Below are positions 1 through 64,000 of a DNA stretch of 64,000 nucleotides, in pieces. The position numbers and the translations under genes were made by a program. Origin of the DNA: Halopiger aswanensis (GTDB lineage Archaea > Halobacteriota > Halobacteria > Halobacteriales > Natrialbaceae); NCBI RefSeq assembly GCF_003610195.1, contig NZ_RAPO01000007.1:1-64000 (forward strand), in the 5' to 3' direction. Within the stretch, counting starts at the first letter, position 1; the number at the start of each line of letters is the position of its first letter. Below the pieces are notes generated by a model. The model ran no database searches. It was given only the letters and a program-made list of their open reading frames with translations, and was not told the origin of the DNA.

Positions 1-170
1 GATAACTCGAGACGTTCCTTTTTGGTAAGCACTGACCGCAACTCCATGAGATTAAGCATCGAGGTGAGAAAGTCGTGATCACCGTCAAGGACATCTACAG
101 CGATCGCTCCAGTATCCGGTTCGTCAGTTACTGCAGCGATGAATACGTTGGTATCGAGAAAGAGTTTCAT
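1..170 (-). CDS. PIN-domain ribonuclease toxin (VapC-like), partial at left edge
   Basis: The minus-strand frame opens with MKLFLDTNVFIAAV, the classic start of a PIN domain: a short hydrophobic strand carrying the first metal-binding Asp (LDTN). About 56 codons are visible and the rest lies beyond the left edge. PIN toxins of VapBC pairs are Mg-dependent endoribonucleases that cut tRNA or rRNA when their antitoxin is degraded. The start overlaps the stop of the small gene upstream by an ATGA junction, the usual translational coupling of an antitoxin-toxin pair. The family call rests on the N-terminal motif and the gene arrangement only; the other acidic active-site residues cannot be seen here. 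Confidence 0.75.
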   Translation of the reverse strand, partial: MKLFLDTNVFIAAVTDEPDTGAIAVDVLDGDHDFLTSMLNLMELRSVLTKKERLEL

Positions 171-325
171 GTCCGTTCGCGGAGTTCACGAACCTCAGCG
201 ACTGAATCAACATCAAGGTCGCTGGCTAGTCCCTGAAGTCGTTCACCAAGCGATGGCTTATCACTGTCTTCGTCCTCGTCGTCGGTGCGAGCAAATTCGC
301 TTACGTCGTCGGCGTAGACACCCAT
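167..325 (-). CDS. Small acidic protein, candidate antitoxin of the PIN toxin
   Basis: This 52-residue protein begins MGVYADDVSEFARTDDED and is very acidic in its first half. The second half (residues 25-52) looks helical and ends in a charged stretch ELRERT. It does not show an obvious AbrB or ribbon-helix-helix DNA-binding fold. The call as antitoxin rests on its size, its position just upstream of the PIN gene and the 4-bp ATGA overlap. It could instead be only a leader cistron. It is a short gene, but its frame and coupling support it as real. Confidence 0.55.
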   Translation of the reverse strand: MGVYADDVSEFARTDDEDEDSDKPSLGERLQGLASDLDVDSVAEVRELRERT

Positions 326-623
326 ACTTGATCAATAGCTTTCCGTCGGTAAAACAGTTCGCCACAGGTCAGATCGGTTTGACTGCTTTCCATGATCGAT
401 GGCGATGAACCAGAGGTTCATATTGTCTTTCGGTACTGAGGATCCAATTCGTTGTAGTCATCGCTGAACTCTCACTCACTTCTGGAGGGAAGAAACCCAA
501 CGCTCGAGCATAGTATTGCGGCTCACAACGGCGTTCTCGTACACAAAGCGAACGAGAACAAGCGAGACGCAGTCCCACATGGTCATGGGACCCGATCGGC
601 CGAAGGATTTCACAAAAAACGTC
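326..623. other. Gene-free stretch with an 8-bp inverted repeat
   Basis: No convincing protein was found in any frame. The stretch holds one copy of the 39-bp repeat described separately (464-501) and a perfect inverted repeat GTTCTCGT (533-540) / ACGAGAAC (552-559) with an 11-nt spacer, which may be an operator or a small hairpin upstream of the antitoxin/PIN pair. Confidence 0.4.
464..501. repeat. Copy 1 of a ~39-bp direct repeat
   Basis: This segment matches 4136-4174 at about 35 of 39 positions, in the same orientation. Both contain CTCACTCACTTCTGG followed by an AAACCCAAC end. Read on the minus strand the core is AGAAGTGAGTGAG, which also forms the leader just upstream of the gene starting at 953. 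Confidence 0.7.
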
Positions 624-953
624 TCAGCTGTCTTGCTGCGCGTTCAGTTCCCTCAGGAACCAGCCAGCCGTCGTCCCGATATGAACGCCGTCGACGTTAC
701 GCATCTCGAGGCCATTTGTGGCGGTGCGGAACGGAGAGTTTTCCACAAGGACACGATGGATGACGGTGCGGACGGGTTCCGTCCCGTAGCTATCGACGAT
801 GGCCGCCATCGCCTCATCGAAATGAGCGTCTTGGTGATCCTCACGGGGATTCTGCGCTCGCTCGAACACGAGATCAACTACGTCGTCAACTGATGCATGC
901 TCGGGGTTTCCGGTTCGTTCACGAACGTTGTAGAGGGCGTCGCTATCGGCCAT
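624..953 (-). CDS. Haloarchaeal hypothetical protein, 109 aa
   Basis: The protein begins MADSDALYNVRERTG and is acidic throughout, with typical haloarchaeal composition (many Asp, Glu, Val, few Lys). No signal peptide or membrane segment is visible, and no catalytic motif is recognised. A GTG two codons earlier is possible, but the ATG at 953 is directly preceded by GTGAGTGAG, which can act as a ribosome-binding site, so it is preferred. The gene sits between toxin-antitoxin modules in the same orientation. Function is unknown. The frame is judged real from residue composition and the leader motif shared with two repeats in the neighbourhood. Confidence 0.6.
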   Translation of the reverse strand: MADSDALYNVRERTGNPEHASVDDVVDLVFERAQNPREDHQDAHFDEAMAAIVDSYGTEPVRTVIHRVLVENSPFRTATNGLEMRNVDGVHIGTTAGWFLRELNAQQDS

Positions 954-1140
954 ACTCACTCACTTCTTGGTATCATCCGTTGGCTCATTTGTCGCTGATT
1001 TTTCCTATGCGAGGTCTCATCGAGAGCATAGAGTCCGATAGTGGTAGCGGGTGCCTCAGAATCGTCGACAGAAGACCTGTGACGATCAGTATCCATGGGA
1101 CCCACGTAAGTAAAGGGGAAACACAGTCATCAATCTATCT

Positions 1141-1284
1141 TCAATTGGTGTCATTAGTCATTTCTGACGGAGAGACTCTCGGAAATTGTGGAGTTCCCAA
1201 AACGAGCAGTGGCCGACCGTTGTCCGGGAGTGGATCAGTTCCCCAGATAATGTCGCCGCGTTGTAATTCATCAAACGCCGTCAC
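1141..1284 (-). pseudogene. Truncated PemK/MazF-family toxin
   Basis: A GTG start overlaps the stop of the upstream winged-helix gene (GTGA). The frame encodes 47 residues with ERGDVIW-like text: LQRGDIIWGTDPLPDNGRP, then LLVLGTPQF. This matches the N-terminal strand and RP loop of PemK/MazF mRNA interferases, which are normally about 110-130 residues. After GTPQF the sequence stops resembling the family and ends at a TGA. Downstream minus-strand sequence to about 1000 shows stops and only faint similarity in other frames. The catalytic and dimer regions are missing, so the toxin is probably dead. A short functional form is unlikely. Confidence 0.65.
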
Positions 1285-1640
1285 CGCACTTCCTCCATCT
1301 CGTCGGTTTTCAACTCTTCAAGATCCTCCTCACCGTACTGCTCATCTGCAGTCTGATGGTGCTGGTGAAGACGGTAAGCGGCTTGGAGCCGATCCTCGTT
1401 ATCTGTAATTGCCCAGTACGGGCGCTTATGCCGCACAAGGTCTCGTTCCTTCAGTCGTGAGAGGATCGCACTGACAGCATCGGTATCCAGTTCGAGTTGG
1501 TCCGCAATCGTCGCCGCCTTCCATGCTCGGTCGTCGTTGTCGTCGAGAAATCGCACGATTCGCTCGGTGTCGTTTCGGTCCTCGAATTCGTCGTCGTCGG
1601 CATTCTCGAACTCCTCGATATCGATGGTGCCGCTCGACAT
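1281..1640 (-). CDS. MarR-like winged-helix protein, partner of PemK remnant
   Basis: The 119-residue form begins MSSGTIDIEEFENA. After an acidic N-terminus (to about residue 25) comes a winged-helix region: ERIVRFLDDNDDRAWKAATI, then a recognition helix with VSAILSRLKERDLVRH and a wing around RPYWAI. Similar haloarchaeal genes sit directly upstream of PemK-type toxins and act as the antitoxin or operon repressor. Here the toxin downstream is truncated, so this is an orphan partner. A GTG start at 1736, overlapping the stop of the gene upstream (GTGA), or an ATG at 1667 are alternatives. The shorter start is chosen because the extra residues look unstructured. Confidence 0.7.
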   Translation of the reverse strand: MSSGTIDIEEFENADDDEFEDRNDTERIVRFLDDNDDRAWKAATIADQLELDTDAVSAILSRLKERDLVRHKRPYWAITDNEDRLQAAYRLHQHHQTADEQYGEEDLEELKTDEMEEVR

Positions 1641-1732
1641 GAATTGATGTTGGTACCGTGGATCCATAGCTGTTTGGGTGTTTGTTACTGGGTTATGTGG
1701 TCGCAAATAGGGTTCATTCTGGTACTGATCAT

Positions 1733-2119
1733 TCACTCTGTTGCCATCACCATGAGATGCTCCTCGAGGTCGCGCGTCCAGTACGTCGCGAGCCCACCCG
1801 GGCTACAGCGGGCGCACAGCTGCAACGGACCTTCCAAATCCCCAGTTCGACGCAGAATCACGTCAGCGCTGCGAGCGTGTCCACGACAAGCCCCACAGCC
1901 GTCACAGGCAACGTGATTGCGCTCGTCGGGATCCGACTCCGTCTGGATCGCGCAGTCGACACAGATCGGGCGGGTGATACGCTCATCCTGTCCCCAAGTA
2001 TGGGCCTCGCCAATTTCAGTGTCAAGCGGGGCATCACAAAAGGCATAGCCAGTGAGCGGAATACACCAACAGCGACGATCTACATCATACCTGAGGATCA
2101 ATCCAGCTTGAGAGGCCAT
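1733..2119 (-). CDS. Small multi-cysteine zinc-ribbon-type protein
   Basis: The 128-residue protein carries several CxxC pairs: CVDC, CDGCGAC and CARC, plus FCDAP near the N-terminus, arranged as two zinc knuckles. The ending TYWTRDLEEHL is acidic and helical. Proteins of this sort are common on haloarchaeal plasmids and integrated elements, and their role is unknown. The first ATG (2119) is preferred over an upstream TTG (2152). In the middle, a neighbouring frame reads GLVVDTLAALT, a more natural protein stretch than the actual ACRGHARSADVIL, so a pair of compensating frameshifts is possible. The stop overlaps a GTG of the next gene. Confidence 0.65.
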   Translation of the reverse strand: MASQAGLILRYDVDRRCWCIPLTGYAFCDAPLDTEIGEAHTWGQDERITRPICVDCAIQTESDPDERNHVACDGCGACRGHARSADVILRRTGDLEGPLQLCARCSPGGLATYWTRDLEEHLMVMATE

Positions 2120-2305
2120 CGATATGTCGGAGAGTCTGTGATGGAGTTTCAAAGCTCATGATTCATACAATATCTATATAATAGGATCAACAAGAGGAAA
2201 TTAGGCCCTTGTGATTGTGTATTCGCCAGAAGAGACAGCGTTATTTTGACGCGTGATCTGAAAAGTGTGAGAGTTCGAGCACTACTCTAACCCTCCCTCG
2301 AGATC

Positions 2306-2503
2306 ATGAAATCTGAACACACCGAAGCGTTTGAACGCGACCTTGAAGAATTGATTATCACTGCGTTCAGTCGTGGTGCCACTGTCGAAGGGAACTGGGA
2401 GATTCAGATCCCTGTCACAGATGCCCCAAACTGGTCTGTTACAATCACGAAACACTCACTCGACGAGCAATCGGGCTACGAACCCAATCTCCTCGACGAG
2501 TGA
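2306..2503 (+). CDS. Haloarchaeal small protein, 65 aa
   Basis: The protein begins MKSEHTEAFERDLEELI and continues with a beta-rich segment, WEIQIPVTDAPNWSVTITKH, before an acidic tail. There is no signal peptide or membrane segment. Short proteins of this pattern are widespread in haloarchaeal mobile elements, but no function is established that can be read from the sequence. It is transcribed divergently from the zinc-ribbon gene at 1733-2119. The 186-bp gap between them holds an AT-rich stretch near 2165-2180 that could supply promoters for both. Confidence 0.65.
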   Translation: MKSEHTEAFERDLEELIITAFSRGATVEGNWEIQIPVTDAPNWSVTITKHSLDEQSGYEPNLLDE

Positions 2504-2652
2504 CCGTTCTAGCCGTGAGAACGATTAATTTCTAGCTATAATCGCGAACAAAAAGTCTATATTGGACTATATCCTATCGAGGTTCGTACTCTGCTGAAGT
2601 TGTCCTGTGAGACCCGTTGGCTGGCCGAGAGTAGGTGAAGTACGGAGATCGT

Positions 2653-3006
2653 ATGAAGCCACACACGCATGTTCCTCACGATGAAGCGAACAGACCATCG
2701 GATATTCAACCCACGCGGCTGTTCGAGGCCTTCTCAGCAGAACGACGGCAATACGCGCTTGCCTACCTCGCACAGAAGCCAGCAGCGATACATATCAATG
2801 ATCTCGCCGAGTATATCGCTATCAAAGAAGATCAGCCTTCGTACGACTGGTACGAACGAATTCTCGTTGATCTCAACCATCGGCATCTTCCCCAGTTAGC
2901 AGATATCGGGCTCATCCAATACGACAGTAATAGCGAGCTCGTGGAGTTGATAGTTGACCGCAAGGTGGTCGCCCCGTATCTCCAGCTTGTCGACGAAGGA
3001 AACTAA
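2653..3006 (+). CDS. DUF7344-type winged-helix protein
   Basis: This 117-residue protein contains the text LFEAFSAERRQYALAYLAQ, then a linker and YERILVDLNHRHLPQLADIG, then LIQYD. That is the layout of the haloarchaeal DUF7344 winged-helix domain: first helix, recognition helix and wing. Such proteins are usually small transcription regulators. The ATG at 2653 is preferred over a GTG at 2635 because GGAG lies five bases upstream. The 3' end overlaps by a few bases a degraded PadR-like gene on the opposite strand. Its target is unknown, but it lies in the accessory module of an integrated element. Confidence 0.7.
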   Translation: MKPHTHVPHDEANRPSDIQPTRLFEAFSAERRQYALAYLAQKPAAIHINDLAEYIAIKEDQPSYDWYERILVDLNHRHLPQLADIGLIQYDSNSELVELIVDRKVVAPYLQLVDEGN

Positions 3007-3206
3007 GCAAGGTACTGGTCCTCCCATTCACGACGAGCGTCAAGTTCACGTTCACAACATCAAGTGATGGTGTAGACATTTGTCCGCCGGTCCTTCTCAC
3101 CTTTATCGACGATAGTGTCCAAATTCGGATAGAGCCGCCCGTGGTGAATCTTTGGCTCGTAGTAGTCCTCAAGTTCATCAATGTGATCGTCGGTCTGCTC
3201 GAGCCA
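3003..3206 (-). pseudogene. C-terminal remnant of a PadR-like regulator
   Basis: The minus strand reads WLEQTDDHIDELEDYY, then HHGRLYPNLDTIVDKGEK and RRTNVYTIT, then an in-frame TGA, and continues with ELDARREWEDQYLA before a TAG. HGRLYPNLDTLV...DRRTNYY is the wing and end of the winged-helix domain in haloarchaeal PadR-type regulators. The TGA replaces what is normally an Arg codon, and an in-frame stop directly precedes the fragment, so the DNA-binding N-terminus is gone. It is therefore a pseudogene left in the element. Confidence 0.65.
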
Positions 3207-3235
3207 TCATCCAGCAGTGGGTACTGATACCTGGA

Positions 3236-3727
3236 CTACTCGGAGAAGAGATCCTGTGCTCTCCGATAGATCGGTGATCCAAGCCAGTCACGGTTTTCCG
3301 CAAGTGATTCTACCCTTCTCTTTGCCTCTCTTTCGGTGAGCCGGTTTCGATTGACCAGTGCTTTTAGCAGAATCGGTGAAATCGCTACCCGAGCCTCGAT
3401 AAGGTTCTGGAGTTCGGGTAGCGCTCGAAGGTCATCAGTAATTAGAAAATCCGCCGGAAGTTCTCGACACAGATCGACGCAGCTGGCTTCACCACGGTCA
3501 ATGCGAGATGTCTCGAGTTCCGGCTCCGAGGTATCGTGAATGGTATACTCTTGTTTCGCTTTGAGGACATCCGGTGCTGCATAGCCGTGACCATCGTCAT
3601 ACTCCGATGTCTCCGCTAATTCTTCGAGTATTATCTCGGTCGTGTGGACATCGTATTCCTCGAGAACCACATCTACTGTCTCTGCTGTGGCTAGAGAGAT
3701 GAACGCGCTTGTATCGATGACGATCAT
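3236..3727 (-). CDS. PIN-domain toxin, 163 aa
   Basis: The protein begins MIVIDTSAFISLATAETVDV. Asp5 in the IDTSA strand, the Glu in RGEASC (about residue 80) and FLITDDLRAL (about residue 95-105) give the acidic residues of a PIN nuclease. The C-terminal part (LTEREAKRRVESLAENRDW) is helical. The start overlaps the stop of the upstream ribbon-helix-helix gene by 4 bp (ATGA), so the two form a VapBC-like operon. Expected activity is RNA cleavage held in check by the antitoxin. All the family residues seem to be present, so it is likely active, unlike the nearby PemK remnant. Confidence 0.8.
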   Translation of the reverse strand: MIVIDTSAFISLATAETVDVVLEEYDVHTTEIILEELAETSEYDDGHGYAAPDVLKAKQEYTIHDTSEPELETSRIDRGEASCVDLCRELPADFLITDDLRALPELQNLIEARVAISPILLKALVNRNRLTEREAKRRVESLAENRDWLGSPIYRRAQDLFSE

Positions 3728-4044
3728 TCCTGCACCTGACGTCGGAGATCTGCAAGTTCGTCTGCTAGCTCATCTCCTTGCTCGAGAACGGATTTCGAGG
3801 CCTGGACAGCTTCAGCATCTTGCCGACCGACGAACTCTTTCAGGGTCTCGAAGCCGATCTGATCGTCGAGATAGAGCTCGATGAGCTCTTCTTTGAACTT
3901 CTCGTCGTCTTCAACCTCCTCGAAGTACTGCTGGAGTGCCTCCTTGATTATCTCTGTACGGTTCTTATGCGTTATTTCGGCAGCGACATCGGCCTTCTCG
4001 AGCAGTTCATCTGGAAGGCGGAAGTTGACTCGTGTTGTCCCCAT
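3724..4044 (-). CDS. Ribbon-helix-helix antitoxin
   Basis: Residues 3-45 (TRVNFRLPDELLEKADVAAE, then NRTEIIKEALQQYFEE) form a ribbon-helix-helix: a short beta strand that binds DNA followed by two helices with the NRTEII turn. The rest, to residue 106, is acidic and helical and would wrap the toxin. Known family members bind their own promoter and neutralise the PIN partner. The gene precedes and overlaps the PIN gene. About 145 bp separate it from the primase gene upstream, and its promoter probably lies there (around 4070-4100). Confidence 0.85.
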   Translation of the reverse strand: MGTTRVNFRLPDELLEKADVAAEITHKNRTEIIKEALQQYFEEVEDDEKFKEELIELYLDDQIGFETLKEFVGRQDAEAVQASKSVLEQGDELADELADLRRQVQE

Positions 4045-4135
4045 AACTCGATCACTTGTACATACATTGTACCCACAGATTTACGATTACTATCTCTACT
4101 CGTTACAGTTTCGAGTTTTTTCAGGCAGTTCCTCT

Positions 4136-4174
4136 CTGAACTCCTCACTCACTTCTGGGGGTAATAAACCCAAC
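4136..4174. repeat. Copy 2 of a ~39-bp direct repeat
   Basis: This copy aligns with 464-501 with three mismatches and one extra base. It lies between the primase stop (4189) and the RHH antitoxin. Read on the minus strand it begins GTTGGGTTTATTACCCC, a small stem that could end transcription of the primase gene. Confidence 0.7.
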
Positions 4175-4188
4175 CAATGACGCAGGAA

Positions 4189-5493
4189 CTACTCGTCTCC
4201 TCTAAGTAACCGCTTCGTTCTGTTCCAGATCGAGTCTGCATCAGCAGCAGCCTCAGTGTCCTCGAGCGCTGACGACTGATTACGGTCCTCGAGTTGCTTC
4301 TTACAGGTCGTGAGTGCCTCCCGAAGCGCCTGATTCTCCGATTCGAGTTCCTCGATGCGTTCGTCTTTCTGCTCAATCGTCGCCTCGAGTTCGGCCATAC
4401 GCTCGCTCAACAATTGATTCTTCTCGGCTAGATAGGCTGCTTGATCAGTCCCACCAGTAGCTTCAGTATCGGCAGTCACACTCGACGATACTGGCCTGTT
4501 ATCTGTTCCCCTCGTCTCGTTTGATGATTGATCTACTACAGAGGTACTCGTTTCCGTTCCAGTCTCGCTCGAGGGTTCGTACACATCGTCAGTTCTCGTG
4601 ATCGCCCGTTCGATCGTCTTTTCGCCGTAGGTCGATCCATCCGCATAGTGAACCTCGTCCCACTTGTCCCGCATTAGTCCCGACTGACGGAAGAGGCGAT
4701 CCACTCTGGTGGTATCACAGCCGGTCCAAAACGCGAGTAGGCAACACAGCGCCATATCGGCTTCCGACTGGCTCTCGTATCCGCTGATGTTGCCACGCCA
4801 TAGGCGGTCGAACTTGTCACCGTTGTTCGCCGATCGAGCTTTCTCGAGGAGTTCTTCGTCCTCGAGTTCGAGCGACTGTGTCTGATCCGCGCCGCTGGGT
4901 TCATCAACATCGCTGGTATCGGTCTCGTCAGTATCGTTTACTACAACGAACTCGTCGTGAACTGCCTCGAGGGCTTTCTGCTGTTCGATGACTGACGTCG
5001 GCGTTCCTTCGACGTGGTCACCAGTGACGGTAAAAAACCGCGCTTGATCGTACATCTCGATCGAATCGTGGCGATTTCGACCGTCGGGTAATTCGCCCTC
5101 GAGGATGACGTGATAGCCGGTGCCCGATGGCGAGACTTCAGTGAACGAATCCAGACGCTCGATGATCGTTGTTGCCGGTCCGAGTGGCTCACCCGTCTCG
5201 GGATCGCGACAGTCGTCCAAGTCGACGCCGACGAGTGGATCCGTTACTGTGAATACGAACCCGATGCCATCGGCTGCCCCCATAGCCACGTACTCGAGTG
5301 CCTCCTCGAGGTCAGTCCACGCCCGATCGTCAGTTGTCGACGCAAAGTCACCAGTCGTCGGGTCCACTGGTACTTTTGTCGGCTTGTCGTCTCTATTTTC
5401 TTCTCGCCAGCAAATCCACTGTTCTCGTTCGGTAAGTTGGTCAGGAAGTACTTCTGGGTCGGCAAAACGTTCAGAGGACGAATGTTCACTCAT
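4189..5493 (-). CDS. Primase-polymerase of the phage NrS-1 type
   Basis: The 434-residue protein has an N-terminal archaeo-eukaryotic primase-like region: REQWICWREENRDDKPTKVP, GIGFVFTVTDPLVGVDLDDC (the acidic DxD pair of the catalytic site), SPSGTGYHVILEG and EMYDQARFFTVTGDH. Next comes the helix-bundle domain typical of NrS-1 polymerase relatives (GDKFDRLWRG, DMALCCLLAFWTGCD, DRLFRQSGLMRDKWD). Residues 360-405 form a coiled coil. Such enzymes prime and copy the DNA of phages and plasmids. No helicase domain is fused. The gene lies upstream of the TA pair and downstream of a repeat cluster, so it probably serves replication of the element. Confidence 0.8.
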   Translation of the reverse strand: MSEHSSSERFADPEVLPDQLTEREQWICWREENRDDKPTKVPVDPTTGDFASTTDDRAWTDLEEALEYVAMGAADGIGFVFTVTDPLVGVDLDDCRDPETGEPLGPATTIIERLDSFTEVSPSGTGYHVILEGELPDGRNRHDSIEMYDQARFFTVTGDHVEGTPTSVIEQQKALEAVHDEFVVVNDTDETDTSDVDEPSGADQTQSLELEDEELLEKARSANNGDKFDRLWRGNISGYESQSEADMALCCLLAFWTGCDTTRVDRLFRQSGLMRDKWDEVHYADGSTYGEKTIERAITRTDDVYEPSSETGTETSTSVVDQSSNETRGTDNRPVSSSVTADTEATGGTDQAAYLAEKNQLLSERMAELEATIEQKDERIEELESENQALREALTTCKKQLEDRNQSSALEDTEAAADADSIWNRTKRLLRGDE

Positions 5494-5628
5494 GTTCGAT
5501 CACCTGTTATGAGCCAATCTATTGATAACTCCAACAAACCCGAGTGGGGTGAGTACTCGAGATGTCCAAGGAAGAACTACCGACGGGTTGAGCGGGTTCT
5601 ATATTAGTCGGTTTCTGGCCTGGTTTTC

Positions 5629-5697
5629 CCTGGACATCCAACGCTGTCCAGCGATTTTTCCCTGGACGGTCCTGTCCAGGCATTCGTATCCGTGGAC
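5629..5697. promoter_or_regulatory. Cluster of TGTCCAGG/CCTGGACA half-sites, possible origin or operator
   Basis: Two inverted pairs occur: CCTGGAC (5629-5635) with GTCCAGC (5646-5652), and a perfect CCTGGAC (5661-5667) with GTCCAGG (5674-5680) separated by six bases. A further GTGGACA lies at 5692 and GTCCAAGG near 5564. The cluster is in the 256-bp gap upstream of the primase gene. It may be a repressor site or iteron-like origin. This is inferred from position and symmetry alone. Confidence 0.5.
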
Positions 5698-5749
5698 ATG
5701 AACAGACATTGTTCCAATTCACCCATTTCGAATGACGACCCACCATGGT

Positions 5750-8700
5750 TCAGCGACGGAATCTCTTCCCGTGGTTCGACAGTGTGATACCTCTATAGTA
5801 TCGCACACGCTCACCGTCGCGTGTTGGACGATATTCCTCGTACGAAACGTGCTCACTCAGTTTACGACCGAACCACGATTTCGCATAGGCATCGTGATCG
5901 AGCTTATCCGCCCACACTTGGTACGCGTCATAGAGATCATTTTTTGAGATTTCGGCCTCGTCTCGTTCGACAACACACCGTTCGACAAAGGTCGCGAAAT
6001 CAGCTTCCTCTGATTCGGATCCTGCAGTTTCGCTCTGTCCTGGACTGCTATCAGACGGTTCGCTCTCAGATTCAGAGTTACTTGAGGAGAGATCTGGCTC
6101 CACCGCCGTACCCAGATCAGTACTCAACGATGCCAGCTTATCGACGAACTCCTCGAGCGGAACACGTTGGCCATTCCGATAGAGCTGTATTTCACCCATC
6201 TCTCGGTCAATGACGGCGATTACGTATGTCTCGAGATTCGCCTGGGACTGCGCAAATGAAGATTCAGGGATGAACGGCCGTTTGATCGGTACCCATTCTG
6301 ATTCGAACTCCGAACGACTCTCGTACGTGTGTCGATCAGTGTGCTCGTTGACGACATACTCGTCGGCAGCCCGGTTGTAGCTATACACGGCGGGAACATC
6401 GCTTCGCGAGAGCGAGTCAAACGACGAGACGGTACTGAACTCGTTTCCGTCTCCATCGCGAAGAACGTATTCGTCACCTCGATCGACCCACACTGAACGT
6501 CTTGAATCGCCGACCCGTGGACGGACGGCGGTGACCCCCTCTCGAGCGTTGGCACCGCCGTCGAACGTAATGTGTGAATCGGTCGTATAGAGGCGTGTTT
6601 CACCGGACTCGAGTTCCTTCACTGGTGACGAGATTATCCGTTCGAGCCGTGATGCAGTCTGAACCCCGTCAGTACCGTCAGAATCGGAAACGACAAAGAA
6701 GGGGATATGACCGGCATCGTGCGCTCGTTGAAAGTTTCGAAGGATCTTCACCGGCTTGTCGATGGTCGTTGACTCGACCTCGATCTCGAAAATGTGCTCA
6801 CAATCTGGGTGTATCGCACGCCCATCGGGTTTCTCACTCCCGTCCTGGGTGAAGATGGTGACGTCGAAATCGTATTGGGAGAGGGTCCGTTCAACGGTCT
6901 CCAGTAATTCGTCGTGTGTCTCATTCCCTGCAGCACGCACATCACCGGTCTCCAGTTCGGTCTTCTCCTCACCAGTCTCCGTTAGTCGAACGACGATTTC
7001 GGCGCTGTCCTGTTCGAGTGTGACCTCTAGCAGTCGTGATCGCTCTCGAATCTCACCGAGTTCTTCGATCGAGGGTGGTGACGCATCGACGGCATCGTAT
7101 CGGGACCGAAGTGTTTCGTCGACGGGTTGAACGGGTACCCATCCATTCTCATCGCGAACTTCGCGCTGTAGCTGAACCGTTCGAACAGCATGTGCGAGTG
7201 CCTCGTCGAGATCAGCGGACTCGAGATCAAACGCGTCCTGAACCGCTTCAGACGTCTGGCTGGGCGGAGGCGAACCGGACACGATGCCATATTCAGTGCT
7301 CGCTCGGTTATGGACCCGCTCGAGCACATCCTGAAACTGCTGCTCTTCGCGGTCAGTGAGTGGATCATCACTCTCGGAATGGCCCGGTGGAATCGGCAGC
7401 GGAGAGAGGCTAAACGGTTCCGGCCCAGTCTCACCGAATTTCGGACTGGGCAGCCGAACGATCCACTCGCCTCGAGGCAACGAGCGAATCCGGTTCGTGA
7501 ACTCGTTTGGATCCATATCTTCGTGGGCCATCACCTTCGCGATCTCGTCGTCGACAGCGATCTTACCGATGATCGGACTGCCAACATCGTTGAGTACATT
7601 CAGATAGACTTCGCGACCACCCTTGACGTCCAGTTGCTCCGGGAACTGTAGAGAGAGTCCGACCGAGAGCCGGAAGCTACGTCCCTTCTCCAACAGATCG
7701 TTCATTACATCGGAAACGGCCAGACTCGAGGCCTCGTCGATGATGAGATTGACCACGTAATCGTCCGGCTTCGCCTGGATCTCATCACCGCGCTCCCGCA
7801 AGGCATCATATAGTTCCGTGAGAATCACACCAGTCATTGCCTTCGCAGAGTCGTCACGAAGCCCGCTTAGATCGAAGAGAATTACCTTCTGCTCGTCGAG
7901 GATATCCCGGAAATCGAACTGCGGATCGGTGTTGTTGAAGATCCGGCGCAGGTGTTCGTCCTGGGAGATGTAGTCGATACGGTTGCTCACCCCTCCCATT
8001 ACCGTCGCGAAATTGTTTGGATCGAGTTGGAGCTGCCGCTCGAGTTGTCGCTGCACCTGTGGATTGCTCGACTGTGGGGCTGCACTCTCCTCCGGCTCAG
8101 GAGGCCCAGCACGCCATAGCTGGTCAACGATGTGCTCGAGTTGGTCGTGGGCGAAGTAGTTCACACTCTCCCGATAGCGACCGTTCTCTCGGCCATACTC
8201 CTCGTCGTAGAGCGTTTTGATGAGGTACTTAATGAGGTTCGGAGCGACGACTGCCTGTTCGTACCGCTCTTCCCCCATCACCATCTTCAGAATCTCCTCG
8301 TAGTGATCTGCCTTATTCTGGACAGCGTCGACGCGACGGACGCCGTTCTCGAGCGCCGGTTCGAGGTTGAAAAAGGCGAATCCTGGGAGGATCTCGGGTA
8401 TCGGAAAATGGAGGACGTTTTCCTCGAGGTCGTCCATTCCGAATCGCCGGGCGTGAGCACGCATGTACTCCTTGCAGAGACCGTCTCCCTTTGCGTCGAT
8501 CAGGATAATCGGGCCGTCTGTCTCCTCGTAGAGCGAGAGTTTGTCGTTGGTGAGTGACTTCGACTTGCCACCACCGGTCGTCGCGGCACGGACATAGTGG
8601 GTTGGAAGTAACGAGGGCGGAATACGGACAGGCTCGTCCTCTGGTTCACCGGTTTCATCGAGCGCGTAGCCAATTGCCATCCCCTCTCGGAACTCTTCCA

Positions 8701-10012
8701 TCAGGTCTGGGTTTGGACGCGGTAACGGATTCCGTGAGCGCTGTTCGGAGCGTGCGCCACGACTGCCCTCGATAGTGAGATCCTGAGATGAGGGAACAAC
8801 GACGAGGTTCGCGAGTTCGTCGCCGTTCAAGACCAGATCAGGCCGGGACTTTCCACGGCCTGTAGCGAACTCCGCATTGAAGACTTTCTCGAGTAGTGTC
8901 TGTGCACGCTTTTGCTTCGTTCGCGACAGGAGTCCTGCTTCTCGAAGTCGCTTCCCCTCAAGGCTGTAGAACGGGCCATCCAGCGGTGTCAATGATTGAG
9001 CGAGTTGATCGAACTGTCGTTCGACCTGCTCCCTGTTCTTCACATCTTCAGAGACTATTGCAACTGCTCGAGCATTCGCAGTGAACGTCCGTTTCGGATG
9101 TTTCGCATCGATCCGTTCGATCCGGGCCCGTGCTTCACTACTAAGTTGGGGCCCTTCCCTCTGTTCGGAATCGACTGTCCCGACCTCGAATAGTGGTGCG
9201 ATATACCGCTGTCCGAACGTATCACGCCCGTCTCGAAGATCTTCCTTCCGCACTTCGGCGTCAGCACTCCAGTCGGGCTTGCGCTGCCAAATGACTTGGA
9301 AGACGACCGGGTACTCGATCTCGGTCAGATCATCGATCACTGTGGCCAACGGAGGCTGCTCGGTATCGTACTCAGTTGGGTCGGGGTCGCGGTTTGCAAA
9401 CGATTTGAGCGTCGTCATCCAGTCGCGTTTGCGTTTCCCTCGACCGTGCCATTGGACGCCAATCGGTTCGAGGTCCGCGCGGAATCGATCATCAGTCACG
9501 GCCTCATCATCCGTGTGCGACACCTCCTCCTCTACAGGGAGTGAGGAGCTGTCCAAGACCGTGGTTTCATTGGTGGTGTCCTCATCGTCAGCCTGCTGCT
9601 TGTTTCCGTCAGTGCCAACGATCGGCCGTCCACCATCAGTCCGACCACCGGTCTCGTGGTGTTCATCTGATCGATCCTTGGTCGATCGAAGGATCTTCTT
9701 CTCGAGATCGACCTCGCTACGCGTGATATCGAAGGTAGTGGGATAGATTGTCTTGAGGCGCTTTTCGAGCGTCTCGAGATGGGACGGCTGATCGACTCCA
9801 TAATAGAACTCAACTGGCTCATCAGTCCCTTTGCTTACGGCGAGGAATTCGAACGTTGGCGGAGTCGTATCAGCAAACGGATTCAGACGACTCGAGAGAC
9901 TACGGTGAGTAGGATTCGTGAGCTTATACAGGCTCTCTATCGCAGTCGGAATGTCCTCCGTGTGAAGCTCCTCTGACGTCGGAATAACGCGAAGATACTC
10001 ACGGTCAGTCAT
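5750..10012 (-). CDS. VirD4/HerA-type conjugation ATPase, 1420 aa
   Basis: This very long protein has a P-loop at about 477-485 (AATTGGGKSKS), the strand PIILIDAKGDG at 501-510 that is typical of coupling proteins, and a Walker B at about 753-762 (VVNLIIDEAS). Known relatives (VirD4, TraG, HerA) are hexameric motors that push DNA through a secretion channel. The 400 residues before the P-loop and the 600 after it are unusual. Around residue 1090-1150 a stretch (DFDVTIFTQDG, HIFEIEVEST) looks like a PD-(D/E)xK nuclease-type or restriction-like fold. The ATG at 10012 overlaps the VirB4 stop by 8 bp and is preferred over an upstream start at 10150. It is the last gene of the transfer operon. Confidence 0.8.
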   Translation of the reverse strand: MTDREYLRVIPTSEELHTEDIPTAIESLYKLTNPTHRSLSSRLNPFADTTPPTFEFLAVSKGTDEPVEFYYGVDQPSHLETLEKRLKTIYPTTFDITRSEVDLEKKILRSTKDRSDEHHETGGRTDGGRPIVGTDGNKQQADDEDTTNETTVLDSSSLPVEEEVSHTDDEAVTDDRFRADLEPIGVQWHGRGKRKRDWMTTLKSFANRDPDPTEYDTEQPPLATVIDDLTEIEYPVVFQVIWQRKPDWSADAEVRKEDLRDGRDTFGQRYIAPLFEVGTVDSEQREGPQLSSEARARIERIDAKHPKRTFTANARAVAIVSEDVKNREQVERQFDQLAQSLTPLDGPFYSLEGKRLREAGLLSRTKQKRAQTLLEKVFNAEFATGRGKSRPDLVLNGDELANLVVVPSSQDLTIEGSRGARSEQRSRNPLPRPNPDLMEEFREGMAIGYALDETGEPEDEPVRIPPSLLPTHYVRAATTGGGKSKSLTNDKLSLYEETDGPIILIDAKGDGLCKEYMRAHARRFGMDDLEENVLHFPIPEILPGFAFFNLEPALENGVRRVDAVQNKADHYEEILKMVMGEERYEQAVVAPNLIKYLIKTLYDEEYGRENGRYRESVNYFAHDQLEHIVDQLWRAGPPEPEESAAPQSSNPQVQRQLERQLQLDPNNFATVMGGVSNRIDYISQDEHLRRIFNNTDPQFDFRDILDEQKVILFDLSGLRDDSAKAMTGVILTELYDALRERGDEIQAKPDDYVVNLIIDEASSLAVSDVMNDLLEKGRSFRLSVGLSLQFPEQLDVKGGREVYLNVLNDVGSPIIGKIAVDDEIAKVMAHEDMDPNEFTNRIRSLPRGEWIVRLPSPKFGETGPEPFSLSPLPIPPGHSESDDPLTDREEQQFQDVLERVHNRASTEYGIVSGSPPPSQTSEAVQDAFDLESADLDEALAHAVRTVQLQREVRDENGWVPVQPVDETLRSRYDAVDASPPSIEELGEIRERSRLLEVTLEQDSAEIVVRLTETGEEKTELETGDVRAAGNETHDELLETVERTLSQYDFDVTIFTQDGSEKPDGRAIHPDCEHIFEIEVESTTIDKPVKILRNFQRAHDAGHIPFFVVSDSDGTDGVQTASRLERIISSPVKELESGETRLYTTDSHITFDGGANAREGVTAVRPRVGDSRRSVWVDRGDEYVLRDGDGNEFSTVSSFDSLSRSDVPAVYSYNRAADEYVVNEHTDRHTYESRSEFESEWVPIKRPFIPESSFAQSQANLETYVIAVIDREMGEIQLYRNGQRVPLEEFVDKLASLSTDLGTAVEPDLSSSNSESESEPSDSSPGQSETAGSESEEADFATFVERCVVERDEAEISKNDLYDAYQVWADKLDHDAYAKSWFGRKLSEHVSYEEYRPTRDGERVRYYRGITLSNHGKRFRR

Positions 10013-12215
10013 CGGACACGTCACCTCCGTCAGTTCCAGTCGGTGGCTCCGGTTCAGATTTGTCTTGATCGCCGTAGCTGATCTCGAAGCCGGCAGAATC
10101 ATCTGATGCGGCTGATTCTCCCAGCGGACGGCGATCTTGCTCTTCGTCATCAGAAATACCGGGAAGTGCAGACCGCGACTGCTCCTTGGGATCGAAATCG
10201 ATCACCCTCTTTTCCTTCTCGAGGGCGTGGACTTCGATCCCACGCCAGTCACCGTCGACACCGACCAGTGCCTCCGAATAGCCGATATCCTCACTTCCAG
10301 GGACGGCATCTTGCACAAACCGCATCTGTGCCGAGTTCAGGCCGAACTCGTTGGCCCACTCTTGGTCCATCCCATCGAGGTGATGGAATTGCTTGATCGC
10401 ACACTGATCGAGAATCGCTTCCGACTCCGCGTGCTGGAAGAACTCGTCGACGGTCTGGGTGATCATCCGAATCGAGAGATCGTGATGGCGGTGATGCCGG
10501 AACACGATCTCGAGATACTCGAGACTCGCTGCGTCCTGCATCAGATATCGCGCTTCGTCGATAACGAAGACGACCTCCTTGTCCGTCTCCTTCGCTCGTT
10601 CGTAGACGAGCGTGATGAGCAACTGCATAATTAGACTCGTGCTGCCGCCAAGACTGCCCTCCTGTTGAGCAAGATCGAGGTAGATCACCTTCTCATCGCG
10701 AAGGTCGAACTCGGTCTGGCGGCCGAGGTTCTCGTAGCGGCCGCCCTCAGCAAAGGAGCGTAATTGGTCGATCAACCACGTCGCATCTGACTGGATCTTG
10801 TCCACTTCCTCGTCGGTCCTGACGACGAATCCATCCGGATTGTCGACCATCTCCTCGAGGATATCGAGGACGTCGCGCATCGTCGGACTCTCGTTGTGAT
10901 GAGTCGCGATATCGTCGGTGATTCCCTTTCGAGCGTAGGCTTCCTCAATTGCCGTCTCGAGTGTGGTGCGCTTATCCCCTAACTGGATCCCACGGAGCGC
11001 AAAGTAGTTCGAGAGGAAGCTCATCACACTATCGAGTTTTTCTCGATACGGGCTGGCGTCCTCACCCATTGCTCGCTGAATCCGCTCAGGAGTCGGCTTG
11101 ATCTCGAGTGGGTTCAGTCCCATATCGCCGCCAACCGTAATTCGGGTTCCACCGAGGGCTTCGGCGACACCAGCCCAGTTATTCAGCGGCTCGAGAATGA
11201 TGCCGATGCGGTCCTCGCTTTGTTCGATCGAGCGAATGAAGTTCTGTTTCGCACTGAAACTCTTCCCCGACCCCGGATCGCCGATCGTGAACATCGCATA
11301 GCCGTTTTCGCGAGCAAATGGATCAATCACGACCGGGCTCTCGTTTTTCCAATGAACGCCGAACTCGACTCCTTCGTCCTCGAGGATGGTCGCATTGTGC
11401 GGTGACGCAAGCAATGCGCCGATGGCGCCTCCGAGGGTGATCGACTCACGACCGAATGGATTTTGACCGACCGGGGCTGCTGCCTGCAACGCGAGATCCT
11501 GATTACAGATTGCCGTCTTTGGAGAGAGACCAGCAGGTTGCTCGCGAAGTCGACTACGAATCGTCTGGACGGATTCGCGAAGCTCGTCTTTCGTCTCCGC
11601 TCGGACGGTAACGAACATTCCCTGATCGAAGACCTGACTCCCGTTTTCGACGGCCTTGTATGTCGCGAGTGCCTCGTCTGCGCGTTCCTGTAGATAGGCG
11701 CCGCGGACGCTTTGCTCGAGATCGGCATCAACCTGAAGATCGTCGGCTACACGCTGGAGTTCGTCTCGTGCTTTCTGCTGGTTCCGCGGTGTGATCTGGA
11801 CTGTGAGGTCGAATTCGACGTCAGTCAGTTCGAACAGTTCGTTGAGATAGCCATCCTTCGGATAGTCCGGATAGTCCGCGATGTATAGCGTCGACGTCCA
11901 CTGTTCGCCGACCTGCGCTGCTCGTGTCTCCCACGTAATCGCTGCGGGAGCAATGGCACTCTTGTGTCGTTCCGAGATATCCTCGAGAATCTGTCCTTCG
12001 ACGTCGCCAGTTTCGAGCGTTTCCTCGTCGAGAACATCGGAGAAGTCGACTTCTTCCTCCTCTGTCGCTACCCGATCTCGAGAGATCTTCAGACCGACTC
12101 CGATGAGCACGGCCATTAAGACAGCTCCACCAACGATGTGCGTTGTCTCGAGTGCAGTGAACGCTTGCTCGAGGCCGGCAGAGATATTCGTCGATACCAA
12201 CGGTAGCCTATGCAT
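10005..12215 (-). CDS. VirB4-like secretion ATPase
   Basis: The 736-residue protein has a membrane helix at about 26-43, an N-terminal CagE/VirB4-like region, a P-loop at 311-319 (IGDPGSGKS) and a Walker B at 548-555 (VVFVIDEAR), with RMITQTVDEF after it. VirB4 proteins energise pilus assembly and DNA transfer in type IV systems. The ATG at 12215 is chosen because GGAGG lies seven bases before it; an ATG two codons earlier and a longer start at 12329 are less likely. It overlaps the gene upstream by 8 bp and the VirD4-like gene downstream by 8 bp, so the three are translated together. Confidence 0.85.
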   Translation of the reverse strand: MHRLPLVSTNISAGLEQAFTALETTHIVGGAVLMAVLIGVGLKISRDRVATEEEEVDFSDVLDEETLETGDVEGQILEDISERHKSAIAPAAITWETRAAQVGEQWTSTLYIADYPDYPKDGYLNELFELTDVEFDLTVQITPRNQQKARDELQRVADDLQVDADLEQSVRGAYLQERADEALATYKAVENGSQVFDQGMFVTVRAETKDELRESVQTIRSRLREQPAGLSPKTAICNQDLALQAAAPVGQNPFGRESITLGGAIGALLASPHNATILEDEGVEFGVHWKNESPVVIDPFARENGYAMFTIGDPGSGKSFSAKQNFIRSIEQSEDRIGIILEPLNNWAGVAEALGGTRITVGGDMGLNPLEIKPTPERIQRAMGEDASPYREKLDSVMSFLSNYFALRGIQLGDKRTTLETAIEEAYARKGITDDIATHHNESPTMRDVLDILEEMVDNPDGFVVRTDEEVDKIQSDATWLIDQLRSFAEGGRYENLGRQTEFDLRDEKVIYLDLAQQEGSLGGSTSLIMQLLITLVYERAKETDKEVVFVIDEARYLMQDAASLEYLEIVFRHHRHHDLSIRMITQTVDEFFQHAESEAILDQCAIKQFHHLDGMDQEWANEFGLNSAQMRFVQDAVPGSEDIGYSEALVGVDGDWRGIEVHALEKEKRVIDFDPKEQSRSALPGISDDEEQDRRPLGESAASDDSAGFEISYGDQDKSEPEPPTGTDGGDVSDD

Positions 12216-13320
12216 CTTCATCCCTCCGTTGTGAGCCGAGGATTGGTTGATCGCGAACAGCGTTCGAGGCGTCGTCGTAATCGTGTTCTTCGCCGTTCCA
12301 GAAGTCCATTGAGAGGACGAACAACTCAACAGTACTCAATCGACGTGCCGACCAGCCTGGCGCCTTCTGTATAAGCTCTGTCTGGACGGTTCGACACCGT
12401 TTATCGAGCTTTTCGAACATCTTCGCTCGAAGCTCGGCATCGCCCAGATCTTCCCGCCGGGTGACGAACGGATTGAACAGAATCCCGATCACCGGTAACG
12501 TGGTCAACTTCTCTACCGGCGATCGTTCGGTCTGATATCGGTTGTACACCTCGAATGGATGCACTTGTACACCGATGAAACACCGAATCTGCTGTGTCCC
12601 CTCGAGTTCTCGAGGCCGCTGCTCGCGATACTCCTCGAGAAGTTCCTCGAAGATCGGGTTCTCATCGACGTCCTCGTCGTCAAGTCGGTCCTCAATCTGG
12701 GTGATTAGATCTGCAACTGGGAACGATCGCGTTGTCGCGTGGAATTTGAGCGTCGAATCGAGTTCCTTGTTCGCAAATTCGCTCGCTATCTCCTGTACAT
12801 GGGCCCAATCGCCGCTCATCGCAAAATCCATGTTCCCAGGATCGACCTCGAGGAACGCTTCCATCGACCCGTCAGTCCGTTGGATAGCACCGGCGCCAGG
12901 CCATGCTCGCTCGATGTTCGTTAGATCCTGCGTTCGTTCGTCCGGTGCAAAGGGCGTATAGTTGATCACGCCGCCCTTGTTTTTCGTCATCTCCGAATGG
13001 GTTTGAGCGTGCTCCTTGTTCGGAGCGCTGTACGTGACTCGTGGCCGCTTGCAGTAGTAGCGATAAACGTCAGTGAGCCACGTTGCAGCCGACAGGTGTG
13101 ATGGGCTGGCATAGACTGCTGCAACACCCAGCGAAAGGCCCACGAGAGCTAGCGGGAGTGTCAGGGCATCGACTCCGCTAACGCCGCCGAGTAGTAACCC
13201 GGCAATCGGGAAGCCCAGAAGGATATAGACGTCGCCCTCATCTACGTTGACGATTGGGATCCGATTCTCCTCACCGAGGTGGTTCATAATCCGTCGGGAA
13301 GCTGCCTCTCGATCAGTCAT
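12208..13320 (-). CDS. PrgI/VirB3-VirB4N-like membrane protein
   Basis: The 370-residue protein has a cytosolic start (MTDREAASRRIMNHLGEENR), then two close membrane helices at about 30-50 and 53-72, as in PrgI or VirB3 proteins. The remainder is soluble and resembles the N-terminal part of VirB4 proteins (GAIQRTDGSMEAFLEVDP, EIASEFANKELD, LSTVELFVLSMDFWNGEE). It probably anchors the VirB4 ATPase to the membrane. It lies 2 bp from the gene upstream and overlaps virB4-like by 8 bp. This split of a VirB3/VirB4-N unit and a VirB4 ATPase recurs in archaeal plasmids. Confidence 0.7.
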   Translation of the reverse strand: MTDREAASRRIMNHLGEENRIPIVNVDEGDVYILLGFPIAGLLLGGVSGVDALTLPLALVGLSLGVAAVYASPSHLSAATWLTDVYRYYCKRPRVTYSAPNKEHAQTHSEMTKNKGGVINYTPFAPDERTQDLTNIERAWPGAGAIQRTDGSMEAFLEVDPGNMDFAMSGDWAHVQEIASEFANKELDSTLKFHATTRSFPVADLITQIEDRLDDEDVDENPIFEELLEEYREQRPRELEGTQQIRCFIGVQVHPFEVYNRYQTERSPVEKLTTLPVIGILFNPFVTRREDLGDAELRAKMFEKLDKRCRTVQTELIQKAPGWSARRLSTVELFVLSMDFWNGEEHDYDDASNAVRDQPILGSQRRDEDA

Positions 13321-13322
13321 GG

Positions 13323-14477
13323 TCAGTAGTAGCCTGGATCGTTCTCTGTACGGCGATACTCTGGGACGCCTTGCTGTCCGTAGGCATCAGTCACAACATT
13401 ATCATGTACTGTCCCACCTGATCCCTCGCTGCTTGAGGGGGCTCGCGTTTGTGCCTCGCTCGAGTGCTGCTGGCCAGCTAGCCGTCGACCAGCGACTTGC
13501 CATGTGGCTGCTTTCGGTCCCCAGCGAGCAGCAGTTACAGCAGCCATAGGACCAGCTACTTTCGCTGCACCGATCGCTGCGCCTGCTGTGATTACTCCTT
13601 TTGTAACTCCTCCGACGACACTCGCTGTTAGCGGACTCGCATACGTGAAGAGTTTCCACACTAAAATCAGCGAAAAGACTGGCAGCGATGCACCCACAAG
13701 ATAGCTCAAGAAAGCACTCTCAGGAGCGATCGATAACTCTGCACCAGTTCCAAAGAGAAAATCGTAGCCTCGAAAGAGAATTGCAACTGGTAGCGGCATG
13801 ACCGCCAATGGAACGAATTTGATAGCGAGTTGCTTTGCAATACGAGAAATAACAGGCAGATAGCCGAAGATAACCGCGAGAAGGAGTGGCATTGAATAGA
13901 GGTAAAGATAGAGCAAAATCTCTCGAATGAAAAAGAGCGCCTGCAGTATCCACATTGCTATTCCGCCAATTCCGGCCAATAACAGCGCGAGTGCTGGATT
14001 TGAGATAGATACCTGGAGGAACGAGAGGAGTGCCTCTCTGAGAGCACTGATGTCTGGAATCAAGGCTATTGTAAAGCCATTTATGAGGAATAAGGAGAGG
14101 GCTGCAACCCAGTACCACGTTACAGTTAGGAAAGCGCCACTCCATGCTGATCGGCGAGCCTTCCGGGCCGTGTAGACACTTCCAAAATCAAATATCCGAA
14201 TAGTGTGATGGGCTTGAACGAAGATCACAAGAAGAAGTAAAGAAAGAAGCATGATCTCACCACCCACAAGGGCCTCATAAAGGCCGTTCCATGGACTATT
14301 TGTTGGTGTTCCGAAGATAAAGCTCCCCTCTGTACTAGGAATTGGAGTTCTAAATGCGGCCTTCGTAAAAGCATGGTATCCATCAACAAGACCATTTTGT
14401 AGCCATTCAATAAGCGTCTCAACGATATCCTCGAACCACTTCCGACCGAATTCTGCGAGAGATATCGCAGGTATCAT
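13323..14477 (-). CDS. Polytopic membrane protein, VirB6/TrbL-like
   Basis: The 384-residue protein has about seven membrane helices between residues 70 and 320 (for example GGEIMLLSLLLLVIFVQ, WYWVAALSLFLINGFTIALI, ALLLAGIGGIAMWILQALFF, ILLYLYLYSMPLLLAVIFGY). A Gly/Ala-rich segment (ASVVGGVTKGVITAGAAIGA) and a polar tail follow. This layout fits VirB6/TrbL, the inner-membrane channel of type IV secretion systems. There is no sequence motif to prove it; the call rests on topology and on its place between the lipoprotein and VirB4-like genes. It overlaps the lipoprotein gene by 4 bp (ATGA). Confidence 0.65.
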   Translation of the reverse strand: MIPAISLAEFGRKWFEDIVETLIEWLQNGLVDGYHAFTKAAFRTPIPSTEGSFIFGTPTNSPWNGLYEALVGGEIMLLSLLLLVIFVQAHHTIRIFDFGSVYTARKARRSAWSGAFLTVTWYWVAALSLFLINGFTIALIPDISALREALLSFLQVSISNPALALLLAGIGGIAMWILQALFFIREILLYLYLYSMPLLLAVIFGYLPVISRIAKQLAIKFVPLAVMPLPVAILFRGYDFLFGTGAELSIAPESAFLSYLVGASLPVFSLILVWKLFTYASPLTASVVGGVTKGVITAGAAIGAAKVAGPMAAVTAARWGPKAATWQVAGRRLAGQQHSSEAQTRAPSSSEGSGGTVHDNVVTDAYGQQGVPEYRRTENDPGYY

Positions 14478-15316
14478 GTTTTAGATTCAACTTCGATTTC
14501 ACATTCGTTGAGGTCTTTACCGGTGTATGAGATCATATAGGAAGCAGAAGTCGGATCCTCACGAACAGCAGATTCAAGATTTACTTCGAATTCGCCTTCC
14601 ACAGTATTCGGCGAACAAGAGACATTATCTCCCGAAGCGGAGAAAGGCATCAATTGGCTGTAAATGAGTATTTCATCATCTGGAAGGAGTACCACACTAT
14701 CTGTATGACGATTAAGATCACTCTCGGTATCATAGATTCCACTCTCACTGAAATTCGATGGAGTAGGACGAGGTATATCCCCCGAGAAAGATAGACCAAC
14801 TATTTCATCAGGACCGGTTCCATCATTCTCCAACCTAATGATAGTCTCTGTGCGAATATCAATATCACTTGCACCTTCAACCATCTCCTCAGGGTGATTC
14901 CGAGCGAGTCGAAGATCGGTTATATCAACGTCCGGTTCAATCGTCAGTGATTGCGTTGCCTGCTCTTCTTCATCCTCAACAGCAATGATTTCGTAGTCAC
15001 CAGGGGTATACGAAGTCCCAATTTGAATTGTTTCTCGACGAACGCCTGTAGGAATCGTCCGTTCGGCAAATAACTCGCCATCAGGAGCAATTACGTTGAC
15101 GTGGTCAATCGACGACTCCTCAGTAAGCTCAAGGACAAGGTCCATCTCCTCAACGAATACAGCGTCGAATATACCATTGTCCTCGTCTTTGGTTTCATCT
15201 GCCTCCGACTGATTGGTCTCAGAGGATCCACTCATGCAACCACTCACGGCGACAGCTGCGCCGGTAACGATACTACTGAGAACGGTACGTCGTGATGTGG
15301 ATGTGTTTCGGATCAT
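14474..15316 (-). CDS. Tat-exported lipoprotein of the transfer operon
   Basis: The start MIRNTSTSRRTVLSSIVTGA contains the twin-arginine motif SRRTVLS, then a hydrophobic stretch and the lipobox VSGC, so Cys27 would be lipid-modified after Tat export. The mature part (about 253 residues) is acidic and beta-rich, with no enzyme motif. The ATG at 15316 overlaps the upstream stop (ATGA), which supports it over longer forms. It sits between a surface protein and a VirB6-like protein and may take the place of a VirB7-type lipoprotein. That role is inferred. Confidence 0.75.
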   Translation of the reverse strand: MIRNTSTSRRTVLSSIVTGAAVAVSGCMSGSSETNQSEADETKDEDNGIFDAVFVEEMDLVLELTEESSIDHVNVIAPDGELFAERTIPTGVRRETIQIGTSYTPGDYEIIAVEDEEEQATQSLTIEPDVDITDLRLARNHPEEMVEGASDIDIRTETIIRLENDGTGPDEIVGLSFSGDIPRPTPSNFSESGIYDTESDLNRHTDSVVLLPDDEILIYSQLMPFSASGDNVSCSPNTVEGEFEVNLESAVREDPTSASYMISYTGKDLNECEIEVESKT

Positions 15317-17043
15317 GGATGGTATTCGTCTGAAACGTGCAAGAACGATCCCAGCTTGAGACCTGCATAAAGCGCGATGAGGAACGGTATCGAGAGCCGT
15401 AGTACGTCGATGAAGAGTGTAATCCACCCGCTGGCTGTCGTAAGTGGGTTCCACGAAACGGATACCGTGTCACCAACGTACGCCGGGTTGTGTGTTCGCC
15501 ACGAGCCGGGGTGATATTCTACTGTATGGATCCCCGGCTGCGTTACCGTCACTGTCGTGGTGCCAGAGGTATCCGTCTCGACACGCTGATCGGCGATCGT
15601 AATGTACCCAGCACGCGTCTGGACGCCAATTGGTGCAACTCGAGGATGATTCTCGAACGACGGTTCAAGAACGATCGGATCACCGGTCTCGGCATCCCGC
15701 AACTCGATCTCAAATGTCGCTGCTGACTCGTTTTCCTCGAGCAGTTCGACAGACAATTCACTCTCCCGGATTTCGCGCTCACTTCCACGCTGTGGCTCTA
15801 CGAGTTCAGCCGTCTCGCCACGAACGATCCCCTGCACTTGGAGGTGATTGCGATCAACGTCGTCGTAGCGAATTGCGAGTCCGTAGGATCGTGTGTACGG
15901 CTCTTCGACGATATCGATCGCGACGTTATCGGGGACTGTCGGCATCGGTGATGAACTCTCGGTTCCCCACATCTTTTCGATGACTGGGCCATCGCGAATC
16001 GGGTCTGCACGGGGACCGATCTCTGAGGGATACGCCCGGACGTAGACCGGATGTGCATCTGATTCGACTACCTCACGCTCGGTTGCCGACGATTCTACAA
16101 GCCGGTCCCAGTCCGTATTTCGAGCTGTATAGTATCGCCAGACCCCACGAACTGCAGCATCACCATCTTCAGTAAGTTGGTATCCATGCCACGGCTGCGC
16201 TTGATAAATCGCAATACCGGTATCTCCATTGGGATAGTTGGCGTAGTGGATCGACGCTGTAAGATCGTATACATTGACCTCACGGCTACTCGAGACCGTG
16301 AGATTGTCGATGTGAACCTCCGTTCGGGTCTCAGTCCCTGTTGTGATCGTTTCCTCGAGTTCGACTTGGATATCAGCCTCAAGCGTTAGCGTCGACGGGC
16401 CAGTGCCCTCAAGGTCGTACTCAAGGACAGGCGTCTGTTGCCCAGTCTGTTCGGCGATGACCTCCCCGTCTTGGATTAGCCGTACCTCTTCGATTTCGTG
16501 ACCAACGAGTGACCAGTCACTAGTTTCGTTCTCCGATTCATCCGGAACCCGAACTCGATAGTCGATAAACCCACGAATTTCTCCCTCTGGCGCGACATAG
16601 AGCGGTGTTTCGTTCGCATTCAGGTGAACCATCGTCGATGGCTGGACTGCGAAGATCGTCGCGTGTGCATCAGCAATGAGTGTAGAATCTCGAGTTTCGG
16701 CATTGGGTGGATACACCGATGTATTCGTATCGCCTGCCTCGAGCGACTCGAAGTCGTAAGTGGTCCAGCGCTTGGCAGTCGTTGGTGGGTCTGCAAAGGT
16801 GATATCGGTACAGTTCGCTACGGCCTGCATCTTTGTCCGGTTCTCGCCGTACCGATCATAGTATTCCTCGTCGCTGATACAGTCATCAGGCTCTTTTGCC
16901 CAGAGCGTCGCAGTCTCGTTTGCAGAAAGGCCACTCTCATCAGTACCGGGACGAGGTGGGGGAGTGGCACTACTTGTTCCACTGGCGACGAGCATTCCTC
17001 CAATGAGGATTACAGCGCCGAACATGGAGACGATTCGATGCAT
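15313..17043 (-). CDS. Large secreted, membrane-anchored surface protein
   Basis: The 576-residue protein has a Sec-type signal (MHRIVSMFGAVILIGGMLVA, cleavage near SSATPP), a long acidic beta-rich ectodomain with many Asn-x-Ser/Thr sites, and one C-terminal membrane helix at about 543-563 (VLRLSIPFLIALYAGLKLG) with a short tail. Near 470-540 it looks like an Ig-type domain (TTTVTVTQPGIHTVEYHPG). It may form part of the extracellular side of the transfer machine or act in mating contact. No family name can be given with certainty. It overlaps the lipoprotein gene by 4 bp. Confidence 0.7.
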   Translation of the reverse strand: MHRIVSMFGAVILIGGMLVASGTSSATPPPRPGTDESGLSANETATLWAKEPDDCISDEEYYDRYGENRTKMQAVANCTDITFADPPTTAKRWTTYDFESLEAGDTNTSVYPPNAETRDSTLIADAHATIFAVQPSTMVHLNANETPLYVAPEGEIRGFIDYRVRVPDESENETSDWSLVGHEIEEVRLIQDGEVIAEQTGQQTPVLEYDLEGTGPSTLTLEADIQVELEETITTGTETRTEVHIDNLTVSSSREVNVYDLTASIHYANYPNGDTGIAIYQAQPWHGYQLTEDGDAAVRGVWRYYTARNTDWDRLVESSATEREVVESDAHPVYVRAYPSEIGPRADPIRDGPVIEKMWGTESSSPMPTVPDNVAIDIVEEPYTRSYGLAIRYDDVDRNHLQVQGIVRGETAELVEPQRGSEREIRESELSVELLEENESAATFEIELRDAETGDPIVLEPSFENHPRVAPIGVQTRAGYITIADQRVETDTSGTTTVTVTQPGIHTVEYHPGSWRTHNPAYVGDTVSVSWNPLTTASGWITLFIDVLRLSIPFLIALYAGLKLGSFLHVSDEYHP

Positions 17044-17074
17044 AGCCTTTCGAACGAGGATTATGGCTGATCAA

Positions 17075-17515
17075 TCACCATGGCGCTAGATTAACGCAAT
17101 CAGCAAGTGGGAGACTCATTATCGACCCAGCAACGGAATAGAGGGGCCCAAGCACCAACAAGATCACAGCGGACTTCAGGGCAGTCCGCTTGTGCTGTTT
17201 CAACCCACGCTTCTGCTCAGGGTTCACCGTAAACATCTCTGCAAGTGAATCCGCCTGCCAGACAACAACGAGTCCAGCAATTCCCAACGTCGTCGTAATC
17301 TGGAAGAACCCAGAAATCATATCCGGAAGCTGATCGGCCTCACACAGGACATCATCCTGTGCGACAACCGGGTTGACTAGAAAGATCACGGCTAAGAGCA
17401 GTATGAATAGACACTGTCTGACTAGCCTCTTTCCATGAGGCCGCTCAATCGACGGTTCACCTGAACGTGTCTCAGCTAGAATTCCCGTCACGATATTTTG
17501 ATCTAATTGAGACAT
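17075..17515 (-). CDS. Small three-helix membrane protein, VirB2/TrbC pilin-like
   Basis: The 146-residue protein has a basic N-terminus, then a hydrophobic segment at about 33-51 (CLFILLLAVIFLVNPVVAQ) that looks like a signal peptide cut before QDDV. Two more helices follow (about 73-90, TTTLGIAGLVVVW; about 113-132, SAVILLVLGPLYSVAG) with a basic loop between them. A signal plus two helices is the topology of VirB2/TrbC pilins. Two Cys in the mature part (VLCEAD and LADCVN) could pair. It is the first gene of the transfer operon. The promoter must lie in the AT-rich DNA just upstream (17520-17600). Confidence 0.6.
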   Translation of the reverse strand: MSQLDQNIVTGILAETRSGEPSIERPHGKRLVRQCLFILLLAVIFLVNPVVAQDDVLCEADQLPDMISGFFQITTTLGIAGLVVVWQADSLAEMFTVNPEQKRGLKQHKRTALKSAVILLVLGPLYSVAGSIMSLPLADCVNLAPW

Positions 17516-17866
17516 AAATATAAGATTTCCTTATCTATCCCTAGGAATATATCATATGGAAATATCCTATCGATATCTATGACAGCGGGCTGTTGGATGG
17601 TGCGAAAGTTACTCCGTTTGGGTGCATAATCGTTGGAATATTTTCTACTCAGATTAGGGAAATCCATCTCACGTTCTTCGCGTGCTTATAAACTTACAAA
17701 TGAAACTAGGAAATTCCCGAGCTGATGACTCAATATTCGGTGCGAAGGCTGGACGAGATCGAATTAACGACTGTAGATTGGTCTCCTGTATAACAAGTAG
17801 TTCGAAAACACTAAAAATCGACAAAGCAGCCGCTACCCAATTTGAGAACCCGGTATGAGAAAACCG
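17516..17866. other. AT-rich intergenic stretch, promoter of the transfer operon
   Basis: No protein is supported here. The part next to the pilin-like gene is rich in TATA-like runs on the minus strand (around 17520-17560). A second TATA-like box, CTTATAAAC, lies near 17685. The right part borders the transposase remnant. Confidence 0.4.
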
Positions 17867-18840
17867 TTACCCGAACTCACGCAGGAAGTCGCCCAACGCT
17901 CTCACGAACGTCTTCGCCGTGATCACTGGCGGTGACCGGATCGGCTCGTCGAGCGCGACCTTGATTAGATAATCCGTCAGCCGCCACAGGTTATAGATCA
18001 GCGTCGACAGCGCGAAGTTACACAGGCGAAGTCGGTAGTCCGTCGACGACGTCTTCGGCATGAAATCCTTGATCGACTTGTACTGGTTCTCGATATCCCA
18101 GCGTCGACTGTACCCGTTCATGACACTCGAGATTTCCTCGGGCTCAACGCGGTCCTGGTTCGTTACGAACACCGCGTACTTGCCGTCGGCATCATCGCTC
18201 GTACTCGGTGCGTACAGGAACTCCGCTTCGTGATGGATCTTGCCGTCGATTCCGAACGGGACGTCATGCTTGACAGCTTCGTCCGCTGTTGGATGCTCCT
18301 GAATATTCTGGATTGCCGCTAAGTCATCCTCGTACGTCGGCACTGGAGAGAGATACGTAAGCCCGCGCTCGTGAACATCTGCGTACACGCGATTCACGTA
18401 GTACCCCCGGTCGAACATCACTATATCCAAGTCGACGAACTGCTCTGCCTGATCAAGCAATCGGCTCACTAAATCGGCTTTCGAGTACGATGGAGAGTTC
18501 TCGGGCTCCCACGCAGAGTCCTCTTTGACCGGCTCAATGCCGAGGACGATAGGCGCGTAGTCACCGACCAGCGTGATAGTCGCGTACTTGTACCCGCGTT
18601 TGTACTCGCCATCTTTCTTGTATCCGCTCACCATTTCGGGTAGTCTGGCTTCGCGATCCCTGCCTCCTTGTCTTCCCACGGCCAGACGTGGAACTGCTCG
18701 TGGGTGATGTCGATCGCTGCAACGGTTTCTCGCGAGTCGAAGGGATCGTCGCTACGGATCGAGTTGATGATGTTCTCCGTGGCAGCATTGAACGCCGTCA
18801 TTATTGCGTTTCGAATTTGATCGATTTTTCCTGGAACCAA
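17867..18840 (-). pseudogene. Broken DDE transposase (haloarchaeal IS, IS4-like superfamily)
   Basis: Two frames make up one protein. The first (18628-18840) reads VPGKIDQIRNAIMTAFNAAT, then AAIDITHEQFHVWPW with the first catalytic Asp. The second (from about 18650 to 17867) reads MVSGYKKDGEYKRGYKYATI, VDLDIVMFDRGYY with the second Asp, and SRRWDIENQYKSIKDF with the catalytic Glu in a Y-R-E-K-like signature. A one-base shift around 18630-18640 separates them, and the N-terminal helix-turn-helix part is missing upstream. The element is therefore inactive. The exact IS family is not assigned here, and no inverted terminal repeats were identified. Confidence 0.8.
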
Positions 18841-18917
18841 TATACATTCTCCCTAGCCACAAGTTAGAAGAATGACCGATATCAATTGGTAATGGAGAAT
18901 CAAATCCAATTGACAAG

Positions 18918-19838
18918 ATGAATGTGAACTCAAACATAGATTGGAAAACGATTTCTCAGAAGACACGGGGATTAGCACAAGTCAATCGACTACCAGAAAC
19001 TATTAGCTATAATATTATTTATGCCGTTATCGGTATTAATATTGCAACAAATCAACCAATATCTGATGTCCAGGGATACATAAATAATTTGATGGTACTA
19101 TTTGTTGCTATGATGATGTCAAAAATGCAAGCTTCAGTTGCGGATGCGTTGCATGATTATCGAGTTGATAAGGAAAATCCAGAGAAATCATATATCGCTA
19201 GATCAGTTCAAATATTAGGAGAAAACAATCTTTATTCGCTACTTGCGATCGAACTAACGGTAGGGCTCTCACTTTGGGGATGGCTCGCCTTCGGAACTGA
19301 TAAACCGATTTTCCTTCTCATGGGTGCTTTGGTTGCTATATTTGGGTTCGTATATTCGTACCCACCCCGGATTAAAGAACTCGGTTTTTTGAATCATATC
19401 GTAACAACCGGGGTCGACGTATTTTGTGCTATTCTTCCTGTTTCACTCCTTATAGGGCTTAGATTCAACCAAGAGACCTATTTCTTGCTTGCTGCGATTT
19501 TCTTGTATATCTTGGGCTATCATATAGCTCATCAAGCAGCAGATACGTATTTTGATCGGCAAAGCGGTCTCTCGACTTTCACTCAACAAATAGGGGTCGG
19601 CCGAAGTATACTCCTGTCTGCGGCGACTACAATCGTAGCTGCGATCTTCACCTGGCTGGGCGGGTATCCAATATCGGCTATAGGACTCGGAATCGGTGGA
19701 CTGGCGTATGGATTACTTCTCTGGCAGATAGTCGGTAAATCTGAAAAAGAGAAGTCACTAACTGTTTCTCGGTGGTTTAGTATCTCACTTTGGGCTACGT
19801 ATCTAAATGGAGTGGTAGCAGTCGGCTTACTTCTGTAA
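18918..19838 (+). CDS. UbiA-family prenyltransferase
   Basis: The 306-residue protein has eight or nine membrane helices. Two Asp-rich motifs mark the family: ADALHDYRVD at about 72-81 and AADTYFDRQSG at about 210-220. These bind the Mg-diphosphate of the prenyl donor. YSYPPRIKELG lies between them, as in UbiA enzymes. Substrates could be a menaquinone, lipid or terpenoid-type acceptor. The DNA is more AT-rich than the chromosomal genes to the right, and the gene converges with a cytochrome P450 gene with four bases between the stops. The pair suggests modification of a prenylated compound, but this is inferred. Confidence 0.85.
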   Translation: MNVNSNIDWKTISQKTRGLAQVNRLPETISYNIIYAVIGINIATNQPISDVQGYINNLMVLFVAMMMSKMQASVADALHDYRVDKENPEKSYIARSVQILGENNLYSLLAIELTVGLSLWGWLAFGTDKPIFLLMGALVAIFGFVYSYPPRIKELGFLNHIVTTGVDVFCAILPVSLLIGLRFNQETYFLLAAIFLYILGYHIAHQAADTYFDRQSGLSTFTQQIGVGRSILLSAATTIVAAIFTWLGGYPISAIGLGIGGLAYGLLLWQIVGKSEKEKSLTVSRWFSISLWATYLNGVVAVGLLL

Positions 19839-19842
19839 CTGT

Positions 19843-21156
19843 TCAATTCCTTCTCTCGAGCTTTATTTTGATTGGTGAGCTAGGTTGCGTTGAGAGGGAA
19901 GGAATAACTTCGAGAGATTCTTGAGATGGAACTTTTGGTATGTATTTTTCGAGGATCATTCCAAGCACGATTTTTCCTTCAAGCATTGCTAATCGTTCCC
20001 CGATACATCGTCTTGGGCCTGCTGCAAATGGGAAATACATTCCTGGTGATGGTGCTGATAGTGAATCAGATTCCCATCGGTCTGGTTGGAATTCATGTGG
20101 AGACTCGTATAGTCGAGGGTCTCGATGAGTCACCCATTGACTCAAACAGAGAAGGGTTCCTTCGGATATCTTGTGACCGCTCAGAATAACATCTTCGGTC
20201 GGTTGACGAAATATCGCATATGCAGGCGGGTAAAGGCGAAGGGACTCTTTCAGGATATGATCGAGTAGATTAGACTGTTGGAAAGGCTTCTCAGAGTTCT
20301 GGGGCTCATTTTGATCGATTTCGTTGATAGCTTGAGCTCTGATATCTGGATTGGAGCCAAGCAAATAGGTAGTATATGCTAACATGAGCGCGGTAGTCTC
20401 ATGGCCAGCGAGTAGAAGTGTTACAACCTCGTCTCGAATCTCTGCTTTAGTCCACGATTCTTGATCAAGAAGATCAGCTATGAGTGAGTCATATTCTTCA
20501 GGGTGTTCTATGTGGCGTGTAATGATTTCGTCGACGATCTCGTCAAGTTCACCGATAGCACGACGATATGATCGATTCCTCGAGGTAGGAATCCACTCAG
20601 GGAGGTAGACGTAGGTCTGGGCGATATATGTGAAGTAGTCGATCACTTCATCAAAAATAGAGGGTAAGTCCCAGTTCTCCGACCGAAGGTCAATGTCGAA
20701 TAGCGCATTGGTGATAATACGCAGTGTCAGTTCTTTCATTTCGTTTCCGAACATGACTATATCGCCGTCTTCCCATTGGCCCAATTTGTACTCGGTATGT
20801 GTTTTTATTTGATTAGCATAGGAGTTCATTTTCTGAGGGTGGAAGGAAGGCTCAAGATCATGGCGATTGGATCGCCACCGATCGCCTTCAGCTAAAACAA
20901 GTCCGTTGCCGATCAATGAGGATGTTACTCGTTTATGGAATCCTCCCTTTCGGTACTTCTTATTTTCATCTATCAGGACTGTTTGAATATCATTAGGGTC
21001 CATTAGAAGAACAATCTGGTTGCGAGCAACCCGGATTTGAGCAATGTCTCCATATTTTTCGGGGAAAGCACTGAACCACTTTAGGATGTTCTTGCGATAA
21101 AATTGGTGTGTATTTCCGATAAGAGGATATCCAGTTGGACCGGGGAGTTGTGACAT
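19843..21156 (-). CDS. Cytochrome P450 monooxygenase
   Basis: The 437-residue protein starts MSQLPGPTGYPLIGN, the proline-rich hinge of P450s. It contains the I-helix motif AGHETT (250-255), ExxR as ESLR (304-307), and the heme loop FAAGPRRCIG (377-386) with Cys384 as the heme ligand. All catalytic features are present. No ferredoxin or reductase gene is adjacent, so electrons must come from elsewhere. The ATG at 21156 is preferred over one at 21219, because the extra residues precede the hinge and look unlike the family. Its convergent neighbour encodes a UbiA prenyltransferase; the product may be a hydroxylated isoprenoid. Confidence 0.92.
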   Translation of the reverse strand: MSQLPGPTGYPLIGNTHQFYRKNILKWFSAFPEKYGDIAQIRVARNQIVLLMDPNDIQTVLIDENKKYRKGGFHKRVTSSLIGNGLVLAEGDRWRSNRHDLEPSFHPQKMNSYANQIKTHTEYKLGQWEDGDIVMFGNEMKELTLRIITNALFDIDLRSENWDLPSIFDEVIDYFTYIAQTYVYLPEWIPTSRNRSYRRAIGELDEIVDEIITRHIEHPEEYDSLIADLLDQESWTKAEIRDEVVTLLLAGHETTALMLAYTTYLLGSNPDIRAQAINEIDQNEPQNSEKPFQQSNLLDHILKESLRLYPPAYAIFRQPTEDVILSGHKISEGTLLCLSQWVTHRDPRLYESPHEFQPDRWESDSLSAPSPGMYFPFAAGPRRCIGERLAMLEGKIVLGMILEKYIPKVPSQESLEVIPSLSTQPSSPIKIKLERRN

Positions 21157-21279
21157 CACATTGGATCGAGTGAATACTAAAGAATAAATTTGTTTCTCGG
21201 AAACTGGTGGTATGGCCACACTCTGATGATAGCATCAGGTTGTGAATTAGACTTCTGTATCGAAGAACAGTGAAGGATT

Positions 21280-22053
21280 TTACAGATTGTCTATCTTTGA
21301 GGAAGATTTGAGGTATTTTTCGTATGTTTCACGAGCCCATTGAACAGCTGCTTCCTTATCGTTTATTATTACGCCTTGAACACCTCCCTGGTTATAGACA
21401 GTCATTCCGGCATGTTCTCCTTCAGGAGTTTCCATTATCCACACTGCACAGGGGAGTGATTTTCCAGTACTGTATATGTCGACGTTATCATCTGCAACGA
21501 AATTTTCAAAGTTCTCTCCTCGTACCTCGTGAAGCGACTCGAGAACTTTCTCCTCAACGATGATCTCGACTTCTAGATCATTCTCTTGAATTTCCTTTTC
21601 TAGCAAATCTGGATACGAAGGGAGGGAAAGAGGAGCTAAGCCTGTTAATTTTGTTGCTGACTTCAGCAGTTCGTTGGCTTCTCTCAAAGCAGTTTCTGGC
21701 ACCTGTGGGTCAGCAAGATGCTTAGAAGCCCCCTTAATGAAGTCACGGTCGATGGATATATCACCAGATATGCTATTTATTATCTGGTGAATATCTGCTA
21801 GGTTGTCAGTGGTGTCCACATAGTTTTCGTATGTTTCAAGAGACAACTTTCCAGTTGAGGTAAGATAGTACTCCCCACCTTGGATCTCAACACATCTCAA
21901 GTCCTGTAGGTTTTTGATTGCTCTATCTATCGTAGAACGAGATGCACTCACTTCTTCTGTGAGATCAGATTTCGTTTGTGGGTTATTGAGTAGAGCGCGA
22001 AGAATTTCGGTTCGCTTCCTGAGTGTATCCCGTAGTTTTTCTACATCATCCAT
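21280..22053 (-). CDS. Winged-helix regulator with C-terminal sensing domain
   Basis: The 257-residue protein begins with a winged-helix domain at about 8-75 (RTEILRALLNNPQTKSDLTE, SRSTIDRAIKNLQDLRCVE, then the wing GGEYYLTSTGK). The C-terminal half resembles the DUF1724-like sensor of archaeal regulators (LEVEIIVEEKVLESL, PCAVWIMETPEGEHAGMTVY). It probably responds to a small ligand. It lies 124 bp upstream of the P450 gene in the same orientation, so it may control that gene or the divergent membrane-protein gene. Family assignment is moderate; haloarchaea hold many of these and their ligands are mostly unknown. Confidence 0.8.
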   Translation of the reverse strand: MDDVEKLRDTLRKRTEILRALLNNPQTKSDLTEEVSASRSTIDRAIKNLQDLRCVEIQGGEYYLTSTGKLSLETYENYVDTTDNLADIHQIINSISGDISIDRDFIKGASKHLADPQVPETALREANELLKSATKLTGLAPLSLPSYPDLLEKEIQENDLEVEIIVEEKVLESLHEVRGENFENFVADDNVDIYSTGKSLPCAVWIMETPEGEHAGMTVYNQGGVQGVIINDKEAAVQWARETYEKYLKSSSKIDNL

Positions 22054-22159
22054 ATTATGTGATTAGGAGGATACCACAGTAATGTTTTTGTCAAAATACT
22101 ATTTATTATACACTGAAATTAGATTTGAGAATAGTATGGTGTAGATCATGGGGGGATAA

Positions 22160-22273
22160 ATGGAGATGAGTAATCGGCCAGGAGTTGAGTCACCAGACCA
22201 CTATCTGATTATCTTTTCAAAAGTTGGTAGTACAATAGGGATAGGTCTAATAATTCTACCGAAAAAACCATAA
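22160..22273 (+). CDS. Possible 37-aa membrane peptide
   Basis: A short frame begins MEMSNRPGVESPDHYLIIFS and continues with VGSTIGIGLIILP, one possible membrane span, ending in KKP. A purine-rich GGGGGGA stretch lies five bases upstream. It precedes the larger membrane-protein gene by 26 bp on the same strand. There is no known relative to cite; it could be a real leader cistron or chance. Confidence 0.35.
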   Translation: MEMSNRPGVESPDHYLIIFSKVGSTIGIGLIILPKKP

Positions 22274-22298
22274 GCGTTCAATGGAATGTCAAAGGTAG

Positions 22299-23207
22299 AT
22301 GAGAGAAAAGATAACTGAGGAATTACGGCAACCAGAGTATACGGGAGAGAACCGGTGTGAAGCATGTACGGTGGTGAATGTCGCGATCGCAGGTGTACTT
22401 GGAGCAATTATTAGCCGGAAATCGAAATTCATGGGAGTAGTGTCGGTTGGCGTTTCTCTAGTGTTGATTTATCTTCGAGGGTACCTCATTCCCGGAACAC
22501 CGACTCTGACCAAACGGTATATGCCAGCGTCTGCTCTCCAACTGTTCGGGAAAGAGCCAGAACCGGAAATTCGGAATGGCTTGGCTGCGACTAATACTTC
22601 TAGTTCAAACACTAGTGGTACTGACACGACTACAGCACAGATCTCTAATGAGGGGGCTCAAAACGAGTCTGAAGGAGAAAATGAAGGGTCCGTCACCCTA
22701 TCACCAGAAGAGTATTTCCTCTCAGTAGGGGTTGTCGAAGAATGTGATGAGAGGGATGATCTGTGCATAGAGACGTCCTTCGAATCAGAGTGGGTTGAAG
22801 AAATGACCGACCTCAATGACGGCGATCTCTCAGCAGAAGATGCTGCTGCAGCATTAGGTCTGGACTTAGAAAATCATGAGTTCACGATTCGAGAGGATGA
22901 TCAAGCTCGCCAGCTGAAGCGGGACCAACAGATTATCGGTCAGTGGCCATCGGAAGCTGCCCTGATTGCCGACATCGCTGCTTCTCGAGTACTTGAGTCG
23001 TGGGATACGAAATGGAGCGAGTACGAACCTGCTGAAAAGGGAGAACTCCTTAACGGGTTGCGATTATTCCTCGATACCTGCCCGACGAGTGATGGAGAGA
23101 TCGTCTTCAGCGAGGAAACAGTCGAATCATGCTGTAGTAGCCACGAAGTGATCGCAGCAGTGTGTGAAGATACAAACGAGCGTATTTTCGAACACCAGAT
23201 GCCGTGA
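22299..23207 (+). CDS. Haloarchaeal membrane protein of unknown function, 302 aa
   Basis: The N-terminus (MREKITEELRQPEYTGENRC) contains ENRCEACT, a CxxC pair. Two membrane helices follow at about 26-42 and 46-62 and a conserved-looking YLIPGTPTLTKRYMP. The remaining 220 residues form an acidic soluble tail with a Ser/Thr/Asn-rich linker (about 95-130) and a C-terminal domain with several Cys (ECDERDDLC, DTCPTSDG, CCSSHEV). Similar proteins exist in many haloarchaea without a known role. The Cys pairs suggest metal binding. It faces away from the regulator gene at 21280. Confidence 0.7.
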   Translation: MREKITEELRQPEYTGENRCEACTVVNVAIAGVLGAIISRKSKFMGVVSVGVSLVLIYLRGYLIPGTPTLTKRYMPASALQLFGKEPEPEIRNGLAATNTSSSNTSGTDTTTAQISNEGAQNESEGENEGSVTLSPEEYFLSVGVVEECDERDDLCIETSFESEWVEEMTDLNDGDLSAEDAAAALGLDLENHEFTIREDDQARQLKRDQQIIGQWPSEAALIADIAASRVLESWDTKWSEYEPAEKGELLNGLRLFLDTCPTSDGEIVFSEETVESCCSSHEVIAAVCEDTNERIFEHQMP

Positions 23208-23363
23208 TCTCTCCTGTTCCTAGGCCCTCTTAACGAATTGAGGAACAGACGTTTTGGAATTTTTCTGCTGATATATTGGTGGGAGAAACTGGAACACTCT
23301 CAAAGCGTATATCTGTCAGTTTAGTTTAGAAATCCTTATGTGGTGTGTGGTTGAGCATACAAT

Positions 23364-23477
23364 ATGGAAGGTAAACCAGACATGGTGGTAGAAATACCAG
23401 ACACAATGGTAGCAGAACCAGACATTGGTTGGAGTAGTAATGGAGAGACAACTAATCACGGAGGGTTCAACGCATGA
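23364..23477 (+). CDS. 37-aa leader peptide with repeats, coupled to DUF2178-type gene
   Basis: This short frame begins MEGKPDMVVEIPDTMVAEPD and ends GGFNA. The peptide repeats a PDMVVEI / PDTMVAE / PDIGWSS unit of about seven residues, which follows from three ~21-bp repeats starting ACCAGACA in the DNA. Its TGA overlaps the ATG of the next gene (ATGA), so the two are translationally coupled. There is no hydrophobic segment. It may be a leader peptide, a small antitoxin-like partner or a signal. No known family is recognised. Confidence 0.5.
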   Translation: MEGKPDMVVEIPDTMVAEPDIGWSSNGETTNHGGFNA

Positions 23478-23869
23478 GCCAAGCAAATTCAAGTCTGGCG
23501 CAGCAGAAAAGAGCAGGTTATCTCCTCCTAGGAGGCGCACTGGTAACGCTTGTTGGGGGTATAGCGGTGTTTTTCTACTATGATGCACCTCCGATGAGTT
23601 ATGCAGGTATTCTCGTGCCTGTAGTGATCCTATCGGCGTTCGGATTTAGATCGATAACAGCTACTCGCAACGAGAAGGCATTAGGTGATGAGAGGACTCG
23701 GGATCTGATTGGAAGAGTCAGCATTAACGCATTTTGGTGGCTAATGGCGATCATCCTGATCAATGGTTTCTGGAATGTAGTCCCCAGGGAAAGCGCAGAG
23801 TTCCTGTATCTGGGTAGTGGATTAGGCATATTCGCCATTTACTATGTGTACTACCGCTATGTCCGATAA
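23474..23869 (+). CDS. DUF2178-like small membrane protein
   Basis: The 131-residue protein has four predicted membrane helices (about 14-34 LLLGGALVTLVGGIAVFFYY; 42-58 AGILVPVVILSAFGF; 85-104 ISINAFWWLMAIILIN; 113-129 YLGSGLGIFAIYYVYY). The loop ITATRNEKALGDERTRDLIG between helices two and three is typical of the DUF2178 group. These genes are commonly paired with a small XRE regulator, as here: the downstream gene overlaps by 11 bp. The function of the family is unknown. As it lies next to a halocin-like gene, it could be an immunity or sensing protein, but this is only inferred. Confidence 0.75.
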   Translation: MSQANSSLAQQKRAGYLLLGGALVTLVGGIAVFFYYDAPPMSYAGILVPVVILSAFGFRSITATRNEKALGDERTRDLIGRVSINAFWWLMAIILINGFWNVVPRESAEFLYLGSGLGIFAIYYVYYRYVR

Positions 23870-24065
23870 AACGATAGATAATGAATTGAAGGTCTATCGA
23901 GCTAAGCGCGATATCACGCAGGAGGAACTCGCAAAAGAGATCGGCGTTACACGGCAAACGATAAACGCTATCGAGAGAAACCGATACAACCCCTCTCTGG
24001 AAATAGCATTCGAGCTAGCAGAATATTTCGACTGCTCAGTAGAGGATATTTTCACCTACGAATAG
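23859..24065 (+). CDS. XRE-family helix-turn-helix regulator, 68 aa
   Basis: The protein is almost only a helix-turn-helix: KVYRAKRDITQEELAKEIGV, then TRQTINAIERNRYNPSLEI with the recognition helix, and FELAEYFDCSVEDIFTYE. This is the compact Cro/CI-like type that accompanies DUF2178-like membrane proteins. The ATG at 23859 is chosen as it gives the standard family start (MSDKTIDNELK). It overlaps the membrane protein by 11 bp and would be co-expressed with it. It probably represses its own operon. Confidence 0.85.
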   Translation: MSDKTIDNELKVYRAKRDITQEELAKEIGVTRQTINAIERNRYNPSLEIAFELAEYFDCSVEDIFTYE

Positions 24066-24280
24066 CAGCTCTACTTTTCTTGTTCTTGAGGAGAAGTTGA
24101 GCATTCTAGTCGAGAGTGTAGCAACACCCCCAGCAGTTGAATGGATAGATCAGAGTCAGGGTTTTTGCTCAATTGCTACTAGATAGGCCAAAAACTGAAT
24201 AATAGTCCAAGGAATAGTAATAGAGTATAAATTCTTCGGGAGAAGAAATAAATATATCGGTGATATTCAACCTAATTGCA

Positions 24281-25237
24281 ATGCGAGAAAATACTGATTC
24301 CGAAGACGACTCGAATAAAGTCAACAGACGGAATGTTCTTCGGACGCTCGGTGCAGGTGGTGTCGCAACGGTCGCTGGTATTGGACAAGTCTCAGCGTTG
24401 TCTGGAGAAGATGATGTGCTGGAGAAGGACATGGTGAAGGCCCTCCTAGCTGAGCTCAACGATCCCGAAGTCAGCGAGGTCACCATCGATGGGCAGGACC
24501 TCACAGAAGAGGTCTCGATGGAGAGAGCTGAAATCGAGACGAAGTTCGGGACCATCGTGTACGCGGAAATCGACGAGCCCGATGCTGGACCTGAAGCCTA
24601 CTTCGAAGTCGACAAACTCACTGGAGAACTGGAGGAGGAGGTCCCGGAAAAATACCGTGGACTTCCGGGTAATACTGATCTCTTCCTCGTCTACGAAGAC
24701 GGGGACGTCGTGGCACGACGAACTGCGACAAACCCCGAACGGAAGCGGATCGCGGAGGCTGTCGGATTCACGGATGAAGAAGAGGAAGAGATGCCTATTA
24801 TCTACGACGCGGAGACTGGTGTCTTCGAGACCGGCAAGCTAGAGGAAAACGAAGAGGAAGACGACGAGACAGGCAAACAGTACCGAATCGAACTCGAAGA
24901 AGCGTTCGAAGTGAACGAGCACCAGGAAACGCACAAGGCCCTCCGAGAAGAGAAATACACGATCGAAGTCCTCGAACTCGAGGATGAATCAGACGATGGG
25001 GGATTCTCGATCATGCAGTCGGGCTGGCAGGGCAGCGACTGTTGGGGTCTGAACTTCGGTGCGCCCTGTTCCCAGTGCGTTTTCGGTAGTGGTGTCTGTG
25101 GTGGCTGTGCAGCTGTCTGTGGTGCCACTGGAGGGCTCGGCTGTATTCCATGTATCGCTGGCTGTGCTGGAACTGGGGGCTCCTGCGGCTGCTGTCTCAG
25201 CTGTAACAGCAACACCCACAATCCAGTGTGTTACTAA
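24281..25237 (+). CDS. Tat-exported precursor with Cys-rich C-terminus, halocin C8-like
   Basis: The 318-residue protein has a Tat signal (NRRNVLRTLGAGGVATVAG, cleavage near VSA), a long, very acidic middle part (residues 40-245) and a C-terminal stretch of about 70 residues with 14 Cys (first at 254, last at 317) spaced by Gly, Ala and Ser. The ending VCGGCAAVCGATGG and CIPCIAGC, CGCCLSC recalls halocin C8, a Cys-rich antimicrobial peptide cut from the end of a Tat-exported precursor whose N-terminal part gives immunity. The processing site is not obvious; it may lie around 240-250 after the acidic segment. It follows the XRE gene by 215 bp. Similarity is by pattern, not alignment. Confidence 0.65.
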   Translation: MRENTDSEDDSNKVNRRNVLRTLGAGGVATVAGIGQVSALSGEDDVLEKDMVKALLAELNDPEVSEVTIDGQDLTEEVSMERAEIETKFGTIVYAEIDEPDAGPEAYFEVDKLTGELEEEVPEKYRGLPGNTDLFLVYEDGDVVARRTATNPERKRIAEAVGFTDEEEEEMPIIYDAETGVFETGKLEENEEEDDETGKQYRIELEEAFEVNEHQETHKALREEKYTIEVLELEDESDDGGFSIMQSGWQGSDCWGLNFGAPCSQCVFGSGVCGGCAAVCGATGGLGCIPCIAGCAGTGGSCGCCLSCNSNTHNPVCY

Positions 25238-25992
25238 CGGTCGCCCTAGATCACTCCCGGTAGGCTCCCGGCCCTTGCATTACAACCCCCTTCCGGCCTA
25301 CCGATATCCATTCTTAACAGTAGTTCTGTATTTAGCTGCTATATTTTAGGCATCCGGTGTACGACCTCAATGTCGTGAAATAAAGTCCACAAATTCGAAA
25401 ACTACTGCTAAAGACCTGATTAGCTCGACATCGGCGATAAGTGTTATTTAGTTGGCGGTTTGTAGAAATCCAAACGCGGAATCTGTGCCATCTGAATCGT
25501 AAGCATTTTGTATAGCGTTTAACACTATATACAATGCGTAGCACACCACCCTCGCAAGTGAAGTCGTGGACTAAATTTTCATCTCGAGTTCGTGAGTGAG
25601 TCCAATAGGGTTTGGAACCAGGATTATCCTCTCGAGAGCGATATACGCCGGTGCGGCGCCTAGAGGGCAGCGCCGCAGTGGACAAAGCCGGAACGACGCG
25701 CTACCCCCACTAATTCGGGCATTCCCTCGAGGTCTACTCCCTCCTCGAGGGAGCTTTTCGTACACTGACGTAGTTTACGTGGTTGAGTGCGGATTTGACG
25801 AAATCTGTCTTAACCAACATGGGATCTGTATCCAGTCGCAAGTTGGTTAAGGCCGAGAGCGGCGCTGGATCCCGCTTAACTAATCAGAGTAATCAATCGT
25901 AATGAGAGTCACTTTGCATTACCCCCGTAATCTCAAGTATTCCTCTTTCCCCATCTATACGTTTAAACCCGAAACCTCGGGTAGCCGCAGTG
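25238..25992. other. Gene-free stretch with three strong hairpins
   Basis: No believable protein occurs in 755 bp. The left 330 bp are AT-rich. The right part has three perfect inverted repeats: TGCGGCGC 25653-25660 with 25671-25678 (10-nt loop), CCCTCGAGG 25724-25732 with 25743-25751 (10-nt loop, then AGCTTTT), and CTTAACCAAC 25809-25818 with 25842-25851 (23-nt loop). The second resembles a terminator. The whole could be a structured RNA, an IS end or an att region. Confidence 0.5.
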
Positions 25993-26151
25993 ATGCTCTG
26001 GGCGATCAGCGTCGCTGCAACGATCTCCTCGTACGACGAACCCGAGAATCTACAGCAGTGGCTCGAGGAGTTCAACGAGGCTTACGCCGAGGTCAGTGAG
26101 ATCATTCCCGTACCTCACTTTCGAACGCTGCGGCCAGTTCCTCACGCATGA
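25993..26151 (+). CDS. Possible 52-aa protein overlapping the integrase 3' end
   Basis: The frame begins MLWAISVAATISSYDEPENL and continues with QQWLEEFNEAYAEVSEIIPV, giving one short hydrophobic start and an amphipathic acidic helix. The reading is open further upstream for about 27 codons without a start codon, so this may be the end of a longer gene that has lost its beginning. It overlaps the integrase gene, antiparallel, by 50 bp. Composition is protein-like; no family is recognised. Confidence 0.4.
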   Translation: MLWAISVAATISSYDEPENLQQWLEEFNEAYAEVSEIIPVPHFRTLRPVPHA

Positions 26152-27403
26152 ATTCCCGTCGGCGTTTCCGTGCTTCCTCCTCACCAAGATAGTTTTCGAC
26201 GACGACGTTCGGATCCGAACTGCCCTGTTCGGCAGCAACCGCCTCGATTTGGCTCGAGAGTCGTTTCACAGCGTCACCGTAGGTTCGGTACCAGAACCGC
26301 CGTCCGTACTGTGGCGTCGGCGTCTGCTCGCGGATCTCGAGGCCAGCGTCCTTCGCCAACCTCTTGAACCGTTTGGTGATCGTATCCGGGCTTCGGTGGC
26401 CGCTTTCAGCGGCAGAACTCGGGAACAGGTAGCCGTCCCAGTCGTCGCGATTGGAGAGCTGTGTCCAGCGATCTGCCAGAGTCTCGAGGCCGTAGAGGAT
26501 CGACACGCGACCGGGACCGTTCTTTCGTTTCTCGTCGAAAACGATGTGCGGATCCTCTGCCTCGAAATCGAATCCGTCGTCGTCAGTCGGCGCGAACTGG
26601 TCACGTGAGAGTCGTGCGACCTCCCTGCGGCGTAGGCCCCACGCACACGTCGCGACGACGAGCAGGCGATCAGCAACCGAGTCACATGCATCAACGAGCA
26701 CCCGGACGTCGTCGGCCTTGAGGGCTGGCGGGTCGCGATCGTCGGCGCCAGGCGTCGATCCCTTCCAGTTGGTTTCGTGGGGCGCCCCGGCGGCCGGGTT
26801 GAACTCCGCGTCCCGATCCATCACCAGCCGTTCGTAGAACTTCTGAACCTCGAGCAAGTGTTTGTACCGCGACTCGTGACTCTCGAGGTCGGGGTCTGGG
26901 TTCGTTTCATCCCACTCGTCGAAGACGTCCCGCACGCGTTGGCGTTCGATCCGTGGCTGGACGTCGGCGCTGTCCTCGCGAATGCGCGTGACGATATCTG
27001 CGCGGCCGTGCAGGTCGGCGTATGTGCGGACAAAGCGAGCGAGTCGCGAACGTTTTGAGTCGATCGTTGTATCAGCGAGTCCCTCCCGGCGGAGATTCTT
27101 CTCAAGATACCACTCGAGCTCACGAATAGTGGTCTCATCTTCGATACCCCAGGAGTAATCCTCGTCACGACCAGGGTCCGGGTAGCCAACCGTCGCAAGA
27201 AACTGCGCGAGCGTGAGGTCGTGATGTTCGCGCAAGGCGTAGGCGATCCCGGAGTAGCCCGCCTCGGTGATCTCCTCGTAGGTCGGCCGCGTCTCGAGGT
27301 CCAGGCCGTCCCGTGCGAGGTCCGGCTCGACCTCAGTGTTCCAGAAATGTTGCAGTTCCTCGAAGGACATGCGGGACCAGTTGATCTGTTCCTGCTGGCT
27401 CAT
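26102..27403 (-). CDS. Tyrosine recombinase / site-specific integrase
   Basis: The protein (433 aa from the ATG at 27403) has an N-terminal SAM-like core-binding domain (TIRELEWYLEKNLRREGLAD, TTIDSKRSRLARFVRTYAD) and a catalytic domain: CAWGLRRREVARLS with the first catalytic Arg, YGRRFWYRTYGDA with the second, and VVENYLGEEE with the Tyr nucleophile. It would integrate and excise the element to its left. A GTG at 27496 would add 31 residues, but the ATG has GTGAGG seven bases upstream. A symmetric site lies just upstream (27510-27543). GC content is higher than in the cargo region. Confidence 0.85.
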   Translation of the reverse strand: MSQQEQINWSRMSFEELQHFWNTEVEPDLARDGLDLETRPTYEEITEAGYSGIAYALREHHDLTLAQFLATVGYPDPGRDEDYSWGIEDETTIRELEWYLEKNLRREGLADTTIDSKRSRLARFVRTYADLHGRADIVTRIREDSADVQPRIERQRVRDVFDEWDETNPDPDLESHESRYKHLLEVQKFYERLVMDRDAEFNPAAGAPHETNWKGSTPGADDRDPPALKADDVRVLVDACDSVADRLLVVATCAWGLRRREVARLSRDQFAPTDDDGFDFEAEDPHIVFDEKRKNGPGRVSILYGLETLADRWTQLSNRDDWDGYLFPSSAAESGHRSPDTITKRFKRLAKDAGLEIREQTPTPQYGRRFWYRTYGDAVKRLSSQIEAVAAEQGSSDPNVVVENYLGEEEARKRRREFMREELAAAFESEVRE

Positions 27404-27509
27404 CGCGTCCTCACTTGCCTGAGAAGGCCGTTTGCTCCGGGTTGGGGTAATTCTAAGACCGGCATTTTCGTACTGCTCGCTATTTGTGATACTCACATAA
27501 GACTACTGC

Positions 27510-27543
27510 TTATCGGGTTGTCCTATACAGACAACCGAGATAA
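27510..27543. promoter_or_regulatory. 34-bp loxP-like dyad upstream of the integrase
   Basis: The inner arms GGTTGTC (27516-27522) and GACAACC (27530-27536) are perfect inverted repeats around the 7-bp centre CTATACA. The outer ends TTATC and GATAA continue the symmetry after a one-base offset. Two arms of about 13 bp around a 7-bp spacer is the layout of core sites for tyrosine recombinases. It could equally be an operator of the integrase gene. Confidence 0.45.
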
Positions 27544-27641
27544 GTAACAAAGCCGCAGAGACGGGGCCGGAATTGGATGAATCATATATGGCTATATAGA
27601 ATTCGAGTCTCTCGTCAGAAACAAGAACCTTCGGACATCAC

Positions 27642-27788
27642 CTACGTGCTTAATAACCTCTGTGCCAGTGAGCGAGCATATCGTGTTCGAATAGCAATCG
27701 TCCTGACGACCCCCTCGATGTAGACAGCAGGGTCGTCAAAGAAGTCGTAGATCAACGTGATACCTCCATGATCGGGTTGGATATACAT
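27642..27788 (-). CDS. Possible 48-aa protein
   Basis: The frame reads MYIQPDHGGITLIYDFFDDP followed by a helix (AVYIEGVVRTIAIRTRYARS). Composition is protein-like but no family is recognised. It is divergent from the 52-aa gene at 27854 with 65 bp between the starts. It could be a fragment of a larger gene. Confidence 0.35.
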   Translation of the reverse strand: MYIQPDHGGITLIYDFFDDPAVYIEGVVRTIAIRTRYARSLAQRLLST

Positions 27789-27853
27789 CGATTCTAAGCA
27801 ATATATTCCGATATCGGTATACTTTCGTACTCATTCAGTAATATGGAATGTAT

Positions 27854-28012
27854 ATGTTCGAGACCGTACTCCACACTGGCGCTGAGCATCCAGATCTCTG
27901 GTGGACGCTTCTTCCAAGCCTGTTCTCGTTTGTAGTCGGACTTGGACTGGGTTCATATTCTGACTGCTTACGTAACTGGGTCAATGCACAAACGGAACCA
28001 ACCACGGAATAA
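27854..28012 (+). CDS. Small single-span membrane protein, 52 aa
   Basis: The frame reads MFETVLHTGAEHPDLWWTLL, then a membrane span (PSLFSFVVGLGLGSYSD) and a short polar tail. Very short proteins of this pattern (a His/Asp-rich start, then one helix) are frequent in haloarchaea and have no known role. It lies 85 bp upstream of larE in the same orientation but has no visible link to it. Confidence 0.5.
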   Translation: MFETVLHTGAEHPDLWWTLLPSLFSFVVGLGLGSYSDCLRNWVNAQTEPTTE

Positions 28013-28097
28013 TCACAAATAGTACTCTTACAGCGGATCCTCTCAGCAGAAGGGAATTTCGGCACGTTTTTGCCTGAGAGTGATAAGCAATACCAAT

Positions 28098-29009
28098 ATG
28101 GTATCAATCGAGGAAGTGATAACCAGTATTACTGCTGATCTCGCTGAATTCGACGGTGTCCTCGTCGCGTTCTCTGGAGGCGTTGACTCGAGCGTCGTAG
28201 CGGCCCTCGCCAATGAGGCGTTGGGAGACAATGCGATCGCTTGTACAGCAAAAAGCGAGACGCTCCCAGAGGCTGAACTCGAAGAGACGAGGCAGATTGC
28301 CGCCGAAATTGGAATCCGCCACAAGGTTGTCGAATTCTCGGAACTCGACAGTGATGCGTTTCGTCGCAATGACGAAGAGCGGTGCTACCATTGTCGGACG
28401 ATGCGCCTCTCGGCGATGTACGATGTGGCGCGAGAGCAAGGGATTGAGATCGTTTGTGACGGGACAAATGCGTCTGATCCTGGGGAGGGACATCGTCCGG
28501 GACACCGGGCCGTTGAGGAGTTAAATGCGTACTCGCCACTGTTAGAGCATGAGGTTACGAAAGCGGAGGTTCGAGAGATCGCTCATGAGTTTGATCTCTC
28601 AGTTGCGGACAAGCCATCGATGGCATGTCTTTCCTCACGAATCCCCACTGGACTGGAGGTCACGGAAGAACGGCTGACTCGTATCGAAAAGGCCGAACAG
28701 ATCCTCCGGACTTGGGGATTCGAACAGTTTCGTGTACGCGACCACGACGGGCTTGCTCGTATCGAAGTGGCATCTGACGAACTGGAAGCGGCGCTCAATC
28801 CTGACTTCGTTAGGACAGCCCGAGAGCATATCGCTGATCTGGGATTCGACCATGTAACGCTGGATCTCCACGGCTATCAGACTGGCAGCGTGAGCCCAGA
28901 GACCAACAACGCTAGAACCGACACATCATCCGCAGAAAACAGCGATGATCCAGTCGTCGAAGACGTGTTTGCTGTCGAGGATTCGACCGGCGCTAACAGA
29001 TCACAGTAA
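28098..29009 (+). CDS. larE: LarE, sulfur transferase of nickel-pincer cofactor synthesis
   Basis: LarE adenylates and thiolates the two carboxylates of pyridinium-3,5-biscarboxylate mononucleotide, giving the pincer that binds nickel in LarA. The 303-residue protein has the PP-loop SGGVDSS at 26-32, a CYHC motif (Cys96, Cys99) and MACLSSRIPTG with Cys177. Three Cys in these places are the pattern of LarE proteins that carry a [4Fe-4S] cluster, rather than the single sacrificial Cys of the Lactobacillus type. The tail from about 270 is an acidic extension. The ATG at 28098 is preferred over a GTG at 28080. The gene converges on larB, one base apart. Confidence 0.92.
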   Translation: MVSIEEVITSITADLAEFDGVLVAFSGGVDSSVVAALANEALGDNAIACTAKSETLPEAELEETRQIAAEIGIRHKVVEFSELDSDAFRRNDEERCYHCRTMRLSAMYDVAREQGIEIVCDGTNASDPGEGHRPGHRAVEELNAYSPLLEHEVTKAEVREIAHEFDLSVADKPSMACLSSRIPTGLEVTEERLTRIEKAEQILRTWGFEQFRVRDHDGLARIEVASDELEAALNPDFVRTAREHIADLGFDHVTLDLHGYQTGSVSPETNNARTDTSSAENSDDPVVEDVFAVEDSTGANRSQ

Positions 29010-29010
29010 C

Positions 29011-29757
29011 CTACCCACGTGCGGCTTGGGCTGCCTGTGCGCCAGCAACGAACCCAGCATCGATATTAACGACGCTGAGGACAGTACAAGATTGGAGCAT
29101 CCCCAGTAGAGCAGCTTTGCCATCTGCGCCCGCCCCATAGCCAATCGAGACGGGGAGACCGATGACCGGGGCGTCAACCATCCCGGCGACGACTGTCGGC
29201 AACGCGCCCTCCCGTCCGGCAGCAACAATGATACAGTCGGCGTCATCGAATTGGTGTCGCTCTGCGAACATTCGGTGGATTCCAGCAACGCCGACATCGT
29301 AGATGGTCTCGACCTCGCAGCCCATCTCACGGGCGGTGACGGCTGCCTCTTCTGCGACTGGGATATCTGATGTCCCACCCGTAAGGACAGCGACTGTCCC
29401 ATCAGTCACTGGCGGTTCATACTCCGAGGTTCGCAGGACCATGATTTGGGCCTGCTCAATCCATTCGACTTCGGCTGCCGACGACTGAACATCCTCGAGC
29501 GCTGTCTTGGTCTCTTCGTCGATCCGAGTTATGATCACTCGATCTTCCTTCTCTATGGCTTGCTCCGCGATCGAGGCCACATCCGCCGGCCGTTTTCCTT
29601 CTGCGAGGACAACCTCCGGAACGCCGTTGCGGTCCTCTCGACGCGTATCGAAACGGGCGAAGTCATCAACGCGTGTAAATCCTTCAATACGCTCACGCGC
29701 CTCCGCGACACTTAACTCGCCCTCCGAGACGTCTTCGAGGATTGGTTCGAGGTCCAT
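29011..29757 (-). CDS. larB: LarB, pyridinium-3,5-biscarboxylate mononucleotide synthase
   Basis: LarB carboxylates nicotinate adenine dinucleotide and hydrolyses it to start the nickel-pincer cofactor. The 248-residue protein has the usual N-terminal part (FARFDTRREDRNGVPEVVLA) and a C-terminal PurE-like domain (VAVLTGGTSDIPVAEEAA, IYDVGVAGIHR, IIVAAGREGALPTVVAGMVD, PVSIGYG). Length fits the family. It is the second gene of an operon with larA, five bases downstream. larC, which inserts nickel, was not found in this window and must be elsewhere. Confidence 0.93.
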   Translation of the reverse strand: MDLEPILEDVSEGELSVAEARERIEGFTRVDDFARFDTRREDRNGVPEVVLAEGKRPADVASIAEQAIEKEDRVIITRIDEETKTALEDVQSSAAEVEWIEQAQIMVLRTSEYEPPVTDGTVAVLTGGTSDIPVAEEAAVTAREMGCEVETIYDVGVAGIHRMFAERHQFDDADCIIVAAGREGALPTVVAGMVDAPVIGLPVSIGYGAGADGKAALLGMLQSCTVLSVVNIDAGFVAGAQAAQAARG

Positions 29758-29762
29758 GTCTT

Positions 29763-31094
29763 CTACTCTTGGGGCGACGGCGCTGCGAACTGGCCGTTGT
29801 CGAATTCGATTGGCTCCGGTTCGCTAACGACGCGCAAGTCGTCTCTCTCTCGGGCTTCTTCGACCAGTGCCTCGGACGCGTAGAATCGACCCAGATGCAT
29901 TGTGTCGCGTGCACGGATTACTCGCAGATCCTCGGTGTCGATCACACCGATTGTCGACAGGGCAGCAACTAGCCCTGCTCGGTCAGTCTTGACTGCCGGT
30001 GGAAGACGAACTCCACGGATCGTACTGGCAGTGATCGCATTGATCAGCGTATCCGGTGCGTTCACTTCAGTTACGATATCTTCGTGGACAAAGTCCGCTG
30101 ATCCCATTCCCATGGCGTTGCCATGGGTCGTTTCGGTCAGCCCGCGGACGTAGATCCGTTTAATATCGGGAAGGTCGGGTTCGGGCTCGTTGATTGCGAA
30201 CGGGCGCCGGCCGATGACGTTGGTGTCCATGCCCTGCCCGCTAATGTCTTTGCCCTGTTCGTCGAGGACGAGTACATCGACTTCGTCAAACGGGATCTTA
30301 GGCATGATTTCATAAGCGGTTTCGAGCAGTTCGGCCTCGCGGTCGAGGAAGCCATCAGGGCGGATTCCCTCAATATGGCCTGTATCATCGTGTTGATCCT
30401 CGACGACGGCGACGCCGCCAATGATTGGCAGCGACTCCAGCAGCTGCGAAGTGATCTCGGGGATCATGTTGCGGAAACTCCAGTTGACAGCCCATTCATG
30501 AGCAATCTTGGCTCCGCGTTGTTTCCCCATTCCAATCACCATCATTTTCGAGAGCCCACTCTCAACAGTCCCGTCGAAGTCAGTGTGGGGCTTGATCCGA
30601 TTGACAGGCAGGATGGCATCAGCGCCTGCAGCATTCGCGTCGGCAACTACTGGAACACCGCGGTCAGGGGTCTCACCAACCTGAACGACCTCCATGCTGG
30701 AGCGGATCTCACACCCGACTTTTGCTTCGGTTACGCCCAGTGACTCGAGCATTTCTCGTTGCCCCTCCGCGGTTGCGCCACCGTGGCTTCCCATCGCAGG
30801 GAAGATAAACGGTTCATAGTCGAGATCCTCGAGACGTTCGATCACACCACGGACGAGCAACGGGAGGTTCGCGATTCCCCGGCTCCCGACACCGACAGCA
30901 ACCTCACCGCCCTCGGGGATGTCCTCGAGGGCAAGATTCTCTACTGCATTACCAGCACGCTCAGGAATCTGTTCGGCTGGGATCGGATCTGTATCCCACA
31001 CCTGTTCGATGACTCCAAACTTCGGAAGCTCGGTCTCACCGCACGCTTCGAGTACTGTCTCCTCTGGGACGGCTAATTCGGAACGCGAACCCAT
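29763..31094 (-). CDS. LarA-family nickel-pincer racemase/epimerase
   Basis: The 443-residue protein belongs to the LarA/DUF2088 family, which moves a hydride at C2 of 2-hydroxy acids using the Ni-pincer nucleotide. The residues expected in the active site are in view: GSHGG (His104), KPHTDF (His170) and GLSKMM (Lys183, the likely cofactor attachment). The C-terminal half contains ISGQGMDTNVIGRR and HGNAMGMGSADFVHE, seen in the LarA-homologue subgroups rather than in true lactate racemase. Known homologues act on malate, gluconate and other hydroxy acids. Given its neighbours, glycerate or a four-carbon aldonate is the likely substrate. The start at 31094 is preferred over 31115. Confidence 0.8.
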   Translation of the reverse strand: MGSRSELAVPEETVLEACGETELPKFGVIEQVWDTDPIPAEQIPERAGNAVENLALEDIPEGGEVAVGVGSRGIANLPLLVRGVIERLEDLDYEPFIFPAMGSHGGATAEGQREMLESLGVTEAKVGCEIRSSMEVVQVGETPDRGVPVVADANAAGADAILPVNRIKPHTDFDGTVESGLSKMMVIGMGKQRGAKIAHEWAVNWSFRNMIPEITSQLLESLPIIGGVAVVEDQHDDTGHIEGIRPDGFLDREAELLETAYEIMPKIPFDEVDVLVLDEQGKDISGQGMDTNVIGRRPFAINEPEPDLPDIKRIYVRGLTETTHGNAMGMGSADFVHEDIVTEVNAPDTLINAITASTIRGVRLPPAVKTDRAGLVAALSTIGVIDTEDLRVIRARDTMHLGRFYASEALVEEARERDDLRVVSEPEPIEFDNGQFAAPSPQE

Positions 31095-31115
31095 ACTAAG
31101 CGAATGAAAGAGCAC

Positions 31116-31134
31116 TCTTTAGTAAAAGAATATG
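31116..31134. promoter_or_regulatory. Weak third copy of the IclR-type motif
   Basis: TCTTTAGTAAAAGAATATG matches the site at 36402-36420 at 13 of 19 positions, mostly in TTTAGTAA. It lies between the divergent larA and glycerate kinase genes, where a regulator of both could bind. Confidence 0.35.
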
Positions 31135-31199
31135 GATATCAGACGTAATTGTTGCTATCCAGGGTACTATGATTATAGACGAGATGATTACTGTCAGCC

Positions 31200-32528
31200 A
31201 TGATAGAAAACCGTCAGCAGATCAGTGGCAGCAATGCACAAGAGTTGGCGCTGGACTGTGTCACGGCCGGTATTGAGGCGGCGAATCCGGAAACCGTCAT
31301 TCCAGAGCAAATCGGACTGAATGGCAATGACCTAACGGTAGCCGGTACGACATACGATCTCGGAGATTACGAACGCATACTGATCGTTGGTGGAGGCAAC
31401 GCGGCTGCCACCGTCGCACAGGCCCTTGAGGACGTACTTGGCAACAGGCTTGCAGACGGTGCCATTGTGACGGATAATCCGGTTGAGACGGCGTCAGTCT
31501 CTGTGCTCCCAGGCGACCATCCCGTCCCGAGTGAACGCGGTGTGGAAAGCACTCGCGAGTTACTGTCGGTTGCCGATGAGGCGACTGAAGACGATCTTGT
31601 ACTCGCCGTGATTACGGGCGGTGGGAGCGCACTTCTTCCCGCTCCCGCAGCGGACATCTCTCTTGCAGACCTCCAGAAGACTACGGAGGCGTTGCTCGCC
31701 TCAGGTGCGACTATCCATGAGATCAATGCGGTGCGTAAACATCTCTCCGACGTCAAGGGCGGGCAACTTGCTGCGACGTTGGCACCCGCGACAGTTGTTG
31801 GAGTGATCCTCAGCGATGTCGTTGGGAACAATCTGGATGTGATTGCGAGTGGGCCGATTACGCCGGATCAGTCGACGTTCGGGGATGCATTGGACGTTAT
31901 GGAACGGTACGACGTTGATCTTCCTACTACTGTTGTCGACCGACTTCGCCGCGGTGCCAACGGAGAGATTGAGGAGACACCAGATGCAGGAGATCAGACA
32001 TTCAGGGATGTCGATCCCCATATCATCGCAGATGGAAACACTGCGCTACGCAGCGCAGCGGCCGTCGCCAGTGATCAAGGATACGAACCGCTGATTCTCA
32101 GTTCTCGTGTTCGTGGCGAGGCCACGGAGGCAGCCAAGACGATGGCTGCAATTGCGGAAGAATGTATAGCGACCGGAGAGCCAGTCGAACCGCCGGCTGT
32201 GCTACTCTCTGGTGGGGAAACGACAGTAACAATCACTGGCGACGGAACCGGCGGCCCGAACCAGGAGTTTGCGCTGAGTGCCGCGCTTGAACGCTCGGAG
32301 CCGGGCATCACTGTAGCGAGTGTGGATACTGACGGTATTGATGGAAAATCCGACGCCGCCGGCGGCATCGTTGGAGCCGACACTGATCTACCACAGGCCG
32401 AAGCACAGGAGGCGCTCGCAAACAACGACGCCGGTGGATTTCTCGAGCGTCACGATGGCGTGATCCTAACAGGAGCGACGAATACGAACGTCAACGATTT
32501 GCGGGTATTAGTCGTTGAGGACGAGTAG
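31200..32528 (+). CDS. Glycerate 2-kinase, MOFRL family
   Basis: The 442-residue protein matches the GckA/MOFRL glycerate kinases, which turn D-glycerate into 2-phosphoglycerate for the lower Embden-Meyerhof path. Visible blocks are LIVGGGNAAATVAQALE, VITGGGSALLPAPA (ligand loop), IHEINAVRKHLSDVKGGQLA, VVGVILSDVVGNNLDVIASG, and in the MOFRL domain VLLSGGETTVTITGDGTGG, VASVDTDGIDG and TGATNTNVNDLRV. It is divergent from larA with a 105-bp promoter region. A wrecked paralog remains at 46708-47232. Related enzymes can phosphorylate hydroxypyruvate or other small acids, so specificity is inferred. Confidence 0.9.
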   Translation: MIENRQQISGSNAQELALDCVTAGIEAANPETVIPEQIGLNGNDLTVAGTTYDLGDYERILIVGGGNAAATVAQALEDVLGNRLADGAIVTDNPVETASVSVLPGDHPVPSERGVESTRELLSVADEATEDDLVLAVITGGGSALLPAPAADISLADLQKTTEALLASGATIHEINAVRKHLSDVKGGQLAATLAPATVVGVILSDVVGNNLDVIASGPITPDQSTFGDALDVMERYDVDLPTTVVDRLRRGANGEIEETPDAGDQTFRDVDPHIIADGNTALRSAAAVASDQGYEPLILSSRVRGEATEAAKTMAAIAEECIATGEPVEPPAVLLSGGETTVTITGDGTGGPNQEFALSAALERSEPGITVASVDTDGIDGKSDAAGGIVGADTDLPQAEAQEALANNDAGGFLERHDGVILTGATNTNVNDLRVLVVEDE

Positions 32529-32629
32529 CGGACGACAGCTTTTCGTTCGCTGCATCAGTAGCGAACTTCGAGTCACCAGTTGACTATACTTCTGTAAAAA
32601 GGAGCGTCTGTTCTCGCCGAAATACGCTG

Positions 32630-33637
32630 CTATTCGTCGCCGCCTACCGAGGCTGTGTCTGCCCCAACAGGCTCAGGCTCATCTACAGGGCTCGATTCTT
32701 CGTCTGGTTCTTCCCCGTTTACCTTCCGATATACAAAGCTCGCCAATGCAGGCGCTAAGAGCGCAGTCACAATTGTCGACGCTGCAACCTGTGGTGTCGC
32801 TATGGTTGCCGCCTGCCGCATAGCAGGATCAGCAGCGGCGACAGCTTCGGGCGTCGCAACCGCATTCCCGGCTGTACTCGATGCGGATGCACCCGCTACG
32901 CCGGAGCCACCCGAGGCTCGATCAGCGAGAATGTTGAAGATGCCACCGATGAGCACGGTCATGACTCCCAGCAGAATACCCGCCGCACCGGCCGTGATCA
33001 GCATCGAGAAGTCGATCCCAGCACCCAGCGGGAACGCGAAGAACGGAATCAGGACCGGGCCAGCACTTGTGAGGAACTCACGCATCTCTGGATCGAGGTT
33101 CCCGAGGACCATCCCAATCAGAATCGGGACGACAACCGATACGATATCTAGGAACGGGATTGAGGCGATCCCGGCCGTCCCAAGCGCAACCATAGTCAGG
33201 AACGGGCCGTCGTTAATGGAGATAATCGAGATCGCCCCGACGTCGGTCTCGTCGCCCATGTCGCCGACCAGGGCAGCATACAAGCCCCCGTTCGTATTGG
33301 TCATTGCTGCGATGATTGCGAGCGATGAGAGTCCAAACAGGCTGTTGCCGAGGAAGTTAGCCACAATCAGCCCGATTCCCATCCCAACAAGGAATTTCGT
33401 CCCCGTGATCGCTGCACCCTGCTTGAGGGCTTGAGGTGCTTCATTAACCGTAATTCCGGCCCCCATACAGACAAGGAAAGCAGCAATTAGCGGCAGCGCT
33501 CCATCTTTAAGGAGCGCCGTTGTAAATCCGCCGATCTCCAGCGCCTGCGGGAAGAACGTGTTTATCACCGCCCCAAGCACCAGCGGAATCACCATCATTC
33601 CGCCGGGGATCGACTCGATAGTCTGTTTGATCTTCAT
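32630..33637 (-). CDS. 2-keto-3-deoxygluconate permease (KdgT family)
   Basis: The 335-residue membrane protein has about ten helices and starts [20 protein letters not shown], the conserved KdgT opening with the PGGMM motif. Other family text is [45 protein letters not shown] and [20 protein letters not shown]. KdgT proteins are proton symporters for sugar acids. Residues 243-275 form a Ser/Ala/Gly-rich loop, and the tail is acidic, as in halophiles. Given its neighbours (kinase, PdxA2-type dehydrogenase, LarA-like epimerase) it may import a four-carbon or related sugar acid. Confidence 0.9.
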
Positions 33638-33969
33638 TGTTCACTCTCGGAACTGAAAGTCGCTGTCAGCTGTTTTTCCCACTTTGCAGTCGATGTACTA
33701 CGGTCTCTCCTACTGCAGGCTGGCTTGGCGAACATTCCAATGATCGTTACAGAACAAAGGTCAAAAAACGTTACGGATGGTTGTGATACGATGACAATAC
33801 AACACCCCGTACCAGGGATTCCAGTCGTCTATATTAGTCTGAATATACACTCCAGTCACAGTAGCTGCGTAGAATTGGGAAGACCCGCCTATCCAAGTAG
33901 CAACTAGGGGAAACCAGAACAGAGAGAAAGGAACAACTGACTACCAGATACTCTGTACTGGAATAAATG
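33638..33969. other. Gene-free stretch between the permease and pdxA2-like genes
   Basis: 332 bp with no supported gene. The part next to the permease start should carry its minus-strand promoter. The rest is moderately AT-rich, with no clear repeat. Confidence 0.4.
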
Positions 33970-34971
33970 TCAGTTCTCAGCCGCCATATCGACAGCAACG
34001 TCGACGGCATCAACGAGGCTCTGCTCGGAGGCAATTCCTTCTCCCGCAATATCGAATGCGGTTCCATGGTCAACGCTGGTCCGAATGATCGGGAGCCCAA
34101 TTGTCACATTCACACCGGAAACAGCGTCACCTCCGGCGAACCCGAGCATCTTAATCGGGATGTGTCCTTCGTCGTGATACATAGAGACGACACAGTCGAA
34201 CTCTCCACGCGCCGCCCGGACGTATACCGTGTCAGGCGATTCGGGTCCCTCTACGTCGATCCCCTCGTCTTGTGCCTGCTCAACAGCGGGTTCGATCTCA
34301 GCATGGTCTTCGTCGCCTAGCAGTCCGCCATCACTGGCGTGAGGGTTCAGACCTGCAACGGCAATTGATGGTGAGTCGAGGCCAAGGTCACTCAGTGCAT
34401 TATCAGTCAGACGGATTGTCTCGAGTACGTTTTCAGCCGTCACCAGGTCACAGGCTTCCCGGAGAGAGACGTGCGTACTCACGTGGGTCACACGGAGCTC
34501 GTCCTCAACGAGCATCATCGAGTAATTCTCTGTGTCGGTGTAATCGGCGAGCATTCCCGTGTGACCAGCATAGTCGCTCCCTGCGAGCTTCGTCGCCTGT
34601 TTGTTGATCGGTGCCGTCGTAATCGCATCAATCTCTCCCGCTTTGGCAAGTTCGATGGCGCGTTCAATATACTGCAGGCTCGCTGCTCCGTACGCCTCAC
34701 GAACCTCTCCGCGGACGAGTTCGTCCACCAGATTGAGGTCTAACACTGGAATGGTGGTGGCATCGAACGTCGCATCAGTTACAGTCTCTATGGCTTCAAC
34801 ATCGAGCGAGACGTCACAGACTGCAGTGGCCTCGACGACCACATCTGCATCGCCGATGACGAGCGGTCGACTGCTCTCGAGCAGTTCCGGATACGCCTTA
34901 ACGATCACTTCTGGGCCGATCCCACCAGGGTCACCCATTGTGATCCCTATCAGTGGTTTCTCTCTATGCAT
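33970..34971 (-). CDS. PdxA2-type 4-phosphate-acid dehydrogenase
   Basis: The 333-residue protein belongs to the PdxA family. The metal-binding His residues are seen at His167 (STHVSL), His211 (NPHASDGG) and His266 (MYHDEGH), with ITMGDPGGIGPE at the start and TAPINKQA for phosphate binding. In PdxA2 relatives, 4-phospho-D-threonate or 4-phospho-D-erythronate is oxidised and decarboxylated to dihydroxyacetone phosphate. It overlaps by 8 bp the gene for a four-carbon-acid-sugar kinase, the known partner. No other vitamin B6 gene is nearby, so a catabolic role is more likely than pyridoxal synthesis. Confidence 0.88.
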   Translation of the reverse strand: MHREKPLIGITMGDPGGIGPEVIVKAYPELLESSRPLVIGDADVVVEATAVCDVSLDVEAIETVTDATFDATTIPVLDLNLVDELVRGEVREAYGAASLQYIERAIELAKAGEIDAITTAPINKQATKLAGSDYAGHTGMLADYTDTENYSMMLVEDELRVTHVSTHVSLREACDLVTAENVLETIRLTDNALSDLGLDSPSIAVAGLNPHASDGGLLGDEDHAEIEPAVEQAQDEGIDVEGPESPDTVYVRAARGEFDCVVSMYHDEGHIPIKMLGFAGGDAVSGVNVTIGLPIIRTSVDHGTAFDIAGEGIASEQSLVDAVDVAVDMAAEN

Positions 34972-36232
34972 CGGTTTGACTCAAAACGTCCAGACAATTA
35001 ACGATTGTTTCTTCTGACCCAAATCCACCAGCCTTCGTGACCAGCGGCATTCCGGCGGTAGCTCCGTCAGCAAACATTCCAATGGGGATTCCGGCTTCGA
35101 CCTCTTCGCCGGTCAGCGTTACTGCCGTCGCTCCAAGTTCCCGGATAACCGCAACCGCAATGTCACCGCCGGTTAGCAGTAAGCCCGACGGAGTCTCATC
35201 TTGGAGAACAGCGGCTGCAGTCTTTGCAAGGCCCGCTGCGATCTGCTCGCGGATCTCTGAAGAGGTAAGTTCTTGTTCCTCGCCGGCAGCCAGCGTTCGG
35301 TCGACATCTTTGTCATCGGTTGCCGCAGTTAGTACGACCGGTTGGTTATCGCGCAGGCGATGCACCGCTTGCTCTACGATGTCGTCCAAGTCCTTGTCTT
35401 TCAGCAGCGTAGGACCGTCGATCTGAATGACCGCATCAGTAGACACACGTTCGAGTTGGGAAAGCGTGGTCTCACTCACACTCCCGGCGACCCCTAATGC
35501 TGCACCGTCTCGGAGTTGCGGGGACAAACGCGTATCGGCGTCAGCACCGGGGACGATAATCTGCTCTGCCAACCCGGCACTGCCGACATAGAGCGTGTTG
35601 ACGTCCGTAGTTGCTTTGGCAGCGCCCGCTAGATGTGTATCTTCGACCGCGTCACAGATGATGATCGGTGCTCGATCGTTCCGTTCGACTATCTCTGTGA
35701 TTGCGGCAGCAACTTCGTCGTGTCCATCCGTGATAGTTGAGAGGGGAACGTTCTCGACTGGTCGGTCGATCGATTTGAACAAGTCAGCAAGTGATGAGGA
35801 TGTTGGCCCTTTCTTGTCGTCTCCGTACTCCGTTTCGGCGACAGGGGTTCCTTTCACATAGTGAACGCCGTCTTCTGTCGTCCGGCCAGCTGATGGGAAC
35901 GCGGGCGCAACCAGAGCCAGTTCAGCACCCGACGCAGCTAGTGCCGCGTCGACTTCTGCAGCGAAATTCCCGCGGAGAGTCGAGTCGACCTTCTTGTAGA
36001 TGGTTCGCGATGAGGTTTCCTCGACGACTGTGGAAACGGCATCAACCGCGTCCGCCTTGTCATCGTATCGGCTATCGGTGTTAATCCCCAGTACTGCGGC
36101 GTCTTCTTCAATCGCATCCATCTTAGCTTGCGGATCGACAACGACAGTCGTCGCGTATCCACGCGCAGCAAACCCCTGTGAGGTATCCATTGCTCCTGTG
36201 AGGTCATCAGCAACCACTTCGACAGCGTACAT
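34964..36232 (-). CDS. Four-carbon acid sugar kinase (DUF1537; DtnK/OtnK type)
   Basis: The 422-residue protein has the N-terminal family motif VADDLTGAMDTSQGF with substrate-binding DD, then KKVDSTLRGNFAAEVDA and LVAPAFPSAGRTTEDG. The C-terminal nucleotide-binding part contains SGLLLTGGDIAVAVIRELGA and GMPLVTKAGGFG. Family members phosphorylate D-threonate, D-erythronate or 3-oxo-tetronates at O4. The pdxA2-like gene overlaps by 8 bp, which supports D-threonate or D-erythronate: kinase, then oxidation to dihydroxyacetone phosphate and CO2. The gene is the first of the pair, and a candidate regulator site lies 170 bp upstream. Confidence 0.88.
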   Translation of the reverse strand: MYAVEVVADDLTGAMDTSQGFAARGYATTVVVDPQAKMDAIEEDAAVLGINTDSRYDDKADAVDAVSTVVEETSSRTIYKKVDSTLRGNFAAEVDAALAASGAELALVAPAFPSAGRTTEDGVHYVKGTPVAETEYGDDKKGPTSSSLADLFKSIDRPVENVPLSTITDGHDEVAAAITEIVERNDRAPIIICDAVEDTHLAGAAKATTDVNTLYVGSAGLAEQIIVPGADADTRLSPQLRDGAALGVAGSVSETTLSQLERVSTDAVIQIDGPTLLKDKDLDDIVEQAVHRLRDNQPVVLTAATDDKDVDRTLAAGEEQELTSSEIREQIAAGLAKTAAAVLQDETPSGLLLTGGDIAVAVIRELGATAVTLTGEEVEAGIPIGMFADGATAGMPLVTKAGGFGSEETIVNCLDVLSQTDA

Positions 36233-36785
36233 GGTCCCATACTCTATAGTCGACCGTGATAAAATATTGGATGATTCGCATCGACAACATGATATCGATT
36301 CATGGAGGCCTTGTAGGCGTGTATCGGCCGTTTTCGTCCCCTAGAAGGGTATTCTTGAGCCGACTGAGCGATATTTTCGTAGATAAGGTCTCCAATGTAT
36401 TTGTTTAGTAATAGCAAACAGGATGGAGTGATTCGCTGACCCTCTCCATCTATTTACGATTGTACTATTGTAATCACATCTAATCTGAGATGACTTTCTC
36501 TGTTTCAACAAACTACAGAGGAATCCTCAGCGCCATATTTTATAGAGTTACTGAATGTAATTTGATGAGCAGTCTATCATTATTGAACCACATAGGCGAA
36601 TCATAACTCCAAAGCATTTAGTGAAACTAAACGACCCATTCGGCAGTAACCTGTTGTGACCTTCCAGAAGCAGCAGTCTTTCTCTCAAGATTTCTTGACA
36701 AAATGAGACGATAGGGGATTACATCTTTGTAACAGAGTTCCGCTTTCATCTGGCTCTGCGTTTCTACAACTAACCGGGCAGGAAT
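36233..36785. other. Gene-free stretch upstream of the kinase-pdxA2 operon
   Basis: 553 AT-rich bp with no supported gene in any frame. It holds the candidate IclR operator at 36402-36420. The kinase promoter should lie near 36240-36290 (minus-strand), where TAAAATATT occurs. Confidence 0.5.
36402..36420. promoter_or_regulatory. Candidate IclR operator, site A
   Basis: TGTTTAGTAATAGCAAACA has TGTTT/AAACA symmetry. It matches site B upstream of the iclR gene (read on the minus strand) at 15 of 19 positions. It lies about 170 bp upstream of the kinase gene, so it may be an operator for a nearby IclR regulator. Confidence 0.5.
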
Positions 36786-37583
36786 TCACTTCGCACCCGA
36801 TGTAGGAATTATCTCAGTCATATTGATATTTGCCTCAATTACGCTGGTCGTGTTCTTTACCTTCTTAGGGAGGATATTTCGAAATCGGTCGTCTTGCATT
36901 CGACTAACCGGGCCAGAGACGCTTACTGCGCCGAGAACACGTCCTGTTTGAACCCTTACTGGTGCGCCCACTGCCCGAACTCCGTCAACCTCTTCCTGAT
37001 CATTCAGTGAGTACCCACGCTCTCGGGTCGCTGCGAGTTCATCAAACAGCGTTGACCGGTCAGTGATCGTATTGTCGGTCATCTCTGCAAGACCGTACTC
37101 GTCAACGATACGTTCAACACGAGATTGCGGTAAGAAGGCGAGGATCGCCTTTCCTGTTGCAGTGTAATGGAGGTAATCCGGGCGCTGCAGTTTAACGGAA
37201 TGAAAGCGTTCCCCAACAGCGTCTTCTCCAAGGATCTTGCAGAGTTTCATGCTCAGTCCATGTTGTTCAGTCGATAAGTGTACGATTTCGCCGGTCTCGT
37301 CTGCTAACTCTTGCACCTCGGGTTCGCCAATTTGATAGAGAATATTGTTGTTTCGGACGTACTCCCCGAAGATAAGAAACCGGAGGCTCAACTCGTACTG
37401 GTTGTCCTCTTTCACTACGAATCGGTTCTCTTGCAATGTACTGATATGATTGTGGACCGTCCCTTTCGTGAGCTCGAGATGGTCAGCTAACTCCGTGATT
37501 GATGCACCATCCAACTCTTTGAGTGCTTCTAAGACATGAATCGTCGTCTCGACAGCACGAACTGGATTATTCGCTTCTTTCAT
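36786..37583 (-). CDS. IclR-family regulator of the sugar-acid cluster
   Basis: The 265-residue protein starts MKEANNPVRAVETTIHVLEA. Residues 10-70 form the IclR winged helix (ASITELADHLELTKGTVHNH, STLQENRFVVKEDNQYELS). The rest is the effector domain (LSTEQHGLSMKLCKILGED, HYTATGKAILAFLPQSRVER, ERGYSLNDQEEVDGVRAVGA, GAVSVSGPVSRM). IclR proteins respond to small acids and act as repressors or activators. Its place at the end of the sugar-acid genes and a shared motif in their promoters suggest it controls them. An ATG three codons earlier (37592) is possible. Confidence 0.9.
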   Translation of the reverse strand: MKEANNPVRAVETTIHVLEALKELDGASITELADHLELTKGTVHNHISTLQENRFVVKEDNQYELSLRFLIFGEYVRNNNILYQIGEPEVQELADETGEIVHLSTEQHGLSMKLCKILGEDAVGERFHSVKLQRPDYLHYTATGKAILAFLPQSRVERIVDEYGLAEMTDNTITDRSTLFDELAATRERGYSLNDQEEVDGVRAVGAPVRVQTGRVLGAVSVSGPVSRMQDDRFRNILPKKVKNTTSVIEANINMTEIIPTSGAK

Positions 37584-37616
37584 TACCCACATTCAGATTC
37601 GTCGCCGACATAAATG

Positions 37617-37646
37617 TGTTTACTATCTCTAAACGCGTGTGTTTAG
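37617..37646. promoter_or_regulatory. Candidate IclR operator, site B, with adjoining dyad
   Basis: TGTTTACTATCTCTAAACG (37617-37635) is the inverse of site A at 15 of 19 positions. Directly adjoining, CTAAAC (37629-37634) and GTTTAG (37641-37646) form a perfect inverted repeat with a 6-bp spacer. It lies 34-63 bp upstream of the iclR start, fitting autoregulation. Confidence 0.5.
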
Positions 37647-37685
37647 TTAATGGAAAAAGATGGCGTGCTGATTTACAGTTGGTTC

Positions 37686-38085
37686 ATAGCAAAGATCGGA
37701 CGCCTCAGCGATAATGACGACTGGATTAATTTTCGTTTTGTGGAGCGAAGACGGATACCTGGGCGCCCAGTGAAGCGTGACGTTCGACTTTATATTGCGA
37801 TTTTATATATTCTTAATAATGTTAAGTAATACGATAGGCACGGTTCCAATCGATTAGGAAAAGCGGTTCATATTAAATACAGAAAACCGATCTAAAGCCG
37901 GCAACTGACGCAACTCCGAATCACGTTGCGCTTGATGAAGCCGTAATATCGAGAAATATGACATCGGAAACGCTGTGTTTCTCGTTGATACCGCATACCA
38001 TCTTCAGATGGCACTTCGCCGACTTAGGCACCATTTCAATAGGAAAACAGGGGAATCGGAACGCTGCCAGACGCATTTATCTATA
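37686..38085 (+). pseudogene. Remnant of an IS6-like transposase
   Basis: Fragments of a transposase follow one another on the plus strand in changing frames: IGRLSDNDDWINFRFVERRR (typical N-terminus), then after a gap TDATPNHVALDEAVI (first catalytic Asp region), VFLVDTAYHLQMALRRL (second Asp region) and GNRNAARRI (near the catalytic Glu). Stops and deletions separate them. The order matches haloarchaeal IS6-type enzymes. The copy is dead. Terminal repeats were not identified. Confidence 0.6.
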
Positions 38086-38154
38086 AACATAATGTCACAC
38101 CCCTAAATTATCAAGTTATATCAGTTACGCTAGAATATCGACCACAGGGAACTA

Positions 38155-38826
38155 CATAGTTTTGCACCCCATTGACTGGTACGTTTCCATCGAGAGCTTG
38201 ATTCAGTCTCTAGTGTATGTAGTAATGCACGAACTATTCAATCTACTAGCAGAGGTTCGCCCGACTGCCCACCCACCAATTATGAAAGCAGTTGATACGT
38301 ATTTTGAGCGTGTAAAGCCACTCTTTGAATCGGTTTCGGTCGGTATCGCTGTCCTGACTGCTCAGTCCAACTCGAGAGAGGGCAACCCGATAATCAAATT
38401 GATCAACAAGAAACTCAGCCTCGGAGAGGTCGTGTTACCCGCGAAATTTCCGCAGAAACACAGCCGCCGGATCAGTGCCATGTTGATTAATCAGCGCAAC
38501 GTCAAGAATCAACTTCACGGTATCTATTGCAACATACAGACAAGACTACTCGCCGTTGATATTGACAGCAATTTCGTTAACAGTGGCCCACGACGGCGAC
38601 GCTGTCGGCGGGTCGCATCCGCTGTCAGTCGATGAACCCAGTTCTAGACCGGCCCGTGAGAGCGTTCAAATCCTAATTCCGCGAGAGTCGTTGTTGACTC
38701 CCGTAGCGAACCACCGGTCTGGTGGAGGCAGACGGCGACGCCCATCAGGGCGTTCGCCGTCCGCTCGTTTTCCTAAGATCCTTCTAACTCCTCTTCATAG
38801 CTCTCACTGAGCAGGTCTGCGGACAT
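38155..38826 (-). pseudogene. Remnant of a second, different IS6-like transposase
   Basis: The minus strand carries, in order: NERTANALMGVAVCLHQTGG, TLAELGFERSHGPV, NWVHRL, DPPTASPSWATVNEIAVNIN, a stop, LYVAIDTVKLILDVALI, NQHGTDPAAVFLRKF, HDLSEAEFLVDQFDYRVALS, DTDRNRFKEWLYTLKIRINC, FHNWWVGSRANL, stops, then FVHYYIH and LNQALDGNVPVNGVQN. This is nearly a whole transposase with at least five stops and two frameshifts. The D-D-E pattern (TVNE, LVDQF, FKEWL) fits IS6-like enzymes. The apparent 157-aa plus-strand frame here is only its shadow. Confidence 0.75.
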
Positions 38827-38905
38827 CAACCAACTCAATAGTACGATCTGTTCACTTCTCAAGCTGACTCAACTAGACTGTGCCGAGTCATCCAATATCT
38901 CAGTC

Positions 38906-40165
38906 CTACGATGTGGCGTCGGTATCGGACCGGTATAGCAAAATTGCGAGGACAGTACCAATCACAGGAAATACCGCCAGTATTACGAAGGTTCCCATAA
39001 TAGATGTGACGTCAAGAAGATAACCAGCGATCGCTGCCCCCAGCGCCCCAATGCCGAAGACACAGACGTACGTGAATCCGTAGGAGAGACCACGAGCGGT
39101 CGGTGGGCTGTACTCGGCGATGGTCGCCTGGTACATTGGCTGGACGGCGAACAGGAGGAACCCCAGCACCGCACTAATAACGACCAGCGCTGCTAGACCC
39201 GCCTCAGCCGCGGGGACAAACAGCACGGCGACCGCAACAAGAGAGCTGAAGATCCCTGCAAGCCCGAGTTCCATGGGGATCCGATCAGTGAGTTTGCCGC
39301 CGACGTATTGGCCGGCCATCCCTACCATTAGCAAGGCGACGTAGAGATACGATGCAGGATCGAATTCTTCAGCTATCGGGCTGTTCGGATCGAACAGCTG
39401 GAGCTGTTCAGCGATTTCAGGAAGGAAACCGCTCAAAACGTCCGGCAGGAAAGTCAAGGTACCTCGATAGAACAGACCGCTCATCATAACGATGAGGAGC
39501 GCAATTATGAAACTGGCCGTGAACAGTCGACGGCTATCCGTGACGAACTCTGACAGCGATCCTGGGCCGTTCCGATCGGCTCCGAAATCGCCACCATCCG
39601 CTTGTATGGCGGCTGTCTCGTCGAAACTGATTGACAACGCATACCCGATCGCAATCAGCGCCGGAACGACGAGGAGGGATGTGACGAGCCGCCAGTCGAA
39701 AAACAACAACAATACAGCGGTAATCAGCGGCCCGAGACCGGTCCCGAAATTCCCGGCTATTCCGTGGTAGGCAAAACCGGTGCCTCGCTGTTCGACGCCC
39801 GTTGAGAGCAGGGAGAGTCCCGATGGATGATAAATACTGGCGGCGATTCCCCAGAGGCACAGCGCGATCGAGATCATCTTGATACCCTGGGCCGTACTTA
39901 ACAGAAGGAAAGATCCGCCCATCCCGGCGAGACAAACAAGGATCAGTTCCCGCGAACCGAACCGATCAACCAGGACGCCAGCAGGGAGGGCACCAATTCC
40001 GAAGAGCCCGTAGCCGACCGAGACCACGGCCCCAAGCACGGCCGTACTAACGCTGAACTCGCCAAGCCAGATGACCATCAAGATCGGAATCGACAGCTCG
40101 TAGGTGTGAACAACTGCATGCGAAATCATTACAAATCCGACGATTGACTTATCGTTCGCGTTCAT
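38906..40165 (-). CDS. MFS transporter, 12 helices
   Basis: The 419-residue protein has the helix pattern of major facilitator superfamily carriers and the family loop GVLVDRFGSRELI (between helices 2 and 3). The second half repeats it with GKLTDRIPMELG. Text such as SIYHPSGLSLLSTGVEQRG and YHGIAGNFGTGLGPL is typical of the fosmidomycin-resistance/oxalate-like MFS groups. The substrate cannot be read from the sequence. The ATG at 40165 (MNANDKSIVG) is preferred over an upstream start because it begins just before the first helix. It stands alone between degraded genes. Confidence 0.85.
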   Translation of the reverse strand: MNANDKSIVGFVMISHAVVHTYELSIPILMVIWLGEFSVSTAVLGAVVSVGYGLFGIGALPAGVLVDRFGSRELILVCLAGMGGSFLLLSTAQGIKMISIALCLWGIAASIYHPSGLSLLSTGVEQRGTGFAYHGIAGNFGTGLGPLITAVLLLFFDWRLVTSLLVVPALIAIGYALSISFDETAAIQADGGDFGADRNGPGSLSEFVTDSRRLFTASFIIALLIVMMSGLFYRGTLTFLPDVLSGFLPEIAEQLQLFDPNSPIAEEFDPASYLYVALLMVGMAGQYVGGKLTDRIPMELGLAGIFSSLVAVAVLFVPAAEAGLAALVVISAVLGFLLFAVQPMYQATIAEYSPPTARGLSYGFTYVCVFGIGALGAAIAGYLLDVTSIMGTFVILAVFPVIGTVLAILLYRSDTDATS

Positions 40166-40309
40166 ATAGTGTACAGTATCAGTCAGATAATTCTCTGGAT
40201 TTCTTTTAACTTCTTTCGATCGTACAGTGACAGAGTTTGAGGCGCCCTTGCGTCTCTTCCCCAGCCGCATTCTGTCCAACTCGGTGACCCCTCAATCGGC
40301 CTCCCATAC

Positions 40310-40865
40310 TCAACCACCTTGCGTAGGTGCTGTCCGCATCGGTGCTGCGGACGATGTGGAGGGCGAAGGCCGTCGCGGACTGTCTGACCGACGTGTTCGA
40401 TCCAGATCCGGTCGGTGGTCTCGTATTCGGGGATGTCGAGGTCGGTGTCCATGTGCTCGTTGAATGACTCGGCGGCCTCGCGCTCGATCCGATCGATGCG
40501 CGTGCGCAGCACCTCGAGTTCGTCGGTCTCAATTTCCACCTCTCCCTGCTGCTCGGTCAGGCCCTCGAAGCGGCTTTCGCGGCGATCGATCCCGTTTTGG
40601 ACGTTGATCAGTCGCTCTCGGTGCCGTTCACGTTTCCGTTCCGTCTGCTTGATCTCCCCGTGCTCGGCGCACAGCGATTCGATCCACGAGGTTGTCGCGC
40701 TTGCTCAGTTTCTTCTCCTGGAGCGAGTGGAGGAGTTCGATCGTCACCCCGATTTCGCAGCGCTAGACCTCGCTGCCACAGGTCTAACAACGGACGGTCT
40801 GGACGGCCTCGAGCAGCGCAGCGGTGGCAGTCCCGTTGCCGCTCGCATCGTCGTCACCTGCGTTG
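40310..40865 (-). pseudogene. Wrecked Sph/haloSMC-type gene with zinc-hook remnant
   Basis: Read on the minus strand: ALLEAVQTVRC, a stop, TCGSEV (the CxTC zinc hook broken by a TAG), RCEIGVTIELLHSLQEKKLS, KRDNLVD, a frameshift, WIESLCAEHGEIKQTERKRE, RHRERLINVQNGIDRRESRF, EIETDELEVLRTRIDRIERE, HMDTDLDIPEYETTDRIWIE, another shift, AFALHIVRSTDADSTY. This is the coiled-coil arm, hook and C-terminal part of the archaea-specific SMC-related protein. Only a fragment remains and it cannot be functional. It lies right of the IS remnants, so it was probably carried or cut by an element. Confidence 0.65.
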
Positions 40866-40963
40866 TTTCAGCCGTCTCGATCATACAAGACAATGATTAC
40901 AACGACGATCGTCGATTAGCCACATCGGCAACTACTGTTCAGCTAGGGAAGGAGGTCAAAAGC

Positions 40964-42265
40964 TTAATTTCCGACCTCCATCGCACGTTCGACAACATCT
41001 TCGCTGTACATCTCGGCGAGATCCTCGTGCTGATCGGGACGATTTTCGTACACGTCTTGGAAGAGCGTAATCGGAGTCATTGCAGCCTGATAGGTGGCTT
41101 CGTCCCACATGCGATCGTTCTGGATATCGACTTCAATCCCGTCGATGACCAGCGTAGCAGCACGCTCCATGGCAATCGCACCTCGGCCCGCCTCTTTTGC
41201 GGCTTCGAACTCTTCCATGGAGTCGACGATATCGTTCATACTCGGGACATACTCGGCCCGATCTAGTAGTTCTTCTTCGAGTTCGCCTTCGTCGAGTTCG
41301 TATTCGTCACCGCCGACACGAAGGATGTATCCGCCGTCAGTTTCCTCAAGCGAGAGGCGTGAGCCCGAGTAGCGGTACGTCCCGTCCTCCTCGTCCAGTT
41401 CGACCTGTTTGGGCCCGACCTCGAGAAGCCAGCTTCCTTCTTCGGGCGGAAGCGGTGCCTTGTTGGCTTCGACGACCTGCCCGGGGGTCAGCGACCAGAT
41501 TCCGAGCATCCCCTTCGCCTGATTCTCGGTCATGCGCTCGTGGTACCCCTCGACGTCCCGGATGTCGTCGTACGGTCCGTCGACCGCGATTAAACCTGCA
41601 GCACTGGCTCCGCGCGAGGTGTTATGGCGGAGTTCTGCCCACGGCGGGAGCTTACCGGTCGGCGTAATCGCGCGCATGTCTTTCGTGTAATCGACTTCGC
41701 CGTCGACCAGCATGAACAACCGTTCGAGGTTGTTTTCGGGCTTGCCCATCTCCTCGCGCAGTTTCCCCATCGCGAGCTCGGCCTGGCCGCTCTCGACGAT
41801 AACAGACATCTTCAGACTTCCTTCCTCGAGGCCGTGCTCGTTTTCGACGATCGTGAAGAACTCGTCGGCCTTCTTCCAATCGTCAATTCCGCCCACTTCC
41901 GGGATGACGAACCCGTCGATATATTCGACCGCTCCGTTTTCAGGGTCGGCGATCTCGAGCATCTGTTGGAAACCCTGATATCGCGTTGATGGACTGTCGC
42001 GGTGCCAAACGACGCGTGGATGGATCTCACTGGGAAAGTCGGCACCGTCTTTGGAGACGACCTCGATGATATTCTCGACACCCTCATCCCGCATCGACGG
42101 AGCGGTAGCGTCCTCGTTGTCGGGCACCCAAACATCGGGCGCCTCCATTCCACGGAGGTCGATCGCTCGGCGAAGCATCTTTGCTGTGTCGTCTTCATCC
42201 ACCGCGGTCGGAGTGGTAAAGAACGTTCGAACGAACGCTCTGTCGTGTTTGCGTTCAGTAACCAT
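40964..42265 (-). CDS. aceB: Malate synthase, haloarchaeal type
   Basis: The 433-residue protein matches the short halophilic malate synthase: MVTERKHDRAFVRTFFTTPT, RGMEAPDVWVPDNEDATAPS, HPRVVWHRDSPSTRYQGFQQ, GFVIPEVGGIDDWKKADEFF, VDGEVDYTKDMRAITPTGKL, ELRHNTSRGASAAGL, MLGIWSLTPGQVVEANKAPL. It condenses glyoxylate with acetyl-CoA to malate. No isocitrate lyase gene occurs in this window, so here glyoxylate may come from glycolate oxidation. The glycolate/lactate dehydrogenase-type gene lies 1.3 kb to the right and malic enzyme after it. The start at 42265 is preferred over 42274. Confidence 0.93.
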   Translation of the reverse strand: MVTERKHDRAFVRTFFTTPTAVDEDDTAKMLRRAIDLRGMEAPDVWVPDNEDATAPSMRDEGVENIIEVVSKDGADFPSEIHPRVVWHRDSPSTRYQGFQQMLEIADPENGAVEYIDGFVIPEVGGIDDWKKADEFFTIVENEHGLEEGSLKMSVIVESGQAELAMGKLREEMGKPENNLERLFMLVDGEVDYTKDMRAITPTGKLPPWAELRHNTSRGASAAGLIAVDGPYDDIRDVEGYHERMTENQAKGMLGIWSLTPGQVVEANKAPLPPEEGSWLLEVGPKQVELDEEDGTYRYSGSRLSLEETDGGYILRVGGDEYELDEGELEEELLDRAEYVPSMNDIVDSMEEFEAAKEAGRGAIAMERAATLVIDGIEVDIQNDRMWDEATYQAAMTPITLFQDVYENRPDQHEDLAEMYSEDVVERAMEVGN

Positions 42266-43194
42266 CGCAATCACTTCAGAACAATCTTTCCCTCACTATT
42301 AAAGTTACCGACCTTTGTACAAGGGACAGTCGAGATACTCGTGATATCCAATCAAACTCTCCCGTTCGGAGTAGTCTGTGGGCAAACGGGCTAAGTAGCA
42401 GAAGGAATCTTTAGGATTCTCGTAGCAGAATCATAGACGCCACAATATTATTCCATCTGGACGAACATGAAATATACTTCCTGTTCTCTATTTCAGAAGA
42501 ATGGTCTTCGGTTCGAACGCGATGTACTACTAGAAAACCCTGCTATACACAGTAATTTACACAGGTACTATCGTAATTCCCCCGGAAAATTGCTCCGAGA
42601 AGTCCTATACAGCATGATTTTCTATGTGAGAACGATCCGGCTTAAAGACGGTCACGTGTGCTCGGTTGAGGAAAAACCAGCACTACCCTGTTCCCGTTCT
42701 AATATCTTGACAGGTACAAGACACGATATCAATACCGATCGGGCGACCGAGTTATACGGTCACAGAGACACTCGATGACTGCCCGGGCTTAAGAATCGTC
42801 TCGCTCGTCGAGGTTGCGTGCCGCTCCGCCCATCAGCTTGGGTCTTCGGACTCCGGCGGAACCGGCAATACATCGTAGAAGACTTCCGCGGCTCGAAGCG
42901 GCGGTTTCGGCACTACACCGTCGCCGCAGCGCAGTCTATGTGATCAGCGGATCGGAAGCGATACCTATTGTTGTGCCAATTCCACCTCGAACAGACAGTT
43001 AACGATCAATTCCATTCAGTCTAATCGACGGGATCGGTACGCTGGAACAGAACGCCTTCATTTCACTCTGGATGGACGGAAGTCCGCTTCGTGACGCGGG
43101 TGATTCGGCTGTACACGCTACAGTTGTTTCTGTCCACCTGATCCGTAATGTGCCACAGAGAATATATTTGTATGGAACAACCATTATACTTATT
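42266..43194. other. Gene-poor stretch upstream of aceB
   Basis: 929 bp without a supported gene. The left end holds the aceB promoter (TTTAATAG-like on the minus strand near 42300). Short frames near 42467-42778 lack protein character. Around 42820-42970 a GC-rich stretch reads PKPPLRAAEVFYDVLPVPP on the minus strand, possibly a decayed gene that could not be identified. Confidence 0.4.
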
Positions 43195-43365
43195 ATGTTG
43201 GTTATCGCGGCGTTGGCGACGGTCGGCCTCGTGGGCCAGGAAGGGCGCATCATGCGACTGAACTTGATTCCGTTGATCTACTACGCGACGTTCGGCGGGT
43301 TCTGGGCGCTAGTTTTCGTCTACGTCCTGCCGGACATCTTCCCAGTCGTGTTCGACGTTTTCTAA
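43195..43365 (+). pseudogene. C-terminal remnant of an L-lactate permease (LctP family)
   Basis: The frame reads VIAALATVGLVGQEGRIMRL, then NLIPLIYYATFGGFWALVFV and YVLPDIFP. AAVGLVGKESDLFR and the last helix with YVL...P is the end of LctP/LldP lactate-glycolate permeases. Only about 55 residues of a ~550-residue protein remain; the sequence before 43195 has no resemblance. The remnant lies next to a D-lactate/glycolate dehydrogenase-type gene, a usual partner of LctP. Confidence 0.6.
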
Positions 43366-43585
43366 CACTCTCAATCGGATTTTTTCGAGGATACAGTCTA
43401 CGAGAGGGGGTGGATCTCGATCCGAGGAAATGACACAGTAGCGGATCCGGATTCCCTCGCGTCCCGCTGCCGTCGAACCAACTGCCGACGAACCGCGAAA
43501 AGGCTTCCTTCGAACTGACTGGTGGTATCAGCTCGAACCGAACACGTCTGCGTATGACGGCTAAAAGAAAGGCTCTCGACCGCTC

Positions 43586-46576
43586 TTACGGGCTCGTGAG
43601 CAGTTCATTTACCTTTTCGATCGGATGCGGAGGCTTCTCGTCTCGGGCGTCACGATCACCGATCTGACTCCGGCATGAGGCGCCCGGTGCGACCGGCGTG
43701 CCGTCGCTCTCGTCAAGCTTCTCGTAGAGCTGTTCGCCAATCGCTTTCGAGATATCGTAGTGTTCCGCCTCGTAGCCGAACGACCCGGCCATGCCACAGC
43801 AACTCGAGTCGATCGGATCGACCGTGTAGCCGACACGGCGGAGTACGCCGACGGCATGGTGATCCTTCCCGGTCGCCTTCTGATGGCAGTGGCCGTGGTA
43901 CGCGAGGGTCTCGTCGGTGTCATCAAGGGGAAGTCGCTCGACGAGCCGATACGTGTCCATGTACTCACTGACGCCGTACGCGTGCTCGGCGACCCGCTCC
44001 GCTTCGGGGGTATTCACCAGATCGAGGTAATCATCCTGAAACGCGACGGCATCGGACGGCTCGACGGCGACGATCTCATATCCTTGCTCGATGTAATCGG
44101 TGAACAGGTCGATGTTCGTCCGAGCACGGGTTTCGGCAGCGTCGAGCATCCCGATCGAGAACGCTGCACGGCCACTCGGGGCGACGTCGTCGGGAATCGC
44201 GACGTGGACGCCCGCCGACTCGAGCACGCGGACGGTTGCTTTCCCGACCCGGGGGTAGCTGTAGTTCGTGTAGGTATCGGGGAAGAGCACGACTTTGCGG
44301 TCGGCGTCCGCCGGGTCGACCCGCGGTCCGCGCTTGGCGTACCAGTCCTGCAAGGATTCTCGCTCGAACGACGGGAGTTCGCGCTCGGGTGCGATTCCGA
44401 AAACGTTCTCCATCACGAAATCACTTCCTGGTAGCTTCTGACCGAAGTTCGAGAGCGGGGCAAGCGCGCTTCCGATCTTCGAGACCGTATTGATGTTGCC
44501 GAACAAGCGCTCTCGCAGACCGATCCCTTCGCGCTCATGGTACTGATGTTTTGTCTCTGCTTTCAGCTTCGCCAGATCGACCCCGGTCGGACAGTCGCTC
44601 TTGCAGCCCTTACAGCCGACGCAAAGATCGAGAACTTCTTCTTGGAATCGGTCGGAATACAGCTCCTCCTCCGGGATTTCACCGGATATCGCCGCCCGGA
44701 GCATGTTCGCGCGGCCGCGGGTCGTCGCGATCTCGTCTTTCATGCCGCGATATGTCGGACACATCACGTCGTCGGTTTGTCGGCACGTGCCGCAACCGTT
44801 ACAGAGCTCGACGAGGTGAGAGAAACCGCCCTCGTCGGAGAAGTCGAGCTTCGTTTGGGGTTCGATCGAGGAGTAAGCCGCGCCGTACCGGAGGTTCTCG
44901 CGCATGTCGGTCGGGTTCTCTTCGCGGAAGACGACCTTTCCCGGATTCATCAGCCAGTCGGGATCGAAGGCGGATTTGACATCTTTGAACGCGTCCCAGA
45001 GGTCCTCACCGTACATTTTCGGGTTGAACGCCGTACGGGCGAGGCCGTCGCCGTGCTCTCCGGAGAACGACCCGTGGTGTTCGAGGACGAGGTCAGTCAC
45101 GTCCTCGGTGATCGATTGCATTGTCTGGATTCCTTCGTCCTCCTTGAGATTGAGAATGGGGCGGATGTGGAGTGTCCCGCTCCCTGCGTGCGCGAAATAC
45201 GCCGCGGAGGTGTCATGCTCATCGAGAACGTCCATGAACTTCTCGACGTACTCGGCGAGTTCCGCGGGCGGAACCGTCGCGTCCTCAATGAAAGGATACG
45301 GCTTCGGATTCCCCTCGAGGCTCATCAGCAGCGGAATGGCCGCTTTTCGGAGTTTCCAGAGTCTGTTTTGGTCCTTATCGCTGTAGGCTTCAATCGCCTC
45401 GAAGGCGTCCCCGTCGTCAACGAAGTGCGCGTTCGTCTGCCGGATCGGCGCCTCGAGATCGTCGTAGAGTTCGGAGTCGAACTCCAGCATGAGGGCGGCC
45501 TCCGTCCCCTCCGGAACTGGCTCCTCGTAGCGGGAGAACTGTTCGGATTCGCGGGCAAGCCGAAATACCTCGTTGTCCATCAATTCGACCGCGCTAGGAT
45601 TGAACTCGAGCGCTTCGGGGACCGCCTCGAGGGCGTCAATCAGCTCCTCGAAACAGTAGAGCACGAGAGAGGTTTCCTCCGGAAGGGTTACGAGACTGAT
45701 CTCAGCCTCGACAACTACGCCGAGCGTCGATTCCGCGCCGACGAACAGTTTCGAGAGGTTGATAACCTCCTCGTTGTCCTCGTTTTCGTAGATCACCCTG
45801 TCGAGATTGTACCCGGAGACGTTGCGCTTGAGGTCAGGATACCGCGCCTCGATTTCATTCTCATTCTCCTCGACGAGCAATCGGACGGTGCGGTAGATTT
45901 CGGCCTCACGATCGTCCTTCGAAACGATCTCCTCCCACTCCTCCGAGTCGAGGACGACCTCTCGAGTGTGGATTAGCGAGCCGTCCGAGAGGACGACTCG
46001 TAACTCCTCAGTGTAGGCGTCGGTGATCCCATATCGGACGGAGTGGGCCCCAGTTGAGTTGTTTCCGATCCCGCCGCCGATCGTCGCGCGATTTGATGAC
46101 GCGGGATCCGGAGCGAACTTGAGGCCGTACTGGGCGGCCGCTTCGTCGAAGTGGTCCTGAACGACACCCGGCTGCACTCGTGCCCGATGCCGTTCGGGAT
46201 CGATCTCGAGAATATCGTCCATGTACGTCGACATATCGAGTACGACGCAGCCCGGACCGACCGCCTGTCCGCCAAGCGACGAACCGGCGCCGCGGGCGAT
46301 AATCGGAACGTCGTGTTCGGCCGCGACCCGCACTGCGTTTTGCACGTCCTCGACGTCACGAGGGAGAACGGCGCCCGCCGGCCGCGCTTTATAGATGCTC
46401 CCGTCGGTCGCATACAAGACCTGAGCGTACTCGTCGAATCGAACTTCACCCTTAACTACATCACGAAGATCTGAAGCGAGCTTGGCGTACTCGCTGACGT
46501 CCTCGTAGTCGTGCTCAAGTTCGTCCCTAAACCTTTCGTAGTTACTGAGATCGCCTTGGGGCTTCTCGACAGCCAT
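43586..46576 (-). CDS. FAD/Fe-S D-lactate or glycolate dehydrogenase (fusion), copy 1
   Basis: The 996-residue protein joins a GlcD-like FAD domain (VPIIARGAGSSLGGQAVG, TIGGGIGNNSTGAHS, KRNVSGYNLDRVIYE, GAESTLGVVVEAEISL, SGEHGDGLARTAFN) to two [4Fe-4S] motifs (CNGCGTCRQTDDVMCP at about 610, CVGCKGCKSDCP at about 665) and C-terminal CCG repeats (HGHCHQKATGKD, DSSCCGMAGSFG). Such fusions oxidise D-lactate, glycolate or D-2-hydroxyglutarate and pass electrons to a quinone or other carrier. AGAGGT seven bases before the ATG at 46576 favours that start. Malate synthase and malic enzyme nearby favour glycolate. A close paralog lies at 54323. Confidence 0.9.
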   Translation of the reverse strand: MAVEKPQGDLSNYERFRDELEHDYEDVSEYAKLASDLRDVVKGEVRFDEYAQVLYATDGSIYKARPAGAVLPRDVEDVQNAVRVAAEHDVPIIARGAGSSLGGQAVGPGCVVLDMSTYMDDILEIDPERHRARVQPGVVQDHFDEAAAQYGLKFAPDPASSNRATIGGGIGNNSTGAHSVRYGITDAYTEELRVVLSDGSLIHTREVVLDSEEWEEIVSKDDREAEIYRTVRLLVEENENEIEARYPDLKRNVSGYNLDRVIYENEDNEEVINLSKLFVGAESTLGVVVEAEISLVTLPEETSLVLYCFEELIDALEAVPEALEFNPSAVELMDNEVFRLARESEQFSRYEEPVPEGTEAALMLEFDSELYDDLEAPIRQTNAHFVDDGDAFEAIEAYSDKDQNRLWKLRKAAIPLLMSLEGNPKPYPFIEDATVPPAELAEYVEKFMDVLDEHDTSAAYFAHAGSGTLHIRPILNLKEDEGIQTMQSITEDVTDLVLEHHGSFSGEHGDGLARTAFNPKMYGEDLWDAFKDVKSAFDPDWLMNPGKVVFREENPTDMRENLRYGAAYSSIEPQTKLDFSDEGGFSHLVELCNGCGTCRQTDDVMCPTYRGMKDEIATTRGRANMLRAAISGEIPEEELYSDRFQEEVLDLCVGCKGCKSDCPTGVDLAKLKAETKHQYHEREGIGLRERLFGNINTVSKIGSALAPLSNFGQKLPGSDFVMENVFGIAPERELPSFERESLQDWYAKRGPRVDPADADRKVVLFPDTYTNYSYPRVGKATVRVLESAGVHVAIPDDVAPSGRAAFSIGMLDAAETRARTNIDLFTDYIEQGYEIVAVEPSDAVAFQDDYLDLVNTPEAERVAEHAYGVSEYMDTYRLVERLPLDDTDETLAYHGHCHQKATGKDHHAVGVLRRVGYTVDPIDSSCCGMAGSFGYEAEHYDISKAIGEQLYEKLDESDGTPVAPGASCRSQIGDRDARDEKPPHPIEKVNELLTSP

Positions 46577-46707
46577 TATGTTTACCTCTGACATCAATTA
46601 TGATAAATCCTGTGTTTGGGTATGCCTCTCGCGGCATTCAGAACCAAGGGATAGGAGCACAGAAACGAAATCGGGCCCGTCTTGATTCGTATGGAGTCAA
46701 TCCTACC

Positions 46708-47232
46708 ACTCAACAACGATTACTCGCAGGTCGTTGACGTCCGTCCCAGTCGGCCCCGTGTAGCCGATCGAATCGGCCGTCTCAAAAGCTGGAAACGTTG
46801 TTCGCGAGGGCTGCACGCCCTTCCTCGCGCGTAACGTCCGACGGAGCCGCGACGGCACCGGCAGCGTCGGTTCCGCCATCGATGCCGTCGGTATCGACGC
46901 TCGCGACTATGATCCTCTTGGAATGAGCGTCGCTTACCCGCTGAGAACGAACTCTTGGTTCGGCCCACCGAAACGTGCTTCTCGTCAAGCGTGACTGTCG
47001 TTTCTCTGCCGTGACGAGTACCGCCGGTGGTTCGACGGGCGTTCCGGTCCTGCAATACTCCTCAGCGGTCGCGACTTGCTCAAGTGCCGCCTCACTCGCC
47101 TCCCTACGTACGCGAGACGAAAGGACGAGGGGACTCGTATCTCCTTCCAGTTACGACATCGCGAACCGCGTTGAGCGCGGTTCACACGATTCCGATCACG
47201 TGCGTGTACACGGACTCCAGCAGCGGATCCGA
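46708..47232 (-). pseudogene. Wrecked glycerate kinase (MOFRL family), C-terminal half
   Basis: On the minus strand, in changing frames: SVYTHVIGIV, stop, TALNAVRDVV, PLVLSSRVRREASEAALEQV, TGTPVEPPAVLV, ETTVTL, IIVASVDTDGIDGGTDAAGA, REEGRAALANN, then IGYTGPTGTDVNDLRVIVVE. These are the linker and MOFRL domain of the glycerate kinase at 31200, with several frameshifts. The front half is absent. The gene is dead but shows this region once also had a glycerate branch. Confidence 0.75.
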
Positions 47233-47381
47233 TGAAACATGACACCATCTCTCATAAAGCGTTTGAGCCGAAATCGTCGAGCGATAATCACAGCGAGAAT
47301 GGCAACCGATTTTGACCATCAAGAAACGCCAGAAACCCACGAGACGCTATCTTTATCAGGGAGTTCGATATATAGCCATCC

Positions 47382-49631
47382 ATGTCCCTTGAGGACGAGT
47401 CACTCGATTATCACGCGGCGGATCCGCCCGGAAAGATAGCAATCTCGACCACGAAGCCGACGAACACCCAGCGGGACCTCTCGCTGGCGTATTCGCCCGG
47501 TGTCGCCGGCCCCTGTCGGGCCATCGATGAGAAACCGAACGACGCGTATTCGTACACGGCGAAGGGCAACCTCGTCGGCGTCGTCTCGAACGGGTCCGCC
47601 GTCCTCGGGCTGGGAGATATCGGTTCCCAGGCGTCGAAGCCCGTGATGGAGGGCAAAGGCGTCCTCTTCAAGCGCTTCGCCGATATCGACGTGTTCGACA
47701 TCGAACTCAACGAGGACGACCCCGACGAGTTCGCGGCGGCAATCGAGATGATGGAGCCGACGTTCGGCGGAATCAATCTCGAGGACATCAAGGCCCCCGA
47801 GTGTTTCAGGATCGAGGAGCGCCTCCGCAAGGAGATGTCGATTCCCGTCTTCCACGACGACCAGCACGGCACTGCAATCATCTCCGGAGCGGCACTTCTC
47901 AACGCCGCCGAAGTGGTCGAGAAGCCTCTCGAGGATCTCGAGGTCGTCTTTTCCGGCGCCGGGGCGAGCGCAATCGCGACGGCACGGTTTTACGTCTCGC
48001 TCGGCGTCCGGAAGGAGAACATCACGATGTGCGACTCGACAGGGATCATCACTGAGGACCGTGCCCCGGAGATAAACGAGTTCAAGCGCCAGTTCGCTCG
48101 TAACCTCCCGGAAGGAGGGCTGGCGGACGCGATGGAGGGCGCTGACGTCTTCGTCGGGCTGTCGGCCGGCGACATCGTTTCGCAGGACATGGTCCGCTCG
48201 ATGGCCTCGGAACCGATCATCTTCGCAATGGCGAATCCGGATCCCGAAATCGGTTATGAGGAAGCCAAGGAGGCTCGCGACGATACGGTCATCATGGCCA
48301 CTGGACGTTCAGACTACCCGAACCAGGTCAACAACGTCCTCGGGTTCCCCTTCATCTTCCGCGGCGCCTTGGATGTCCGGGCAACCGAGATCAACGAGGA
48401 GATGAAGGTCGCCTGCGCTGAAGCACTCGCCAAACTCGCCCGCGAGGACGTCCCTGACGCCGTGATCGAGGCCTATGGCGATCAGCCCCTCCGGTTCGGT
48501 CCGGAGTACATTCTCCCCAAACCGATCGATCCGCGCGTGCTGTTCGAAGTCGCCCCAGCCGTGGCACGCGCGGCAATAGAAAGCGGCGCCGCGCGGATCG
48601 AAATCGACCTCGAGGAGTACCGGGAGCAACTAGAAGCGCGTCTCGGGAAGTCCCGCGAAATGATGCGTGTGGTCCTGAACAAGGCCAAGAGCGATCCGAA
48701 GCGGCTGGTGCTGGCTGAAGGCGAGGACGAAAAGATGATTCGGGCAGCCTACCAGATCGCGGACGAAGGGATCGGCGATCCAGTGCTGCTCGGTGACGAA
48801 TCCACCATTCAGGAGACCGTCGGAGAACTCGGTCTCGAGTACGATCCCGACATCGTGGATCCGTCGACGAACGGCTACGAGGAGTACGCGGACAAGCTGT
48901 ACGAGAGCCGCAAGCGAAAAGGCGTAACCCGAAGCGAAGCCGAGGACCTGATCGAGAACGACACGAACTACCTCGGTAGCGTCATGGTCGACAGCGGCGA
49001 CGCCGATGCGATGCTCACCGGACTCACCCACCATTACCCGTCAGCGCTCCGGCCTCCCCTACAGGTGATCGGGACCGGCGAGGATACCGCCGCCGGCGTG
49101 TATCTGCTCACCGTTAACAACCGAGTCGTCTTCATTGCCGACGCGACGGTCAACCAAGATCCAGATGCTGAAACGCTCGCGGAGATCACCCGCCATACGG
49201 CCGCACTCGCCCGCCGCTTCGACGTCGAGCCACGAGCGGCGATGCTCTCCTACTCCGATTTCGGTAGCGTCGATAACGAGCGGACTCGTAAACCACGGGA
49301 AGCCGCTCGCCTCCTGCAGGACGATGTTGAAGTCGACTTCCCGGTCGACGGAGAAATGCAGGCAGACACTGCCGTCGTTGAAGACATCCTCGAGGGCACC
49401 TACGGCTTCTCCGAGCTCGACAAACCGGCGAACGTGCTCGTCTTCCCGAACCTGGAATCGGGGAACATCGGCTACAAACTCCTCCAGCGAATTGGCGGTG
49501 CAGAAGCGATCGGGCCCATGCTCGTCGGGATGGAGAAACCGGTTCACGTCCTGCAGCGGGGCGACGAGGTCAAAGATATCGTCAATCTCGCCGCGGTCGC
49601 CGTCGTCGACGCCCAGCGACGGGGCGAGTGA
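47382..49631 (+). CDS. maeB: Malic enzyme fused to phosphotransacetylase-like domain
   Basis: The 749-residue protein has an N-terminal malic enzyme: [76 protein letters not shown] (NAD(P) site), [12 protein letters not shown] and [17 protein letters not shown]. From about 430 comes the phosphotransacetylase-like domain ([40 protein letters not shown]). It decarboxylates malate to pyruvate with NAD(P); the C-terminal domain is regulatory in relatives. With malate synthase it would turn glyoxylate plus acetyl-CoA into pyruvate. A TATA-like ATATATAG lies about 10 bp before the ATG, so transcription may start very close to the start codon. Confidence 0.94.
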
Positions 49632-49746
49632 CGGCTGATTCGACGAGTTGATGCCGTGATTTCGAAAGGCATCGAACCGACACGAGGGGTACTCGCGTCG
49701 ACAGTCACTCCGTTCCGAGAAATATGTGCCCTTAATCCCGTTCGGC

Positions 49747-50682
49747 TCAAGCCACCCGATTTTTGAGCAGATCCCCCGACTGATATCGGTGGACGTTTTC
49801 CATGACAAGGTCGGCGAGATCAAGGTGATACCGGTTCGTCGCGGAGGCCTTATGAGGCGAGATGATCACCTCGTCGAAATCCCACAACGGCGACGCTTCC
49901 GGTAGCGGTTCCGTTTCGAACACGTCGAGTCCCGCACCCGCGATTTCGTCGTCCTCGAGGGCGTCGACCAATGCGTCCTCATCGACGATCGGACCGCGAG
50001 CGACGTTGATCACGTATGCGTCATCGCGCATCAGTTCAAACTCCTCGTCGCTCAACATGCCGTCTGTTTCCGGCGTATGGGGGACAGTGAGAACGACGAA
50101 TCTGGCGTCTTCAATCGCTTCGTGAAGTTCATCGGGACTGAAGATATCGGAGACACCAGGTACCGGTTCGTCAGAGCGACGAACGCCGACAACCTCCATA
50201 CCCATGGCATCACAGCGTGTCGCGATTGCTTTACCGATCGTTCCGAGTCCGACTACGCAGGCGCGTTCGTTCTCGATCGTGAACGGGCGGTCGTACGGCG
50301 GCTCCCACCAAGTGCGCTGATTTTGGTGATCGCGGTATCGATGGTCCAGTCGGGCGAGCGAAAGCATGAAACTGAGTGCGAGTTCGCCGACAGTCGACCC
50401 GTGAATGCCGGTACTGTTCGTCAGTCGAACGCCAGCGTCCTCGTATGCCTCGGTATCGAACTCATCATACCCGGCTCGAATACAATGAACCCATCCGGCA
50501 TCTAGAAACTCCGGTCGAGGAACGTACGTCGCGATGGCGTCGGTCCGACCAAATTCGTGACCGTCGCCGACGAGTGCAGTCGGAATCGAAAGGTCGTCGA
50601 ACGCGTCGACGAACGCCTCCTTGGGGATCACGTTTTCGACCGATTCGTGCACGTACAACTGATCGAGGTCTGGCCGGCCCAT
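49747..50682 (-). CDS. D-2-hydroxyacid dehydrogenase
   Basis: The 311-residue protein has the NAD(P) fold GLGTIGKAIATRCDAMGME and the catalytic residues Arg (NVARGPIVDEDALVDAL), Glu (GAGLDVFETEPLPEASPLWD) and His (IISPHKASATNRYH). It resembles the halophilic D-2-hydroxyacid dehydrogenase group, which reduces 2-ketocarboxylic acids or glyoxylate and hydroxypyruvate. The exact substrate is uncertain. The gene is divergent from a DUF296 gene. A perfect AT-rich palindrome (50710-50727) lies 28-45 bp upstream of the start, where it would overlap the promoter. Confidence 0.9.
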   Translation of the reverse strand: MGRPDLDQLYVHESVENVIPKEAFVDAFDDLSIPTALVGDGHEFGRTDAIATYVPRPEFLDAGWVHCIRAGYDEFDTEAYEDAGVRLTNSTGIHGSTVGELALSFMLSLARLDHRYRDHQNQRTWWEPPYDRPFTIENERACVVGLGTIGKAIATRCDAMGMEVVGVRRSDEPVPGVSDIFSPDELHEAIEDARFVVLTVPHTPETDGMLSDEEFELMRDDAYVINVARGPIVDEDALVDALEDDEIAGAGLDVFETEPLPEASPLWDFDEVIISPHKASATNRYHLDLADLVMENVHRYQSGDLLKNRVA

Positions 50683-50709
50683 GTCTACGTATTTTTAAGG
50701 AACTACTTT

Positions 50710-50727
50710 GAATATTATGTAATATTC
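50710..50727. promoter_or_regulatory. Perfect 8-bp-arm palindrome upstream of the D-2-hydroxyacid dehydrogenase
   Basis: GAATATTA and TAATATTC flank a TG centre. It lies at the promoter position of the minus-strand dehydrogenase gene and 92 bp from the plus-strand DUF296 gene. It could be an operator, or a TATA-rich promoter read both ways. Confidence 0.5.
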
Positions 50728-50818
50728 TGTTACATTCGGACTCGAACTAAAAGAAAAGGGGAGACTGGTCGGACACCTGACCGTAATCTTTTTCGGCTAA
50801 TATATCGCTTCGTCAAAC

Positions 50819-51244
50819 ATGGAGTACCGAGAAGTAAATCCGACGCGTGAGTACCTCGCGCGACTCGAGACGGGGAACGACTGGCGAAGCGAGATTGAAG
50901 CACTTGCCCGCGAAGAAGATGTCGAGGCCGGCTGGTTCAACGCGATGGGCGCCGTGCAGGAAGCAGAGATTTGGTTTTACGATCAAAACGAGCAAACGTA
51001 CCGGTCGGTGACGTTCGACGAACCGCTCGAGGTCGCTGCATGTGTCGGGAACGTTGCCAAGCTTGACGACGATATCTTCGCGCACACACACGCTGTCCTC
51101 TCGCGGCGGGACGGCGAAACGCTCGCCGGTCACCTCGACTCGGCAACGGTGTTCGCTGGCGAAGTCCACCTCCGGGCCTTCGACGAAACCCTAGAACGGA
51201 CCCCCCACGAGCGGACCGGACTCGATCTTTGGCTCAACGAGTAA
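50819..51244 (+). CDS. DUF296/PPC-domain protein
   Basis: The 141-residue protein is a single PPC (DUF296) domain: LARLETGNDWRSEIEALARE, VEAGWFNAMGAVQEAEIWFY, GNVAKLDDDIFAHTHAVLSR, GHLDSATVFAGEVHLRAFD. The pattern HTHAVLS...GHL...E fits the metal-binding His and Glu seen in archaeal PPC proteins. Plant members bind AT-rich DNA, but the archaeal single-domain forms are of unknown role. It is divergent from the D-2-hydroxyacid dehydrogenase and may share regulation with it. Confidence 0.85.
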   Translation: MEYREVNPTREYLARLETGNDWRSEIEALAREEDVEAGWFNAMGAVQEAEIWFYDQNEQTYRSVTFDEPLEVAACVGNVAKLDDDIFAHTHAVLSRRDGETLAGHLDSATVFAGEVHLRAFDETLERTPHERTGLDLWLNE

Positions 51245-51317
51245 CGCGACACAGCCACGTTGCCGAGCTATCGGCCGCTCGATATGTGGGATATTTTTAC
51301 GCAAGACATCCGACTCG

Positions 51318-52373
51318 CTAGATCCGGGTCCGCAGATCCGCGACGACATCTTCCGTCCGAGCCGATCCGCTGAGGTCGGGCGTTCGGGGCGCGTCCGAAT
51401 CGGCCAACTGCTCCTCAACGGCGGCCCAGAGCGCGTCGCTTGCCTCTGCCTCGCCGAGGTGATCAAGCATCATCGCGACCGAGAGGATCGTCGCCAGCGG
51501 GTTCGCGACGCTGTCGCCGGCGATGTCGGGTGCGCTGCCATGTACCGGCTCAAACATCGACGGATACTCGCCCGAGACGTTGATATTCGCCGAGGGTGCG
51601 AGACCCATGCTCCCGGTAATGATCGCGCCGATATCCGTCAGAATATCGCCGAAGAGGTTAGAGGCAACGACGACATCGAACTCCTCCGGGCGGCGAATGA
51701 AGTCCATGCTCGCCGCGTCGACGAGCAGGCGTTCCACCGTCACCTCGGGGTACTCCGCCGCGATCTCCTCAACGATCTGGTCCCAGAACACCATGCTGTG
51801 GGCTTGTGCGTTCGACTTTGTGATGCTGGTGAGCTTCCCGTTGCGTTCGGTCGCAGCCTCGAAGGCGGCGCGGACGATCCGTTCGGTCCCCGTTCGAGTA
51901 AACACCGCGCTCTGAACGGCGACTTCGTGGTTGTGTCCGGGGTGTTCCTGTCCGCCCATATCAGCGTACTCCCCTTCCGTATTCTCGCGGTAGACGACGA
52001 AGTCGATATCGCCACCGCTGTACTCCTCGAGAGGGCTTTCGACGCCGTCGAAAAGGATCGCCGGCCGCTTACAGATCGCCTGATCGAATCCCTTCCGGAT
52101 CGGGAGTAGCAAGTTGTTCAACGTGACGTGGTCCGGGACGTCGGGGTGTCCGATTGCGCCGAGCAAGATCGCGTCGTATCCTGCCAGTTCGTCGAGTCCA
52201 TTGTCGGGCATCATCGCCCCCTCTTGAAGATGCCGTTCGGAACCCCACTCGTATCGAGTCATCTCGAGTTCGACACCGAACGCCGATGACACGTCCTCAA
52301 GGAGCGGTTGGATTGCGTCCACGACTTCCGGTCCGATACCGTCACCTGGGATACTCGCCACTTCGTAGGCCAT
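51318..52373 (-). CDS. Tartrate/D-malate dehydrogenase-type enzyme (TtuC/DmlA family)
   Basis: The 351-residue protein belongs to the isopropylmalate/isocitrate dehydrogenase superfamily: MAYEVASIPGDGIGPEVVDA, ILLGAIGHPDVPDHVTLNNL, FVVYRENTEGEYADMGGQ, ITKSNAQAHSMVFWDQ, DAASMDFIRRPEEFDVVVAS, NLFGDILTDIGAIITGSMGL, EPVHGSAPDIAGDSVANPLA. YRENTEGEYADMGG is characteristic of tartrate dehydrogenase/decarboxylase and D-malate dehydrogenase. It would oxidise and decarboxylate D-malate or tartrate to pyruvate or glycerate. There is no leucine-biosynthesis gene nearby. The ATG at 52373 gives the normal family start, and longer forms are unlikely. Confidence 0.87.
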   Translation of the reverse strand: MAYEVASIPGDGIGPEVVDAIQPLLEDVSSAFGVELEMTRYEWGSERHLQEGAMMPDNGLDELAGYDAILLGAIGHPDVPDHVTLNNLLLPIRKGFDQAICKRPAILFDGVESPLEEYSGGDIDFVVYRENTEGEYADMGGQEHPGHNHEVAVQSAVFTRTGTERIVRAAFEAATERNGKLTSITKSNAQAHSMVFWDQIVEEIAAEYPEVTVERLLVDAASMDFIRRPEEFDVVVASNLFGDILTDIGAIITGSMGLAPSANINVSGEYPSMFEPVHGSAPDIAGDSVANPLATILSVAMMLDHLGEAEASDALWAAVEEQLADSDAPRTPDLSGSARTEDVVADLRTRI

Positions 52374-52514
52374 ACACGGTGATCTCCGGCGACCGATAAA
52401 AATCCTGTGGGGCTGAAGGGACACTGCAACCGACACGTCTCCGGTGTCGACGGCATCGTTACCGGTCCGAGAGATACCATCGGATTTATGCAGCCGTCGA
52501 TAGGTGAACGATGT

Positions 52515-52883
52515 ATGGAGCTCATCCATATCAACATCAATGTCTCCGACGCCGAGGAGACAATCGAATTCTACGAACAGTTTGGATTCGAGGAGAGTTG
52601 GGAGTTCGAAACGCCGGACGGCAAGACGACGAACCGATACATCGCAGACGAAAACGGGATCGAACTCCAGCTTTCGGATACCGACGGTGAGGAGGAGTTC
52701 GAGCCCGGGACGGCGTGGGACCACCTTGCCATCGGCGTCGACGATGTCGACGAGGTTTTTGAGTCGATCGACCACTACGGGGTCGAGAAGGAACCGGGCG
52801 ATCAACCCGAGGCCGGCGCGCGAACGGCCTTCGTCATCGATCCAGATGGCCGAACAGTTGAACTGGTCGAACCGCTCGAGTAA
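52515..52883 (+). CDS. VOC (glyoxalase-type) metalloprotein
   Basis: The 122-residue protein has two beta-alpha-beta-beta-beta modules: ELIHININVSDAEETIEFYE with His4, IELQLSDT, then AWDHLAIGVDDVDEVFESID with the second His and TVELVEP with a Glu near the end. These four positions are the metal ligands of VOC enzymes. It is of the size of glyoxalase I or lactoylglutathione lyase relatives, but many functions are possible. GGTGA lies before the ATG. It starts 141 bp from the divergent dehydrogenase gene. Confidence 0.82.
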   Translation: MELIHININVSDAEETIEFYEQFGFEESWEFETPDGKTTNRYIADENGIELQLSDTDGEEEFEPGTAWDHLAIGVDDVDEVFESIDHYGVEKEPGDQPEAGARTAFVIDPDGRTVELVEPLE

Positions 52884-53467
52884 CACCGATCCTCGGGATC
52901 ATCCTACGCCGGGTAGTGTTCGACCGCAGACGAGGGGGCCATAATTGAGACCAGCGCAAACCGCCGACCCCACACCTTCGTTCTCTATTTCAGACCCCGT
53001 TTACTATACTGTGAGCCGTAATGCGAACGGATGAAGCCAATTGACTCCGTAATACGGCCATACGACCGTAATAACAGATAGTGTCAAACTCAAATAGGAA
53101 GATATTATCCAGAGTACTTCGACGTTCTCTATATCACTAATTATCAATGGGATTCCATCCATCGAATATATTTGCTCTTAATGAGAAGAGAAATATATAC
53201 ACCAGTACTTATGTAAAACACGGCAATCATATTGAACGCTATGAGCGAAAATCGACTAGTTAGTCTGGATTTCTCTATATCAGAATCGATAAAACGAATC
53301 CACAGTCGGGGCTACGACACCGCCGATACGTGGCTACGAGCGCGGTTAGGGTCAACTGGTTCGCGGACGAACGTACGGACTGCCAGCGGCTGATTTTCGG
53401 ACGCGGTTGCGGAAGCATTTGCTATGTTAGAACAATACTTATTGAGCTTCGTTGTGACACTCCAGGT
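52884..53467. other. Gene-free stretch upstream of the second iclR gene, with repeated CCGTAAT
   Basis: 584 bp without a supported gene. The middle (53080-53260) is very AT-rich. CCGTAAT occurs at 53016, 53047 and 53066; the second is part of a perfect palindrome CCGTAATACGG (53047-53057). These may be regulator sites. Confidence 0.45.
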
Positions 53468-54229
53468 ATGGGAAGACAAGCCAAACACCCGGTTCGCACG
53501 ACTGAGAAGTCATTGGAGATCATCTCGACGCTCAACCGGTTGGGCGAAGCGCGGCTAACTGAGCTGGCCGACGAACTCAATTTCGGGAAGAGTGCCGTCC
53601 ACAATCATCTCAGCACGCTCGAGGAACACGGATACGTCATTAAGGAGAATAACACCTACCGGCTCAGCCTCAAGTTCCTCGATATCGGGGGGCAGATACG
53701 GGGCGAGATGGACGTTTATAAGGTCGCGGAACCAAAAGTCAAAGAGCTAGCCGAGGAGTCAGGCGAGCTCGTTCACCTCGTCATCGAAGAGGACGGAAGG
53801 GGCGTATACCTCTGTCGGGCGAAGGGAGAACGTGCGGTCGATCTGGACACGTACATTGGATGCCACCATCTGATGCACAGCTCGGCGTTCGGGAAAGCTA
53901 TCCTCTCGCACCTTCCGAAGGAACGCGTCGACGAAATCATCGATCAACACGGACTGCCGGAAGTGACGCCGAAAACGATAACGTCGCGTGACGAGCTTTT
54001 CGACGAGCTCGAACGAACCCAAGAGCGTGGCTTCGCGGTGGACGACGAGGAGCGCCTCGAGGGGCTCCGCTGTATCGCCGCTCCGATCCGGTTTAATTCG
54101 GACGTGGTCGGAGCGATCAGCATTTCGGCGCCGACGGCCCGGATCGACGACGACTGGGAATCGAACGACTTCGTCGAACCGCTCCGCCGAGCGACGAACG
54201 TGATCGAACTCAACAAATATAAGATGTAG
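53468..54229 (+). CDS. IclR-family regulator, second copy
   Basis: The 253-residue protein starts MGRQAKHPVRTTEKSLEIIS. The winged helix is at about 8-68 (ARLTELADELNFGKSAVHNH, LSTLEEHGYVIKENNTYRLS), followed by the effector domain (LVHLVIEEDGRGVYLCRAKG, MHSSAFGKAILSHLPKERVD, ERGFAVDDEERLEGLRCIAA, VVGAISISAPTARI). An upstream start would add about 46 residues unlike the family. It converges with the dehydrogenase fusion gene at 54323. Likely targets are the organic-acid genes around it. It is clearly related to the IclR gene at 36786. Confidence 0.92.
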   Translation: MGRQAKHPVRTTEKSLEIISTLNRLGEARLTELADELNFGKSAVHNHLSTLEEHGYVIKENNTYRLSLKFLDIGGQIRGEMDVYKVAEPKVKELAEESGELVHLVIEEDGRGVYLCRAKGERAVDLDTYIGCHHLMHSSAFGKAILSHLPKERVDEIIDQHGLPEVTPKTITSRDELFDELERTQERGFAVDDEERLEGLRCIAAPIRFNSDVVGAISISAPTARIDDDWESNDFVEPLRRATNVIELNKYKM

Positions 54230-54322
54230 CGGCGTCGGTCGCAACGCCGGTTTACGATCGCCTGTTCGAGAGTTGTTATATCGGACTATACGACGCTCAC
54301 CCCTGGCGATGGCTGCGCCTCG

Positions 54323-57295
54323 TCAGACGAGTGCTTCCTCGAGTTTCACGATCGGATGCGGCGGTTTCGTTTCGTACTCGTCGCCGATCTGGGTTCGACA
54401 GGATGCGCCAGGTGCGACGACCTCGTCGCCGTCGCTGTCGTCGATCTGCCTGAAGAGCATGCGGCCGATGGCACGGCTCATCGAGTAGTGTTCGGCCTCG
54501 TAGCCGAAGCTCCCGGCCATGCCACAGCAACTGCTATCGAGCGGATCGACGTCGTATCCCGCTCGACGCATGACGCCGACGGCGTGGTGGTCTTTCTTCG
54601 TCGCCTTCTGGTGGCAGTGACCGTGGTAGGTGAGCGCTTCCGCAGCGACGTCGAACTCGATGTTTTCGTCGAGCCGATGGACGTCGAGATATTCACAGAC
54701 GCCGTAGGCGTTCGCCGCGAGGTCGTCGACGTCGTTTCCGATCAGGAGATCCCGGTAATCAGACTGGAACATGACGGCGTCGCTCGGTTCGCAGACGACG
54801 ACGTCCCATCCGTCTCGCACTTTCGGAGCAAGTGCGTTCACGTTGTGCTCGGCCCGTTCCCTGGCTTTGTCGAGAAAGCCCTTCGAGAACGCCGGTCGAC
54901 CACTCGTGGTGACGTCGTCCGGGACCGCGACGTGGACGCCCGCCGCCTCGAGCACGCGCACGGCAGCCCGTCCGATCTCGGGAGTGTTGTAATTCGTGGT
55001 GACGTCGGGGAACAGGAGCACCTTCCGCTCGGCGTCGGCCGGATCAACGCGGGAGCCGCGCGATTCGAACCAGTCGACGAAGGTTTCGCGGCGGAAGGTC
55101 GGGAGCGACCGCTCGCGGGCGATCCCGACGGTCTTCTCCATGACGGTTCGCGTCCCCGGCATGGCGGTCACGGCGTTCGACAGCGGCGCCGTCACACTGC
55201 CGAGCTTCGAGAGGAGGCCGATATTCGCGAACAGTTTGTCGCGGAGCGAGGTGCCGTGACGCTGGTGATGTTCGTGTTCGACTTCGACTTTCATCTTCGC
55301 CATGTCGACCTCGCTCGGACAGTCCTTCGAACAGCCCTTGCAGCCGATACAGAGGTCCAGCACCTCAGTCACGAACTCGTCACTGAACGCTTCCTCCGTT
55401 GAGAACCCGTCGGTCATTGCCTGCCGGAGCATGTTCGCTCGGCCGCGAGTGCTTGTGATCTCCTCACGGCTCGCTCGGTAGGTTGGACACATCACGCCAC
55501 CGGTACCCTCCTGACTGCCGCGACAGCCGCCGCAGCCGTGACAGAGCTCGACCATCCCCTGGAACCCGTTCTCGTTGTCCCAGTTGAGCACCGGGTCGAA
55601 TCCGGCGTCGAAACGGCTGTCGGGACCCAACCGGAGATTTTCCGTCATATCGTGGTCGCCACAGACTGAGCCGGGATTGAGCAGCCAGTTCGGATCGAAC
55701 GCCGTTTTCAGCTCTCCGAAGATCTGCACGACGTGGTCTCCGTAGAGCTTCCGATTCCACTGCGTGCGTGCGCGTCCGTCGCCGTGTTCTCCCGAGACGC
55801 TGCCGCCGTACTTCACCGCGAGGTCGGTCGCGTCATCAGCGAGTGACTCCATCGTATCGACCCCGTCGGCAGTCTTGGTGTTAACCAACGGCCTGACGTG
55901 AAGACAACCGGGCCCGGCGTGGGCGTAGAAACTGCCGAACGTGTCGTGATCCTCCATCACCTCTTGGAAGTCAACGATGTACTCCGAGAGGTGCTCGGGC
56001 GGGATGGCGATATCCTCGATAAAGGCGATGTGTTTCTCGTCGCCGGTCCGCGACAGGAGGATCGGCGTAGACGCCTTTCGCATCTTCCAGAGGCGTTGCT
56101 GTCGTGTCTCGTCGAACGCCGTCAGCGAGTCGAAGGCGCGTTCCCCGTCCCGATCCTCGATCAGCCGTTCGACCTTCTCGCGTCGCTCCGCGTCGTCTTC
56201 GGCGTAGAATTCGACGAGAAGGAACGAGTCAGTCCGATCCGGAAGGATACCGACGACATCGGCGAACTCGTCCGTGTTTCGAGCCAGGTCCAGCAACACG
56301 TCGTCCATCACTTCCACGGCCGCCGGATCGTGCTCGAGGATCGCGTCGACGTCGTCCATCGCGTCGAGCAACGTCTCGTAACAGAGCACCGCGACGGCCT
56401 TCGTGTTGGGGATCGGCTCGAGGGAAACTTCCGCCTCGGTGACGATCCCGAGGGTTCCCTCACTACCTACGAGCAATTTCGCGAGATTTACGGTGCCGGT
56501 CTCGGCCTGTTCGATCAAGACGTCCAGATTGTACCCAGAGACGTTTCGCTTCAGCGTCGGGTACGCGTCCAGAATCGCGTTGCTCTCTTCCTCAATGATG
56601 CGGACGATCTCGGCATAGATGCATTCGACCAACTCACCGTTCGGGTCCGCCCGGTCGCGAAGTTCTTCGACGTCGATCTCGCCGAAGGTCGTTACGGTAC
56701 CGTCAGCCAGGACGACCTCGACCTCCTCAATGTAAGCATCGGTCTTGCCGTACTTCAGCGAGTGCGCACCGGTCGTATTGTTTCCGATCGCACCGCCGAG
56801 CGCACTGCGATCGGCCGTTGACGGATCGGGAGCGAACTTCAACCCGTGCGGTTCGAGCGTTCGGTTCAGGTCCCCAAGCGTGATGCCAGCCTGCGCTCGA
56901 GCCCGACTCGCGTCCGGATCAACCTCGAGCACGTCGTTCATGTAACGGGAGAAATCCAGGACGACGGCTTCGTTGACCGTCTGGCCGGCTAGGCTCGTCC
57001 CACCCCCGCGCGGGAGAACCGGAATCTCCCACTTCGCACAGTAGTTCATCACCGCTTCGACGTCGTCGGTACAGGTCGGATAGACGACGCCGATCGGGAG
57101 GACCTCGTATGCGCTCGCGTCCGTCGCGTACATCTCACGCGAGTATTCGTCGAATCGAACGTCTCCGTCGACACGCGCTTCTAGCGCCTTCACGAGGTCC
57201 GGCCGCTCCGTTGCGTCGGTTCGATAATCGTACTCCGCACGACTGTCCGCCGCCGGATCGACGTCTGTATCAGTTGGTTTGTCTTTCGTCGCCAT
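54323..57295 (-). CDS. FAD/Fe-S D-lactate or glycolate dehydrogenase (fusion), copy 2
   Basis: The 990-residue protein has the same plan as the gene at 43586. The FAD domain holds IPVLPRGGGTSLAGQTVNEA, ALGGAIGNNTTGAHS, KRNVSGYNLDVLIE, GSEGTLGIVTEAEVSLEPIP and SVSGEHGDGRARTQWN. Two Fe-S motifs follow (CHGCGGCRGSQEGTGG with VMCPTYR, CIGCKGCSKDCP) and the C-terminal CCG parts (HGHCHQKATKKDHH, DSSCCGMAGSFGYE). Electron acceptors are not known. Identity with copy 1 is clearly partial, so it may act on a different 2-hydroxy acid. The ATG at 57295 is preferred over 57559, which would add 88 residues of basic, non-halophilic text. Confidence 0.9.
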   Translation of the reverse strand: MATKDKPTDTDVDPAADSRAEYDYRTDATERPDLVKALEARVDGDVRFDEYSREMYATDASAYEVLPIGVVYPTCTDDVEAVMNYCAKWEIPVLPRGGGTSLAGQTVNEAVVLDFSRYMNDVLEVDPDASRARAQAGITLGDLNRTLEPHGLKFAPDPSTADRSALGGAIGNNTTGAHSLKYGKTDAYIEEVEVVLADGTVTTFGEIDVEELRDRADPNGELVECIYAEIVRIIEEESNAILDAYPTLKRNVSGYNLDVLIEQAETGTVNLAKLLVGSEGTLGIVTEAEVSLEPIPNTKAVAVLCYETLLDAMDDVDAILEHDPAAVEVMDDVLLDLARNTDEFADVVGILPDRTDSFLLVEFYAEDDAERREKVERLIEDRDGERAFDSLTAFDETRQQRLWKMRKASTPILLSRTGDEKHIAFIEDIAIPPEHLSEYIVDFQEVMEDHDTFGSFYAHAGPGCLHVRPLVNTKTADGVDTMESLADDATDLAVKYGGSVSGEHGDGRARTQWNRKLYGDHVVQIFGELKTAFDPNWLLNPGSVCGDHDMTENLRLGPDSRFDAGFDPVLNWDNENGFQGMVELCHGCGGCRGSQEGTGGVMCPTYRASREEITSTRGRANMLRQAMTDGFSTEEAFSDEFVTEVLDLCIGCKGCSKDCPSEVDMAKMKVEVEHEHHQRHGTSLRDKLFANIGLLSKLGSVTAPLSNAVTAMPGTRTVMEKTVGIARERSLPTFRRETFVDWFESRGSRVDPADAERKVLLFPDVTTNYNTPEIGRAAVRVLEAAGVHVAVPDDVTTSGRPAFSKGFLDKARERAEHNVNALAPKVRDGWDVVVCEPSDAVMFQSDYRDLLIGNDVDDLAANAYGVCEYLDVHRLDENIEFDVAAEALTYHGHCHQKATKKDHHAVGVMRRAGYDVDPLDSSCCGMAGSFGYEAEHYSMSRAIGRMLFRQIDDSDGDEVVAPGASCRTQIGDEYETKPPHPIVKLEEALV

Positions 57296-57665
57296 TATTT
57301 GTGTTCGTAGCCGTGATACGGTTGATTCGCTGTGACTGCAAGCGATCGATAGCTCGCGGTTCCGATGACCGGTGCCGCGTTCACATCGTCGTTCCCCAAC
57401 CCCTACTCGTGCACAGTCGAGTAGTGGTGGTCGAGTTATCGCTCCGGCAATCAAGGTCGAGGAAACAGCGTTGCAAGTACCTGCGCTCTCTCGCGTGCAC
57501 CACTCGTTTGTCAATCGCTTGCATGTCCAGCATGTGGTAACGGTTAGTGGATGGATCACACATAACTGTTATGCTGCTATTCAGTACGAGAGCCCCGGAG
57601 GACGTTCTGTTAGTCGTCAAATCGGGCGGTTGTTCCCACGATCGACACTATAGTCGCGCTCTTGA
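57296..57665. other. Gene-free stretch upstream of the second dehydrogenase fusion
   Basis: 370 bp with no supported gene. A perfect 6-bp-arm palindrome CATAAC-T-GTTATG lies at 57561-57573, about 270 bp upstream of the dehydrogenase start. The longer frames here are artefacts of GC-rich sequence. Confidence 0.4.
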
Positions 57666-57830
57666 CTATCCCTTCTCCGCTACCCTCGTCCGATATACGA
57701 AAGCAAGATAGCCGGTCGTGATCAGAAAGATCGTCGCGTACAGTACTGACTTGACGTAGATAGAGTAGACAAACGCAGAAAAATTAAGCAGCGTACCGCA
57801 AAGTACGATCCACCGTTGAATCGTTTGCAT
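57666..57830 (-). CDS. Small two-span membrane protein, 54 aa
   Basis: The frame begins MQTIQRWIVLCGTLLNFSAF and has two hydrophobic segments (about 7-24 and 28-46) ending in YRTRVAEKG, a basic tail. The longer frame upstream adds basic, Cys-rich residues that do not look natural. Small proteins of this kind often sit next to solute carriers, and a TctABC uptake system begins 0.7 kb away, but no link can be shown. Confidence 0.5.
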   Translation of the reverse strand: MQTIQRWIVLCGTLLNFSAFVYSIYVKSVLYATIFLITTGYLAFVYRTRVAEKG

Positions 57831-57960
57831 ATCGTGCGATATGATGACGTATATCTTAAACACACCGGTTACGACGCTTCCGTGGACAGCGGTTCGATTT
57901 CTGACGTCGGCGTGGGGCTTGGGATCGGCAATCGTTGCTCTTATGCACCTCCTTCTATCG

Positions 57961-58389
57961 TCAGGGCGAATCGGTCGGTTCCGGCAACGAGTCACGCACA
58001 TCCTCGAGGGATCTGAGCTGATGAACCGGATACCGTCCGTCCGGCGGCCAGCCGATCGCGACGAGTTTACACGGCTCTTCGAATGGATTGTGTACGACGT
58101 GTGCGCCGTCTTTTCCCTCTTGGAAGACGACGAGTTCGTCCGAGGACATCGTGAACCGATCTTCCCACGTCACTACCCGACACGAGCCGTCGACGACGTA
58201 GAACAGCTCCTTCTGATTCTCGTGATAATGAAAGTGATTCTGTGAGAGCCGCTCGCCGCACTCGAGGGTCGCGACGTTCAAATTGAAGTCGTCGATCCCC
58301 AACTGCGGCGACAGTTCCCAACGCTCGCCCGGTTTCTCCAGATTCGTCTCGAGATCGGTAACGTCGATACGCTTCCAGCCGTCTACCAT
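57961..58389 (-). CDS. Cupin-domain protein
   Basis: The 142-residue protein contains a cupin barrel: NHFHYHENQKELFYVVDG (first cupin motif, His-x-His with Glu) and DGAHVVHNPFEEPCKLVAIG (second motif with His). Metal ligands are present. Cupins of this size act as small isomerases, dioxygenases or sensors of sugar acids. It is in the same orientation as the TctABC genes, 124 bp downstream of tctA, and may belong to that operon. Confidence 0.8.
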   Translation of the reverse strand: MVDGWKRIDVTDLETNLEKPGERWELSPQLGIDDFNLNVATLECGERLSQNHFHYHENQKELFYVVDGSCRVVTWEDRFTMSSDELVVFQEGKDGAHVVHNPFEEPCKLVAIGWPPDGRYPVHQLRSLEDVRDSLPEPTDSP

Positions 58390-58513
58390 GAGATACCAAT
58401 TGACGTTCGAACGGGAGAAGTTTTCGGTGCCGAGAAACCGTCGACACTCCGAAAGAACGCGGAACGGTCCAACTCGAGCAGCAGTAATGCGAGGGGCGAG
58501 AAAGGAGTGGTCC

Positions 58514-60016
58514 TCATGCTCGATCGAGCAGACGCTGTGCTCGCCCCTTCAGGAAGGGGCCGAAGAGCACCGCAAAGATCGCGAAGGACAGCAGGAACGA
58601 GAGCGGCTGGTTTACCGGATCGACGAAGATCGTATATTCGCCGCCGGAAATCTGTAATGATCTGAAGAAGTTCTCTTCAGCGATAGGGCCCAGCACGATG
58701 CCGAGGACGAACGCGATCACCGAGTAGTTGTAGCGAACCATATAGAATCCGAGGATGCCGAGGACAATGACGGCGCCGACATCCCACCAGTTTTGGTTGA
58801 GCGTATACGCCCCGGCGAACGAGAGGACGACGACCATTGGGATGATCAGGGTCGTGTCTATCTCGGTGATCCTGCTCGCGTACGGGATCACCGTCAGCCC
58901 GACGAGGATGATAAGGACGTTGCTGAGGAACAGCGAAATGAACAGCGCGTACGTGATGTGGAGTTGTTCGCCGAAGAGGACGGGACCTGGCTGGAGCCCG
59001 TGCATCAGGATTCCACCGAGCAGAACGGCGGTCGAACCACTCCCTGGAATGCCGAACGACAGAGTCGGAATGAGCGAACCACTAACCGTCGGATTGTTCG
59101 CCCCCTCGGGTGCGATGACGCCGCGGGGATCCCCGTCGCCGAATTTTCCGTCTTTAGCGGACGAACGGGCCTCTTCCGCGTAGGCGACGAACGTCGACGT
59201 CGTCGCACCCGATCCGGGAATCATTCCTATCCCCATCCCGATCAGTCCGGATTTGAGCGTCGTCATGGGGTACTTGAACACCGTCTTCGCCCCCTCGCGG
59301 ACACTGCCACCGATATCGAGATCGGATTGGGAGATCTGTTTCTGCGTGGCGAGCTTCATCATTTCGGCGAACGCGAACATCCCGATCAGCGCTGCGACGA
59401 AATCGATCCCGTTGTAGAGTCCGAACTGCCCGAACGTAAAGCGCGGACGCGGACTGAGGATCGCGGTGCCGATCGTCGATATCATGAATCCGAGCGCACC
59501 CGCGACTATCCCCTTAACGATCGATCCCTGTGTGACGATCGTAATGAGGGAGATTCCGAGGATGGCGAGGAGGAAGTACTCCGGCGAACCGAACGCGAGA
59601 ACGACCTCGATGAGGATTGGCGACAGGATTATCAGGAGTATCGCCGCAGCGAAACCGTTCAACGCCGACGCCGTCGTCGCGATCGCCAGCGCGTTCTTCG
59701 CCAGGCCGTTCTGCGCCATCGGATACCCGTCGAGCGTCGTCGCCGCGGCCGACTCCGTTCCCGGAGCGTTGAGGAGGATGGCAGCGATCGAACCGCCGAA
59801 CATCGCGCCACTGTAGATTGCCGCCAAGAGGATGATCGCGGCCGTTGAGTCCAGCGGGAGCGTGAGCGGTAACACGATCGCCATCCCGACGGGCGAACCG
59901 ATTCCCGGTAACGCCCCGAGGACGATCCCGAGCATCATCCCGACCGCGAGCCAGCCGACCGTTGGCCAGCTTAGTGCAATCGACAGTCCTTCGAAGAAGG
60001 CCTCAACTGCCGTCAT
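58514..60016 (-). CDS. tctA: TctA, large permease of a tripartite tricarboxylate transporter
   Basis: The 500-residue membrane protein has about twelve helices in two repeated halves. The family text is present: GSPVGMAIVLPLTLPLDSTA, NAPGTESAAATTLDGYPMAQ, GLIGMGIGMIPGSGATTSTF and IPTLSFGIPGSGSTAVLLGG, GLQPGPVLF. TctA, with TctB and the binding protein TctC, imports carboxylates using the ion gradient. The start directly follows the tctB stop (TAA-ATG). Gene order C, B, A is the usual one. Confidence 0.92.
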   Translation of the reverse strand: MTAVEAFFEGLSIALSWPTVGWLAVGMMLGIVLGALPGIGSPVGMAIVLPLTLPLDSTAAIILLAAIYSGAMFGGSIAAILLNAPGTESAAATTLDGYPMAQNGLAKNALAIATTASALNGFAAAILLIILSPILIEVVLAFGSPEYFLLAILGISLITIVTQGSIVKGIVAGALGFMISTIGTAILSPRPRFTFGQFGLYNGIDFVAALIGMFAFAEMMKLATQKQISQSDLDIGGSVREGAKTVFKYPMTTLKSGLIGMGIGMIPGSGATTSTFVAYAEEARSSAKDGKFGDGDPRGVIAPEGANNPTVSGSLIPTLSFGIPGSGSTAVLLGGILMHGLQPGPVLFGEQLHITYALFISLFLSNVLIILVGLTVIPYASRITEIDTTLIIPMVVVLSFAGAYTLNQNWWDVGAVIVLGILGFYMVRYNYSVIAFVLGIVLGPIAEENFFRSLQISGGEYTIFVDPVNQPLSFLLSFAIFAVLFGPFLKGRAQRLLDRA

Positions 60017-60655
60017 TTAGGGACCACCTCCGATGATCGGCGCGGACACTCCGTCGAGCAGCAGCGGCAGGAACGGGCTGAAATCGAAGATGTGACCTTG
60101 ATCGAACGGGAGGACGAGGTACGTCATGAAGAGGTAAATAATAACTGTCCCTAGCACAGCGAGCACGACGCTAATAACGGGATTGACGCGGAACCAGAGC
60201 GTGTAGCCGAGGATATAGATCGGTGTCACGAAGAGGAAGCCGGCGGCCCAGCCACCCACGAAGTACAGTATAGCCGTGACGACCATAAACGCCGTTTCGT
60301 TTACCTCGTAACCGTACTGACTTCCAAGGGTCTCTTTCGTGTACTCCTCGTTTTCATCGGCTGGTTCCGGCTCTTCGAACTCCGCTTCTCCCTCGGCGAT
60401 CTCTGAGGTATCGGTACTCGCGATTGAAACGCTCTCGGCGACGAACATGTGAAGCGGTTCCGGGAGGTAGTTTCGGAGTAGTAATAGCACCGAGCCGATG
60501 AAAACGACCGCTGCGGTCAGCTGGGGGAACACTCTGGCGTCGTCGGGGTAATCCTCGACGACCGGCTCGACCATGAAGAGCACGCTCAGCCCGAGCAGAA
60601 CAACGAGCATTATGTGCTCTGCTGTTACTTTTTTCTTAATGTTTTTTATCATCAT
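60017..60655 (-). CDS. tctB: TctB, small membrane subunit of the tripartite transporter
   Basis: The 212-residue protein has four membrane helices (about 16-30, 45-60, 145-165, 170-200). A long acidic loop (EIAEGEAEFEEPEPADENEE) lies in the middle, an adaptation to high salt and an insertion relative to bacterial TctB. It has the length and position of the small subunit. It lies 35 bp downstream of tctC and joins tctA without a gap. Confidence 0.85.
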   Translation of the reverse strand: MMIKNIKKKVTAEHIMLVVLLGLSVLFMVEPVVEDYPDDARVFPQLTAAVVFIGSVLLLLRNYLPEPLHMFVAESVSIASTDTSEIAEGEAEFEEPEPADENEEYTKETLGSQYGYEVNETAFMVVTAILYFVGGWAAGFLFVTPIYILGYTLWFRVNPVISVVLAVLGTVIIYLFMTYLVLPFDQGHIFDFSPFLPLLLDGVSAPIIGGGP

Positions 60656-60690
60656 ATTTATAATATAAGGGGAAGGAAGCGAACGGCGAA

Positions 60691-61764
60691 CTAGGAGTGC
60701 TCCTCGACGAGATCGACGATATTCAGGTTTTGGAACTCCTCGAAGGCGTCATCGATGGCCGCATTAGCGGCGTCAGGACCTTCGAAGAAGATCGGATTCC
60801 CGGTTTCCTCAGACCACTCTTCGTACCGATCGTCCTGAGTCGCCTCTTCAATTCGACTCGCGAGTTCGTCGATAATGTTTTGCTCCGTCTCCGGTGGCGC
60901 GTACAGACCCCGGTTCACACCCGCAACGAAGTCCATGCTCGGGTATCCCTCATCGGTGACCGACGGAATATCGGGATACACGTCGGTACCCTCGCTGTAG
61001 AACGTACAGACCGGATACACTCCGCCGGAATCGACGTTAGGCCGCGTCCCAGCGTCGGTCCCGATCCCGCACGGCACTTCGCCAGAGGTCACTGCCTCTG
61101 CGATCGGACCGGTACCCGTGTACTGCACCTGTTCCTCCCACTGCCAGTCGTACTCGTCGGCGTACTCCGGTTCGTGTTTCGCCAGCAGCGTCATAATATG
61201 CTGCGGACTCCCCGGTTCCTGAATGCCGATCGATTCCCACTCACCGGAGTTGTGTTTCTCCCTGACATCGTCAAACGTCTCAACTTCCCCTTCATATTCT
61301 TCGTTGACGATGAGACACCACGTTGATCGACCAATAATACCGAGTCCCTCCAGTTCGCGCTGGTCGAACCCGGGATCCTCGAGCAACTGCGGCGTCACTT
61401 CGAGCGGGACGGCGCTCCCCGAGATCGTGTGTCCATCCGGTTCGGACGAGTAGAGTTCACCGAAGCCGTTGAGACCGCCGCCGCCGGGTATATTGTCGAT
61501 CTGGATATCCTGTCCCATCGCATCAGTCAGTGGTTCGACAATACCGCGAGCGTACACGTCGGTCCCACCGCCTTCGTCGTACGGGACGATGTATCGCATC
61601 GTCTCGGACGGTTCCCAGTCTTCACCCCCTTCGGATCCTGGTCCCTCTTGCGAGAGACAGCCTGCTAGCGATACGGCTGTTCCGGCGCCGGCCACTTTGA
61701 GGAACCGTCGCCGAGTTGATCTGCTCGCTGCTGTCGGATTTGCGCGGTGGTTTCTGTCGGACAT
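60691..61764 (-). CDS. tctC: TctC, Tat-exported substrate-binding lipoprotein
   Basis: The 357-residue protein has a Tat signal (STRRRFLKVAGAGTAVSLAG) and a lipobox ending in Cys36, so it would be lipid-anchored outside the cell. The mature part carries TctC text: MRYIVPYDEGGGTDVYARGI, IDNIPGGGGLNGFGEL, GIIGRSTWCLIVNEE, MDFVAGVNRGLYAPPETEQ. It binds a carboxylate for the tctBA permease. The ligand cannot be read, but the neighbouring crotonase and CoA-transferase suggest a compound degraded through a CoA ester. A 287-bp gap separates it from the divergent usp gene. Confidence 0.9.
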   Translation of the reverse strand: MSDRNHRANPTAASRSTRRRFLKVAGAGTAVSLAGCLSQEGPGSEGGEDWEPSETMRYIVPYDEGGGTDVYARGIVEPLTDAMGQDIQIDNIPGGGGLNGFGELYSSEPDGHTISGSAVPLEVTPQLLEDPGFDQRELEGLGIIGRSTWCLIVNEEYEGEVETFDDVREKHNSGEWESIGIQEPGSPQHIMTLLAKHEPEYADEYDWQWEEQVQYTGTGPIAEAVTSGEVPCGIGTDAGTRPNVDSGGVYPVCTFYSEGTDVYPDIPSVTDEGYPSMDFVAGVNRGLYAPPETEQNIIDELASRIEEATQDDRYEEWSEETGNPIFFEGPDAANAAIDDAFEEFQNLNIVDLVEEHS

Positions 61765-62051
61765 GCTTATCGGACCACGGGCCCCGTTATGCGTTAATCG
61801 ATACCACGTCCCGGAGCCACACGTACATGATCAAAGACGACAATTATAAAGATACCCCTTCTTTTCATCCTGAGAGGCAGAGATATTAGTGCTAGCGCTG
61901 GAATCGGATGTCTCTGCACCGTCAGCCAGCGACGGTCTCAGTGTGGCTGAAGAGTGAGACGACAAGCCGATCTACCCCAACGGAGCGATTCACCAGCCAA
62001 CGGAACCGAATGCGGGTAAATCCTTTATGGATAGAGAACGAGAGAGTAGCT

Positions 62052-62480
62052 ATGACTGTCATTGCAGCAGTCGATCGATCCGATGCGGCACCCCATGTGG
62101 TCTCTCGGGCGCGTGAGCTAGGCGACGCGTTCGGCGAACGGATCCAAGTCGTTCACGTGCTCACGCGAGACGAGTTCGTCTCCCTCGAGCGAACGAACGT
62201 GAGCCAGACAGGCGAAACGATTCCGACGCAGGACGTAATACAGATCGCGGAAGACATCGCGGCTGAAGCCATCGACGAGGCGGACGTCGACGCGACGCCC
62301 GTAGGCCTCATGGGGAATCCCGCGGACGAGATCGTCAGCTACGCCGAGGACAAAGGAGCAAGGTACATCGTCGTCGCGGGCCGAAACCGATCGCCAGTCG
62401 GCAAGGCGCTGTTCGGCAGCGTCGCGCAGTCAATTCTGCTGAACGCGTCTATTCCCGTCGTCTCGATCCGCGGCGAGTAA
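62052..62480 (+). CDS. Universal stress protein (UspA family)
   Basis: The 142-residue protein has the Usp fold: MTVIAAVDRSDAAPHVVSRA at the start and, at the end, ARYIVVAGRNRSPVGKALFG, SVAQSILLNASIPVVSI. The ATP-binding signature Gly-x-x-Gly-x(9)-Gly-Ser is nearly kept (GRNRSPVGKALFGSVAQ). Haloarchaea often place single-domain Usp genes beside membrane transporters, where they may sense ATP. Here it lies between tctABC and the crotonase operon. The start at 62052 is chosen because the longer frame has no family text before it. Confidence 0.87.
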   Translation: MTVIAAVDRSDAAPHVVSRARELGDAFGERIQVVHVLTRDEFVSLERTNVSQTGETIPTQDVIQIAEDIAAEAIDEADVDATPVGLMGNPADEIVSYAEDKGARYIVVAGRNRSPVGKALFGSVAQSILLNASIPVVSIRGE

Positions 62481-62534
62481 TCGAGCTACCGGGCGAGCCC
62501 TTCGGATCGAGAGTCGACAAAGTCTCGATCGAAC

Positions 62535-62576
62535 GGACCGAACCTCGGTTCGCAGCGGTCGGACCGAACCGACCGA
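62535..62576. promoter_or_regulatory. Repeated CGGACCGAACC with two inverted repeats upstream of the crotonase gene
   Basis: CGGACCGAACC occurs at 62535-62545 and 62561-62571. The segment also holds a perfect CGAACC-TC-GGTTCG (62540-62553) and CGGTCGG-ACCGAA-CCGACCG (62557-62576). It follows the usp stop by 55 bp and precedes the crotonase start by 75 bp. It may be a regulator site or a terminator for usp. Confidence 0.45.
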
Positions 62577-62650
62577 AGATCGTTCGCGGTCATCAATTGG
62601 TATCACACCACAATCTTTTTAGCCGCATTTCGAGCTATATGAGGTGAAGT

Positions 62651-63445
62651 ATGGTCAGTTACAGTGCCTACGAGAGTATTACTCTCGAGATCGACGACGG
62701 GATCGCCAAGATCGAATTTCATCGACCGGAAGTCTACAATGCCCTCAACAACGAGGTCATGCTTGATCTGCAACGTGCCTTCGACGAGATCCAGTTAAAT
62801 CGCGACATCGATGCGGTCGTCATCACGGGGGAAGGTGAGGACGCGTTTTCCGCCGGTGCAGATATCTCGCAGTACGCTGGTCCAGCGGAGGAGCACGATC
62901 CCCTCCAGCGGGACCGACAGGAGTTGTTCTACGAGATGTACCAGAAGCCCTACGAGTGCCACGCGCCGGTCATTGCAAAAATCAACGGATACTGCGTCGG
63001 CGGCGGACTCATCTTCGCGATGTACTGCGACATCCGCGTCGCGGTGGAGGACGCGAAGTTCGGCGTTCCGACCGCCAACATCGGACAGATCCCAACCGGG
63101 GGTTCGACGTGGCGAGCCATCGAACTCGTCGGCGAAGCGAAAGCGAAGGAACTCGTATACACCGCGGGAATGATCGACGCGGCCGAAGCGGAACGTATCG
63201 GGCTGATCAATCACGCCGTTCCTAGATCGGAACTCGAGGAAACCGTCAACGAGATCGTTTCTGGGATCCAGAATACCGGCCGAAAAGCCGTGAAAAACTC
63301 GAAGCGGGCGCTCAATATCGCGTCCCGGGCCAAGAGCCTTGAGGAGGCACGGGAGCGCGAAGCGGAAATCTGGTGGGAACAGTTCGCAACCGACGAGCGG
63401 CGCGAGCTCGTCGATGAGTTCAACGAGGGGGAGGCCGATGACTGA
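62651..63445 (+). CDS. Enoyl-CoA hydratase/isomerase-family protein (crotonase fold)
   Basis: The 264-residue protein has the crotonase core: IEFHRPEVYNALNNEVMLDL, ITGEGEDAFSAGADISQYAG (oxyanion hole), KINGYCVGGGLIFAMYCDIR and FGVPTANIGQIPTGGSTW. In true hydratases the first catalytic Glu lies in the PE of FGxPE; here Thr141 takes its place, while the second (Glu167, AKELV) is kept. The reaction may therefore differ from hydration. The stop overlaps the CoA-transferase ATG by 8 bp, so the two work together. GAGGTGA lies four bases before the ATG. Confidence 0.88.
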   Translation: MVSYSAYESITLEIDDGIAKIEFHRPEVYNALNNEVMLDLQRAFDEIQLNRDIDAVVITGEGEDAFSAGADISQYAGPAEEHDPLQRDRQELFYEMYQKPYECHAPVIAKINGYCVGGGLIFAMYCDIRVAVEDAKFGVPTANIGQIPTGGSTWRAIELVGEAKAKELVYTAGMIDAAEAERIGLINHAVPRSELEETVNEIVSGIQNTGRKAVKNSKRALNIASRAKSLEEAREREAEIWWEQFATDERRELVDEFNEGEADD

Positions 63446-64000
63446 CGGACCCCTCTCCGGCGTTTCGGTCGTCGAGATGACCGGTCACCGGGCAGGACCG
63501 TTTTGCGGCGCACTCCTCGCCGACATGGGGGCCGACATCGTGAAAATCGAACGTCCCAGCGTCGGCGATCCAGCGCGGTCGCAGGGGATCGGGCCCGACG
63601 GGAAGTCCGGGTACTTCATGGCGAACAACCGCAACAAGCGCTCCGTGACGCTCGATCTGAAGTCGGACGCGGGGAGAGAAGCGGCCCTCGAACTCCTCGC
63701 GGAGTCGGATGTCTTCATCGAGAACTTCGGGTACGGCGTCACGGATAAACTCGGCATCGGCTACGACGACGTTCGCGAGCGAAACCCCGAAATCGTCTAC
63801 GCGAGCATTAAAGGGTACGGCGAGACCGGCCCAATGAAGGAGAAGCCGGGACTCGATCTCATCCTGCAGGCTGAAGGCGGGATCATGAGCGTCACCGGCC
63901 CGGAGGACGGCGAGCCGGTGAAGGTCGGCCAGGCGATCGGCGACCTGACGACGGGTATGTTCGCCGCGATAGGCGTCCTCGCGAGGCTGTACGAGCGGGA
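63438..64000 (+). CDS. Class III CoA-transferase (CaiB/BaiF family), partial at right edge
   Basis: The visible 187 residues are the N-terminal half of a CaiB/BaiF CoA-transferase: GVSVVEMTGHRAGPFCGALL, ADMGADIVKIERPSVGDPAR, NRNKRSVTLDLKSD, DVFIENFGYGVTDKLGIGYD and KPGLDLILQAEGGIMSVTGP. The Asp of GLDLILQ is the expected catalytic residue. These enzymes move CoA between carboxylic acids, usually to start or keep going a degradative path. The gene continues beyond the window. It overlaps the crotonase gene by 8 bp, and a TctABC carboxylate importer lies nearby. Confidence 0.93.
   Translation, partial: MTDGPLSGVSVVEMTGHRAGPFCGALLADMGADIVKIERPSVGDPARSQGIGPDGKSGYFMANNRNKRSVTLDLKSDAGREAALELLAESDVFIENFGYGVTDKLGIGYDDVRERNPEIVYASIKGYGETGPMKEKPGLDLILQAEGGIMSVTGPEDGEPVKVGQAIGDLTTGMFAAIGVLARLYER

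Follow-up and report, generated by a model that had tools for sequence, protein, structure and literature searches.

A predicted divergent halocin S8-type precursor with 14 C-terminal cysteines in a conserved gene cassette of Halopiger aswanensis

We analysed a 64,000-nucleotide stretch of the Halopiger aswanensis genome (NCBI RefSeq assembly GCF_003610195.1, contig NZ_RAPO01000007.1, positions 1 to 64,000; referred to as the window) and identified an open reading frame (ORF) which, judged from its sequence, is a real, divergent precursor of the halocin S8 (HalS8) type lying within a conserved cassette (Table 1). The explanation that best accounts for the locus as a whole, and which we consider probable, is that the gene encodes a 14-Cys S8-type precursor which would be exported by the Tat route and cleaved to an antimicrobial peptide held by a ladder of disulfides, with the cassette providing for its immunity and control. 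We infer the antimicrobial activity of this peptide from its relationship to HalS8.

Table 1 Features of the predicted halocin locus and its surroundings in the window
Feature	Position	Strand	Remarks
FilR1/HVO_A0261-type transcription regulator	21280..22053	-	PF08350 E 1e-28, PF25213 E 2e-17
EYTG-family membrane protein, 302 aa, halocin-locus partner	22299..23207	+	Homologue adjoins halS8 (GN101, KBTZ03), four C8-type genes and several further S8-type loci
Small membrane protein, 131 aa, several hydrophobic segments	23474..23869	+	Candidate immunity/sensor protein
Small HTH (Cro/C1, HTH_3) regulator	23844..24065	+	PF01381 E 2e-19; probable start 23859, overlapping the membrane-gene stop
Putative TATA-like box AAATAAATATAT	24246..24257	+	About 29 nt upstream of the precursor ATG; fits a leaderless transcript; read from sequence
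Predicted halocin S8-type precursor gene, 318 aa	24281..25237	+	Haloarchaeal relatives; blastp and prodomain HMM matches to pro-HalS8
Tat signal region, residues 1-44, NRRNVLRTLGAGGVATVAGIGQVSA	24281..24412	+	TIGR01409/PF10518 slightly below cut-off; RR invariant in alignment A1
Acidic conserved prodomain, residues 45-246	24413..25018	+	Kept in family, homologous to pro-HalS8; putative chaperone/immunity role
Cys-rich C-terminal domain, residues 247-318	25019..25234	+	Predicted mature peptide of 67-72 aa, 14 Cys, no Lys/Arg
Tyrosine integrase	26102-27496

The precursor ORF is open throughout its 318 codons, and the plan described in the first-pass annotation, a Tat signal followed by an acidic middle and 14 C-terminal Cys, was confirmed. 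The Tat motif NRRNVLR occupies residues 15-21, with weak TAT matches in both NCBIfam and Pfam, the acidic domain contains 64 Asp/Glu against 18 Lys/Arg (pI 4.05), and all 14 Cys fall within residues 254-317 (the last 65 residues), the final 67-72 residues having a single Asp and lacking Lys and Arg altogether. More than 10 Cys per 70-residue stretch was seen in no other ORF of at least 100 amino acids in the window (210 ORFs), and the same arrangement of Tat signal, acidic front and Cys-rich end recurs in related genes from dozens of haloarchaeal genomes, so that the layout is not a product of chance. Comparison of the precursor with PADLOC, PHROGs and the PDB returned nothing useful, a weak match to PHROG 23815 being limited to residues 7-93 including the Tat region, and direct look-ups of the protein in genome-contig and phage collections gave no match.

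Halocin S8 was reportedly described in 2000 as a purified microhalocin. An HMM of the family front domain, constructed from 30 relatives with the most S8-like member left out, scored E = 1.2e-11 against pro-HalS8 stripped of its signal peptide, compared with 0.028 for the best of 2000 shuffles, and direct blastp comparison of the precursor with pro-HalS8 gave E = 3e-10. The Cys-domain HMM alone scored the HalS8 Cys domain no higher than shuffled sequences, with eight Cys positions aligning; as this profile fails to recover HalS8, homology rests on the front domain together with the order of the Cys. The 36-residue HalS8 sequence used as query, which we take to be the correct one, occurs unaltered in Halobacterium sp. 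GN101, H. salinarum KBTZ03 and Halobacterium sp. BOL4-2, and is read as part of 311-residue precursors in GN101, a strain known for microhalocin R1, and in KBTZ03. Its calculated mass of 3581 Da fits the reported 3.58 kDa (PMC8699383). On these comparisons the H. aswanensis precursor belongs to the HalS8 precursor family. It shares with HalS8 of Halobacterium strain S8a the homologous front domain, the Tat signal, an approximate length (311 amino acids in HalS8, 318 here), the Cys order C1, C3, C4, C5, C8, C9, C10, C12 and an adjoining EYTG gene. However, in HalS8, with its 8 Cys, the released product is an internal piece of 36 residues, whereas the present precursor has 14 Cys, Cys pairs 2-11 and 6-7, a tail pair and the small membrane protein/HTH gene pair being additions relative to HalS8, and the 45-residue tail of the HalS8 type is absent.

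The first-pass annotation had proposed a new halocin precursor on the plan of halocin C8, to be compared with C8-family profiles. The analogy of layout (Tat signal, acidic front, Cys-rich end) stands, as does the observation that the number and spacing of the Cys differ, C8 (ProC8) having 10 Cys in another order against 14 here, but kinship with the C8 family does not. TIGR04449 (halocin_C8_dom) had no match in the precursor or its genome, although it matches C8-type genes in 43 of the 392 haloarchaeal genomes, including a locus encoding HalC8 itself, and an H. volcanii control was positive. When profiles of 20 C8-type precursors and 31 relatives of this precursor were compared by hhalign, front and Cys domains separately, the probabilities were 0.9 % and 0.7 % respectively, and the C8 front HMM likewise gave no match to pro-HalS8. 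These two results, the TIGR04449 miss and the hhalign values, speak against membership of the C8 family for a precursor which, on that reading, would join a HalI-like front to a C8-type 10-Cys peptide; the shared layout and the presence at C8-type loci too of FilR1-type regulators and sometimes EYTG speak in its favour, yet we consider it very improbable. The more general proposal of a new halocin precursor is well supported by homology to pro-HalS8 and by cassette genes found at halocin loci, with S8 and not C8 as the predicted family. A role of the front part in immunity is known for C8 only (PMC11509114), and its neutralising the peptide in H. aswanensis would be carried over by analogy.

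To delimit the family, 392 haloarchaeal genomes were searched first with the precursor protein and next with A1, an alignment built from 18 relatives, identifying approximately 50 genes that have this front domain and Cys order in common, the remaining matches being restricted to the Tat signal. The closest relative (G028, 36 % identity in the genome search) likewise has 14 Cys. Family precursors are located on plasmids and a conjugative element, and certain genomes contain tandem arrays of two to four adjacent copies (L095, L107, L109). A Gln before the first Cys, considered as a possible cleavage mark, was dropped, being present in about half of the members only. In the halocin literature examined, a scope that excludes a 2019 survey of archaeal toxins and halocins which reportedly expanded the C8 family, we did not find HalS8 placed in any wider family; the present analysis adds about 50 relatives and a predicted disulfide map open to testing on a single purified peptide.

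The number of Cys in the C-terminal domain is even in all 48 members compared (10 in 28 members, 12 in 12, 8 in six and 14 in two), a count which is independent of the alignment, and individual Cys covary in pairs. Among the 48 members, Cys 6 and 7 are both present in 39 and both missing from 9 without a split (Fisher p 6e-10), Cys 4 and 9 are both present in 43 and both missing from 5, again without a split (p 6e-7), Cys 2 and 11 are both present in 22, both missing from 22 and split in 4 (p 2e-9), and Cys 5 and 8 are both present in 45, both missing from 2 and split in 1 (p 0.003), although kinship among the members makes the effective numbers smaller than these Fisher values imply. An initial alignment of 33 members showed Cys 1 and 12 jointly absent from two related sequences and never split, while Cys 3 and 10 are invariant in the family; pairs 1-12 and 3-10 are thus suggested by two sequences and by exclusion. 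The pairs nest as a ladder (1-12, 2-11, 3-10, 4-9, 5-8, 6-7), and a seventh, composed of the second Cys of GCC and the last Cys, is found in this precursor and in the L094 protein. On a tree of the front domain the paired losses need about 4 (6-7), 2 (4-9), 7 (2-11) and 2 (5-8) changes, which marks them as repeated events. Judged from its sequence, the C-terminal end resembles a small hairpin held together by as many as seven disulfides. The CxxCxxxC and CxxCxxxxC spacings are compatible with two facing helices; AlphaFold models made without an alignment had a mean pLDDT of 43-44, too poor to test a helical hairpin. The published 36-residue HalS8 holds only C1, C3, C4 and C5, with the predicted partners in the following 45 residues, a conflict which may indicate that release differs between members, that the ladder exists in the precursor only, or that the other arm was lost or missed.

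Going upstream from the precursor, the cassette consists of the HTH_3 regulator, the 131-residue membrane protein, the EYTG protein and, on the opposite strand, the FilR1/HVO_A0261-type regulator, so that the small membrane protein and regulator previously described as neighbours are indeed present. Homologues of the small membrane protein were found in 5 of 40 searched genomes, four of the five copies being no more than 2.5 kb away from an S8-type precursor (that of G287 runs across the two ends of a seemingly circular contig), and homologues of the HTH regulator adjoin family precursors at L094, L096, L100 and L114. As the membrane/HTH pair is almost confined to S8-type loci, it is the first choice for immunity and sensing. 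FilR1-type regulators occur within 3 kb of 11 of 24 C8-type and 4 of 49 S8-type genes, with none in 400 kb of control DNA. At L114:6432-8861, on plasmid pHl5678-1 of Haloferax larsenii NCIM 5678, the membrane protein, HTH, EYTG and precursor genes stand in a row; this strain is listed as a producer of halocin HA3, reported at 13 kDa, and the presence of a complete cassette in a listed producer makes the L114 precursor a candidate HA3 gene. The 13 kDa of HA3 does not fit the Cys domain alone. A sequence some 110 bases upstream of the gene for the small membrane protein (CATACAATATGGAAGG, 23356-23371) is largely kept in four loci and may represent an operator or transcript start. A small ORF before the same gene was considered and rejected, the conservation extending merely to the DNA around its start and not to the peptide.

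The EYTG protein had no match in Pfam, NCBIfam, PADLOC or PHROGs. Its invariant motifs in alignment A2 are EYTGxNRCxxCTxxN, RGYLxPGTPxLTK and CC, and the protein also has zinc-ribbon-like Cys. Almost all haloarchaea encode EYTG (359 of 392 genomes, with 1-7 copies each), in core and halocin-linked copies. A homologue lies 0.4-1.2 kb from halS8, the 36-residue HalS8 sequence itself being 1-2 kb from it in GN101, KBTZ03 and BOL4-2, and the EYTG gene of the window is 1 kb from the precursor. EYTG was found within 3 kb of 13 of 51 S8-type ORFs, a minority and a set that includes one locus fetched twice, and of 4 of 26 C8-type genes, a fraction which is not unbiased since three of those loci were fetched for a nearby EYTG; at approximately 2.6 copies per genome the chance of EYTG per locus is about 0.5 %. 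The cassette copies do not form a single clade, an arrangement ruled out by the tree, which requires at least 6 changes and so points to repeated recruitment or movement of EYTG. A scan of viral contigs for EYTG found no match, and a pattern scan of genome contigs, using poor patterns, gave two core copies only. Of 48 loci retrieved on account of EYTG rather than a known precursor, five have another Tat/Cys-rich ORF within 3 kb (none in the 400 kb control), an association which is suggestive only since one of these had already been spotted. Tat/Cys-rich small proteins of other kinds adjoin EYTG at L162:6170-8496 (three in tandem), L166:7913-8878, L161:2790-3521, L164:6072-7043, L188:4170-4865 and L171:4123-4509, and these are candidate further halocin families. 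The EYTG and small-membrane genes offer a handle for halocins missed by current profiles. On a wider reading, which we advance tentatively and hold to be possible rather than probable, HalS8 would be one small member of a large haloarchaeal disulfide-ladder family (pairs 1-12 to 6-7) in which the 36-residue HalS8 is one hairpin arm and the 45-residue tail the other, and EYTG would be a general maturation or immunity partner of Tat-exported Cys-rich halocins, and as such a marker for hidden halocin loci.

Two further explanations leave killing out of account. The precursor might be a Cys-rich secreted product serving to bind metal or iron-sulfur, or acting in redox or stress responses, with no antimicrobial function, as its many CxxC motifs would allow and given that activity data within the family come from HalS8 alone. 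However, searches of NCBIfam, Pfam and the PDB gave no match to a metal-binding family, the even Cys number and nested pairwise loss make hairpin disulfides much likelier than metal ligands, and the homology to pro-HalS8, the tandem variable paralogues and a cassette common to halocin loci also argue against such a protein, which we regard as unlikely. To a similar degree we doubt that the product is a secreted peptide signal or kin-recognition factor, with the membrane/HTH pair as its receptor circuit. The tight overlap of the small membrane and small HTH genes beside the precursor and the enrichment of regulators at such loci would suit a signal, but the closest relative characterised so far acts as an antimicrobial, a peptide signal seldom requires 4-7 disulfides, and the same genes are explained by a killing peptide with a sensor/immunity pair. 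Such an arrangement is known in the SdpC-SdpI-SdpR system of Bacillus, in which genes for a small membrane protein and a small repressor adjoin that of a secreted killing peptide. We use it as a working analogy based on gene arrangement alone, the regulator being of the ArsR type there and of the XRE type here.

If the locus encodes an S8-type halocin, export of the precursor would proceed through the Tat pathway, followed by extracellular proteolysis around residue 250, immediately ahead of the first Cys, at a site predicted from HalS8 (LQ/SDC in HalS8, WQ/GSDC here). Extracellular serine proteases activate other secreted halocin-type precursors (PMC12893001), including HmHapP (HFX_0892) and HalH4 of Haloferax mediterranei, together with halolysin HlyR4; HmHapP differs in releasing an N-terminal helical piece, and it is likened to the present precursor by the activation step with no sequence link claimed. 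The released peptide would be neutral, hydrophobic and about 67-72 residues long, its six nested disulfides stapling a two-helix hairpin and the seventh tying the tail, resulting in an extremely stable antimicrobial against related haloarchaea which may injure their membrane or a surface target. Before cleavage the acidic front domain would hold the peptide soluble and inactive. The small membrane protein and overlapping HTH regulator could then form an immunity/sensor pair and the FilR1-type regulator a switch, while EYTG may serve in maturation or in immunity, where its CxxC and CC, both conserved, are candidates for folding or neutralising the peptide. These partner genes open immunity and processing to direct test by knockout.

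The mobile-element setting claimed by the first-pass annotation was borne out. The left part of the window contains a conjugation system comprising TrbL/VirB6 (PF19590, E 5e-197) and ATPases of the VirB4/TraG and HerA/TraD types, and together with the tyrosine integrase these genes indicate that the cassette is probably the cargo of a conjugative element. A search for attachment-site repeats of at least 14 bp around the integrase returned none, and the boundaries of the element were not located. Adjoining the cassette are genes for a UbiA-type prenyltransferase and a cytochrome P450 (18918-21219), UbiA homologues (42-43 %) also occurring at L099 near an S8-type precursor and EYTG. Broken transposase ORFs are present at 17867-18840, relatives of which (29-42 % identity) flank the halocin loci L114, L158, L159, L168 and L170. 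Two close Tat proteins with 14 tail Cys in a different layout are encoded at L022:1108-1758 and L022:2333-3136.
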